A stretch of DNA of 64,000 nucleotides from Lineus longissimus (lineage: Eukaryota > Nemertea > Pilidiophora > Heteronemertea > Lineidae), in contig NC_088317.1 in NCBI RefSeq assembly GCF_910592395.1, forward strand, positions 3,906,001 to 3,970,000. Reading direction: 5' to 3'. Numbering within the stretch: the stretch's first letter is position 1; each line of letters starts with the position of its first letter. The translations under genes and the position numbers were made by a program. A model generated the notes under the pieces. The model was not told the DNA's origin, searched no databases, and saw nothing but the letters and a program-made list of their open reading frames with translations. This document shows positions 1 to 64,000 of the stretch, piece by piece.

Positions 1-3000
1 AATATTAAGAAAATTCTTCCGTCTTTTAACTGAAATGATATGTTATTTCGTGATAATAGATCCTGACCACAATATGGGACATGTCTACAATGTGTTCCTG
101 AGGGCCCTTAGTTAGAGATGACATCATGGCATAAGGGGACACGAGGGCCCTCGATTGAGGTAACATCAAGCCACTGAAGAAGACAGGTGTGCACTTGAAT
201 CAAAATAATGAATTGCTAGGATTTATCTGGGCAATTTTAAAATTATTCACTTATGCTGTTATAACCTTACCCAATCACGGCAATTAAAGTACGAAATCTC
301 GTCAATTAGGTCCTGGTTAGTGCTCTCAATGCTTGTACAAAGCCTAATAATGACTCGTTAGAGGCATAACAGTCCCATTCATGAAAATTAAGGGGGTGGG
401 CTCAGTTCGTTTAGATCAGGAACATACTGCCTTCGTAGTTCGTGGTGAGATATTTAAAAAAATGAAAAGAAGTATCTTCCCCGCTCCTGATTTTACATAC
501 AAAAGTCTTCTCATAATCCATCAAATTTTGGGCACTCTTAGCGTGAATCCGACCCACTGGTCCTACTTTCCATGAATTGCCCGGAAAGACCAGACACATG
601 TCCTGTTATTAACCAAAATATAAAATATTGACATTGGTCTTCAAGTGACTTCAAGAGCGTGTCAGCCAATAGGTCTAAGTTTGTGTCAATTTGTTATGGC
701 TGGTACTCGTTGTCCGTGAGGTCAGGGGGCACTTGCGGGAGGACACGGCGTACAGGAAACAGGTGTGTGTCGGGTGTGTGGCTATCTTACAGGGTCTTCG
801 TCTGGTTGGTCAGATCCTGGTATACAGGACCACAGAACAACCATCATAAATGACAATATGGAAATGTACTATAAAAATTAAATGTTGATGAATGATCAGG
901 TCGCTGGGTGGTTCAGATATCTCCCATGGGGGCCATATTAAATTTGGTTTCTGTGCAAGGGGAAAGCCCTCTTGGATTTGCACGTGATTATCCCAACATT
1001 CAAATTATTGACCGCTGAATCAGGTGATCAGTGTGCCATCAAGAAATCTCAAGTTCTTGCTTTCACTTTTTATCGTTGGCCTTGTTGACATGAGGAAGTG
1101 TAAAGCATATCTGCACACCTGGGCACTCGGTGTGGGTGTCTGGATATCGTGATTCATGATAGCAGAATTTTTATCAGGAAATATCCTGGCCAGAGAACAA
1201 AGTTATCAATCTCGATATACTCGTGATTGGAAAATATTGCTATCATTGGTAAACATAGGAATGCTATTAAGACCTAGATTGTCAAGTATGGGGTCCTTGA
1301 GGGTAGTCATAGATGACATGACTGAACACCTGAAGGAAGACCGCTGCGGGCTTGACTTGACCATGCCAATCGTCCTCCTTCACTGGAGCCGCTGTCTTGA
1401 AGAAAGTACACTGGGTCCTGTTGCTCAGTTGGTGTAAGTGCTAATGGTGAATGTGAGTATGTGGTAGCGTGACACCAATGACAACCTGAACTGCATCCTG
1501 TATATTATGCCTGTATTATCCCCCTCAACCCTGACAGCCTGCTAATCTTCTTGTGTTTCTGGGATATGGATTATTGGCCATTGTCAACATTTGAACTGGT
1601 CTGAGTAGTAGACACAGACTGGACTGGCACCAATTTTGGCCTTGGTTGAGTTGAAGTTCCTGGTATAGACGCCTGCTCTTGCTCTCTGGCGGCGATACTG
1701 TCAGTAGCCTACAGTTTGTGGTCAATTATCAGGCCGTATTTCATCGATACTGATGCTATCTCAACTATTGGCCCCAGTCAATATGTGAAGTGGTCTGCTA
1801 TACTACCGAACTGGCACCATTCGAATCCTGGTTGTGACTCACAGTCCTTGGAAAAATCTGATATTGAAATTGCAGCCATTTCAAAATGGTAGCAAGGTTT
1901 TCATTATGCGATTCCATTACAGGTCTAATTGGTCTCAATCTCAATGAAAATCAAGATAATTAGAATCAAACCAATTTGATTCCCAGAAGCAGTGTTTAGC
2001 AGTCATATTTTGGGTATGAAACCTGCTGTGGTTGAATCCTGGACAGACGTTTATTTCCACGAATGTAGGTGTTCACAACCAAATATTGTCCGTCACATCA
2101 ACTTTTTACACTTGATTGAGATGCTGTGACTTGAACTTAGTACTTAAAAGTTGAAAATTGTATGCATGATGTGTACTTTTTGAACCAAACGTATGATTTC
2201 ATGATCTCACTGGCTGTGTCAGTGTTGACACTCCTAAACCACAGAGGAAAACACTCATTGTATTCGCTCACAAAACACGGCATGATATCCGAGGAGATTT
2301 CAAACTTTGAATGAAAAGATTTGACAATGGTGAGAAACTCCTGTAAAAGATCAAGGGAAGATTGCAGATTTTCAGAGAAATCATATGTAGAAATGGCCTG
2401 GCTCTCTGAGATATCCGGTCCAATGAGATAACTTTTACCTCAGTTTGGGTAAATTTGGTGGGAAACATCTTTTAACAGGATGGGGGTGTATATCGGGGTG
2501 AGTTTCGAAAATGTCGCAGCGGGCCTCTCTTAGTGCCTCTGGGCATAAGTGGCTAAGTTTTCGTAGAATTCGCACTTGGCCCTCCACAGTAGGCCTAAAT
2601 GTATTGTAGTTTTCATATACTTAGTCAACAATACTGTTTTACCTCTCGACAATATGGTTTGTCATTTTGTGAATGGGCGCGACATGGGCGGGAGAAAGCA
2701 ACCAGGTCAGTTTTTGTGCGTTTGGTCGTCCTGCTTTGAAAATTACATATCAGGTGATATGCTTGTGCTGTGAAACGTGTCTGCATGCATGGAGTGTGTT
2801 TCATGATTACCTGACCATACATCAGTGTGAATCAGTGTACCAAAGTCTATGCTGAGTGGGACCATCTTACGTATTGGAACAAATTCATTCAATCTCATGA
2901 GCGAAGTCTTAGACGCTTAGAACTGAGAGTTGCTGTCCTTTATAGAGAGGTGTCCAGATCACAGGGGTGACACTCGCATTAAATGTACAGGACATGACCA

Positions 3001-6000
3001 ACTCGGGACCAAAATCAGTGTCCTAAATAGAGAGGATGTCCTTCTGATAGAGGTGTCCGTTGTAGTCTGATTGGAAAAAAAGATGGTTCTTCAGATGATA
3101 CAGCCAAATCTGGTCGTCTTGATCAGAGATAAACGAATCTACAAAAATGTTCAGCAATTCGATGTACGTAACAGATAATGATACCAAGGATTATGTGTTA
3201 TCGAGTTCTAGATATCTGTGAACGGTGACAATATTTCATCGGTAATGTTTACTTTGTCAGAAAAAAAGTCGTTTGTAAACACAACTTCGTGACGAATTTG
3301 GCCTTCTGGCGCTTTGTCGGCAAATTATATCCATCGAGTCTGTCGATTGAGTTTTCATTGAATATAATTTGATTGTTTACTATGTGTGGCATGATAGCTT
3401 CCGTGAAGCTTCCTGAGTAGGCCTGGATGAAGTGTTGTCGCACCTCTCTAACAAGTCACCTCTCCAAAGACGACTCGTACCGCAAAACATCAGCGGTTTC
3501 GTCCGTGTGGTCTGTTCAGCTGGGTGTCCATGGAGGCATGTAACCTCTCTGTTCGGAGGTCTATTTTGATTCCTGTAAAGGGGTCTTTGATAGAGAATTA
3601 TGTGAGACCAGCATCCTGTAGGCCTGAAGGCCATGCTGGAGTAACCCCTCTTCAAAAAGTCATAATGACCACAAGCATCTCTTGAAAAAGACACCAATTC
3701 CGTGTGTGTCCAGGACACTTCTCTGTCATGGACATTCTGTTCCAATCCGTTGAGTGTCCTCAGAAGAGAGGTTCCCAACGCCATATGAGACGATATTGAA
3801 AAATGCCATAACAGGAAATAATGGGCCTAATTGCACGACAGGAGGCCCCGGTTTCGTGATGTCATCCGCCCATTTAACGAAATTAGGTTAGGTATCTCGT
3901 AGATGAAGTGGGCTGCATTTATAAGGACTCAAGTATACGTTGTTATCAGAAGTATTTTGGGAACCATCGGATGCGGACGTGGACCTACAGTTTGCCGCTG
4001 GTATACCAGTCAGTTTTGATAGTCAGACATTACTTGAAAAAACAATTCTTACAGCTTTGTTGTGGATAACTTTTCCATCTGCTCTTTATTTATCTGTGAT
4101 GTTCAATTCTGAAATTTGCGTACTATTGCCTTCGTATTGTCGAGAACGTCTATCAAAATTCTAAACATTGGGGCGTGTATCTGATCACAACCACCTGCTT
4201 AGAGACTCTCATTCAAGTCCAACCTTGCGAGACGTAAAAAATATCATTCTCCTTACAGTTGTGAATTCGAAGAATAGGGGCGGATAGTCGGGTTTTCATA
4301 TATCATTGCGGAAAGTTGACTGTAGGATTGTAATTGTCAGTACCAGCATTGTTAGAAAGTGGCAGTTATTGATGTGAAAACCATCCTATTTTCTAAGGAC
4401 GCGTGCCACGGTTGAGATATTGTATCAGAACTCTCAGCTACCATCATAGTTTGGCCATTTCGTGACAGTCTCGTGTGAAGAAGACGTGTTCGGGAAATCA
4501 CGCAAGGACTTGATATTTGGTTTTAGTGCCGATTATCAGTAAAATCAGGATGGAGTCTCGCTTGATACAAAGGATTTTAGATCACAGCATTCACTATGCT
4601 AAGATCATGAAAAACAACAGGTAGGGTCATAAAGTTTGTTTCTCTTGAAAAGAGAGCTTAGAAATGGTGCAGAATTTAGTGGTTGGTAGTTATAACTTTT
4701 GATTGTATGTAAGATTAGAACAGCCTACATAATGTATCATTGTATTCATCATTGGCTGCGGGTGATATTCATATAAATGTCTGTCTATGTCTCCCCTGGA
4801 ATGATGATTTAGGTGGATTAAGTGGTGGAATGGCCTACTTTTGTAACTGCCTGCAGACAATGCTGCATGGGCAAAATAATGACAAATTGGATGCCCCAGA
4901 ATTTAGGATTCTGAAAAAACAACACAAAGGCAACAGCACTGAAGAATAATGTGCAATGATCTCATCTTGTCTGTCTGCAGTCTTGAGATAAGAAAAAGTT
5001 CAAGTGGAAATGTTACCGGGTATCAGACATGGCTGAGATGTGAATATGATATTGACTACATGTAGAGCGTAGAAAGAAGATCCTTGTTGAAGTAAACCAG
5101 GCAATGAGAATCTTCCTTGGGGAGTTTGAGACTGGTACTCCTGCTGGCCTCGTTCTATTCAACCGATACACGTGTGGCTCCCACTCCACTGAAACATGCA
5201 AAATATTTGCCAAAGACTTTGCCAATGCATCCTATGCCTATTTGCTATCTTGTCGACTAAGTATACTTAGCCTTTGATCATGTTGATACCACTATTAGAC
5301 AAACGTCTACAGATTGTTGGAATTCTCAAAGTTTTCTGGGTTCACCTCTACAAAATATACACCTGATGTACACCTGATGTACTGTGCACTCGACATGAAT
5401 GGGTGAAAAAATGGAGAGTCTCGGCCCTTTGAACTTATCTCCAGGAAGTTTATATTGACACTTCCATAGCCTTTATTTCAGCCCAAGCGAACTTGAACTT
5501 GCTATACATAAAGCATATAATCATGTACATTATACACTGTAGCGTATGCCAGCTTGTGTTGACATGAAGATAACTATGATACACCTCTCAACTGATTGAT
5601 TTCACCGACAAATTGATTTAGAATGTAACGTATCGTCGTTCTGTGAAATTTTTGAGGTGTGAAGTCACCCGGTCACGTTGGTGCAGCAGAAGTTTCGAAC
5701 TTTTGACAAGGACTATCAAAATACAGGCTGTTGACATGCACTGATGACCAAACCAGAAGCAAACTTGTTGAAGACTGATATTCTGAGTAAAACCTGTGAT
5801 AGCAAGTTCATCCTGGTTTTGTGCTGGAAGTTTTACATTGTAATTTTGAACTGGAATAGTTATGTAAATTTTGTTAGAGAACACTGCTTCCTTCTATACT
5901 ATTCACTTTGACAGGTATCGACAAAATTTTTTATTTCATAATCAGCCATTTTATTTTCATTTTCTGTGTTCCCGTTTCAGAAATGACCGTCATCAAGACT

Positions 6001-6115
6001 TTTTGCAGGGGGCTTTTGAGTCTATTTATCAATATCAATTCAGGTGTCAAAACGTTCGAAAAGAGATTATTTGAAAAACAACATTCTTACAAAACTTTCT
6101 ATTCCATCGTTGCAG
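1..6115. other. No recognisable gene; upstream of Nck
   Basis: I find no open frame with family resemblance here on either strand. A splice acceptor (TTGCAG) ends at 6115, just before the first Nck coding exon, so part of this stretch is probably 5' UTR exon(s) and intron of Nck, but I cannot place the upstream exon or the promoter. The only repeat I can name is a fragment of a MITE-like family near 2.9-3.1 kb. Stretches rich in 'cctctct/agagagg' at 3.4-3.8 kb may be another degenerate copy. Confidence 0.5.
2938..3075. repeat. Degenerate MITE-like repeat fragment (GTGTCC/agagagg family)
   Basis: It contains phrases such as 'atagagaggtgtcc', 'gggaccaaaatcagtgtcc' and 'agagaggatgtcc' that recur in better-preserved copies at 20445-20626, 25006-25140, 40854-40985 and 52148-52326. 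The termini are not intact here, so this is a relic. Confidence 0.55.
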
Positions 6116-6137
6116 GTTGAAGGATATGAAAACAAAG

Positions 6138-7694
6138 ATGTCTGAGGAGGTGGTCATCGCGAAGTATGACTATACAGCGCAGGACAAACGGGAACTCAAC
6201 ATCAAAAAGAACGAGAAACTGTTCCTCTTGGACGATTCGAAACATTGGTGGAAGGTTCTAAACTACAAATCACAGGCAGGTTTCGTGCCGTCGAACTATG
6301 TGAAAAAGGTGAAACCGGGTTTGTTTTCCAGTCTGCGGAATACGCTTGGTCGGAGGAAAAATAGTCATGACAAAGGTGCAGCCGCGGCTTCGATTAAAAA
6401 TGGCGGAGCGGTATGTGATCGTACAGACTCGACAGATATTGAAATACTGCCATGTAAGAATGTCTCGGCAGTGGTGCGGTATGCGTACGAGGCGCAGAAA
6501 TTGGACGAAATGTCTTTAGTCAAAGGTGAAATCATTACTGTTATAGAAAAATCCAGCGACGGCTGGTGGCGGGGGAAGAAAAAGACGTCCGAGGAGGGCG
6601 GGTGGTTCCCGTCAAATTACGTCATAGACTGTTCTGAGGAACCGAATTCAAATACGTTACCCTCAGGTTTGATTCCTGCTGATCCCACGCCGCTGCGGGA
6701 AAACGGCGTCGCGACGGAAAGCGTGGAAATCGTACTGACTATGTACCCGTTTACGAGTAATACCGCGGAGGAGTTGTCGTTTGATTGTAACGAGAGGTTG
6801 GAGGTTATCGAGAAGCCGTTGTCTGATCCGGATTGGTGGCGTGCGAGAAACGCTCAAGGTGCTATTGGACTAGTGCCGCGCAACTATGTACAAGTTGTGG
6901 ACTCTGATTTTGAAAATACGCTCAGTATGTCGCAGTCACATTCGAACTCTAGTATAAGTGGCGGGAACCTTTCGACGAGTAATTCGCTCGGACTGAGCGC
7001 GATGGTCGCCGGTTCAGCGACTAACGTTCGGAGTCAGTTTGATATATCTGGCCCGCTGATGGATAAGGAATGGTACTATGGTAAAATATCCCGGCAGGAG
7101 TGTGACGATATGATGAATGAGTTTGCGGAGAATGGGGACTTTTTAATCAGAGACAGTGAATCAAAGGTGAGAAGAATGTGAACTAAAATTCCCCCCTGAC
7201 TGGTACATCAAAGTGTGTACGAAAGTAGTTCTTTTGGCAGGCAGTCGCATTATGGAAATAATCCTGGTTGCAAGTTAAAATACAGATGAGGATGACAACA
7301 AAGTTTCACTTGCTTTTCCTAAAACCCTAAAATCACTGTGTTGATGCCATTAACCAAGTTAAGCCCTGTCGGTCACACATAGGCCTTTAGCACAGGCATC
7401 CCTTTACCAGCTTAATTGCGTCGACACTTTATCCATGCCAAATATCATTCTAACTTTCCTCTTTCATCTTTTCAGGCCGGCAACTTTACAGTCACGTTAA
7501 AAGCTGAACACAAAAATAAGCACTTTCGCGTCATACTTACCGACGATATGTACTGCATCGGCCAACAAACATTCGACTCTTTGGACGATTTAGTTGACCA
7601 TTATATGAAACATCCGATCTACAAACACGAGGTGGAAAAACTCTACTTAATAAAACCGTTCGTTCACCCGGAGGATAGGATGAGCAAGTTATAG
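6138..7694 (+). CDS. NCK1: Nck-family SH2/SH3 adaptor protein
   Basis: Nck is a cytoplasmic adaptor that links phosphotyrosine signals, through its SH2 domain, to actin regulators such as WASP/PAK-type partners, through its SH3 domains. Coding exons are 6138-7166 and 7476-7694. The junction is phase 0 (AAG|GTGAGA donor; TTTTCAG acceptor) and gives 415 aa, slightly longer than the roughly 380 aa of vertebrate Nck. I see three SH3 domains at about residues 4-60, 112-170 and 200-258, each with an ALYDY-like start, a WW motif and a P-S/R-NYV end. A C-terminal SH2 lies at about 310-405 with FLIRDSES, which carries the phosphotyrosine-binding Arg. The SH2 is split by the intron right after that motif. 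I chose ATG 6138 (MSEEVV, like vertebrate MAEEVV); an in-frame ATG at 6126 would add four residues. The assignment to Nck is secure, but NCK1 versus NCK2 is not meaningful in an invertebrate single-copy gene. Confidence 0.95.
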
Positions 7695-7825
7695 GATTGG
7701 CGATTCCTGGACTTATGGCGCAGTGGTCCGGTTTGAAGACTACCTGTGACCGTGGTTTAAATGCGAAAAGTGATTCACCGGCAATTTTTATAAAACCCCG
7801 CAAAACTGAAGAAAGTGTCTCCACT

Positions 7826-8060
7826 CATACATACATACATACATACGTACCGAATTTCTATAGCACCCGTTTCAAGCTGATGCTCATTCACGGGCGCTTT
7901 ACATTGTTACATCGGCTTACAGAAGGCACTAGTTGAAAAGATGTGTTTTGAGCATTTTTTTAAAGATGTTTCGACTGGGTGCCTTCTGTAAGCCCTCTGG
8001 CAATTGGTTCCAGAGCTTGGCGGTGAAAACGCTGAACCGCCGTTGAGATGTATACTTTAA
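7826..8060 (-). mobile_element. CR1/L2-type LINE 3' end, truncated relic
   Basis: Read on the minus strand, the sequence encodes the last residues typical of CR1/L2 reverse-transcriptase ORFs (a LWNQLPEG motif followed by FKKMLKTHLF and a stop). The usual 3' hairpin follows (AAAGCGCCCG...GGGTGCTATAGAAAT), and then a short-period microsatellite tail (CATA/TATG repeats at 7826-7850). It is 5' truncated with no reverse-transcriptase core. A similar 3' tail lies at 18668-18760 and a longer relic at 22365-22680. Confidence 0.7.
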
Positions 8061-10659
8061 AAAGCCAAATTTCCTCGGGTGGTTTTTTTGCCGATTTTAC
8101 CAATAACCTCGATACGCAGATCTATTATAATGGGGAGTTTGTATTTTCATCTCAAGTGGAAATAATTTCTTCAGTCATGTTTGATGCCACAATGTAATCA
8201 ATGGATTATTTCACTGGAGTTAAAGATAATCAAGAAACCTCCAAAGTGAAGTTTTCTCACCTACAGCTGATGAATGGTAGACTATACAGCAAGATTAATC
8301 AAGATTGGTGTTTTATTAGCTAAATCTTGAATGTTGATCAAAATGTATTCTGAAATGAGTTATAAGTTATTGTTTGTATTCATTTGAAAGTTGATTCTTG
8401 GTTTGATGCAAGATGTCACCTCCCTCTTTAACCAGTTGTATTTACTAGGGGTTGACATTTTTGTCGGATTTAGATGTCGGCATAAAAGGGGTCAGCGGGA
8501 ACATGTTCAGTGGGCTACACCCTATGTAAAATAGAATTCTTTACGTCCCGCAAAAGTTTATTGTCAACTTTCTGACACTCAGAAGTCTATTGTGGACTTT
8601 TTAATTTGAAGAGGGAACAGCCTTTTACTGTTCTTTCTCCAGAGGGTTATTCCTGAATGTTTCAAATCCTGAGTTGAAGTGACGTTAGCAAGGCTAAGTT
8701 TTCCTGTATTCCGAAAAACTGTAAGGAAGGATGACATCATTGTAATGATTAAAGTTGAATTAAAAAATGCCCTAATATGCCTGGACTTGGGGTTAGTCGG
8801 ATTTCAATATGCTTAGAGACTTTCTGTACAAAAAAAACATCTAGTCGTGGGCCTTGTGAAATATGCTTAGTAGTGTTCTTTTAATTTGAAACAACAATAT
8901 GAAAATAATTCATACTTAACTTTTCAGAACCCCCTCAGATATTTCACGATATTCAGAGAGCCGAAATTTGCTGACTCTCTCTGGTGTAACCAGTCAGTGT
9001 TTTGATGAAAGCGCTTGGTGAATCCGACCTTCCGAATATTTGCTATTATTGGAGAAATCCCACCTTTCAAGTCAGTTATGGTGCTTATCAGTTGACCTTG
9101 ACTCAAGGTCATTGTGACTGGTGTAAAGGTCAAAATGTGACCTTGGTGTAATCAACTTCAAGGTCACTTGGAATATATTCATGTGTTATTGATGTAATTG
9201 GTATAAATGGGTAGAATATTCCAGATGTAAATAGAATTTGTATGAAAATTGTCCTGGGTTTTGCCACATGGACAATTTACTAAGATTTTCTGTTATTTGA
9301 GGAAAATAAAATTTTTGTGTTGAGCTTCAAATATTTGGAAATGATTGTATCATAATTAAATGACCTGTGTGTTTCAAGAGTTGATGGTTCAAATTTGTGG
9401 CCAAATTTTTCATGGAGTGTAACAAAACTGATGCTCATTTTGACTCGTGCCTTGTTGTCTTTGCCTAGCTCAAGTAAATAAAAACCACAGATCAAAGTAA
9501 TATGACCAGTAGCTTGCGCTCAAGAGCCCAAAACAAAGATTAAAAATGAATAAATGGGCCAAAGACATCGTTTGGGTATACAGTATGCTGTACAATAGAG
9601 GCTTTGTTTACCAATGATATTGTGTTCAAAACCAAAAAAAGGTTTGTTACTTACAACCAGATTTCTTACTGGAAACGACTTTGTGAATACTGTGAAATGC
9701 AATTTGTTTCTTTTCTCCTTTTTCCTGCTTTTGCTTGTTGAAAATATGGTCAGTAAGAAATACATGTACGTGTATAGGATATTAGAACTTAAATTGTCAA
9801 AAAAAGGTATTTTACGATGTGTTTTATATTCGAAAGTCGATGTGCAGAATAGTCCTGAAGTTGAACTGGACTTCAGAGTCTATAATGGGGATGTTTTAGT
9901 TTCTCTGCCCTTACAATGTATGAAGGTTATCATACGTAACAAAAGACAGGGGTCAGTCTCGTGGAAGAAGTAACTCATTACTTGCCTCTCATAGTTTAAA
10001 TTCCATAAAACAATGTACAAGTCATATTTATTGAGACACCCCGTAGGTCTGATTAGTAATACATGTGTACCAACGGGCAGTGAAGAAAGCAGTCATTACA
10101 TTCATATGTAAATAGTCATTACCTTGCATGTTTCAGTGTTTGCTGATTTTGCTTCTCGGTTTATGCAAGTATCAATGTGTGCCTTGTACCCTCCCTCCTC
10201 AACGTTTTCATTTTGATATCTGTTCGGGTCAAGCATCATCACTAAATTGCAATAAATACTTGGTTAAAGCAGTCGTACCTGAAAACGGCAACCGACAACA
10301 CACCAACTAAAATTAAAACAAAGATTTCAACTTATCACTGCAAGTATTGGAAAGGTTGTCATAGATTCATTGACCGATCTTGATCAGCAAGGGGAAGGGG
10401 GGAGGGTGGTATGAGATACACATTGAAAAGTGCATTGTGCGTTCATAGAAACTGAGGAGAAGACATGGCAATGGTATTATATTAAAAATCTTTCGGTTAT
10501 TCAAGTAGGTCTCGCACCAATCTATTTCCTATTTCACAAGTGATTTGCATGGCCAAATGGCCTGCCTAAGTTATGCTTTATTATATGAGGGAGAGGCAGA
10601 GGTTGTCATGCGACTTAACACGTTAGTCCAGACTATCCAGTCACCGAGTAGAACTCAGC

Positions 10660-10850
10660 TGAGCTACTTAGTCAGCCGACAATCAGAGCATTTCTGACCG
10701 GTAGCAATTCATACACCTGGGTGGAATAAGGCATGTTTAAGGCAAAGAGAACTGTTAAGTCTCGTGCCGACTCTGGTTTGAACCAGGGACTGCGCCAATA
10801 GTGGATGAGAGTCTGAGCCACCTGTCACGGCGGCTCCTGTAGAATACTTC
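10660..10850 (-). mobile_element. tRNA-derived SINE relic
   Basis: On the minus strand there is a tRNA-like head with an A-box-like TGGCTCAG segment and a B-box-like GGTTCAAACC at about 10780, followed by a body with CACCCAGGTGTAT. The body phrase recurs at 43590-43770 next to another tRNA-like head. The two copies differ substantially, so this is an old family. It is not a functional tRNA gene, because no cloverleaf can be closed. Confidence 0.5.
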
Positions 10851-11279
10851 ATCTATCACCTCGGCACTATTCGTTGCTACAACTTCAATTACAACTGATT
10901 GAAAGCCATTTTGGCCACAGCAGTCTCTTGTGAAATAGTGAGTGGGAAAGGACCATTGTGCATTGGATGTATTCAGATGTACAAGTGATCCTCTTATGTT
11001 GGTTGGACATGAAGTGTAGTAGATCGAGAGAACTTGCTCCATGTTCTTTGTATTGAAGTTAAGCGATTGTATTTACATGTGGGAAGCATGTTTAAATAAA
11101 GTAAATATAAGATAATTTACATCCTGTGCATTACTTTATCTTTGATTTAGTCAATATTCATTCTGGTGAGACAGTTCCCTGATGATTAGAAATTGGCTAA
11201 GTTTTACACTGTCCATTTGATCACATCACTGATGACTATGATGGCAGATTCAGAGTAAAGGGTACTTCTCAGCGTCCTT

Positions 11280-11660
11280 GCGGAAACACCCTGTACACAA
11301 TGATAGTCTTCGAACATCCAAGTCTTGTCTTCAACATATGTCACATCCAAAAGACAGAAGCTGTGAAGTTTTTTACAGCATATTCGGACATCCAAGTCTA
11401 CCCATTGAGTTTGTCTTCAATATATGTCACATCCAAATGACAGAAGCAGTGGGGGACGTTTTACACAGCCAATGCCCCTTGAAGAGCAAAAAGGTTGTTG
11501 ATATAACAATCAAGTCAATAGTTGAGAAGTCCAAGTCTGTTTGTCTTTGCTGTGCATCACATCCTAAGACAGATGTCCATATGTCCATATCCATGCCCTC
11601 AGAAAAGCAAAAGGATAGCTGATGCATCAATCATAACAGTTGTAGAGAAGTCCAAGAAAG
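11280..11660. repeat. Imperfect roughly 100-bp tandem repeats
   Basis: The phrase 'acatccaagtct' followed by 'tgtcttcaa.atatgtcacatccaaa.gacagaagc' recurs two to three times with substitutions. No coding potential is evident, and the function is unknown. Confidence 0.5.
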
Positions 11661-12369
11661 GATAACAGGTCCAGATACTCAAAGACAGACCTTTGCCAAA
11701 GTGACAGCCACTTCGAATAGGCTGGTTACTCTAAGCTTAATTAAGTGCGCATCGGAGGGGGGGGGGATCCTGCAAATCGGAAGTCATCTGGGCCTACTGC
11801 CTTGGACTGACCAAACATCTCACTGCGCCCTCGACAACATGCACACCAGGGCCTACTGCCTTAAATTGAGCTATGTTCTCAACATGCTTGTGAAGACAGG
11901 TACAGCCTGGCCATCGCTTCTATACCGCAGGCACAAGGGCCTACCCTAACGTAAAGGATCTTGCGTAGTAAAATCTGAAATCATCGTGGTGAATTCAACA
12001 TTTAGCATGGTGAAATCAGAATTGTGACAGCTACTGTCATCAGCCTGGTTGTGACTTTGTCTAGGACGAGTGTAGCCGGCTGGTAACTATTATTCAGATC
12101 TGGGACATTGTAGCAGCTACTGTCATCAGATTGGTTGTGACAGGGTCACAACAGACCGAATGACAGGGTCGAGTGACAGGATCACAACAGGAGGACGAGT
12201 AAAGCGTTTTAGCGACCAGTATTCGGGCCATGGACATTGTGACAGCTACTGCAATCAGATTGGTTGTGACATGGTCTCTACAGGGAGACATACAAGACAT
12301 GTGCCTTCCAATATAAAATAATGGCTCGATATGAATTTAAACAGTTTTTGTAAATCGCTCCCCGATAAA

Positions 12370-12960
12370 TGATCGATATATTAATTGTAAGTGAGCCTCG
12401 TCTTTCTCACTATGTTCGCAACACAGTAGAGCTCCCTGGCCCGATTTTTGTCTGGTTGTGGCTGCCTCGTCTCTCTCACCGTATTCGCAACACGCTAGAG
12501 CTGCCTTGCCCGATTTGGTCTTGTTGTGACTGTCTTGTCTCTCTCACTGCATTTGCAAGAAGGTGTTTGCTACCTTTCCCGCGTTCGTCTTGTTGTGACT
12601 GTCTCGTCTCTCTCACTGTATTCGCAACAAGGTAGAGGTGTCAGGTACAATTCAGTCTAGTTGTGACTGTCTTGTCTCTCTCTGTCATCGCAGCACGGCT
12701 GAGCTGCTTTGTCCAATTCGGTCTGATTGTGACTGTCTTATCTCTCTCACTGTGTTAGCAGGACAGTGGAGCTGCCAGGCATGATTTGGTCTGGCTGTGA
12801 CTGTCTCATCTCTTTCACTGTGTTAGCAGGACAGTGGAGCTGCCTTGCACGATTTGGTCTGGCTGTGACTGTCTCATTTCTCTCACTGTACGCGCAACAC
12901 AGTAGAGCTGCCAGGTACGATTTGGTCTTGTTGTGACTATCTCGTCTCTTTCTCAGCTCA
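12370..12960 (+). repeat. 68-bp satellite, short array
   Basis: About eight tandem units share 'ggttgtgactgtctcgtctc', 'tctctcac', a variable 'gcaacacggtag' and 'agctgcc'. The spacing of GTCTG phrases at 12721, 12789 and 12857 is exactly 68 bp. The same unit makes the much larger array at 54.2-57.1 kb. Frames across it are open only by chance. Confidence 0.8.
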
Positions 12961-15173
12961 CTGCTTTGGCCAAACAGGCATGCAATACACGTGAGGCAGG
13001 CTGGTAGAGGAGCATATTGGGTGCCTCACATACTTTTCCAGCCTGTTGGGCCAGAGGTTCAGTGCAAAGACAGGGCCAATGGATCATCCCAAAATACTCT
13101 GGAGCTGAATAGACTTATGTCTTTGAGGGGAGGGAGGGTTTTTGAGAGTCCTTTCTCGTCAGCAAATAAGTTTCTTTAGGATCTAAGTCTTCAAACTGAG
13201 TCTTTACTTGATATGTTAGTCCGCACAAAAACACCGGAATTCCTGAATTCTCACTATGCCAAACCTCTCTTACTGATACACAATGTCCAAGCATTACACC
13301 ATAATGATAGCTATTGTACAGGAATTTACATCTATTGTCAATCTATTAGCCCCATGTCAAATTAATAATTAACATAAACGGTAATTGCCTGAGGCTGTCA
13401 TAAATGTCAGGTCGTGTCCTGCCCCACGTGTTGTGACAATATTCCTGGTATGTCACGAAGACAAAAGATGCGGAATATCATTTGTAATTTCTCGGTAATG
13501 GATGCGATTGTTATTAGCCCGAATTGAAAAGTTTTGTACTCAATTGTTTTTAATTGAGGCTGCGAATAGCTCAAAGGATATTTTGAAGAGTTCGAGATAA
13601 TTGGTGCGTATTTTGGGAAGGGTCGCGCAAGGTTTTTAGGTCATAAAGTACATTGGCGTCGGAGAATCTGGACATCAATGTGTCACTTTTCAAGAATGAA
13701 GCAGGGTTTGATCACATTATGGGTCAAGGCCAGTACCAACATCGTCATTTATCATTGCAATTTGCAACTTGATACTCCATTTGCACGGACAGTGGACTTA
13801 AGCTAATTGTTCATTGTTGGTTTAAATGCGTACAGTGAGTGTGGACAAAGTTTCAATCATGACCATACGGCCCTTGTGGGTATGGGCCTTTAGTATTTTA
13901 TCCGTGATTGGTGCTCAGATCTCGAGGTGAACAAATATATAGATAGACTTCTTGTTCCTGTTCATTTTACCTCATAATGTTGTGCATATCAATGCAATGC
14001 CCAGTTGGCACAGATTATGACTAAACGTGTTCTTTGTTGTTATTGTTATATCAATGCCAAGTGTAACGCCCCTTGGAGAGATGTTCCAGGCAAGAGTGAA
14101 TAAGGAAGGGTTAAGATGTAACAAGACAATTTTTTTCGGAAAATGTATACATTTCAAATCTCATAACAGTAATGGGCGCACAATGGCGCCGAAAATACCA
14201 AAACAGTTTTCTCTAAAAGTTTACATTATAAATTCATCTAAATAATAGTTTATGGCAAGTAATTTTATCCACTACGGACGGAAGCACTAGAACTATTCAT
14301 AAGTTATACAGAATGAGATAAACACAGATACTTTTGTCAGCTTCTGGCACATAACAATGCATCATATACATGAGTTTCACGATAGATAACACATAGTTTT
14401 TTATCATACAAGGCACAAGTTTCTTCAGACACCACTGTAATGGCTAATGGATTCTATCGATGCACGGAAGAGCTTGGATACATAAACTTCAAAAACATGA
14501 CCAAGTGTGTCAACAAATCAACTGACAATACACAAGCACATGGTTTCAAAGACACCACTACAGTAGCTTGTGGAATCTAGAAATGGACGGAAGATCTATT
14601 CACTTCAACAAACATGACCAAGTCATCTACTACACGCTTATTCTACTACAGACTATTTGTCAGTATCTTCAGACATGATCTCTAGCGCCATCACAGGAGG
14701 GCTGTAACACTCATTAGTGCCCGTCCAACATTATCTCTCGACACTAGTCCTTTAATTTTGTTTCTGTCTCTGGCACAACATGAAAGGAATAATACTGTAA
14801 AACCTGAACATTTCCACATCTGCATGAAATCCTCACACGTCATGGCCTGCTCACATCTGCATGAAATCCTCATACATGTCATGGCCCTGCTCACATATTA
14901 TGCATTTGCAGCGCACAACTTTGCAAGAAAATTCTTTCATCTTAGCTGCAGTGCATGACTGGCGTATAGATATTTCCTTCTATCTGAGGTAGCTAGGCGT
15001 CAGTTTTTTGTTATATCCTTGACACTGAAATTGTCTTGATAATCAGTGGATTGAAGCAGAGAAATGTCTATCAAATCATTGGCTGTCTAATTAGACTCCA
15101 ACAATTTGACTGTTATCTTCGTGGGTACCAAAATTTCCACGGCAATCTCACAACCTATTACTCAATGTCCAAT

Positions 15174-18100
15174 TTATCTTCCTGCAACACTTCCCCTTTG
15201 TCCACTACCTGCATTACTCCCTCTCTCTCCATCACCCCCACCCCCATTTGCACCACTCCCCTGGCCCCCACTCCCCCTCCTTCCATCCTCTCCCTCCTCC
15301 TCCGCTATCGTCCCCCGGCGCTCACCACCTCTCTGCGTCGGTGCATCCCTCCCCTCTCTCCACGGCCCAGACTGGTACGGATCTCCTGCCCTCTGGCTTG
15401 GGCGCCGTCTCCCACCGACACTCTGGCGTCTCGGATCCTGCCCCTTAGGAGTCGATCTACGCGAGTCATGACTGCTGCCAGCTACAGACACTGCTGGAGT
15501 GGCTCTTCCCGTCACCTGTAAAGAGGATCACATAGAATATGAAAAGGAAGCATAACCTGTAAGAAAATGATGATAAGAACTTCAAAATATTCAAACTATT
15601 CGATAAGAGCATCAAATTCTTAGTTCTCTTGATGTGACGAATTGCTTTGTGGCAAATCGACTATAGTAGGAGGTATAGTTCAGGGTCTGTTTAATAAAAA
15701 ATCTGGTAGTTTGAGGCGCTTTGGGTTTCAGATTCAGGCGTCCTCCAACCAATTGCAGATGACATATCTCTCGATCACTTTCTTGACTACGGAACTCATC
15801 CATGTACTCCTGGTTTACCGTCTTTTCAAAAATAACCCACCTCCTTCTTGAGGGCAAGATAATTATTGACTCTGTCTGACGCTTTCGATTCTGCCAACTC
15901 ATCCGCAGTGAGTCGGTCCAGTCTGTCGGCTTTATCGATGGCAGCATCCATACACTGCAGGATGATGTTACGCATGTACACGTTTGGATGGACCACGTCA
16001 TCGAGGTAGGACTCCATCGGGTTGACCCGTAGTTCTGTTGGCACGACATGGTGTCCCTCCCTGAAAGTAAGATTTATGAAGTAAATAGATATGGACAATT
16101 TTTCATGCCCTCCGCATGGCAACCTAACTTCTTAGTAATTGAAGTGAAATATTAAAGAACTGCTCAAAAGTTAATTTCATTTTTATCTTCATTTTGCCTT
16201 TTTTACCTGGGGTGACTTTTAGAGCGCCCGTAAACCAAATAATGTAATAATCGTGGCCTAACTGAGGATGCTCACCAGTTTGTATATGTCTTCCACATAG
16301 TTCTCCTCGTCTCATCGTCATTCTTATCCTTAAGCTGAAGCACCTTGATGAAATGTTGATTCTGGGGAAACAAGTAAAATAATCATAAGATGCAAATAAA
16401 GGAATAGTCAGGTTATGTTAAGCAACTATCTACACCTTAATTGGTTTACAGAAAGAATTCTAATTTACATCTTAATTGGTTTACCGAAAGAATTCTAATT
16501 TACATCTTAATTGGTTTACAGAAAGAATTCTGATTTACATCTTAATTGGTTTACCGAAAGAATTCTAATTTACATCTTAATTGGTTTACAGAAAGAATTC
16601 TAATTTACATCTTAATTGGTTTACAGAAAGAATTCTAATTTACATCTTAATTGGTTTACAGAAAGAATTCTAATTTACATCTTAATTGGTTTACAGAAAG
16701 AATTCTAATTTACCTTTCCATAGAACATGATCTGTATGGTCCCCTGCGTGCTAGATATGATCATCTTCTGATCGGCTGGGAGGGTTATGGCACTGCTGTT
16801 GATTCGACATCCCATGAACGCATCATCTTTAGAATTCTTCGGGCTGACCATCTTGAGAATTTTCAGTCCTGTATTCAGCGAATAAGCCGTCAGATCGCCA
16901 TTCTTATTCAAGAAGAGATACTCTGCTCCTGTTGGACCATATGTCTTGGTGATCTGAAATATGACAAAAATTGATCATCAATCGTTTTTGATTGCTGTTC
17001 TTCTTAAGCGTTCACTCTGTACTTCTTGGTGTTATTCTCCAGGGAATATTCCTCCTCCAAGATGGAATGAGCGTTTTTACATGCCACTCCGATCACCGGC
17101 CAGAGGTTGAGTGCAGGCAAGTTACTCATGTTTCTCATATGTTTCACACTAAAATATATTGCACAACCTGCAATGGAGGTACCATCAGCAGTTCTGCCAA
17201 TACCATGCAACACTTACATTCCAATGGACAATCTCTTTACGGAGGCAGTCCTGGTATTCTTGCTCTGGGATGAAGATATCCTTCCTGTAGTCAGCCATCT
17301 TGAAATTCATCAAATCAAACTTCAGGACAGAAAGATGTGCACCTGAAAATGTAGGAAAACACTATTGGCCTTTTCTGATTGTCTTCATTTGGAAAATCTG
17401 TGTTCAAGTTCAAGTTTTGAAGGAATGGAGAGGTAACTCCTACATCTCCCACACACGTTGAGTATAATTGTTCTTTAGGGCAGAGACATGTATTCATCCA
17501 CAGGCGGAAGTGTGGCACTGACACATAGTCCGTACTGAACTGTGAAGCTGTGGTAAATACATGACTGTGATGGGTGAAAGTGGATTTATTCTTCAATTTG
17601 TGGTGGATTCTTAATCTACAGAGCCAGGCCATAACAGGGATATACTTTTTGATAATTAATTTAAGGAAATATTGTCTCACTGGCCAGTTTAAAACTTGTA
17701 TTCTAATAGGCCCATATCAGTCGGCGAGTGACGATTTGATGGCAATGCTGTACACAAATCAATTTTTCTCAGGCGATCGGTATTGGAATGTTTTGAATTT
17801 TTACTATTATTTCGATAAAAGCCTCTTCATAACACATATAAAATTGGTGGGAATTAAAGCACCCTTGGTGTACTTTTTTCACCAACCTATATTCATTAAA
17901 ATGTACACAGAATGTACACGCTGGCTAATAGAGGTCTCTGGCCTTTAGCAAGTTAAGCAAAGCATCAAGCCTTTAGATCGTTGCGGCTCCATTGTAGAAT
18001 AGTCGGGTGTTGCAAGAGTACTTGCAAAGATTTTCTGTAGTGGGGTATTTTTATTAGCATGTCGAGCTATTTAGTGTAAAAAAACAACTTACGCTTCGGT

Positions 18101-21100
18101 GGATGTGCAGGAAACAGTAGCAGGACCACCAGCCCATCTTCCGTGGCATTCGCCATGACGCCGTAGAAGCGAGTGTACTTCACCTTGACGGGCGTGTAGA
18201 GGCGAGTGATGTACGTCGAGAGGACCCCGGTCGTGTAATGTTTGATCAAGATGTGAAACATCGCACCGGATTCCGTGATCTGTTCGAACGGTTTGTAGAC
18301 CTGCGTCTGGAGAGAATAGTTAATAGTGAGGAAATGTGTGCAATCTTGATGTCGTGAGATTCCATTCAGCCGCAAAAGTCTCCTGTATATTTTTACACAC
18401 TAATTTTTTTCTCAGTGGACTTTAAAAACCTCTTTTTAGGTGCTCTGTAATGCTAAGTCATGTACCTGTCCAGCTGGTACCACCTAGAAATACCCAATTT
18501 GTTGCATTCAAGCAAAGACTGAATCGGGGAAGGGGGGGGGGGGGGCTGGAGACAAAACTTCCCTTACCAAAAGATCTTGTTCAGCAATATACTCCTGGTG
18601 CCAGGGATTCTGTAGATTTGTCTTGTCAAAGATTTCTTGAGCTGAAAGTACATGTAGATGGTTTTTAAATGATTATTATTATTATTATTATTATTAAAAC
18701 AATTTATATAGCGCCTTTTGTAAAACACTTCAAGGCGCTTTACATTTAATTTAAAATAAAATAAAATTCAATGCATACAATAATTTTGCTGTAAAACAAT
18801 AATAGATAAAACTGAGACTATAAGACATTCAGTAAGACAATTAGAGACAAGATGACTATAAAACATTCTAGAGTGCATTGTGAATCTGTGCCTTCACAAA
18901 AGAGTGACATAAAGATGTGGTTAGAGAGATTTAAAGTTCTAATTTACTTTCTCCTACCAAATTTGAAGAGGGAGGGGGTAGACTATACGCATTGATGGAA
19001 ATAATATATGCTTACCTTCCTGCCTGAACTGTGAAACCTGCTCTTTGGTGAGATTCGTGTTTCTAGATTTATCTGTGAACACAATCTGAAAATAGATTTC
19101 AAACATTTTATCAATTTCAGTCACTACGACCAACACAGCAGACAAGGCAATGACACAACAATAAAGGGATGATTCTTAAGATGTAATGGTTGACTTCAGG
19201 ACAGTCAGATTTCAAAATAGCTTCAGGAAATACAAGCTCTTTTTGGGCCTTATGTTGTTGCTGATATCTGTCCACCATAACATCATGAAAAACATATTCA
19301 GATCATTCCCTGGAAGCTTTCGGGTAAACTCAACTTTAGGCAGTGTGCAGTGACTTATTGCCGAGTGGAAAAAAATCAATTATACTTCTCATCATACACA
19401 AGTGAGTTTACCCTTGCCATGGACTTTGATGGGGAAGTGAAATAGTTCTATCAATAGGGTCTATGAAGGGGATGTCATGCATGGCTTTCATGAAGCAAAT
19501 TTACATTTGGTTTAGAGCCTGTCTGCGGCGTGTACATCTGCTTGTTCATCTCAATCTTGAACTTCTTGTACGGACGGAACCACTCGTATTCCGTAACCTC
19601 TTTGCTGAAGGAAGAAATGATCAAATTTAGGATTGAGGTAAATAATGCAATCGCTTTCTCATCATTCTAGCATTCTGGTACATGGTGAGAAAAATGGTCA
19701 ATGTGCGTAACTTTCACTTTCAAAATTTACTGAAAATACAAAAGATCTTTAACCACACGCTGCAGGAATGATTACCACAGGTTGTTGAAGCAGAAATCTC
19801 TCGTTTGCACTTTGCTCTCTGTTTTGATTTCATCTTTAGTGTTGTGTAACTTTTAAATGTAACTTTGCAGAATTGGCTGAAAAGTAGATATGTGTATAGG
19901 GAGAACGAAAATGCAATCAATTCAGAAATGAAGTGATAAATAGCTTGACAAGAACACAGTGCTGATTCAGTACACAAGGACGTGGAACATTTTTACAAAG
20001 GAGGGCATAAAGAAAGCCAATGAAAATGTATTTTGGTACATCAGAGAACCAAACATCATGTCATATTCAAAACCTATAGAACTACACCAAAATGAAAAGG
20101 ACAGGGATCACAAAGAATATGACCTTTCATCAGCCACACACAGGTAGCAAAACAGTTGATCATCAGCCCAGGTTGTTGATTTTTTTTGGAGACGATTCAT
20201 AGTGTACCGTATTTAGTGTTTCTCATACAGTGTTGCAGTAGTCATCAGTGTTCTCAGTGGATTTTATCAGTGTTCTGGGACTGGATTAAGTGTTTGCAAT
20301 GTTTCAAGCACATTTCAGTGAGGGTTATGATGATGAGTGATCTTTCTTACTTATTCGTACTGGTGTATGGGGTAGAGTCTGGTGTTTTGGACGCACGCCC
20401 CAGGCGGCGAAAACAATAGTGCCTGTTAGAATGCAAGATTCAAATACAGTAGAACCTCTCTATTAAGGACACCCACGGGACTGACAAATGCTGTCCTAAA
20501 TAGCGAGGTGTCCTGATTAGAGAGGTCAAATTGAATGGAAAGTACCAATTTGGGACCAAAACTAGTGTCCTTAATATAGAGGTTGTCCCTAATAGAGAGG
20601 TGTCTGCTAAGGGAGGTTCCACTGTATGTGAAATTTCCAGCGACGAGAACACCCAAATTAGTGTAGCACTGTTCATGGCATTTGAGAAAGTGACGGGTAA
20701 GATACCATGAAAAGAATTCTCCACGAACCTGCTGTATCTCCAGATGTTGATGTATCCCTTGTTATCAACTGTATACATATGCTTCACCTTCTTGATGAAC
20801 CCGATGTGGATGATCGGATGCTTGTGGTGGCGGAACAACTCAGCTTCGATGTTTGAGCCGAGGAAACTTGGATAGTTGTCACGAATCTCAAGACAATAAT
20901 ACAGAAAAGATGTTATGATCTATTGAAGAAATTCCAATTAAAATTCAGACATTTATTTGAATCCTCACGAAGAGCTGTTTCATTTCCTAATTCAAAGTTA
21001 TACCAGCACCAGGATTTTGACGTATGTTTTGATTATGCTTTTTTCGTGACCTGCAAAATTCTCAGCGGTTAAATTCCGTGACCCTCCCATTGTGAGCTTG

Positions 21101-24100
21101 GCACTTTGTCAATGTCCGTCATCATCATCATCATTACTACCATACTATTAATATATCCTGTGAAGTGATATTACATACTCATAAAGTTTAGCAACAGGCG
21201 TATTTGTGTCTACAAGTTTATAACTTACATTTGGATAGGTAATCCTGGGCGACTCGACAAAATACGGCGTGTTCGAATGGAGGCGGGCCTCAAGTTCACA
21301 TTTTATGACATCCCCGTTCTCTAATGAAATGCACAAGCACCGCTGCGAACCAAATACTGTCATACATGGGTGGAATGCGGCATAGGTCGGCCCATAGTTT
21401 GCTTGGTGAACTTTCAGAGTCGCATACGGACCTGTAACAGGAAACATTTTAAAAAATAGTTACTAATTGAATAAAGCACATGTAGTTTTGTGAAGTCACG
21501 TTCAGGTCAAAAACGCCTGACCGTGCAGACGTAGATCTCAGTCGTCCAACAGGGTGTTCCATTTAAAGGGATTTTTTTCACTTCCAACTTGAGAAATTGC
21601 CTGAGACGTACCTGTTTTGAAGGAGAAGTCCCCATCATCGACGTCTAGCGATATCTGCCTCGTCAGCTGTGGCGTAAAGTTACCAAACTCATCTGACTTG
21701 ACCAGGTCCAGGTTCTTTAGGTCAGCATTGGAGATGGAACCGGCATTGAAAGACCATAGATTCAATGTGCCCTGAAAGTGGAGCAAATAACCTTGTTCAT
21801 CCAATTCGTTTATTTTACAGTTTAATGGGGAAAATCAAAGTTTAATGGGGAAAATCAAAGTTTAATGAGGAAAATCAATGTTTAATGGGGAAAATCAAAG
21901 TTTAATGGGGAAAATCAATGTTTAATGGGGAAAATCAATGTTTAATGGGGAAAATCAATGTTTAATGGGGAAAATCAAAGTTTAATGGGGAAAATCAAAC
22001 GCTCAAGCTGTCCCTTTCAGAGAAACGCCTGCAAAATGTGCACTTTAACGTCCAGGAGAATTCCACAAGGAGCAATTTCTGATCACAAAACTGATTGGTT
22101 GATTACATCAATGACATACCAGGGAGTTGATAGTGATGACTTGCGACCCATCCAAACTCCAACCAATGTCGATTACAGGATCATCCACTCTTTTGTTCAC
22201 ATTATAGAGGGCTCTCACTGGTCGCCATGGAAACTGCCAAATGTCATATATCACAATGTCACCTGCAAAAATGATAAAGAAATTAAATCAGAAAATATAG
22301 TATTTGGTATGATTTCAGTGAGACACACTCACTTTTTTGATGCATCGTGCATTTTGGAATGGAATGGCACCTGACTATTTGTCAGACCTTATTCCTCACT
22401 ACCTACCCTGCCGAAGTCTAAGATCTGAGCATCAGGGACAGATAGCCTTACCACGCTATAGCCTCGATACTTTTGGTGGTCGGACCTTCGCGGTCCAGGC
22501 CAGTTGACTGTGGAACTGTCTCGACTATTCACTACGTGAATGCAATTCAATCGCCGGTTTTAAGACAGGGCTGAAGACCCTGCTCTTTCAAGAGTGTTAT
22601 TTGTGAAAAAGCGCTTGTGAGCAGGACCTTTCTTGGAACATGCGCTAAATAAGACATTATTTACATTACATTTTCAGCAATGCTATCAAGGAGCCGTTTT
22701 GGATTCGTGGCTGGGACTCTTGGCTAGAAGTTAAGACTCAGTCCCTGCTTCAAACCCCACAGTTGGTGAAAGACATCAGGCAGTCTCTTTGTCTAACTTG
22801 CCAAATTTGCGAGTTAAGTTTAATCAAAGAGTCCTTACCGTGATACGAGCCAAGTGCAAAATATCGGTGGTTGTGAGACATCTTTGCCGTTCTAACGCCA
22901 AGCATTTTCTTGGAGAGAGGGATCGTATTGATGGAACACTGAATATTCTGAAATCGAGAAATAAAAATTGCCAAAATCGTTTCAGTTCAAGAAACTTTAA
23001 ATACAAGGGGAGACCAGATATTTTGGATCACAAGTTGACTTTTTACGCTCTGTGCTCTCTCAAAGTACTGGCTCAGGGTCAGTTTTAATGGAAGTGTGAT
23101 TCATTCATGTTCTTGTTCAAGATAAAATTTAAGTATTTTATCAACGACCTAGCCTGAGTTCTTGAACACAGTGACAAAATCTGAAAATAATGACACTGTC
23201 CTCCAAAGTTCCTTCATATCCAGAACTCACCTGCCAGTATTCGACCTCATGTGTCCTATACCTCCGTAAGTGCTCTTTGAAGTCAATGTCGGCTTGGGAG
23301 TCCAGTGGATGGGGTTCTGTGGTACGGAGCTCCATCGGACTGATGTCATCAAAGTCAACCATGTGGAGATCGTCATCCTCTTGCTCTCTGAAACGATAAT
23401 TTTCGATTTAAAGCAGGTTATTGGTGAAATATGCGAAGAAAAAAAACGCTGACAAAAATTTATCAGTTTTCAGTATGTTATTACCTCTCATCAGCTTCCT
23501 CTCCTTCCACAGGTCGTGTGTGAACGTGCTGTGAATGCGACCAGATATTCCGCTTATGTTTCCGCCTGTCCTCCTGGGTACGGAAATATGCCTTCGTAAC
23601 CGTTGGGTAAAGCGGGTCTTCCGAGTCACGGCCTTCCGGATTTTGCGTGGCGATTATCTCGGAATGTAGCATGACGATTTTGTCCGCTTGGTTCCCGACC
23701 ATCTGATCGATGTAGAGGTACTCTTTGCTTGCCTCGTAGCTCAGTTCGCTAGTTGCCTGGAGAGAGTGAGATCAAATCAATAGAGTCAACTGCTAAGGCA
23801 ATTAGGCTCGGATACTCATTTTGTGAGTTGTCGCTACTGTGGAGAGTTGTAATTAATTTGGGGAGTTGTCACCAATTCAGGTCAAAAGAGTGACCATGCA
23901 TTCACATTTTTTTCAATGGCAATGTCACCTTAATACATTATAGACACCTATTACTGTTGAGTAAAGGCACATGGAAGTTGTTCTTCACAAATGCACCACC
24001 CACAGTTTTCTATGTCGCAATGCCTTTGTCTAAGGAAACATACCTCCAGAAGGAACTCCTCTGCTATCAGCTGGGTGGCCCGATCCCTCATCAAAGACAG

Positions 24101-26841
24101 CCATTGTTTATCAGCTTTTCGCTTGTCGGCTTCTAAGAGTGACCTGGGCAGGTGAGTTAAGGACAACAAGTAGATTTTTGCGTGCTTATAATTTGGCATT
24201 TGGACAATCTTGTAACAGTTATTTCAATAATATTTTACATTTCACAGCCATCTATTTTAACGTTAATCAAAAAAGGGCACACAAATTTTTCCGGATTAAC
24301 ATTACAATAGAAGAAGGTGTCTTACAAAACACAAGAGCTGACTAGCAATACTTTGCTTCACCTGCCTGTGTCGTCACGGGAGTTTTGGAAAAAGGATACT
24401 GGGCAATCTCCTTGGTGTATGCGTTCGTCGAAGGCTTGAAATAAGTGTCCAGGAATCTCTCGATTTCACTCTCAACAATTTTCCGGCACTGCAAATGAAA
24501 TACACGATGATTACTTATTTTTCATTTTTTTCTTTTGTAGCCTTCAGGTGACCAGTATGCACAGTCAGGAGCCCAGGTTGTGTTTGATTCAGGAACAATT
24601 GTATTCCTCACACAAGCGTGAATAGTTCTGACCTTCTGTGAGATAGGTGAGACCCCTATCAGTGATTCTGTGTAACTTAAGCTGACCTCATCATTCTTGC
24701 CTGTAGCAGAGACTCACCATGTAATAATCATTCATCTGCCATGGTTCATAAGATGATGGCCCATACCGCCCATCATACGGTTCACGTAGCTTTTCAAGCC
24801 TGTCTTGCTCACGCTGGTAATTCTGTCGCAGATAATTGATTTTTTGCAAATCTCGTGGATATTTCTTCTTCGTTTCTTTGATGACATCATCCACAGAACG
24901 AACGGTCATCTGAGAATCAGGCCGGATGTCGTCAACAAGTTTCGCTGTGAAGTACCAGTCGGGAAGGCTCTGCGTATCTGAGAAGAAAGAGGAAGGTTAT
25001 ACATCTTCAGTGGAACCTCCCTTAGTAGACACTCCCCTTCAAGGACACCCTCACTATTAAGGTCACTGGTTTTGGTCCCAAATAAATTGTTTCAATTTAA
25101 TTTGACTTATCTTTGTCAGGACGCCTCTCCATCAATGAGAGCATCATCAAAGGTGGTGATGCTATTCTCCCTTGATGCATTCCTCTAATATGGGGAAGAT
25201 GATTCTGGGAAATCTAATATGGGGAAGATGATTCTGGGAAAACAAACCTGCTACATACCAGACAAAGCAGGTGAGGGCGGCTTCTTATCATACTCCCGTC
25301 TTTTCTGATGGATGGCATCTCTGGCAGCTTGCAATCGAACACGTTCTTCGTTCAAGTATCTGCAGAACAGAAATGGGGAATTAGGGTGCGCGAAAAGGAC
25401 ACTGCTTACTCAGAATACACCTTTACAGAATGGGCTTATGAGAATCGGCTCGATGTGAATGAACAGACCAGACTCCACCTTATGTGCTTCAGACTTGCTC
25501 CCCAATGAAGAATAGAGAGGAATACTGGCCATAGGACACCACCCTGACCACAAAGCTCTGGGGCTCTGTGGCTTCAGACCTGTCCCAAATGAAGAACAGA
25601 GAGGAGTACAGGCCAAAGGACACCACCCTGACAACTAAGCTCTGGGGCTCTGTGGTGGAACTCACAAGGACAGCCGACTTCATTACCGAAAATTGACTGA
25701 CTGTCTCGCATTCATCTCAAATAATTTAGGAACTTGCATGCGCTAATTACACCTTGAGGATCTTACAAGTTTCACAATGTTAGGGGAGACTTTTCGTTTG
25801 CACAAATAGATTAACCAAGTTGTACTTATGATCTTTCCTAAAAATTACCTCATGTTTTCTAGCCTCTCCTCCTGCTTTTGGTATCTTTCTTTAACTCTGT
25901 CCCTCATGATGTCCTGGATGAGTTTGGGCTTGTGATCAGGACCAGGTGACACTGCATTTGATTTATCTGAAACATAACATGAAGCAGAAAATATTTATAG
26001 CTGCTTTGATTTAACGGGGTACAGCATTAGCATTTACTGCATTTACTATTTCAAAGTACTTTGAAGTAATCTGCTTTTGATATAACCTATAACGAAGTAA
26101 ATTCTGTCTTTGACTTACCGTACATGATGACAGCTTTGTCTTGGCCTGGAAGCCCATAGTGATGTTTCAGCTCATGGGACAGGTATTTCTTGCTGTCAAG
26201 TTTGGCCTATAAAATATTTAAGGCACTTTATGACATAAATTTACAACTGTTCATTATAGTGAGCTTGGTCTGACTGGCAGGGCAAAACGAGGGGCGCTTA
26301 CTCTGCCCTTTTTCTCAGTTCACCCTGCTATTTTTTTTGCTAATTTTCAAAACCCCTGCACTTCAAATCTCTGGAGGAAACACTACCCACAAGGGTTATT
26401 GCCTACAACAGTTGGCTAATAGTCCAAAATGTCTGACTGCTGGAGAAAAGAAAAATAACTTACCAAGATTGCATCATCCTCCCGTCGTCTCTCTTCTCTT
26501 TTATACAAAGGATTCGGGGCCTTTGCCCTGGAAATTCAAAATTGAGCATTTGATATTCTTGATCAAACATTTAAACTTTTTAGATATTAGTATTCAGGAG
26601 GTTGCATTGTCTTCTGTTAGATACACTAGTTTATAATGCATAATATTGTTAAAAGATTTCTTTACTTTTAACAACAAGGCATGAATATCGAAGTAAAAGT
26701 GGTTTACCGCTGAGCAATAGCTTAGCCTCGGACTTACCTCTGCAACAGAATGTTGTCATGGCCTGGAACAGCAGAATTTTTGTCCTGTGACGATAATCTC
26801 GGGAGGCCATCTCGCCCATAACTCTTGTCCGACCGAAACAT
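15174..26841 (-). CDS. WD-repeat protein of unrecognised family, 24 exons, 1214 aa
   Basis: Exons in transcription order: 26841-26738, 26527-26464, 26206-26119, 25966-25849, 25359-25259, 24977-24718, 24488-24352, 24143-24044, 23756-23485, 23387-23231, 22947-22839, 22262-22120, 21771-21612, 21431-21229, 20886-20729, 19604-19505, 19085-19016, 18641-18568, 18306-18093, 17342-17218, 16953-16714, 16361-16276, 16060-15841, 15515-15174. All junctions are GT-AG and every phase agrees (3645 nt). An in-frame TGA precedes ATG 26841. Residues 1-415 are highly charged, with Lys/Arg/Glu-rich helices. About 470-1000 holds WD-like blades (segments such as YDIWQF, LNLWSF, YINIWRY). 1101-1214 is Gly/Arg/Ser-rich low complexity. 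I do not recognise the family. A propeller behind a charged coiled N-terminus would fit a scaffold, possibly ciliary, but that is a guess. The weakest junction is the donor at 24351 (AAA|GTATTG), chosen because it is the only one that keeps frame. Confidence 0.85.
16433..16720. repeat. 35-bp minisatellite abutting a splice donor
   Basis: Eight copies of a 35-bp unit (ttggtttacagaaagaattc plus taatttacatcttaa) start at 16441, 16476, 16511, 16546, 16581, 16616, 16651 and 16686. The array fills the intron between exons 21 and 22 of the WD-repeat gene and ends directly at the donor of exon 21 (exon end 16714). The expanded unit therefore includes donor-proximal intron sequence. Confidence 0.9.
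18668..18760 (-). mobile_element. LINE/SINE 3'-tail relic with (ATT)n
   Basis: On the minus strand it reads AAAGCGCCTTG...AAAAGGCGCTATATAAAT followed by an (AAT)n run. This is the conserved 3' hairpin and microsatellite tail of CR1/L2-type LINEs and their SINE partners. It lies in an intron of the WD-repeat gene. Confidence 0.6.
20445..20626. mobile_element. MITE-like element, TA-flanked, terminal TACAGTRGAACC
   Basis: The element starts TACAGTAGAACCTC and ends GAGGTTCCACTGTA, giving terminal inverted repeats bounded by TA. The inside repeats 'gtcc...agagagg' phrases in inverted order. At about 182 bp with no coding capacity, it fits a non-autonomous Tc1/mariner-like MITE. The best match in the window is 52148-52326. 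Confidence 0.75.
21820..21999. repeat. 20-bp minisatellite in an intron
   Basis: Nine copies of 'tttaatggggaaaatcaaag' or its '..aatg' variant lie in the intron between exons 12 and 13 of the WD-repeat gene. The copies are nearly identical, so the expansion is recent. Confidence 0.9.
22365..22680 (+). mobile_element. CR1/L2-type LINE 3' end, truncated relic
   Basis: The plus strand encodes a C-terminal reverse-transcriptase ORF signature: YLSDLIPHYLPCRSLRS, then LPRYSLDTFGGRTFAV, LWNCLDYS and FKTGLKTLLFQE. It then ends in a tail with TTTACATTACATT. The same tail closes the LINE at 36600-38090, so the two are probably one family. It is 5' truncated and antisense inside an intron of the WD-repeat gene. 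Confidence 0.75.
25006..25140. repeat. Partial MITE copy (CAGTGGAACCTCCC family)
   Basis: One end is preserved (CAGTGGAACCTCCCTTAGTA), followed by the usual 'ggacacc', 'ttggtccca' and 'tgacttat' stretch. The other terminus is eroded. It lies in an intron of the WD-repeat gene. Confidence 0.65.
25495..25665. repeat. Tandem duplication of about 85 bp in an intron
   Basis: Two neighbouring copies share 'aatgaagaa.agagagga.tac.ggccaaaggacaccaccctgac.ac.aagctctggggctctgtgg' with scattered substitutions. No function is apparent. Confidence 0.7.
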
Positions 26842-27932
26842 ACCAATTAACTTTCACTGGTGAAACTTTCCTGCAGTCTTACTCTAACTATGCCATTATG
26901 AAGACAGCCTAAACAATAAATTTAGTAACTATTTGTCATTGGAATGCAAAGAGGAAGAAAGTGAGTTATTATCAAGTTGATGGATCTGGAATCAAAGCGT
27001 CTCTTGTCTTCAGTATGTTTTTGATGTAGCTTCAGATTTCTCCAATCTACCTGTAAAAGACACAAGACTAAGAGGGCATTCAGTTCCTAGTCCTTTTTGT
27101 ATCTCTGCTGTATTGTCTCCTTAATCAATGACACTGGCTCCCACAGCAAGCCACCTGGCTAAAGTAGACAGACTGACACACAAAACATTAGCTAAAACAC
27201 CAAAAACTATATGTAGAGAGCTCTGTCTAAACCATATGAAACGTTGCGAACATATGGGTATGGGCTTTCCCAGAAAATTCTTCTGCCTGCCCTTTTCTAA
27301 TGAGCTGGTGGTGGTTGCGATCAACATAGACCTAGGCCTATTACTATTAGTGACGGAGTGTTGACCACGACAATAATTGACAGCAGTACAATAAATAGAG
27401 GCCAATGTGGCCTGCCTAACCACTTGACTGAGTCATGGACAGATAACATACCCCCTTCCCCCATCAGTCGAGTCAGCAGTGGAAACCAAACATCAAAAAC
27501 AAAGTGTACTGTAGGCCCACTGGCATTACTGCTAACTCATTTGCAAGATAAGAGAGCATGCAAAAAGAAAAAAACAATACCTCTTTCCCATCTCAAAATG
27601 CCGTTTATTACAATTTTTTGGTACTAACCTTGTCTCTTTAGAATACTCTTCCTTAAGAACGTGTTATTCTGGTTAATTGCGGTGACTTGAATATTCGAGA
27701 TGATCATTTTCATCAAAACTCAAAGAATTTCGGCCATGAATTTCCATCACCACGACCGCCATGTCTAAACAAACCATTAGTTCCGGTTCCGGAAAAATTC
27801 TTTGCGAAACATCGGCAAACGGTTTTATTAGATTATACAAATATCTAGTACAAAAGAATCATTAAACTTTGTATTTGATTAATAAAGAACATGTACTGAT
27901 TCAAGTTGATAATTTAGATTCATCAAAATAGG
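26842..27932. other. 5' flank of the WD-repeat gene
   Basis: I see no coding exon I can support. The stretch upstream of the ATG at 26841 should include the promoter and 5' UTR of the minus-strand WD-repeat gene, but no TATA box or initiator stands out. It ends at the 6-bp target-site duplication of the transposon at 27933. Confidence 0.4.
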
Positions 27933-27938
27933 TGTTTT
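27933..27938. repeat. Target-site duplication TGTTTT, left copy (element Y)
   Basis: TGTTTT immediately precedes the terminal TACGGAAGCG and recurs at 38814-38819 right after the opposite terminus CGCTTCCGTA. This marks Y's insertion. Confidence 0.85.
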
Positions 27939-27948
27939 TACGGAAGCG

Positions 27949-27954
27949 TATTAG
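27949..27954. repeat. Target-site duplication TATTAG, left copy (element X in Y)
   Basis: These are bases 11-16 of element Y's left end. The same TATTAG recurs at 35370-35375 directly after X's right terminus, where Y's end resumes with TGCCAAC. Confidence 0.88.
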
Positions 27955-27997
27955 TACGGAAGCGTATTAGTGCCAACAAAAAAAATAAAAAACTAAC

Positions 27998-28716
27998 TCA
28001 TACGTACGACTTATTATCGCATTCGTTTGACTTTTTGACTCATACGTACGACTTGTTATCGCATACGTACGACTTATTATCTTATACGTACGACTTTTAT
28101 CTCATACGTACGACTTATCATCTCATACGTACGACTTATTATCTCATACGTATGAGATATTATCTCATACGTATGAGTTATTATCTCATACGTACGACTT
28201 ATCATCTCATACGTACGACTTATCATCTATGAGTTATTATCTCATACGTATGAGATAATATCTCATACGTACGACTTATCATCTCATACGTACGACTTAT
28301 TATCTCATACGTATAATATATTATCTCATACGTATGAGTTATTATCTCATACGTACGACTTATCATCTCATACGTACGACTTATCATCTCATACGTACGA
28401 CTTTTATCTCATACGTACGACTTTTATCTCATACTTACGACTTTTATCTCATACGTACGACTTATTATCTCATACGTATGAGTTATTATCTCATACGTAT
28501 GAGTTATTATCTCATACGTACGACTTATCATCTCATACGTATAATATATTATCTCATACGTATTAGTTATTATCTCATACGTACGACTTATCATCTCATA
28601 CGTACGACTTATCATCTCATACGTACGACTTTTATCTCATACGTACGACTTATCATCTCATACGTACGAGTTATTATCTCATACGTATGAGTTATTATCT
28701 CATACGTAGTTGAATA
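27998..28716. repeat. Left palindromic-unit array in the TIR of X
   Basis: About 34 units of roughly 21 bp follow the pattern TCATACGTA + (CGACTT, TGAGTT or TGAGAT) + ATTATC. Each is centred on the palindrome TACGTA, and many form the 12-bp palindrome TCATACGTATGA. The first units carry TCATTCGT-type variants (cattcgtttgac). The opposite-strand version lies at 34961-35345. Long frames across it (LIRTTYY-type repeats) are artefacts of the period. Confidence 0.92.
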
Positions 28717-29370
28717 CATGTAGACTCTCAGTCTCGCCACAGAGGGCCTCCGCTACGCTACGCGTATAGCCGCCATTTTGATTCTCACCACGTGCGCACC
28801 GATTTTTGCTTGTCCTGTCGATCGGCTCTTATTAGCTCAGCATCTGTACAGTTTGGTAGGTATTGTCAGTCCAGATGGCCAGGTCAATATGAAGAGAACG
28901 CCCAATAATATGAAGAGAACGCCCAATATTAATATTGTCTCTCAGATACCTGGGAAACGCACGAGATTGAGAGCATCTCAGTTTCAAATTCTTTTGTGGA
29001 GGAGGTCCCCCATTAGGCCTAGACCCCCCGCCAAAGTTCGCGCCTGCGGTGCTCACATATTCGGGCTTCGCCCTCAATAGAGCCCCCCCCCCCCATCCAG
29101 CTACGCTGGATCCGCCCCTGTAGTCTGTACAAACGATGTCTCTTACAGGCCTAGGCCGATCATATCTTGATGAGGATCATGGAATGAAGTGACACAACTG
29201 TGTAGTTATAAATCTCAAGCCTCAAGAACCGACACACTCTCCTCTTTTATTCAACATATATAGGGCCTATATTTATATTCAATATTCTGAGTTTGAAAAT
29301 ATATATATCGAAGTTGGCGGTGCGGGTTACTGATCAAGATTGTATAGGCCTACGTTTATTGTTTCAGGTG

Positions 29371-32104
29371 ATGGCCGGAGAGGAGAAAAACAAATTGATG
29401 TGGCTGGAGTTTATGAGGGAAAGATGTGGGGAAGATGTCTTAGAACGATTGGAAAAAGACAAGGTAGGTAGCCAATGCAGGCCTCGCATAAAATTGTTGA
29501 TGCCGGTATATAAGCCTCTGTCACCCTATTCCAGCAGCCATGGGACTGTTACACAGGCCGACAGGCGCAATGACTCACAGGTATAGCCTGTTGTGTTAGC
29601 TTTATTTATATCTTCTGTCACAACTGGTCATTCACAAAAAATTCTACCTCCGAGATCCGGCCAGTGATAATGCAACCCTGCTCTTGGGCAGGTCTTCCAT
29701 CACATAAAGTTCACCTTCACAAAAACTATTAGCAGTCATACCAGAGACACAGCCAATGTCACAACCCTTTATTCAGTTATTACAACCCTGGAGGAATTAT
29801 AAAAAAGTTAATTCAAATAAACTACGTTATCTAAAAAGAAACCAGTAGTTTAATTATTAGGAAAGAAATGACAGCATCCTTTTTCCTCTGATTGCAGATC
29901 GATCACATGAATATCCAGCTGTTGAGTGATGTAGAGCTGAGTACCTATGTGCCGATCATAGGGGATCGACTGGCCGTTCGTCACTATAAATTTGATGAGG
30001 GATCCAGAAGTTTGCATCAAGCAACCGGCACTAGTACAAGGGTTGATCACGAGTATGAAAAGCGAACACTGTTTACTAAGCTCCGCGAAAAAATGGGATT
30101 GCATTCGGCAGGAGGAAAGGGTAGCGACGATAAGAAAGATAGTGAGCACAATACCAAGAGCAAAGGAAAAGGGAACAAAAAGACCACTCGGGTGATCGAA
30201 ATCGGCTGGCTGCATCAAGGGAAGCAGATCAGAAATCGAATGGGGGGAGGAACGAGGAAAGTGACAATGTTAAAGACTTCTGGCAAGAAAGAGCTTCTCG
30301 CCGAGGCGAAGAATCTCTTCTTTACAAACGGCAAATCAAAATTTTGTCGCATAGAGGATGTATTATGCGACATCCTCGATTTTCAGGAAGGGAAACTTCC
30401 CGATGGTGCAACCGTTGGGCACATCTATGAAGAGGTTAAAATGGGTTTGGTGAGGGTGTACTTGTCAACTCGTTTGATAGAAAAGACAAGTTCTGATGTT
30501 GCCGGTGTGGTCGACGATGAAGAAGAGGTAAATGATCACCTGCCTATCATTTCGTTTAGTCCGAACTCAACAGTAGTAAAGACAGGGCCAGTAAGTCCAG
30601 ACTACCATTATTGGGAGGATGACGACACGCTACCTTTTGTTGGAAGCTGCGAGCTTGTAACAACATCCACTCCAATCGCTGAACACACTGTAGAGCCGAA
30701 CAGACCTACAACAACTTCGCCCCGCTTTAAGTCCAATATACTTGCCATGGAAGATTTTCCACCAACACTTCCTGATATAGTTCATTTCCGCGCCAGAGGT
30801 ACATCCAAGGCTAGCCATGAATCACCATCGTCCAAGCCTTCAGCATCGTCAAAGCCTTCAGCATCGCCAAAGCCTTCAGCATCGCCAAAGCCTTCAGCAT
30901 CAGTTGCCAAACTGGATGACAATCACAATTCGCCATTACCTACGTCATCAGGTGCCAATCCGCCGGCTTCAAACTATGAATCACCTTTACGAATGCCTAC
31001 AGCGTCAGTTGCCAGTCACTCGTTATCATTTGGTTTTGAACCCTCGCTTGAAGTTGAACCGTCATTTCATGAGATCTTGGACAATCGATCCAGTTATATG
31101 GGCGTCAGCTCAACCTTAATAACGCTCCACAGGGCAAAACTTATGGAGGAAATGGTTACAAATTTCAAGGACTCTGAAATCGTAGATTCACCAACCAGAT
31201 TTTCTTTCATTGATGAGCGAGGTATCGACAGTAGCGGCGTTTCGAGGGATGCATACTCTCTGTTCTGGAAAGAACTGTTTTTACGTGCTTCAGAGGGGGA
31301 GGAATGCAGAGTTCCTGTTATATTGGCTCACTGGCAAGATGAAGAATGGAAAGCCGTTGGAAGAATTCTCATGAAGGGTTACATAGATCATGGTTTCTTT
31401 CCACTAATGCTTGCAAAAGCTTTTACTGTAGCCCTAGTGCTAGGAGAGCAGCAGGTGACACCGGAATGTTTGTATGAATCGTTCATGACGTACCTAAGTG
31501 GGGTAGACCGAGATGTTGTGAAGGAGGCCATGGCGGGGACGTTAGATGAAGAGAACCAAGAAATGTTTGAAGAGCTATGGATCGCTTTGGGTACACCTCG
31601 ATACCCTCAGAAAACATCAGAGGCACCCTGATACAGATCGCCCATAAGGAAATAATTCAAAAGCCAATGTACATATTGGATAAAATGGCGGAAGTTTCAA
31701 GAGATACTCTTCAACCAAAGCTACCCACTTGTACGCAAATAACAGAGATGTACGAGGTAAGGAGGCCAACACCAAGACGACTAAACAAGTTGCTGAGGGC
31801 TATAACAACAACAAGGGCCGAACGAAATACTTTTTCATTCCTTAAGCGATTCATTTCTGCACTTGACGAAGCATCTTTGAAAGGTTTTTTGAGGTTAATG
31901 ACGGGGGCCGACAGTATCGTAGTTGATGGGATCAACGTTACCTTCAGCCGACTTGAGGGAGTCGAACGGCGTCCAATATTCAGAACGTGTGGTCCATGTC
32001 CGACTCTGGAATTGCCGAGCACCTATCAAACCTACCCGGATTTTCGGATGGAATTGAAATCGGTGCTCGACAATCCAGAGTCGTACAAAATGGACATGGC
32101 GTAG
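29371..32104 (+). CDS. SAM-like/HECT-domain protein of transposon X (frameshifted)
   Basis: The first exon is 29371-29463 (ATGGCCGGAGAG, donor AAG|GTAGGT). The second starts at 29898 after TTGCAG, in phase 0, and runs to a stop at 31631. A second frame (to 32104) continues the homology. The N-terminus (about 1-60) is a small helical, SAM-like module with a DKID...GDRLAV stretch. About 125-230 is a second conserved module (IEIGWLHQGKQ...GGGTRK). Then come a Ser/Pro linker with a KPSAS repeat (30826-30905), a HECT N-lobe-like region (about 31.1-31.6 kb) and, in the other frame, the C-lobe ending RTCGPCPTLELPSTY, like the Cys-containing end of HECT E3 ligases. The -1 frameshift lies near 31.56-31.60 kb. 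The family looks like the G2E3-type HECT proteins found in fish and invertebrate repeats. Ubiquitin-ligase activity is inferred only. Confidence 0.75.
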
Positions 32105-32219
32105 GCACATTGTGTTTTCCTTATCAACGGTTTTAGGGATATTTTCATGAGCCTTTTGAGTCCTCTCCACAATAAATGCCAATGTGTATGGCTGCAATAT
32201 GTGTTTTAAAAGTATCATT

Positions 32220-32740
32220 ACCTGGGCTAAGATTAATGGTTGGCCTATTTTGGTTGTCTTTGGTATAGGGGGTGCAAAGAGAGCCCCCCCCCCACCCACC
32301 CTGTGTTCAATCTAATCGTTGTTTGTAATTGTACCTTATATGCCAAGATTAATGGTTGACCTATTTTGGTTGTGTTTGGTAGGGGGTGCGAAGAGAGCCC
32401 CCCACCCTGTGTTCAATCTAATCGTTGTTTGTAATTGTACCTTATATGCCAAGATTAATGGTTGACCTATTTTGGTTGTGTTTGGTAGGGGGTGCAAAGA
32501 GAGCCCCCCCCCCCCACCCTGTGTTCAATCTAATCGTTGTTTGTAATTGTACCTTATATGCCAAGATTAATGGTTGACCTATTTTGGTTGTGTTTGGTAG
32601 GGGGTGCAAAGAGAGCCCCCCCCCCCACCCTGTGTTCAATCTAATCGTTGTTTGTAATTGTACCTTATATGCCAAGATTAATGGTTGACCTATTTTGGTT
32701 GTGTTTGGTAGGGGGTGCAAAGAGAGCCCCCCACCCTATT
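32220..32740. repeat. 106-112-bp tandem repeat with variable poly-C, inside X
   Basis: Five near-identical units (ccaagattaatggttgacct...gtaattgtaccttatatg) differ mainly in the length of a C run. It lies just 3' of the HECT gene, between the two convergent genes of X, where their transcripts would end. Confidence 0.9.
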
Positions 32741-33521
32741 GTTTGTACATGTAATTATCTGTGCCATCAACTATTAAAGTAGCTGACTTATTTTGTTGAT
32801 GGCATATTGTTTGCTGAAAGGAATGCCGAGTCCCATTACCAATAAAACGCATTTTCTATACTTGTTTTTGTTACTGTTCTGAAATTCTTGGTTGTCAGAC
32901 GATCGGTATGGATGTGTATTATCATAAATTCTTGACATATTACTCATAGGTAATATATTCTTGGTATTATCAAGAATATATATTCTTGGTGTTATACACA
33001 ATTGTATTAAGTCGTACCATTGATTGATTGGTAGAGCAGGCGGCAACATCCCGGTAATCGTACCGGTAGTTTGGGAACACAGTAGATAGTTTTAAAATGG
33101 CTGGGAGAGCATCCAGCATTTTTGTCCTGACAGAGCCACAGTTGAAATCCTGTAATCATCCTGTAATCATCATCACCTTCTTCTGAGGTTTAGCACACTT
33201 TTCTACATTACCAACTTTGGAAAAGTAAACTTAAACATGTTTTTCAGTGCATGCCTTACTTTGTTCATTTTATAACAATCGTAATACCACTATGTGAATA
33301 TATTATACATGAATAAGTACACACATCACGTTAAAAGTCGCTATAAGTCCCTCTCGCACCTGAACAACTGATACGGCAGCTACAAGGACATGAAAGTTTC
33401 AGGTTTGCCGTGAGAGGGACATTCCCCAGACGTCGTCAGCCTTGCATACCTTGGAAGAAGGCCTACCAGTCAGTTTTTGGATCAGTTAGTGATTGTGCCT
33501 TGGAAGCGAGACACAGCAACC

Positions 33522-34915
33522 TCAAAGATTTGTAAGAATTTCATTTCTTAGGTATCGGTACAACAAAAGCCCCTCCGTGGGGGTTGTCGGGGGAGACAAG
33601 CCAGCTTCTGCCATTAATAGGCACGACAAGTCAAAAACGTCTTCGTCGCAAGGAAGACGGCCCTTGGGTGTGCATTCTGTGAGGCATGTATCTACCTGTT
33701 GGTCCGTTACCGCGCAAATTTGGCTTTCTCCCCCGACGAGATGTGGTAGGTTGTACATCATCAGCGGTCTACCACTAGGCGCTATTTGATTACGACAGGG
33801 ACGAATTCTGTGACAATTCCACAAGTGGACAAGCTCGTCAAGATCGTTCTGGAAAAGAAAGAGATGTGTATAGGTTATCTGTTCACAACACTCTGCATTG
33901 ATAATATAATTTCCTCTTCTATCTATTTATGTATTTTGTACTCATCTTTGGGTGAGTTAAACATCAATGAAGTGTTGTCATGCACCGATCTCACCCCCAC
34001 TTACCGGTAGGCCTACATGTACCGGTAACTAGCTATGAACTCGGCGGTAAAGCTAATAAGACTTTCTGGACCAGGGCTTACCTGAATTAATTGCATGAAG
34101 CAAAATTGGGTCAAACATTTGTCCAAGCGGTCACCTGAGAAGTCGTCGTTTTCTTTCATTTCTTGGAACAGATTCATCCAAAACTGAGCATTTTGTCTTC
34201 GATTCATTGACCACCAGCACTCGATTCTTTGATTGTGGTTACTTGATCCAAATATGACACTTCGCCTGCTGAACTCATCAACGTGGTCATGTCTCATGAA
34301 CCTCTGCATATCTGCGACATGTCCATTCTCAGTACCTGGATCCATCCTTAGCCTTTTCGGGCAACCCCTTCGACTTCGAATTGCTTGCATGAAGTAACTC
34401 GCGATAACGGCCGGATCACTGTTTGTACGATAGGCTTCAAGCCACACGAGGAATCTGGAAAAACCATCAATGCACCCATTGATGCATATGCCGAACGGTT
34501 TTAACTTGTCATACCCATCAATGTGCCAAGCGAAGTCGGGTCCCGGGTTTTGATAAAGGCGCCTTCTCAGCCTGTTCCGTCGCCTGTATGCAACTCCCTC
34601 AGGATCGATGATATGTTGTAGATAACGAACTTCATTCTGAGTGACGACAAGTCCGTTTTGTATGCACTTCAAGTGCATGAACTTGTAACCATGAAGTTTC
34701 CCTGCCGCCTCCACCTCTTTCATTATAAACAAAGCAACGTCAAGTATGTCAGCCTTATTCTTGCGTCTGCATAAGCCAGACTTGGAGAGGATCCGGTTCA
34801 AGGTCTGGAGACTGAGTATGATGCCGTCGACATGAGCTAGTGTTTTTATAATCTCTTTGTAATTGAGCCCCAGATAGAAATAGACGCGCACCTTGTCACC
34901 AACGGCGTCCGCCAT
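33522..34915 (-). CDS. DDE integrase-type transposase of element X (IS3EU-like)
   Basis: This is the likely transposase that cuts and pastes the element. Exon 1 is 34915-34082 (donor CAG|GTAAG) and exon 2 is 33848-33522 (acceptor TTTTCCAG), phase 0, giving 386 aa with no internal stop. Residues 1-60 form a helix-turn-helix-like N-terminus with a basic CRRKNK. The catalytic core shows Asp133 (WHIDGYD), Asp192 (RMDPGTENG) and Glu232 (NQRIECWW), spaced D-39-E as in retroviral-integrase-fold enzymes. The exon-2 product starts NDLDELVHLWNCHRIRP, a stretch typical of the C-terminal part of these integrases. It converges with the HECT gene. The intact frame and perfect target duplications argue that X was recently active. 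The superfamily name rests on recall of motif layout, not on a search. Confidence 0.88.
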
Positions 34916-34960
34916 TTTAGAATTCGACAGAACCAGATCCGTACGGCGTATAGTAACTGG

Positions 34961-35345
34961 TACGTATGAGATAACAAGTCGTAGGTATGAGATAACAAGT
35001 CGTACGTATGAGATAACAAGTCGTACGTATGAGATAACAAGTCGTACGTATGAGATAACAAGGCGTACGTATGAGATAACAAGTCGTACGTATGAGATAA
35101 CAAGTCGTACGTATGAGATTACAAGTCGTACGTATGAGATAATAACTCATACGTATGAGATAATATCTCATACGTATGAGATAATAAGTCGTACGTATGA
35201 GATGATAAGTCGTACGTATGAGATGATAAGTCGTACGTATAAGATAATAAGTCGTACGTATGTGATAACAAGTCGTACGTATGAGTCAATAAGTCAAACG
35301 AATGCGATAATAGGTCGTACGTATGAGTTAGTTTTTTATTTTTTT
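34961..35345. repeat. Right palindromic-unit array in the TIR of X
   Basis: About 18 units of GATAACAAGTCGTACGTATGA-type sequence form the inverted counterpart of the left array. Most carry AACAAG and some ATAAG spacers. The array begins about 45 bp upstream of the transposase start codon, so the same repeats could also act in that gene's promoter. Confidence 0.9.
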
Positions 35346-35402
35346 TGTTGGCACTAATACGCTTCCGTATATTAGTGCCAACAAAAAAAAATTAAAAACT
35401 AT

Positions 35403-35932
35403 CTCATACGTACGACTAATTAAGTCGTTCGTTCGAGTTAGTATCGCATTCGTTCGACTTTCTATCTCATTCGTTCGACTTTCTATCTCATTCGTTTGAG
35501 TTAGTATCTCATACATATGAGATAATAACTCATACGTACGACTTATCATCGCATACGTACGACTTATTATCTCATACGTATGAGATATTATCTCATACGT
35601 ATGAGTTATTATCTCATACGTATGACTTATCATCTATGAGTTATTATCTCATACGTATGAGATAATATCTCATACGTACGACTTATCATCTCATACGTAC
35701 GACTTATTATCTCATACGTATAAGATAGTATCTCATACGTATGAGTTATTATCTCAATATGTACGACTTATTATCTCATACGTACGACTTATTATCTCAT
35801 ACGTACGACTTATTATCTCATACGTATGAGTTATTATCTTATACGTATGAGTTATTATCTCATACGTACGACTTATTATCTCATATGTATGAGTTATTAT
35901 CTCATACGTATGAGTTATTATCTCATACGTAG
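35403..35932. repeat. Left palindromic-unit array of element Y
   Basis: The units are as in X, with early variants (cgttcgttcgag, cattcgttcgac). The array is followed by the same subterminal sequence (gtagttgaatacatgt) that follows the array of X at about 28713. Confidence 0.9.
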
Positions 35933-36599
35933 TTGAATACATGTGGACTCTCAGTCTCGCCACCAGAGGGCCTCCGCTACGCTACGCGTATAGCCGCCAT
36001 TTTGATTCTCACCACGTGCGCACCGATTTTTGCTTGTCCTGTCGATCGGCTCTGATTAGCTCAGCATCTGTACAGTTTGGTAGGTATTGTCAGTCCAGAT
36101 GGCCAGGTCAATATGAAGAGAACGCCCAATATTAATATTGTCTCTCAGATACCTGGGAAACGCACGAGATTGAGAGCATCTCAGTTTCAAATTTTTTGTG
36201 GAGGAGGTCCCCCATTAGGCCTAGACCCCCCGCCAAAGTTCGCGCCTGCGGTGCTCACATATTCGGGCTTCGCCCTCAATAGAGCCCCCCCCCCCCCCGT
36301 CCAGCTACGCTGGATCCGCCCCTGTAGTCTGTACAAACGATGTCTCTTATAGGCCTAGGCCGATCATATCTAGATGAGGATCATGGAATGAAGTGACACA
36401 ACTGTGTAGTTATAAATCTCAAGCCTCAAGAACCGACACACTCTCGTCTTTTATTCAACATATATAGGGCCTATATTTATATTCAATATTCTGAGTTTGA
36501 AAATATATATATCGAAGTTGGCGGTGCGGGTTACTGATCAAGATTGTATAGGCCTACGTTTATTGTTTCAGGTGATGGCCGGAGAGGAGAAAAACAAAC

Positions 36600-38090
36600 T
36601 GAGGTGTCGAGTGTGGCTACGTTCCGCCTACTCTCAAGTTTGCTCAGGTGAAGCCTCTGATAAAGAAACCATCTCTTGATAAAGACATCCTCAGCAATTA
36701 TCGGCCAGTTTCCAATCTCACCTTTGTATCAAAGCTCGTTGAAAAGGTGGTGGCTTGTCGTTTGCATGAGCACATGTCGTCGAATGGTCTGTTTGATACC
36801 AATCAGTCTGCATACCGTAAGTGCCATAGCACCGAGACAGTTCTACTGAAGATTACGGATGACATTCTTACAGGCATGGACAATGGAAATGAGGCAATTC
36901 TTGTCCTTCTTGATCTCTCTGCCGCATTCGATACTGTCGACCACAGTATTCTCATTGACAGGTTGCAGCAGAGACTTGGTCTAAAAGACACTGTGTTGAG
37001 GTGGTTTTCATCCTATCTCCATGGCAGGACACTGTCGGTTGCTGTTGGTGGTTGTTGCTCTGAGCCGATCTCCCTTCACTTCGGTGTGCCTCAGGGCTCT
37101 GTGTTGGGACCCATTCTCTTCACCATCTACAACTTGCCACTTGGTGATGTCATGCGGAACTGGACCATTCCTTTTCAATTGTACGCTGACGACAACCAAC
37201 TTATAAATTTCATGAGGTGTGGTGATGTTGGAGAGTGGTGTGGTTGTTTCCCGCACTGAGGATTGCATATCGGGGGTTGGGGATTGGCTTGTTGCAAACA
37301 AACTTGCTTTAAATGCTCCAAAGACGGATATGCTGAACATTGTATCGCTAAGAAGGACAGGTTCAGTTCAAGGTATCACTGTAAATGGAGTCTGGGTCCC
37401 TAAGTCAAGCATGTGAAGGATCTTGGTGTTTGGCTGGATGAGGGCATGAGCATGCAAGCTCAGATAAAAAATGTTTGCAAGGCCGCCAATTTTAGCTTAT
37501 ATAAGATAGGTAGGATCAGAAAGTATCTTAATCAGCCTTGTACTGAGCGGCTTGTTCATGCCCTTGTCACGTCAAAACTTGATTACAATAACGGGCTACT
37601 ATACGGATTGCCTAAACGATCCCTTGTTCCTCTCCAACTGTTACAGAATCGAGCTGCGAGGCTGGTCAGTAGAAAACGGAAGCGTGAGCATATCACACCC
37701 GTGCTAAAAGAACTGCACTGGCTTCCGATTGAGGCACGTGTTCAGTTCAAGGTGCTACTTCACTGTTTCAAGGTGCTCCACGGACTGGCCCCTGGTTATC
37801 TCCATCTACCTCTCGAAAAAACTGTTCGTCATACGAGGTCCTCATCTAGTGTCAGGTTGCTAGCAAAACGCACCAGGACCTCGTATGGCGACAGAGCCTT
37901 TTCTGCATGTGCCCCCTTCCTATGGAACCAGCTCCCCTCTGAAATCAAATCAATCCAAAGTACCAATATTTTCTCCTTCAAGCGTCAGCTGAAGGCATGG
38001 CTATTCCGTGGAGCTTTTTGAGGAGTAGCGCCTTGAACACGTTTTTTCACGGTGGTAAGGCGCTCTATATAAATTTTACATTACATTACA
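36600..38090 (+). pseudogene. CR1/L2-type LINE reverse transcriptase, degenerate
   Basis: Reverse-transcriptase blocks are visible in order: SNLTFVSKLVEKVV, AFDTVDHSILI, VPQGSVLGPILF, YADDNQL (catalytic YADD), DLGVWLDEGM, then the C-terminal LWNQLPSEI and FKRQLKAWLF. The reading frame changes near 37.21-37.26 kb and back near 37.41 kb, so the copy is dead. It is 5' truncated, with no endonuclease, and ends with an AAGGCGCTCTATATAAAT hairpin and a TTTACATTACATTACA tail. It replaces about 5.3 kb of element Y. Confidence 0.88.
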
Positions 38091-38094
38091 AGGC

Positions 38095-38356
38095 CGTTTT
38101 GTATGCACTTCAAGTGCATGAACTTGTAACCATGAAGTTTCCTTGCCGCCTCCAAATCTTTCATTATAAACAAAGCAACGTCAAGTATGTCAGCCTTATT
38201 CTTGCGTCTGCATAAGCCAGACTTGGAGAGGATCCGGTTCAAGGTCCGGAGACTGAGTATGATGCCGTCGACATGAGCTAGTGTTTTTATAATCTCTTTG
38301 TAATTGAGCCCCAGATAGAAATAGACGCGCACCTTGTCACCAACGGCGTCCGCCAT
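38095..38356 (-). pseudogene. Truncated transposase 5' end in element Y
   Basis: From ATG 38356 the first roughly 85 codons match the X transposase almost residue for residue (MADAVGDKVRVYF...), then the frame runs into the LINE tail at 38090. The catalytic core is absent, so it cannot be active. Confidence 0.88.
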
Positions 38357-38399
38357 TTTAGAATTCGACAGAACCAGATCCGTATGGCGTATAGTAACT

Positions 38400-38790
38400 G
38401 GTACGTATGAGATAACAAGTCGTACGTATGAGATAACAAGTAGTACGTGTGAGATAACAAGTCGTACGTATGAGATAACAAGTTGTACGTATGAGATAAT
38501 AATTAAGTCGTACGTATAAGATGATAAGTCGTACGTATAAGATAATAAGTCGTACGTCTGAGATAATAAGTCGTACGTATGAGATAACAAGTCGTACGTA
38601 TGAGATAATAAGTCGTACGTATGAGATAACAAGTCGTACGTATGGGATGATAAGTCGTACGTATGAGATAAAAGTCGTACGTATAAGATAATAAGTCGTA
38701 CGTATGAGATAACAAGTCGTACGTATGAGTCAATAAATCAAACGAATGCGATAATAAGCCGTACGTATGAGTTAGTTTTTTATTTTTTTT
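38400..38790. repeat. Right palindromic-unit array of element Y
   Basis: About 18 TACGTA-centred units lie in the orientation of the right TIR, followed by the A/T-rich stretch and the terminus TTGGCACTAATACGCTTCCG. Confidence 0.9.
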
Positions 38791-38813
38791 GTTGGCACTA
38801 ATACGCTTCCGTA

Positions 38814-38819
38814 TGTTTT
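38814..38819. repeat. Target-site duplication TGTTTT, right copy (element Y)
   Basis: This matches 27933-27938 and directly follows the right terminus ending CCGTA. Confidence 0.85.
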
Positions 38820-39784
38820 AAACTATTGTTACAGTTAGTACAAATATCTAGTCATTCTCCCATGCTCCAAGCGTCGTCAACGGTGATCATCGGGTAGCCT
38901 CACTCGACCTACTGTCTCTGGGGACTATGTCGTGACAATTTCAGCGGGTGCATGTAAATTGGACATTTGACCGGCGCCAGGGAGATTGATTTCTAGTACC
39001 TCTCATGTACAGCACTGATGACCCTTAGTGAAGGTGCTACCTGGGTACCTCCCAAGCACTGCATCTGGTCACAATCAACATAGGGCATATCAGAGACGGC
39101 CTAGTTGGGAAGTTGAATCGATGACCTCATCACAAGTACATTACTGCAACCCTTGGCACTTTTAGATGGTGCCTTGGTAGTGGGTACCTCGCAAGCCTTA
39201 TACCATTACCTGGTCACAATCATGGTTGGGCAGATCATTGAGGACCAAGTCGTGGCGAGATCACAGATCGAACTTCCCAAGGCCAAGTACATTACTGGGA
39301 GCCAGTTTCTGGGACCTGGTACCTCCCAAACACTACACACCACATCAGGATGCAATGGTAGATTTAACTCCAACTCGAGTAGCATTGAAAAAACAACTTC
39401 TTTGAGGAGGTTTTGGTGGAGTCTTCCAATACTGCAACATATTCCAGTTCACTTTGGCTCCTGTGTAGTGCGTCTGCCATGCTGGTACTGTCTTGTTTTT
39501 AAGCTGGTTGAGCACTACCAGTACATAAGGCCTATTGTATTGTCAGAACAACAAACGTATTTCTCAATACATCTTTATTTACAAATCATTTTCAGTGTTC
39601 TATTTACATAATCAGCTCTATCCTCCCCCTGCCTGCCCAATGAAATGCTATAAGACGAGTCTCATATTACTTGTTGAAGGGAGATTAAAGGGTGAGGTGC
39701 CAGGGGGAGGCAGATTCAGTTATACAAAGTTGCTTATATATGTCTTTACTATCTTACACAACTTGGATCTATTCAAGATCTATT
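38820..39784. other. Intergenic, nothing recognised
   Basis: This lies between the transposon and the CENPI 3' repeat. It shows loosely repeated phrases (cctggtacctcccaa, aagtacattactg) at about 39.0-39.35 kb that suggest degenerate tandem duplication. I see no gene. A TTTATT at about 39.57 kb (AATAAA on the minus strand) could be a distal CENPI polyadenylation signal. Confidence 0.4.
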
Positions 39785-40335
39785 CTAGAAAGGCAGTGTA
39801 GTACTGTCCTAGAAAGGCAGTTGAAGACACTAGTCCAATATACTACTGTCCAAGAAAGGCAGTTGAAGACATTAGTACAGTGTGGTACTGTCCTAGAAAG
39901 GCAGTTGAAGACACTAGTCCAATATACTACTGTCTAAGAAAGGCAGTTGAAGACATTAGTCCAGTGTAGTACTGTCCTAGAAAGGCAGTTGAAGACACCA
40001 GTCCAATATACTACTGTCTAAGACAGGCAGTTGAAGACATTAGTCCAGTGTAGAACTGTCCTAGAAAGGCAGTTGAAGACACTAGTCCAATATACTTCTG
40101 TCCAAGAAAGGCAGTTGAAGATATTAGTCCAGTGTAGTACTGTCCTAGAAAGGCAGTTGAAGACACCAGTCCAATATACTACTGTCCAAGAAAGACAGTT
40201 GAAGACATTAGTCCAGTGTAGTACTGTCCTAGAAAGGCAGTTGAAGACACTAGTCCAATATACTACTGTCCAAGAAAGGCAGTTGAAGACATTAGTCCAG
40301 TGTAGTACTGTCCTAGAAAGGCAGTTGAAGACACT
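39785..40335. repeat. 84-bp tandem repeat (two 42-bp halves) at the CENPI 3' end
   Basis: Alternating halves read 'agtactgtcctagaaaggca..' + 'gttgaagacactagtccaat' and 'atactactgtccaagaaagg' + 'cagttgaagacattagtcca', about 13 halves in all. The array ends about 40 bp beyond the CENPI stop codon (40375-40377), so the CENPI 3' UTR, if it extends this way, is largely made of it. Confidence 0.9.
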
Positions 40336-40374
40336 AATTCATTAGAATCCTACTTCCAACACAATCCTCGTCCA

Positions 40375-43300
40375 TCAGACTGTCTTGCTTAGCCTCCGAC
40401 TGAAGCTGTAGAGGAACTTGAAGACGCTGTCCATGCCTTCGGACTTGAGGTACTTCAAGTATACCTCACTGGGATTGACATCGCTGTCTATAGGGTTAAT
40501 CTGAAAAAAGTTTAATTACATTTCAGTGTCAGTTTCATAGAATGAAAATGACTGCAAGTTGTCTTAACTTTACCTCACAGGCCATGGTGAGCTCTGTATG
40601 ACTCATGTTGGATAAAAACACATGAAAATTATCTTGACCAGTTCTGTATTTATATCGAGAAATGTTACGCTGTGTTTGTTTATGACTTCCACTTAAACAA
40701 ATCGGTCACTTGAAGAAAAAGGCACAACCAGATGGCTGAGTTATTAAGACAACAGTTAACATTGAAACTTACGCTTAGGTCATCTGGAACAGCTTTGGAA
40801 TCTGGAGGCTGCGTCTGAAACAGAAAACATGTTGATATAGAAAAGAAAATCTGACCTTAATCAAGGGGTGTCTGATTATAGAGGTCAAATTGAATGAAAA
40901 CAACCAATTTCGGACCAGAACTAGTGTCCTTACTAGAGAGGTTGTCCTTAATAGAGAGGTGTGTGCTTAGGGAGGTCTCACTGTAGCTGCATGTTGTGCA
41001 ATAGAATATGGAATTAAATGAATACACACCAAAGTGAGAAAATCCCATGCAAAGCCTATCATTGCCGGACTCCGGTAGATACTATAACAATGACTTGGAC
41101 GAGGTATGGTCATTTTGCGAATCAGATCGGGGTCCAACTGGAATATCGAATAGTCCTCGGTTACGGTGAAGGCGCGACACAACCACAATGCGTCCATGAT
41201 GTTACGTATGTATCCGTTGAACGTCAGGATTTCATCAAAGCCTCGCTGCGATTCTGGGAACTCCTCATTTGAGATTTCGGATTCTTTCAAATCCTGGAAG
41301 GCCTTCCGGCACCTTGAAATAAAGAAAAGGATGTCCATGAAAAAGATCCGAAAATTTACATTTCTTACAAAGGCATGTGAGAATGGATACATTACCTAGA
41401 ATCTCATGTACAATGTATTAGAATACCGACACCCGGACATTACTTGAAAACTTTGCAATGTTCAAAAAGACGTGTTCAAAAGCACATCCTCTCAAAATGT
41501 CAAAGATTGGCAGCCACCAGGAAGACGACTAAGCCAAAACATGCCTCCAAGACCAGCTGCATGGAGGCAAATGGTTATGGACAACAACCAAAACATGCCT
41601 CCAAGACCAGCTGCATGGAGGCAAATGGTTATGGACAACAACCAAAACATGCCTCCAAGACCAGCTGCATGGAGGCAAATGGTTATGGGCAACAACCAAA
41701 ACATGCCTCCAAGACCAGCTGCATGGAGGCAAATGGTTATGGACAACAACCAAAACATGCCTCCAAGACCAGCTGCATGGAGGCAAATGGTTATGGACAA
41801 CAACCAAAACATGCCTCTAAGACCAGCTGCATGGAGGCAAATGGTTATGGACAACAACCAAAACATGCCTCCAAGACCAGCTGCATGGAGGCAAATGGTT
41901 ATGGACAACAACCAAAACATGCCTCCAAGACCAGCTGCATGGAGGCAAATGGTTATGGACAACAACCAAAAACATGCCTCCAAGACCAGCTGCATGGAGG
42001 CAAATGGTTATGGACAACAACCAAAAACATGCCTCCAAGACCAGCTGCATGGAGGCAAATGGTTATGGACAACAACCAAAAACATGCCTCCAAGACCAGC
42101 TGCATGGAGGCAAATGGTTATGGACAACAACCAAAACATGCCTCCAAGACCAGCTGCATGGAGGCAAATGGTTATGGACAACAACCAAAAACATGCCTCC
42201 AAGACCAGCTGCATGGAGGCAAATGGTTATGGACAACAACCAAAAACATGCCTCCAAGACCAGCTGCATGGAGGCAAATGGTTATGGACAACAACCAAAA
42301 ACATGCCTCCAAGACCAGCTGCATGGAGGCAAATGGTTATGGACAACAACCAAAACATGCCTCCAAGACCAGCTGCATGGAGGCAATTGTTTATGGACAA
42401 CAACCAATTTCATCATCGACATCAAACTTTCAAACTTACAGGATCATGTTTTCACACAGCCGGGCCAACGTCAGTCCATTGTTGGACAAGAGAGGGCTGT
42501 AGATGCACAAAGTTGGTGGCAGCAACACAAATGGAACACGGTACTTGGGGAAGACTGAGACAATCTGGAAATAATGAGAAAACGATTGGTCATCAATGAT
42601 TTCTCAAAGTTTGATATCCAAAAGTCGAAAACCAGACAGACAACATTTACAGTAGTTAGTTTTGTTTCTTAGTTTAAACTACTTCAAATTAACAGAAGTG
42701 CACTTAAGATGAGGCCAAAGATAGAACAAATGTGACCCGCTCTACCAAAACTAGGCACTTGTCGCATCTGAACTTGACAGGTTGATACGGACTTGTTCAT
42801 TCCCTATTGTAGACCTTTTGTGAAATGTGACCAAATCAGTTTGTAATAGATTTCACAAAAGGTCTACAACAGGGAAATTAACAACAAGTCCGTATCAACC
42901 TGTCGAGTTCAGATGCGACAAGTGCCTAGTTTTGGTAGAGCGAGTCACAAATGAAACCAAGCTGTTAACTATATTTTTAAACTAATACATGTATTAACTT
43001 AAAGATAGTGGTTCAAAACTGTATCACGGATAATGCTCACCACATCCAAAAGGTTGAATACACAGTTTGAGAGCAGCACGTGGCACCCTTCAGCCTGAAT
43101 GGCGAGGCTACAGATGTCCAACATGTAGGCCATCGTGTCTTTGAGAATCTTGTATGGTTTGAGTTCTTCGACTTCTTCCTGGAAAACTGAGTAACTGGAA
43201 GAGAGAAGGACACCTTGTTAGGCAATTGCGGACGTGTGGGATACAACATTCTCTCATCTTATATACAATTCATGTACAATTTTGGTTTATGACCATTAGA

Positions 43301-46300
43301 TTTTATTTTGATGACTTTAAACCTGGTCAACGCTGTTTAGAATGAGTGAAGCATACTTACAAATCTGGTATATCGACTGATTTCTCCGGAGACACTGTCT
43401 GTTTTAGTGCTGCACGCTGATACCGCGATATTTCCGTCGTCAAGTAGTTCTCAAACAACTCAGTAATACAAACTAAAATTTGGCACTGAAATGAAGAAAT
43501 GAGAAGAAACAAATTACATCAACTACGATTTTGGTTATCATACGACTTTACACCTTTACTTTGTCAGTCATGAAACCAGTCAGTTGACCTCTAATGAGCT
43601 GCACAACCAGCCCCAAGACCTCAGCATTTCTGACTGGCACCCATTTATACACCTGGGTGGAGAGAGGCGGGTCAGACAAAGACCTGCCTCCAGTCTTATG
43701 CTGACATTGGGGACTGAACCACCGATCTCTTGAACATGAGTCAGAGTCACTACACCACAGTAACTTGCAGAAACTAGACCTACCTTTACATAAACAGATG
43801 ATGAAAAGAAAAGATTCCGTAATGGCTCCAGAATAAGATCATGCAATACTGAAAAGAGAGGAAAAGAAATGTAACAGGGGTTAAAATCTTTGAAGTAGGT
43901 TTGCTCGGCAGACCTAAAGTGACTCGTGAGCTGTGAGATAAGTCAACTTTTGCTTTCAAGTCACAGTGTCAGCAAACCCTAATTCTGCAGCACTTTACTA
44001 CACAGATCGATACAATTCTGTTGACTCATTCTATTAAAACAGACTTACTGGGAAACGAATGCAGCCGCAACCTCTTTAACAGGGCAAGGAGGGACGGCTT
44101 CAACCGGGTAGAATTCAACGAGTTCATATATTTGATCAAGAACGACTCGACGACAGGTACGCCCTCTTGAATGAAGTCTGCAAAGCTTGAGAGAGCCCAT
44201 AGCAATTTCTCGCCTCTGTTCCCGTACGGATGAAGGAGAACCTCTGGAATCAAGAATTTAAAAGTTATATATCATATAACTTTATTGTTTATGGTCTGCA
44301 CTAACTTTTACCATAGAAGCATTTTTTTGGCCAGCCCATGCAGAGCAGTGGATAGCAATGTTGAAAAAACTTTTTTTCTGAACGGGCAAATAATATCCAT
44401 GAGTGTCACAGTCTATAGTATTTGGGTACATTTGAAAAGCAGGGCATGAAATAGCACTTTATTGTAAAATGTTAACCTCTTTGTCAATGCGGGCGACGTG
44501 CAATGTGTTCCCTTACCATCTTGTAATGTGTTCCCCAACCAGTACTGGAATCTTGTGTTGAATATCTGGTCTGGGTTGCAGGCAACCACGTGCTGGAGAT
44601 ACCTATTCTTCAACACACTTCCACTTTGACTGGGCCACTGAAACAATATCAACAGTTAGGTCCAAATCTTTATGTGGTGAGGTCGTGAATACGTTGACAA
44701 CTAATGACATGAGAGGGACTGCGTCCATCAGTTTCGTCCCCAAGTAGACCCTCTAATGTCAAGACATTGCTTAACTATCATAGGACTTATAGTTCAGTCC
44801 TACAAGAGACTAATTCTCACCTCAATCCTGTCCATCGACTCAACCAACTTAACTATCATAGGACTTATAGTTCAGTCCTACAAGAGACTAATTCTCACCT
44901 CAATCCTGTCCATTGACTCAACCAACTTAACTATCATAGGACTTATAGTTCAGTCCTACAAGAGACTAATTCTCACCTCAATCCTGTCCATCGACTCCAC
45001 CAACTGCTCAAACGAATTGATGTGCTGCATCGGCACAGGGTCAGTGTCACTCGGAGATGTCGACTTCTGTTTGGCCATGTTCATGATGGAAGACTGTGCG
45101 AATGGTATGACTTCAATACGTCGTCTCTTTGACTGAAAAGCATAAAGATCACAGTCACATCCTGAAGTACTACACATAATACTGAATAGCTGTAAACTGG
45201 GATTATTAGTAATGTGCGAATGGTATGACTTCAATACGACGTCTCTTCGACTTAAAAGCATAAAGATCACAGTCACCTCCTGAAGAACTACATATAATAC
45301 TGAATAGCTGTAAACTTGGATTATTAGTAATAAGCCAAAGGGCTTACCTGTGATAAAAGATCATCAGCATCGACCTGTGTTCGTTCATGTATACTGGTCT
45401 GCGCCTCGTGACGCTCCATGACCTGCTGGATCGCTAACGCCCAGTTCCGATCCACTTGGCGGAAGAACGATTTGCGTCCTTTAGGTACGACGATATTCAC
45501 AATGGAGGGGCAGTATAACTTGTAGATTGAGAGAAGGCCCATGATGTGAGATTGTGATCCCTGTAAGAAAGACAACTAATTTAAACAAATGAAATGTAAG
45601 TGCTTACATAGCGCTTTATACTGTACAACTGTACTGTCTTTAAGCGCTTTTAATACATTCATCAGCTGAATCCAGAAACCTTTCAGTTGTAACCTTTCAG
45701 TTGTAACCTAAAAGCGCAGATCCTGCACTACACTTGGACACTTCAGGCCAGTTGAATGTACCAAGTGGCAATAGCCGATTCTTGAATTCATTCCACATAA
45801 TTTGAGAACGACTTCAATGCTTTACACCTTTATCAAAATTTCTTTCAATTTGAACATTCTCAGGTTTGCTCCACATACCACATATATTTTCTGTTGAAGG
45901 TTTAGAAGATGTCGTATCCGGTGAAGCGAGACGTCTTCTTTCCGAGTCAGCAGGTACAGGAGATGGCAGACGTAGGGACACTGTAATAGAAAATAACAGA
46001 AAATTAAATCAAAGATGATATTCATGCGCATGCAGCACTCGAACGGAATGAAATTTATCTGGTTTGAGAATGTCACTATGCCGACTTTCAACTGGGAACT
46101 TTTTACCTAGATACCAAAAACTTAAACGTGGTGTCTAATTCACATATCTGACTGTTTGAGAAATGTTGAAAATTATCGAGAGTTTTGCTTACAATGGCTT
46201 TACTTTGAGTGAAGTAGAACAGCGGTCCGTAGAGAGCTTGTAGCTTGGCAACGTCTTCAATACGATCAAATATTAGCACCATCCAACGTATTATCAACAC

Positions 46301-48136
46301 CTGGGAAAGAAATTAGAGATTAAGATGTTTAGTTTTTGAGAAGAGAGAGTAAATAGACAGGAATATAAACATTCGAATTCTTTTAAATCTCATTTTTACA
46401 CAAACTTTCTTCGAAGACTTGACTTACCTTGACTGCTTGTGAAGGGTATGTTGTCCCGATCCAGGAAACTGCTGATACAACCAGACCTGACGGTACCGCC
46501 ATTCGAGGGATCAATGATTTCACCAACTTGGAACAGACAGTGTCAGCTGCAAAGAAATTTGCATAAAAGATGTGCATACTATGGATTCAAACTATCACTA
46601 TCTTGCAATAAAATTGCAAGTGGGGTTGAGTGGTATAACTTAATCCTTATGTGACCTCCTAAGGTCCGAAGTCAAAGTGGAGTGACAGTCCACCCAACAA
46701 ACAAACAGACTTTCTCCTCCTTTTCTCGCTCTCAATAGAGCTGGCTGTCTAATTTTTGAAAGTGCCTGGCCAAAGGTGCCCAATCATTCCTAATGTTGGG
46801 CTGTTGCGTTGCTCCAATGACACATTCAGGCTTTATCAGTTCCTGGAGTCACATCAATGTACAAATGTACATGAACTGTCACAGACTTACATTTGACAAC
46901 TAATTATCAAACCATCCTAATCAGAGCAAGAAGTGACGTACCATACTTTCCACAAGCTGCAATGTCCAGTATCTCCCCCATCATCTCATCTGTCACGCCA
47001 TGATCACTGGACAGGCTGTAGATTGTTTCGAATGCTGTCTGCAGGTCCACTTTGCCTCGAAACGTTCTTCTGCCAGACTTGTCTGAAAAGAGCAACATAC
47101 AATTGAAGAGTTTTCATTGCAAAATGATTTTGACGACAGATATCGTGTTGCCGAAAGAAAGAAATGCAATGAAACAGTGCCTTTAATGCCTGGTATGCCT
47201 TGAAACAATAATACAATACAGTCAATTTGACCTGATGAGGTTCTGTCATTAAAACCTGTACCTCTTTATTGATAATAAAGAATACAGTCAATTTGACCTG
47301 ATGAGGTTCTGTCATTAAAACCTGTACCTCTTTATTGATAATAAAGAATACAGTCAATTTGACCTGATGAGGTTCTGTCATAAAAACCTGTACCTCTTTA
47401 TTGATAATAAAGAAGACACATACTACAATCAAGATGTACAGACCGGGGGAGCTGGCTGTACGTACCCATAAGTCTTTGCGGTAGTCTCGCGCGTACCGGA
47501 TATAACCCATCAAGCTTTTCTCCTTCAGAGAAATACTGCGTTGCGCTCAAGTGCCTTATAAGGCTGTGAACAAAATTAACGTTCGACCAATGAGAAAGCC
47601 ACATTACCCTGCATACGAGGTTGGACGCGTGATCACTAAATGACAAGTAAAAATAGAATCAGACCACATGTTTCTATATGTCAGAATGCTGCCGTTTGCG
47701 CTGTAGTACACGTGTGTTGTCCAAATTTTCGATTTCAAGCAAGTTTAAGGCCAACCTCGTGTCCACCAGACTAATGCATAATTGGCAGTTGAGCGCAACG
47801 CAGTATTTCTCTGAAGGAGAAAAGCTTGATAGGTTATATCCGGTACGCGCGAGACTACCGCAAAGACTTATGGGTACGTACAGCCAGCTCCCCCGGTCTG
47901 TACATCTTGATTGTCGTATTGGCTTGGGAACAAATACACCTGACACTATTTGCAAAGCTACAGTCTCATACCAATACTTTGTGTCTAAGTTCAATTCAAT
48001 TACCATTTTTCAGAATGTTTATAGCTTCCCTCAGTTGTTGATCAACAGGGATGTCCCTTCCGTCAATACGAGGAGGTGGAGCTGGCCTTTGCGGTGAAGA
48101 AGGTGGAGAGGCATCTTCGTTGTCATCTGATTCCAT
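40375..48136 (-). CDS. CENPI: Centromere protein I (CENP-I/Mis6 family)
   Basis: CENP-I is part of the CENP-H/I/K/M group of the constitutive centromere-associated network, which helps place CENP-A and recruit the outer kinetochore. Exons: 48136-48004, 47082-46942, 46546-46428, 46300-46193, 45980-45879, 45560-45348, 45132-44977, 44637-44517, 44243-44049, 43848-43784, 43485-43361, 43194-43041, 42564-42440, 41312-41030, 40814-40773, 40500-40375. All are GT-AG, phases agree, and the 2208 nt give 735 aa (human about 756). The helical-repeat pattern follows CENP-I along its length, including LLTRKEDVSLHRIRHLL, the LLSIYKLYCP stretch and the ending YLKSEGMDSVFKFL. The start MESDDNED is acidic and Pro-rich. 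The introns carry many repeats (listed separately), but the coding frame is clean. The gene is divergent from MSRB. Confidence 0.93.
40854..40985. repeat. Partial MITE copy (CACTGTA end)
   Basis: It carries the family's 'gaggtcaaattgaatg', 'ggaccagaactagtgtcctta' and a GGGAGGTCTCACTGTA end, while the other end is eroded. It lies in the CENPI intron between exons 14 and 15. Confidence 0.7.
41525..42405. repeat. 54/55-bp minisatellite with hairpin, 16 copies, CENPI intron
   Basis: Sixteen near-identical units (aaacatgcctccaagaccag + ctgcatggaggcaaatggtt + atggacaacaacca) differ mostly by one extra A. Each unit contains the inverted pair TGCCTCCA/TGGAGGCA around AGACCAGCTGCA, so every copy can fold into a stem. 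The array lies in the intron after CENPI exon 13 and stops about 35 bp from that exon's donor (42440). Since 54 is divisible by 3 and the unit lacks stops, several frames on both strands stay open for hundreds of codons; I regard these as artefacts. Confidence 0.93.
42732..42948. mobile_element. Foldback MITE with AAAT target duplication
   Basis: It is a near-perfect 217-bp palindrome. The left arm, starting GTGACCCGCTCTACCAAAAC, is repeated in inverted form up to TTTTGGTAGAGCGAGTCAC. The arms are roughly 95 bp with few mismatches and the loop is only about 25 bp. AAAT occurs immediately outside both ends (42728-42731 and 42949-42952). It lies in the CENPI intron between exons 12 and 13. Confidence 0.88.
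43590..43770 (-). mobile_element. tRNA-derived SINE
   Basis: The minus strand shows an A-box-like TGGTGTAGTGA and a B-box GGTTCAGTCCC about 35 nt downstream, then a body with CCACCCAGGTGTATAAATGG. It lies in the CENPI intron between exons 10 and 11. A related but diverged copy is at 10660-10850. Confidence 0.65.
44770..45003. repeat. 78-bp triplication spanning a CENPI splice donor
   Basis: Three tandem 78-bp units start at 44770, 44848 and 44926. The third contains the last 24 nt of CENPI exon 7 and its donor (GAG|GTGAGA at 44977/44976). The other two carry the same exon-like end and donor at 44899 and 44821. Using either would read through an in-frame TAG right after the first donor, so only the first is productive. 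Confidence 0.9.
45097..45334. repeat. 118-bp tandem duplication spanning a CENPI splice acceptor
   Basis: Two copies about 118 bp apart both contain the start of CENPI exon 7 with its acceptor. The productive copy has TTTTCAG before 45132. The upstream copy has TTTTAAG before 45250 and lacks the rest of the exon. Confidence 0.88.
47221..47418. repeat. 66-bp tandem repeat, three copies, CENPI intron 1
   Basis: Copies starting at 47221, 47287 and 47353 (gtcaatttgacctgatgagg...acctctttattgataataaa) differ by one or two bases. No function is seen. Confidence 0.9.
47423..47914. mobile_element. Foldback element with roughly 125-bp arms, CENPI intron 1
   Basis: The left arm (47423 to about 47553) and right arm (about 47790-47914) are inverted copies with only a few differences. 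They share ACCGGGGGAGCTGGCTGTAC, CTCGCGCGTACCGGATAT and GAGCGCAACGCAGTATTTCT-type segments. The loop also pairs partly (CCAACCTCGT). A diverged single arm recurs near 49266-49335 (GAGCGCAACGCAGCGTTTTC), upstream of MSRB, which suggests a mobile family. No flanking duplication could be fixed. Confidence 0.75.
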
Positions 48137-49637
48137 GGTAAATCAACTGAGCTGAAAGACAATTGGCAACACCAGATGATTAAGTTAGCCCCAATCATGC
48201 CAATTGGAGCTCGATTACTGTATAAGGAAGAAGAAGACAATGACAATCAATGAAGCCACTGCATGACTGATAACATATTACATTGTCTGTGCAAGGTGTA
48301 CATGGCGTATGGTGTTTGATGTACATGGAATGCACTCAAAGCACTGTCAAAAATGTCAGATTGGCAAAAAAGTATCTAAATTCGGATAACCATTATGAAG
48401 ACATTTCAATTTCTTTTACAATAAAAACAACAGATACGTGAAAACTAACATTAACTGGTTCCTTAGATCACTTTAAAACAATAACCATGAATGGATTTGT
48501 GGAGAAAACGGTGTTTATTTCGAGAAATTTTGTAAACATTTTATTGAATTCGCCGCCATGATGAAATCTCGCGAGAATCCATGCGCGAGATTCAGTTTAT
48601 GATCAGTCTCAAACATTCAACACGGAAATTCTGCAGAAGAAAAGTTCGATAATTGAATGACACCGTAGTCGCCACTTGCGCGAGACTCACAGTATTTTCT
48701 AAAAATAGACTTGGAAAGTTTTGGTTTGTTATCGAAATATTTTGACAGTTTTCTCGGTTTTTGAATAGGTAAGATTCACATATGACCTATTGTTGTATTT
48801 GCCTGCTTATCAGTTTAAAGGATGCACGCAGAATTTAGCCTTTTTAAACCTTAATATTCAAGAATTTATTGGGTATTTCATGGCACCTGAAAAACTGCCA
48901 CTGCCAGTCACTGCCACTGCCACTTGCATGTATGATGCACTGACTGGCACTGACTGGCACTGCAAGAGTAAGTGGCCAGTCTGATGAGTAAAGTCTGCCA
49001 TATATTGTCTCCTGTTCCTCTGGCCTTGGACGGCAAAAGAATTATGTTTACAAAAATATACCGCTGTAGGCTAAACTTTAGAATCCCCGATCGGAAATGA
49101 CGTAGTTTGATCGCATTCAACTATAAATCCATTGAACAGTGGTGCTTGGTTAGTCAACCGATGACCTTTTTTTGGGGTGTGATCGAGGATTGTAATGTAA
49201 ACTCGTTCCCCGCTGTACGATTACGAGCACGACACTTCCAAACTTTGGTCCTTGTGACCATGGTACCATTTGCAGCTGAGCGCAACGCAGCGTTTTCTTT
49301 GAAGGAGATGTGTTAGAGGTTATGTCAGCTATATGCCACTATCGATGCGCAAATCGTACCATCGACATATCTGGGACCGAAGTGTCGTATTTATTACAAC
49401 GGTACTGTTTTAGTCATGCACAGTGACTCAGGTCTCTGACTTCCAGTCAAGAGGTCCCTGCTTTAATCGGTTATCCCCACTGAATTTCTTGCGGTCAGTA
49501 GTGCCTAGTGGATGGAATAGTTGTGGAATGACTTTGCTAATCATGCCACTAACCACACGCAGAATTCTTTATATGTTATTATGTATTTCAGGGCATCAAA
49601 TTAGACGTTCTTCCGCTTAGAATTCTTATGCTGGACC
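48137..49637. promoter_or_regulatory. Shared upstream region of divergent CENPI and MSRB
   Basis: 1.5 kb separates the two start codons, which point away from each other. It contains a foldback-arm fragment (about 49266-49335), a short TGCCACTGCCAG/CACTGACTGG repeat (48895-48965) and, before MSRB, a possible splice acceptor TTTCAG ending at 49590 that hints at a non-coding first exon. No TATA box is evident. Confidence 0.4.
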
Positions 49638-50647
49638 ATGAATATTCTGCGGATTGTGAAAGAGGACGAATCTCCTGTCATTAAAAAGCTTGAGGCAGCA
49701 GCAAAACCAAACTTGTCTAAACCATGCGAGAAGAAATTCACTGAGGAGGAACTTAAAGCACGACTTACTCCGACACAATTCAGGGTGACACAAGAAAAAG
49801 GCACTGAAAAGTAGGCCTGACTTTGTAATTCATTTGAATATAACTACATATATGGAGAACATGTTAATGGAGAACATCTGTCTTGTGTTATGTTGGCTTT
49901 GTTGGTCAAGCAGGGCTTAAAAAATTCTTACTTTTCCAAACAGCTAATATAGCTGGCATTTTTGTCGGATTTGAAGATAAATTCGTGTCCAGGTGGCCTG
50001 CCACAACCCCTTGGCACTTGTAATCGACAAATTATCTAAAGTTGTTTTTTTAATTTCAGGGCCTACTCCGGAAAGTACATAAACAAAAAAGAGGAGGGAA
50101 TCTTCCAATGCATTGTCTGTGGTAACCATATCTTCGATTCAGATCACAAATTCGCATCAGGGTGTGGCTGGCCGTCATTTTCAGATGTCGAAAATCTCGA
50201 TAAAGTCAAATTAGTCAGGGATACTTCACATGGTAAGTAAGAAAAAGGTTGAACTTACCGAAAAGATTTGGAGTCTGATGGGTAGGTCTATTTAGAGACT
50301 TGTTCTCGCTGCTGCTTCCTTTTGCTAGTTATCAGAGTTTTCGGTAAGGATCTGACCAGATAAGATTTAGTCTGGCACAGTGATTCAACTGTTGATCTTA
50401 GCTGTGTCCCTGGCTATATTTACACAACTGTCATAAACTTATTACATGCATTTGAATTATGTTGTTGGCCAAATAAACTTACCTCATACCTGATCTTTTA
50501 CTTTCAGGTCTAAATCGGCTTGAAGTATCTTGTGCAAAATGTGGTGCTCATCTAGGTCATGTGTTCGATGACGGTCCGAAACCTTCAGGAATTCGATACT
50601 GCGTCAATTCAGCCTCGTTAGACTTCCGGAAACATACAACGGTGTGA
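49638..50647 (+). CDS. MSRB: Peptide-methionine (R)-S-oxide reductase, MsrB
   Basis: MsrB reduces methionine-R-sulfoxide in proteins back to methionine. Exons 49638-49810, 50060-50232 and 50508-50647 (GT-AG, phases consistent) encode 161 aa. Two zinc-binding CxxC pairs are visible (CIVCGNHIF near residue 75 and [15 protein letters not shown] near 125). The catalytic motif [11 protein letters not shown] sits near the C-terminus with cysteine, not selenocysteine, at the active position. GCGWPSF is also present. ATG 49638 is supported by an in-frame TAG at 49602. The protein has about 40 residues before the catalytic domain but no clear mitochondrial or secretory signal, so cytosol/nucleus is likely. 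Another ATG at 49628 is out of frame. Confidence 0.95.
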
Positions 50648-53600
50648 TTGTCGTCGTCAGCATGAATGGGGGCGGGCGTTTCAGTTATCTGACAATAGTG
50701 GTATTACAAAAGTCATGGAATATACAGCATGAGGTCTATCAAATGGCCCCTTTGGATCGGGGTTGATCAGTCATTTCTGCATCAAAGTCAATTTCAGGCT
50801 TAAGCGGAAATTTTCTCGAAATAGAGCAGGGCTCAATATTTTGTATTTTGAATTCAATTTGTTAGCTACTAATAGCTTGAATCATGATTTCATGTAAAAA
50901 GTATGATGAAAGGGGATTTTAGCGTCAACAAATCTGGTCTAATTAGTATGTTCTCTTCTTGTGCCATGTGCAATGCTTAATATCTTCTCACCATAAGACT
51001 GTATTATTTACATCATCATGCTCCTTTAACACAAATTACCATATCTAAGCCTTCGACACATACCTCAAAAGTACAGATCTGCGTTCACTTTCCATGAGTG
51101 CTTAGCTTCTTTGGAAAAAGACACTTCAAAAATCTCTACAAAAAATTCTGCAATTTTCTTAGTTTATTGATCTGACCTCTGAAGAATTGAGAAAATTTTT
51201 ATAAAGTTGTGATTTTTATTATAGTTTAAGTTTTTGAATTCAGTAAATATTGTGCGTTAGTACATTTATTGTCTTTATTCTTTGAGTATTTAAAAATTTG
51301 AACAGAAGAATAAAACAATCGATCAGAATTGAAAGAAGAAGTATTAAGTATTGAATCATTGACAAACGAATTCATATTGGCGTCATATTTACTTCTTTGA
51401 TATTTTAAAAATTTGAACAGAAGAATAACACAATTGAACAGAAATAAAAGAAGAAGTTTTGATTGATGAATCATTGCCAAACGAATTCATACGAGAGTTA
51501 TATTTCTATCCTCTTAGTTGTAGGAGATTTCATTCTGAATGTGTGCATGCAAAATCAGCTTTTAGGGTTAAACAAGATAATGCATAATCAGTTACCTCAA
51601 AAAAACTCTTTGTTTGGCCTAGTTTTGATGTTTGTGCTGTAAAAGTTATCTTCAAGTTCTTTAATTACCGAATTAATATATCATAGTCAAAATATTGGTT
51701 ATATGAAATAGTAAATTTCTATGTATTCTATTTATTCCAAATCGTTTCATATTTTCTCACAGTGTCATATCATTTTTGATCATGTCCAATGTAAAATGAA
51801 TTTAAAATGTTGATTTATGCATGTATTTACACCCTAAACGGAACTGTTGTTATCTACATTGTAACATGGTGGATTATGTATTTAATCATCAGAATCTCTT
51901 GTAGCTCATGTACATGTACCTCAACCTACTGTCAACAACAAAATTTCTGATGAGTGATTTTCATCTGGCACCATGCAGATTACTGAATCACAGCTCAACA
52001 CCAACCAAGTGGTTTATTTGATGTATTTAATGGTCAAATCATAATAATATTTTCATCATTCTTGTTGCTTTAGTTATCATACAAAAGGGCATTGAAGCAT
52101 AACATAATCATAGTTTGAATCTGTACACGCTAAGTTATCATTACGAATACAGTGGAACCTCCCTTAGCGGACACCACTCTATCAAGGACACTCTAATTTA
52201 GGACACTGCGCTTGGTCCCAAATTGGTCATTTACATTGAATTTGACCTCTGTAATGGGGTCACCTCTCAATTAAGGACAGCACTTGTCAGTCCGAAGGGT
52301 GTCCCTAATGGAGAGGTTCTACTGTATTTACATTGAGTCCAACATTGCCATCTTGATGACAATCACTATGTTATCATAAAGCATATCATCAATTCAACTT
52401 GGGGTCCATATGATATTCAGGTCTGCAGCTAGCTGTTTGGTCGTGGGAGAAAAAACACCTCTGTCGGTCAGAAAATTGGCCCAAATCAGCATGAAAAAAT
52501 GTTTTTTGGTGACCAGCCCCCTCCAGCTACAGCCCTGCTATCACCCCACGTCCATAACAAAAAAAATGAAGAAAACATGCATGAAGAATGTTTATTAGTG
52601 GATGAATTAGGAGATGAATGAATTAGGTTTGGTGATTTGCAAAATTTATATGAAAAGCTTTGCTGACTAGTTTGAGCTGGGTTGCTTCAAATCTGCATAG
52701 CGGGCACTCTAATGAGTGCGAGGAGATATTTACATGTAACATACAGTCTCGGTAACCTAACAAGAAGTACTAACACACCTTGATAGAATCTGTTATCTTT
52801 AAAGAAATCTCATGTTCTAACTTTTGATGATATTGTGTCTTCATTTTGTTTGTATGTTTCTGTTAGTCTTTAAAAGGGGGCTACAGGCAGGTGCCATGTA
52901 GGCCAGATAAATTACAGTTAGCTGCTAATAGGTGTCTCTGTTATCTCTTTGTACATTCTACACTATTCACACTTGTACAAGGAATATATTTCCTTAGTCT
53001 TCTTTTCTGCACTTGGTGGTGTAACGGGAGACGAGGCCATTCGAATGACAATTACCACTTGGTCAAAACCAGACCGTGTTCCATAACGTATCAGTCACTG
53101 GGAGACCACCAATTCGGCCCCTATATCCTGCCTATAGTTCCCCTTTAAAGTTTTGTTCTTCTCAACCTGTTTGTTCAGTGGATTGAATCAAAAAGTCTTT
53201 TGATATTTGATGGAATGTTGTCTTTATTTTCATCTGTTTTATTTCATTATCTGAGTCTATCCGATATGAATACATTGTACGCTGTTTGGTTTCTGTGAAA
53301 CCGAGATTCCATCTTAAATGCTGTGGAAATGTTTAATTTCAAAGGATGAAAAGCTTAGATCTTACAATTGAAGAAGCTGCATGTATTTGCACAGTGGTGG
53401 TCAAGTGTCATTTGAAGGGTCAACTCGGGCCCTGGATTTACTTGGCCAGGAGGGTTATACCTCTGCCTGCCACTTGTACGTAGGCCTATGTGAAACAGAT
53501 GCACCATAACCAGCTAATTAGCGTCTTCACAGTTTATTATCAGTTCTTGATATCAAGTATGTAAAAGGACCTTTATACCTACTAGTAACTAGATAATGTT

Positions 53601-54185
53601 ACTGACAACCAGTTCTGGCCTTGAATTTGTCTGTCTGCATTTACGTTCTTACTTTGATGGATCTGCCAAATTTTTGGTTTTGTCGGAAAAAGCATGATAC
53701 CACTTATTGGTCGTAGATCTATGCTGGTTTCTGTTCAATGTTAATGAATGAATTGATCTATAAAGTACAGGCCACCATCTCAGTCAGTTCTTAGTTCTAC
53801 ACTATCGCCATGAACATGTATAATGTTGGCCGTGAACATGTATAATGTATCTCTATTTAGTTGTTAAAGTATTCAAATTTGATTTGATTTGTTCTTTGTC
53901 TTTCAATTTTTCTTTGGTGGTCTTTCTAAAGAGGATACTGTACATAAAGGACTGTTTTCTATATGAGGCTGTATTGAGTTTTCTATGGCAATAAAGTTGA
54001 ATAAACTAGAGTACATGTCTTGACACGTTTGCTTTACCTTCTGGCCAAAGCTAGAGCATACAGGGTCCCCCAGAAAAACAGACAAGAATGTTTCCACCAC
54101 TCTCAAACTGATCCTGAGGAAATCGGGGGAGTTAACGTTTGCTTCTCTGGCCCTGCAGACAGGCCCTGTTGGTGTGCAGGTCTGG
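50648..54185. other. Intergenic/3' region, no gene recognised
   Basis: This AT-rich stretch downstream of MSRB is likely to include its 3' UTR. It has a degenerate duplication of about 120 bp at 51275-51500 (aaaatttgaacagaagaata repeated) and a MITE at 52148-52326. No coding exon is supported. Confidence 0.5.
52148..52326. mobile_element. MITE-like element, TA-flanked (best copy)
   Basis: The ends TACAGTGGAACCTCCC and GAGAGGTTCTACTGTA are inverted and bounded by TA, with a length of 179 bp. The inner order of 'ggacacc', 'ttggtcccaaatt', 'tttgacctct' and 'gtgtccctaatggagaggtt' matches the copy at 20445-20626. Confidence 0.78.
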
Positions 54186-54189
54186 AGAA

Positions 54190-56130
54190 GTGAACATTAA
54201 CCTTACCAATGAAGACAGTCACAACCAGTCTGAATCAGGCCGAGCAGCTCTTCTACCATGTAACAAACACAATGAGAGTGATTAGATAGTCACAACCAGA
54301 CCAAATCAGGCATGACAGCTCAGCTGTTTCGCCAACATGACGAGAGACAGTCACAACCAGTCCGACTCGGGCCAGGCAGCTCTGCTGACTTGCCAGCACA
54401 GTAAGAGAGATGAGACTGTCATAACCAGACCGAATCGGCCATGATAGCTCGGCTGTTTCGTCAACATGACGAGAGACAGTCACAACCATACCAAATCGGG
54501 CCTAGCAGTTCTTCCATGTTGTGAACAGAAACAGATAAGGCTGTCGGGATCTTCTACCATGTTGTTCGGGGATGTCTTAAAATCAGTGAGATGATACAGT
54601 CACAACGAGGTCGAAACGGGCCGGGCAGCTATACCGTCTTGCCAATACAGCCAGTGAGAGCGACGAGACAGTCACAACGAGGCCGAATCGGGCCATGCAG
54701 CTCCACCAAGTTGCGAATACAGTGAGAGAGACGAGTCTCAACAAGACCAATCGGGACTAGCAGAGCAGCTCTACTCTGTGAACACAGTGAAAGAGATGCG
54801 ACTGACACCACCAGGCCGAATCAGGTCTGACAGCTCCATCGTGTTACGAGCACCGTGAGAGAGACGACATTGTTGCAGACAGACCGACTCGGACCTGGGA
54901 GCTTGACACTCTTGCCAACACGGTGAGAGAGAGTGAGACGAGACGGCAACAGAATTAGGCCAGACAGGTTCACCTCTTTGGCAACCCGATGGCAGAGTTG
55001 AGACAGTCTTTACCAGACCGAATCAGGCCTGGCAGCTCTACCATGTTGCGAACACAGTAAGAGAGACGAGACAGTCTCAATAAGACCGAGTCGGACCTTG
55101 GAGCTCAGCCGCCTGGCTATAAACACAGCAAAAGAGAGACGAGACAGTCTCAATCAGACCGAATATGGCATTGGAACTCCACCGCTTTAACAATACGGTG
55201 AGCGAGGTGAGACCGAATCAAGCCTACCAGCTCTACCGTGTTGGAACACAGTGACAGAGATACCACCATGTTAAGAACACGGTGACAGATATGAGACTGT
55301 CGCAACCAGACCAAATTGGGTCCAGAAACACGACTATATTACAAACACGTCTGAGAGCGATCACTGGACCAAATCGGGCATGACAGCTCAACTGTTTTGC
55401 CAACACGATGCTTGGGATGAGACAGTCGCCACCAGACCGAATAGACCCTGGAGAGCAGTTCAGCGAACACGGAAGGAGGCAAAACAGTCACAACCAGATC
55501 ATAGCGGCCAGGCAACTCTACCATGTTGCCAAATCAGTGAGAGAGACGAGAGAGTCACAACGAAGCCGAATCGGACAAGGCAGCTACTTCGATGAGAGAG
55601 ATGAGACAGTCACCACACCAGGCCAAGTCGGGCCAGTCAGTCCTACCGTGTTGCGAACACGCTGGGAGTTGAGACAGGCACCATCAGACCGAATTGCATC
55701 TGGCGGGAACACCGTTTTGACAGCGCGATGATGGAGAGACAGTCACAGCCAGTCAGAATCGGGCCGAGCTGCTGAGACGAGTTGAGAAGAGAAGTGAAAC
55801 TGTCGCAACCAGGCCATATCGGGCAGGACAGCTCAACTGTTTCACCAACACGATAACTGTGCTACCGTGCTGCGAACACTTTAAGAGGGATGAGACCGTT
55901 ACAACCTGACCGGCAATGGCAGCTCCACCATTTTGCCAACACGGTTTGAGAGATCTGACCGAGTCACAACCAGACTGAATTGAGCAGGATAGATCAATCG
56001 TCTCGCAAACATGTGAGAGAGTGAAATATCAGACAGTTTCAAACAGACCTAGACCGAATTGCCCATTAGCCGAGACTGTGAGAAAGATGAAATACTCATC
56101 ACCAACGCGCGGGTATGTTGGCGAGACCAT
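54190..56130 (-). repeat. 68-bp satellite array, reverse orientation half
   Basis: Diverged tandem units read 'gagagacgagacagtcacaa' + 'ccagaccgaatcgggccagg' + 'cagctctaccatgttgcgaa' + 'cacagt', the complement of the unit at 12370-12960. Spacing varies with indels. No coding function is seen. Confidence 0.85.
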
Positions 56131-57115
56131 GTAGCTGACATGCGCGATTCGGTCTGGTTGTGACTGTCTCTGCTCTCACACCATGTCGGAAAAACGTCGT
56201 GGAGCTGTTTGGCTCGACTCAAACTGGTTGTTGCTATCTTACTTCTCCCATTGTCTTTGCAAAGCGATGGACGTTTGATTCAATCTGGTTGTGGTTGCCC
56301 TATCTCTCACCCCGTTTGGAAAGCGATGGAGATTCGACGCCCAATTCGGTCAGGTTGTAACTGTCTTATCTCTCTCACAACGTGAGGCAACCGCGTTTGG
56401 AAAGCGGCAGCCTAGTACCGTTTTCCCCGCCGGCTGCGCTGATCAGCCGGTGGAGCTGCGAGGACCGATTCGCCTTGCTTGTACTGTCTCATCTCTTACC
56501 GAATTCGCAAAGCGGTCGAGCTTCGACGCCCGATTCAGTCTGGTATGTGATTCTGTGATTCTGTCTTATCTTTCTCACCGCGATCAAAAAGCGGTGGAGC
56601 TGCGAGGCTCGAATTGTTCTGGTTGTGCCTATCTCATTTATCTCTCCACAGCGTTCAGAAAGCGATAGCGCTGCGACACCCGATTCGGACTTGTTGTGAT
56701 TGTCTTATCGCTCTCACCGCCTTTCGGAAGGTGGTGTCGCCCGATTCTCTCTGGTTGTGTCTGTCTCATCTCTTACCGAGTTCGCATAACGATCGAGCTT
56801 CGACGCCCGATTCCGTCTGGTTGCGACTGTCTTATCTCTCTCACCGCGTTCGAAAAGTGGTGGAGCTTCGACGCCCGATTCAGTCTGGTTGCGACTGTCT
56901 TATCTCTCTCGTCCGCGTTCGGAAAGAGGCGGGGCTGTGACGTCCTATTTGGACTGGTTGTGTCTGTCTTCTCCCTCACCTCATTTGTAAAGCGGTGTAG
57001 CTGCGACGCCCTATTCGGTCGGATTTTGACTGTCTTGTCTCTCTCACTGCGTTCTGAAGGCGGTGTAGCTGCCACGCCCGATTTGGTCTGGTTGTGACTA
57101 TTTCATCTCTCGCTC
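56130..57115 (+). repeat. 68-bp satellite array, forward orientation half
   Basis: After about 56130 the units switch to 'cgattcggtctggttgtgac' + 'tgtcttatctctctcaccgc' + 'gttcggaaagcggtggagct' + 'gcgacgcc', opposite to the left half and more GC-rich. The array ends about 100 bp from the probable SLC17 polyadenylation signal. Confidence 0.85.
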
Positions 57116-57216
57116 CACATTGGACAACCCGATTCGGGAAAATTAGCCTCCCGATTTCATGATATTACAGCCAGGGAGGATGGAATGAGCACTTTGTAAA
57201 AAGCCGACGTCAAGAT

Positions 57217-57222
57217 TTTATT
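57217..57222 (-). terminator. Probable polyadenylation signal of the SLC17 gene
   Basis: AATAAA on the minus strand (TTTATT on plus) lies about 310 nt beyond the stop codon at 57531, just before the satellite begins. It is the only canonical hexamer I noted at a sensible distance. Confidence 0.45.
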
Positions 57223-57530
57223 GCACAACATAATAATTTACAAGTGATAAAATTAAACATAAATTACATCGAATCAATATTCTAAAACAGCTTCGTTACA
57301 ACGTTACAACTGTTTGCAGTGTATAATACGTTGCGTCTCGTTTTGGCGGCAGCGGTTATCGTCAGGTAACCATAACCCCCTGGGCTTCGGGCTCTACACC
57401 TTTAATGCCACCCAAACGTACCAACATACTGGAGACCAACATGTGTCTTGGAACAACTCTTCGTCTTCGTCACAACCTTTTAAAAAGGTCCCAATTTCAG
57501 TGTTCAACCCAATGTTGCTGAGCAAAGTTT

Positions 57531-60500
57531 CTAAATGCGTTCGTTTCTGACTGGACCGTAACTGTCCTTCCGTCTGTGGTCGCGATCATCCTCGTCACTA
57601 TCCTGTATAAGATATGTCCTCTCCTCCACCGAGATAACCTCTCTGTCCCATTCCTGGCGTTCCCCACTCCCCAGGGCCATGAACGCTAGCCATCCGCCCA
57701 CACCCACCGCCGCGTTGATGTAGAAGACGAGTTGCCACTGGTGGATCGATTGCTGCAAGAAAGCAAAACTAAAAGATATCAGAAATTGCGGATTCATGTA
57801 GCTTTTTCAACATGTTCCACCGCCTGGCTTGCCAAGGGAAACTCGAGAGGGAGCACAATCTGCGGACACTAGTACATGTACTTCGTCGCCCCAGGATTTT
57901 TTTCTCAGGATGTTGTTATGCATCGGCTGCTTGATGAGACTTGGACAAGTAATCCGCCGGCTTCCTACATGTTGTTGGCGACTTTGACGGTAGCATGTCG
58001 GGGAGGAGACGGGATGCCGGTCGGTCATGCGCATGATGAACAGAAGCTGCTCTTACCTTTTCATCTGTTATGTACCCAACGAGATACGGCGCAACAACTG
58101 CCGGAAGATTCGACGCACAGTTGATGATTCCCATGACACTGCCAGCAAAGTATGGCGCGATGTCCAAGGCGTTGTTGTCCTTTCCTCCGTACGTGAAGCC
58201 GCTGGTCCCTACGGACAGGGTGAGGAGGACCACGGCTAGAGTCTGGTCACAGCCAACGAAGCCGACGCTTACGAGGAAAGCCCCGGGGATGAGAACACCT
58301 AAAGAAAAAGAGAATTTTCATTTTTAGTTCACGGCTTTGAATCACTGTGACAACGACATGTTAGTGACAAAGCATGTTTGTGCCAATATTATGTGATTGT
58401 GACATCAATATGGCTATGAAACGGTAACTGTTTGAGGACAGTTGAGTATGTCTTCGTAAGTATGCCAATGGGTGATGTGTATTTGATTAAATTGCCAAGG
58501 ATTTGCTCGGCGGATTAAAGCGGTGCATGTAATTGTGTAGTTGGTCGGGTTTCCATAATAGTGCTTATCTTGGGTTCATGTGTATGCTTGGAGACAATAG
58601 GTGTTGGGCACTACCAAAGAAGTTGGAGGCATGGGCGAGGACAAAGCCGTGGAGGAGGACTTAATGTGGGGTGGGCTGGGTATCGAGTTAATGCAAAGGA
58701 GGGTAATGTATGCAAGGAAAGAGGCGTGGCGAAGTCGGTGTGTCAAATGAATAACAAGAAGGTAGCATGTATGGAGAGGGATCAGGCACAGTTTGAGCGT
58801 CAGATGAGTGAAAAGGGAATGCACAGAGGATAGGTTTGGATGTCAGATGAATAAAAGGAAAGGAACATGTATGGAGAAGGCGAGTGTGGTGCGGGTTCCA
58901 GATGAAAAAAAAAAGATAGTTTGTATGTCAGATGAATAAACGTGTACGTGGAAGGGGGTCATATGGTTTTGTGTCATAATTATGAATAAAGAGAAGGGGA
59001 CACGTATGGACAGGGAGGTCCGATACCGCTGGCGCGATTTTGAATATCATCTTCTTTGCAAGTGGATTCGGTATACGATACCTACTGAGTGTGGTGTATA
59101 ATTTTCTGACTGCAGTAATGGACATAATCCTTCGCTCCCGCAGTAAATCCGCCGAGTATCCGGTAAAGATTGTAATAATCCACAGAGCCAAGTAGGGTAC
59201 GGCAGAGAGCAGACCATTCTGAAAGATAAAAGGTTCATTACGTTATTTTGCATTGCTCAATACACGACCTATCGTCCTTAGATAAAGCCCGCTCGGCCTT
59301 AATTCACATTGTTCTGCAGTCTCATCAAAGGATAATCAGGGCAAATCTTTTGATAACGTCGACCCCCCCACGAAACGCCTTTGTGTGTGTTCATAGGCCT
59401 TTTCATGAATTGGGGGGGGGGGGATGGTAAAGTAATATCAGCCTTGTAGTATGCTGCAGATGACACAATGGACAAGGGTGGGTGGGTATAAATTCTATTC
59501 ATTTACCTGATTGATGTCAAATCTCAGAATTTCTTTCATGTATTGCGGCAGGCTAGTTAGCAAGGTGAAGTATTGTAAGGCTGGCAGTGTCATACCGATC
59601 ACAATGCCCCACACTGGTGCGCTGGTTAAGATTGCTTTCCAGGGAGTTCGCCGCTCTACCTGAAATGGCGAACAAATTCGAATATACAAATATCAGAATA
59701 CACTCCGGAGGCAGTGGATTCGGTTTCGTCTTGGAAGAGGAATACACCAACGCTGAGGAAAAACAAACACACTGTTTCTTTTTCACCAATTGCTTATTTT
59801 TCGTACCTTTTTCGTTCCACTTGTAATCTGCAGGGAAGCCATGATGTAGTTTTTCTCTTGAGATGAGATCCTTGGATGGCAACTGGGCTCACTGTACACC
59901 AGGAACAACCAGAGAGCGTACCAGATAAACGTCAGGCTACCTAGAAACGGAAAGGATTGTAGGTGTAACAGAAATAGGTGTCCCCTGGAAAAGTGTCCTT
60001 ACCTTTGTTGGATTGTTCTGTGAAAGATTATTGTATTGGCATAGAGTGGCGATACACGATGCAGAGACCAGTGGCCTTAAAACAAATCATACAATGTACA
60101 CGATGGAGTATGGTACATTGTATATTGTCTCAAACGCACTTAGATACTCAATGAGACAGGATGTCCAACACATGCAGGAGTCTCTCTCTCCCTCCTGTCA
60201 AGGGCCGTAATCACGATCACTAAGGCCGGGATGGTGAGACAACTTACCAAATATGTAAAATACAGAAGGCCACCCGAGAGACTCGCAGAGAACGCCTGAC
60301 AGTGCCATCGATATCACTGTCCCCATGAACATCCCTGAAATATGACAAGAGATTCGAAGAATTCAAATTCAAATTGTTTCGGACCACATTAGGTAGTTTA
60401 TGAAGGTGCATTTAGGTTCTCGGCGATACGACTGGTTCTTCTGCTGCTGCGTCTAGGTAATTGTATATGTGACAAAAATCGGCCTTTTGATGTCGGTCTT

Positions 60501-62229
60501 TACAGTCCGGACGCATTGGATTGGCCTTGTCCCTCCCCAAAGGATGACTATGTTTAAGATGAGGAATGAACTGCCTTGGGAACCTATTGGTCGCCCACTG
60601 CTCCCGACAGATGGTTTAGGACGTCGAAGTGGCACCCGCTATCATCGCCAATCTATACTCCGGACGCATTGGACCGGCCTTGTCTTGTCGCCCGAGGAAG
60701 GACGATCAGGATGACCATATGGACTGCATCGGAGTCTACGCCAAACCGGCTTACCTGACTGTATGATACCAGTATACCGCGTGTTCTCGATGGGCGGTAA
60801 CCATTTCCCCAGGAGAGAGAAGAGGGAAGGATACATGACGCCCTGCAAGAAAAAACCTTTGTCGTCAGTGACCGCTGTTTGGTTGTCAAAACGATAATTG
60901 ATATGGCGATACCACGAGTTGTCGCCCGGGAGTTACGGCATCATGAAAGGCCAAAGTTTGAAATGTCCGAGGGTACAGAGTGTCCGGGCTTAGAGTAAAC
61001 CAACCTGGCTACCCTAAGGTCCGGGGGACAAGGGGTTATAGACCGCAAAAAGTGGTTTTGGTGATGTGGATGTGACGAATTGAAAGGCACGGGTCAGTTC
61101 CCGCCCATCCCCAACGGTTTGGTCTGGGCGTTCGATCCATCTGGCAAGGTCTTTCTAGCTAGACATCGACAGGGCGCAGCCTTAGAGGATGTGGGTTGTG
61201 ATGAGAGGTGTCCTTTATTGGTTCGCACCCGCACTCACCCCGACTAGCCCTTGGACTACCCTCAGAGCAATGAATGCATAGAGACTCAGTCTTGCCGCCA
61301 CCGGGATGAGTATTGTCAGTATGCCCATGCCAAAGATCCCAGTCCCCATGACGTGTTTCCCGCCGATCTTGTCCGCCAGCCACCCTCCTGGGATCTGTGT
61401 GACGATGTACCCGTAGGAAAATGCACCATTTATTATACCCTGGGTTTCGGCGTCCCAGACGAATTCACCATCCTGAAATATAGATGAAATATGTATCCTT
61501 CAATACTTATCAGAAATATTCAGGCCAACAAACCTGTTACAGGAACCGACGACTTTTTCATCCGATGTTCCAAACGACCCGACGCACATATGTACTGTAA
61601 ACCCGGCCAGGAGCCGTCACAGTCTCCGACCGCTGTGGGGTTTCTACAGGGTGTGGCCTGAATCGATTTTCTTTAAACTGTAAAGTCAGTTTTTTGTCGG
61701 GACCGCCCCCGGGCCTTCTAAGGCAAGGGAGACTGAGACATAACGTACTAGAGTCCAAAGACCCCCTGTCGGCTGAGACAGTGTCCATCTAAAAAATATT
61801 CCCCGCCCGGCCTCTCTCCCATTTCGTCCAGGGATTTTCCTACCTTCGCTGTGGAATTCGTCTGATTTTGAATATTCTGAGGGCATTCCTCGGAGCCATT
61901 GATCCCGCTCGGAACCAGGACTGCAGTTTGGTTGACCATGGCCACCAGGGCAACACTTATACCAAACCTGATGGTGTAGAGATTGACAGTCCCGAAGAAC
62001 GCCATGAGGACCAGGACATGGCGCCAGCCGAAACCTGAAGAAAAAACACCCATTTTTGTAATCTTCCTATCGTGAGCTGTTCGTATTTAGCAACCCTTTT
62101 GGACACCAACTGTGGCTGCGTGGTTGGTCAAGGGAGACAAAACACTACTTAATTGAAAAGCATTATAAACGGGACATCCTGTAGGAACCTACCTTTTTGA
62201 GCAAGTTCTGTCGTCTGCTCTTGAGCCAT
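57531..62229 (-). CDS. SLC17A5: SLC17-family anion transporter, sialin-like
   Basis: SLC17 carriers (sialin, VGLUTs, phosphate carriers) are major-facilitator proteins moving organic anions; sialin exports sialic acid from lysosomes. Exons: 62229-62193, 62034-61844, 61472-61239, 60842-60755, 60334-60248, 59940-59807, 59659-59507, 59218-59086, 58298-58057, 57752-57531. All are GT-AG, phases agree, and the 1521 nt give 506 aa (sialin about 495). The first membrane segment has the family's YTIRFGISVALVAMV. The first loop has four N-glycosylation sequons. Further signatures include QGIINGAFSYGYIVTQIPGG with LADKIGGK, RVVQGLVGG, GVMYPS and a TYGGKDNNALDIAPYFAGSV stretch. The C-terminus is acidic (QDSDEDDRD). 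Sialin-like fits better than VGLUT because of the length and short tails. Substrate and organelle are inferred, and invertebrates have many SLC17 paralogues. Confidence 0.92.
58780..59010. repeat. Degenerate roughly 60-bp repeats in SLC17 intron
   Basis: The phrases 'tgtcagatgaataaa' and 'acatgtatggaga' recur four times with decay between exons 8 and 9. No function is seen. Confidence 0.5.
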
Positions 62230-64000
62230 GTTGACGTCAGGTGACAGAGGTCCAAATGAAGAAACGATAAACAACCCTTTCCACCTTCACTGACGCAGCG
62301 TTCATTGCGAGTCACATGCTAGCTAAGTCATGTACCAGTAATTATGATATAGAATTCCACAACCATAGGATAGTGCATTTCCTAGTGGCTTCCATGCACT
62401 ACATATACCAGGGTAGGCCTACATGTATAACACTTGATTATTGATTATCAGGCCTAGTAACATATGTCAGAGCAATATCAAGTTAGTAGGCCTAGAGACA
62501 AGGGAAATCATGTGACACACTTTGACCTTTCAAAACCCATTGTTGGAGTTTACTGTATTCCCGATCTTTATGAAAAAAATGCAAATAATCTCGATTGTAT
62601 TTGTGAGTACTTAGCCAGATCAACCCTGGCCAGGTCATTTCGAATAAATGTGTGTCTCTTTGTCAGTTTAGGTTCACTTTGAAGGGTCACTGATTAAAAG
62701 TAGGAGTGTTCGATGATCATGGTCATTCTGAATGGTTTTTCTCCAGTATGAATACTTTCTGTGGGAAGTTGACTTGTATGCAAGTGCCAAACCAGCTATA
62801 GATCATCTTCAACATATTTTTATCAGTCCGAATACCTCGTCATTGGAATACATATCACAGCACATCCCTGCGCCTAGAGCAGGATCCTGCACTCACTCTC
62901 TAAAAGACAAAAGCACAACCAGCACAGGAACAGTGGTCTTCCTCGAAATTGGGGGTTACTTGATGGTTTTCCAGGGGTTGACCACATTATGAATTCTCAG
63001 TAGGGATTGGCCTTGTTCCGATATGTCAGATGGGGTTGGCATACTCTGACTTGCCAGGAGGGGTTGGCCATTTTCTGTCAGTAATCCTGGGGTAAGGGGC
63101 CAACCAATAGGTAATGGCCTAGGCAGCCGCAGGATCCCAGCTTCAAAGAGAGTGTTGTCTTCAACACAATTATGCACACCCCTCCCACACACAAACAAAG
63201 CACAAGAAAACCATCTAAATTTATACAACTTTTTATTCCGTTTGAATAATTTACAGTCATGAATATGAGGCATAATATGGTAAAAATGCACATTATTGTT
63301 TATAAAATATGCTACATACTATTCTGGGAAAAAACTGACCAAATGGTTTAGAGCTCTAGAGAACTTATAATCTGTACTTAAACAGTCTGGAAGGGATGGA
63401 TTTCCATGCCTAACATTTTGGTATGGATCCCCTTCGAGACAGTTCAAGTGAGAGCAGTTCTCTGAATCTCACATTTCATCTCAAAACGCCATACATCTTT
63501 TTTTGCCATCAACCAAATTTGACCTATCATTAATAGGCATCTAAAGGCTTGATAACAACCTCAAAAGCATACCTTTAATGAAATCAACAATATATCATGA
63601 CTAATTCTTGATAGTCTTCAATATCACTGATGATATTGACACATTGTTGAAAGGTTGACCTCGAACTTGGAAATATTTATGACAATAAAAGGTAAGTCTT
63701 CCAAACTATAAACCAGAGGGACAGTCACCAGAACAGACACTGTTAACCACAAAATTTCACTCTATTTTATTTTTGTGATTTATCAAAATTTCTGAAAAAT
63801 TCGCAATTACTATTTTGGCAGATTACAAAATTTCTTTGGCTTTTCCAATGAAAATTACTATTTTTGGATCGAGGTTATTTGCAAATCCGCAAAAATAAAA
63901 CGCCTGCAAAATCTTTGCAGTTAACAGTAGTAGGTCTACACATACAGCACTCTGGGCTACATACAAAACTCTTACAAATGTTTACATATAGTTTATTAAG
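62230..64000. other. Upstream of SLC17; nothing recognised
   Basis: This should contain the promoter and 5' UTR of the minus-strand SLC17 gene near 62.25-62.6 kb. I see no coding exon, RNA gene or named repeat up to the window end. Confidence 0.45.

Follow-up and report, generated by a model that had tools for sequence, protein, structure and literature searches.

In the 64,000-bp window of the ribbon worm Lineus longissimus analysed here (391-Mb HiFi/hifiasm assembly), a short transposon, Y, almost certainly inserted first, and a full-length element, X, of the same IS3EU/GingerRoot-type family later entered its left terminus. The locus is a very clean case of an ordinary type of event, a transposon landing inside a sibling, and, for a eukaryotic transposon superfamily that has received little study, it provides from a single place the exact ends, the duplication length and the order of events.

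The 16-bp terminus TACGGAAGCGTATTAG was found with zero mismatches at 27939-27954 (+), 27955-27970 (+), 35354-35369 (-) and 38798-38813 (-). When up to 2 mismatches were tolerated, 0.01 matches were expected and none of 100 shuffles reached four. These perfect termini bear out the initial annotation, which had read a doubled left start and an end of X at 35369; the TATTAG duplication flanking X, 10 bases inside the left end of Y, and the outer TGTTTT duplication of Y are also present as it had described them (Table 1). X and Y have the same orientation. Without X and one TATTAG, Y measures 3,454 bp (27939-38813 is its span only), and over its full length this sequence is 99.54% identical to the copy L035 (7 gap positions), 99.71% to L022 (8 gap positions) and 99.65% to L033 (6 gap positions). 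These uninterrupted Y-type copies represent the empty site and uphold the proposed order, Y before X; the element ends and the insertion into a sibling terminus hold as well, with termini, duplications and Y siblings in agreement. Because the 3,454-bp Y matches uninterrupted copies at 99.5-99.7%, the nested reading is as secure as assembly data can make it. X itself aligns with L023 in two long blocks, 97.2% and 98.5% identical. A search of the 391-Mb assembly that permitted up to 3 mismatches gave one occurrence of the junction of TACGGAAGCGTATTAG and TACGGAAGCG, such counts being lower bounds.

Table 1. Features of the nested elements X and Y, with positions in the window
Feature	Position	Strand	Basis
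Y outer target duplication, left, TGTTTT	27933..27938	.	sequence; right copy matches
Y left terminus, first 16 bp, separated by X from remainder	27939..27954	+	terminus match
X target duplication, left, TATTAG (Y terminus positions 11-16)	27949..27954	.	sequence
Element X, full-length, 7,415 bp; relatives L023, L034, L029, L031	27955..35369	- (from transposase)	termini, alignments
X left subterminal array (34.5 repeats of the 21-bp unit CTCATACGTACGACTTATTAT)	27997..28708	+	repeat analysis
X passenger gene, 579-codon ORF, HECT-like	29892..31631	+	one protein relative with HECT domain
X 175-codon ORF, different frame from 579-codon ORF	31577..32104	+	weak match, HECT domain end
X minisatellite, 106-112-bp unit, 4.6 copies	32229..32737	+	repeat analysis
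Predicted exon 2 of the transposase; CAG acceptor preceding 33848	33522..33848	-	splice site by eye against P0004
Predicted exon 1 of the transposase, with integrase core PF24764 (rva_4); CAG/GTAAGC donor following 34082	34082..34915	-	splice site by eye
X right subterminal array (17.5 repeats of the 21-bp unit)	34960..35327	+	repeat analysis
X target duplication, right, TATTAG	35370..35375	.	sequence
Remainder of Y, terminus position 17 to right end, 3,438 bp	35376..38813	-	sequence, alignments
Y left subterminal array (25.6 repeats of the 21-bp unit)	35400..35931	+	repeat analysis
Y LINE fragment, reverse transcriptase PF00078	36607..38087	+	profile match; X-Y alignment gap
Y right subterminal array (17.5 repeats of the 21-bp unit)	38401..38771	+	repeat analysis
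Y outer target duplication, right, TGTTTT	38814..38819	.	sequence

The transposase of X matches PF24764 with E 5.6e-27, while its match to PF00665 is weak and under the cut-off. The D, D and E residues were recognised by eye in WHIDGYDKLK, RMDPGTEN and NQRIECWW, and they are the same in P0004. In X, L023 and L034 the searched parts of both predicted exons contain no stops, and in L031 and L029 the same is true of the 106 codons searched of exon 2; since X, L023 and L034 have an unbroken predicted transposase, the family is a candidate for experimental study. No relatives of the transposase were found in phage records, and its first exon matched no solved structure at E up to 1. The 579-codon ORF has one relative, P0121, with a HECT domain (42% over 25% of the query, E 0.001), in a search whose scoring was confined to the 8,000 candidates with the most words in common. 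The 175-codon ORF has a weak match to the final part of HECT (PF00632) at E 0.0063, which does not reach the curated cut-off; it is stop-free and 97.7-99.4% identical in L023, L029, L031 and L034.

Y is a member of a small non-autonomous subfamily in which a LINE fragment replaces the middle. The alignment of Y with X runs up to Y1247 and resumes at Y2729, the LINE fragment, probably truncated at its 5' end, occupying the place of about 5.2 kb of the middle of X. The copies L022, L028 and L033 belong to the same subfamily once both strands are compared. This subfamily, together with the superfamily and the target preference considered below, is added to what the initial annotation contained.

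By published descriptions, the X/Y family fits IS3EU/GingerRoot: TACGG..CCGTA stands at four of four ends in the window, and so the termini are of the TA..TA type; exact 6-bp duplications flank 15 of the 19 independent copies that have both ends; and the DDE transposase has an integrase-type core (PF24764). The same three features are shared with IS3EU, whose description gives TA..TA termini and duplications of usually 6 bp (PMC10045372). Furthermore, the ends match the TAYGG..CCRTA of rust-fungus IS3EU elements, which also carry passenger genes (PMC12730594), as X does. The Lineus family differs from these fungal elements in its nemertean host, in a HECT-like gene instead of TET/JBP and alpha-kinase genes, and in arms bearing 0.4-0.7-kb arrays of a 21-bp unit. 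An identity with Ginger1 or Ginger2 was ruled out by the TA..TA ends and the 6-bp duplications, since PMC10045372 gives those elements 4-5-bp duplications; the ends (5'-TG..CA-3' in Ginger) are the firmer difference, as duplications span 4-6 bp when GingerRoot is included (PMC10741241). IS481EU, with TNT..AYA ends and duplications of about 4, 15 or 25 bp (PMC10045372), was excluded on both counts. A literature search returned, among the matches listed, no description of IS3EU in nemerteans; in the one listed paper that contains both IS3EU and Lineus, PMC9587614, the former appears just in a superfamily list and the latter is mentioned for KolobokP.

The duplication length of 6 bp, also proposed initially from the one locus, holds up at other copies: 15 have it exactly, and in the other four (L025, L026, C7:11828443-11828962 and L034, the last a full-length sibling of X) no 6-bp duplication is recognisable; a degenerate, broken-up copy at C11:8346-8358 kb was left out of the counts. 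Doubled or tripled left termini were observed in two copies besides that in the window, L032 (11 bp) and L025 (10+8 bp); in L032 the duplication CTTTTC sits outside the doubled end. At L071 (C7:10917452), the terminus gives way to other sequence precisely outside position 11. Genome-wide, a doubled TACGGAAG occurs in 59 places, compared with 54 for a reversed-pattern control. By letters and coordinates, four of the 59 lie in the X/Y family (the window, L032 and two overlapping places in L025), and 43 of the other 55, judged from letters alone, correspond to another repeat with one of two overlapping 29-bp motifs.

In the proposed course of events, Y, a 3.45-kb non-autonomous element, inserted at TGTTTT, and these 6 bp were duplicated. 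The 7.4-kb X later inserted into the left terminus of Y; its transposase would have joined the ends of X to both strands with a 6-bp stagger between terminus positions 10 and 16, and gap filling would have duplicated TATTAG around it. Such strand-transfer chemistry is established for DDE transposases generally and by analogy probably operated here. The choice of the spot may reflect a preference for weakly palindromic sites, of which the terminus itself would hold a good one at 11-16. The family shows a weak, nearly palindromic target preference (14 other insertions and 7 half-sites) that exceeds chance (leave-one-out statistic 36.2; null mean 14.3 and maximum 26.2 in 100 random sets). The target model, from 14 insertions and built after the X-in-Y site was known, ranks TATTAG at 11-16 of the Y terminus within the highest-scoring 0.37% of positions in the window and first among Y positions -3 to 100. 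Without L033 the site is in the top 0.90% and second best; in the first form of the model it was second best among the first 60 positions of Y. A rank in the top 0.4-1.0% under models from other insertions suggests that the family terminus contains its own good target site, and sibling ends would thus be acceptable targets. Preference and terminus match together offer a testable account of elements nesting in their own ends. However, given the preference, only about 0.0002-0.0006 hits on the exact site are expected (19 insertions, 46 termini), so either more than preference is needed or the finding was picked from many windows. Because the two left ends are 16 bp apart, X alone, Y with X, or mixed-end hybrids could in principle move.

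Two other origins of the structure were rejected. Slippage, that is, a local tandem duplication of a single terminus giving the repeat at 27939-27970, has precedents in the short terminal duplications of L032 and L025, but it is very improbable here: it leaves unexplained why a second terminus resumes exactly behind a complete right end at 35369, as well as the second right end at 38813 and the TGTTTT pair, and it is contradicted by the 99.5-99.7% match of the remainder to uninterrupted siblings. A false join of two separate copies, which the repetitive arms and near-identical copies might favour, is hardly credible either, since it would have to produce two matching, correctly placed 6-bp duplications in a HiFi assembly with 79-fold PacBio coverage and manual curation (PMC8593623).

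A different question is whether the termini of the family actively attract its other members, for example by a transposase bound at a sibling end that recruits the incoming element, so that X in Y would be one product and doubled termini of the L032 type mobilised derivatives. We consider this unlikely. If landing were uniform, a hit on the terminal 16 bp of one of the 46 termini would be expected 3.6e-5 times (19 insertions), and the L033 target resembles the terminus in the same register (GAAGTG-TATTTG-TGTCAA against GAAGCG-TATTAG-TGCCAA), with a score of 18 that 0.0002 of random positions reach, over half of these scoring at least 20 and presumably being real termini. The position of CTTTTC in L032 and the break in L071 point the same way. 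Nevertheless, true insertion into a sibling terminus was seen in just one of 19 cases, the wider surroundings of the L033 target are by eye unlike a terminus, this target came out top among 28 orientation tests (two strands for each of 14 insertions), and slippage can also give doubled ends. In addition, the IS30 mode adjoins the inverted repeat and gives an IR-IR junction (PMC9333248), whereas X sits inside with an ordinary duplication. It is quite unlikely, too, that animal IS3EU transposases have two target modes, one for weak palindromes and one for positions 11-16 of their own termini, the latter giving doubled ends, some staying mobile with the extra bases (L032) and ends growing by self-hits; if so, L033, with its terminus-like target in matching register, and L071, whose terminus breaks off exactly there, would count as additional traces.

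The preferred reading, successive insertions of Y and X, has parallels in known systems. Jiang and Wessler reportedly described in 2001 nested MITEs of rice and maize that insert into each other, as X did in Y, although these are said to belong to other superfamilies with other target sites. IS911 targets its own inverted repeats, and X likewise entered at the terminal inverted repeat of a sibling. Targeting of the IS911/IS30 type was nonetheless set aside, given that the insertion falls between positions 10 and 16 with TATTAG duplicated. Self-targeting by IS30 occurs beside the inverted repeat and is described as a process distinct from ordinary duplicating insertion (PMC9333248); X, in contrast, lies 10 bp inside the Y terminus with a normal 6-bp duplication. 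Finally, the doubled end of L032 recalls the tandem-TIR Mutator-like elements of plants, which are mobile as units with doubled terminal repeats, some of them amplified (PMC3310237); in those elements whole long TIRs are doubled, mostly at both ends, whereas the Lineus family doubles 11-16 bp on one side only.

The initial annotation had proposed that one transposon, X, lies inside the left terminus of another of the same family, Y, and each coordinate claimed for this nested locus was borne out when the window sequence was re-read (see the table). X is a full-length element of 7,415 bp, and Y is the shorter of the two. Searched with up to three mismatches, the exact X-in-Y junction gave one match in the 391-Mb assembly, and CCGTA-TATTAG-TGCC has a single occurrence within the window. 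According to its description (PMC8593623), the assembly was made with hifiasm from PacBio HiFi-type long reads at 79-fold coverage, with the use of Hi-C and curation by hand. The self-nested insertion is real and cleanly documented, and the kind of event is ordinary; the locus is useful for its exact element ends and its built-in target site.

Coordinates of the nested locus and of modified termini elsewhere (G000, assembly; C, contig; bare positions refer to the window)
Feature	Position	Remark
Y outer duplication, left copy	27933-27938	TGTTTT
Y left end	27939-27954	16 bp
Element X	27955-35369	
Duplication after X	35370-35375	TATTAG
Remainder of Y	35376-38813	
LINE piece in Y, reverse transcriptase	36607-38087	carried by six copies
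Y outer duplication, right copy	38814-38819	TGTTTT
L032, Y-type, doubled left terminus	G000:C10:12640043-12644327, 284-310	duplication CTTTTC outside extra 11 bp
L025, short copy, tripled left terminus	G000:C4:12319623-12321191, 283-316	10+8 bp extra
L071, inner terminus	G000:C7:10917410-10917500, 43	starts exactly at position 11

Empty sites, which the initial annotation had proposed to look for, were found as uninterrupted Y-type copies. Removing X and one TATTAG reconstructs Y at 3,454 bp, which across its length is 99.54% identical to L035, and 99.71% and 99.65% to L022 and L033, both on the reverse strand; L032 matches it at 98.95% along the whole length, rising to 99.58% within the core. 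Another copy of this kind, L028, has about 6 kb inserted, and this interruption (about 2050-8170 of L028) holds a 1,181-codon open frame and has a retrotransposon-like look. Six copies of the Y subfamily are known, and in the five besides Y the terminus is uninterrupted at both ends. The low divergence among them suggests that the subfamily is young. It is non-autonomous, and its LINE piece takes the place of about 5.2 kb in the middle of X.

An exact search with the 16-bp terminus gave 46 places in the assembly and an inner-terminus pattern gave 49, including one additional locus (L071); both counts come from terminus-pattern searches, and diverged copies will be absent from this census. Using a short copy as DNA query brought in a few degenerate ones. 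All 27 stretches cut around exact 16-bp matches outside the window were examined, and the X-type copies are L023, L029, L031 and L034. A short copy with CATGGG-type flanks stands at eight places on contig C14, between 2.6 and 8.2 Mb (L036, L041-L046 and C14:2625219). L041 was compared with six of these and has its surroundings in common with all of them, at about 93-99.6% over the longest stretches; the short copy was probably spread by duplication of those surroundings. On contig C11 (8346-8358 kb) a degenerate copy is present in pieces (L064, L065 and L069). Two of these, L065 and L069, run into mutual reverse complements, and the copy appears as if entered by another inverted-repeat element.

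Both ends were cut out and read in 19 independent insertions (X, Y, L022-L036, L039 and C7:11828443-11828962), leaving out L041-L046 and C14:2625219, which share the site of L036 and were taken as its duplicates; in two of these seven (L043 and C14:2625219) the left CATGGG is off by a base or a shift. An exact 6-bp duplication was present in 15 of the 19: TATTAG, TGTTTT, GCCTGG, CAATAC, CATTTA, CATAGC, GTTTAA, TATATC, GGATTC, CGTCCT, CTTTTC, TATTTG, GAAATC, CATGGG and TAAATG. None was visible in L025, L026, L034 and the C7 copy. CTTTTC belongs to L032 and is sited at the outer edge of its doubled end, which reads CTTTTC-TACGGAAGCGG-TACGGAAGCG..., and recurs at the right end; the extra 11 bp were either carried along in the move or added by slippage once the element had inserted. 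The tripled end of L025 is flanked by no recognisable target duplication. In L071 the outer ten terminal bases are foreign, and the break falls at the same point as that made by X in Y.

As regards the choice of site, a half-site model was built from 14 duplication-flanked insertions (X-in-Y excluded) and seven half-sites from one-ended copies. The pattern is weak, mirror-symmetric and roughly S-A-W-W-T-S. The leave-one-out score of the 14 sites (36.2) exceeds the maximum of 100 random sets (26.2; mean 14.3), so the preference appears genuine but weak. The motif is by no means strict: in an earlier full-site model, six of the 14 sites are equalled or outscored by more than 18% of background positions. 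The site hit by X ranks within the best 0.37% of all window positions and first among Y positions -3 to 100; without L033 it lies in the top 0.90%, second behind position 19, and the full-site model gave 0.44% and 1.0%, with the site in second place each time. Even with this preference, an exact hit on this site is expected only 0.0002-0.0006 times, as a rough product over 19 insertions and 46 termini. This leaves room for active self-targeting by the family, or more simply for an effect of choosing the finding out of many windows.

The predicted transposase exons of X are stop-free in X, L023 and L034 over the codons searched (278, 278 and 277, respectively, for exon 1; 106 for exon 2), and exon 1 is in pieces in L029 and L031. 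A search for relatives of the transposase found 629 proteins, and the 120 listed have 50-71% identity except for one fragment at 88%; named hosts among the matches listed include fish, molluscs, a sea cucumber and a crinoid. The second gene of X consists of two overlapping frames. That at 31577-32104 is stop-free and 97.7-99.4% identical in L023, L029, L031 and L034, and shows a weak match to the end of the HECT domain (E 0.0063, under the Pfam cut-off). The other (29892-31631) is interrupted by a stop in L031; in L029 it is in three pieces, two of them with stops, and in L034 it is split in two. It has one protein relative with a HECT domain. From these matches we would call the gene HECT-like only. 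Among the literature matches listed, with most subscription journals outside coverage, no paper joined a HECT gene with IS3EU. The arms of the element consist of a 21-bp unit repeated 17.5 to 34.5 times. Elsewhere in the window, 41534-42407 is a tandem array of a 54-bp unit in 16 copies, several phases having open frames, and an NCK2-like gene (6138-7178) matches a Lineus longissimus protein at 100% identity across 99% of the query.

Ginger1/2 and IS481EU are excluded by their ends, and also by the duplication lengths that PMC10045372 gives in the text available. As far as PMC10045372 and PMC12730594 describe IS3EU/GingerRoot, the family agrees with it in ends, duplication length and transposase type. 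No description of IS3EU in nemerteans was found among the literature matches listed, under the same journal coverage; PMC9587614, in its available text, mentions both IS3EU and Lineus without describing such an element. Compared with the inverted-repeat targeting of IS911/IS30, the insertion of X into Y is alike in outcome but different in geometry.
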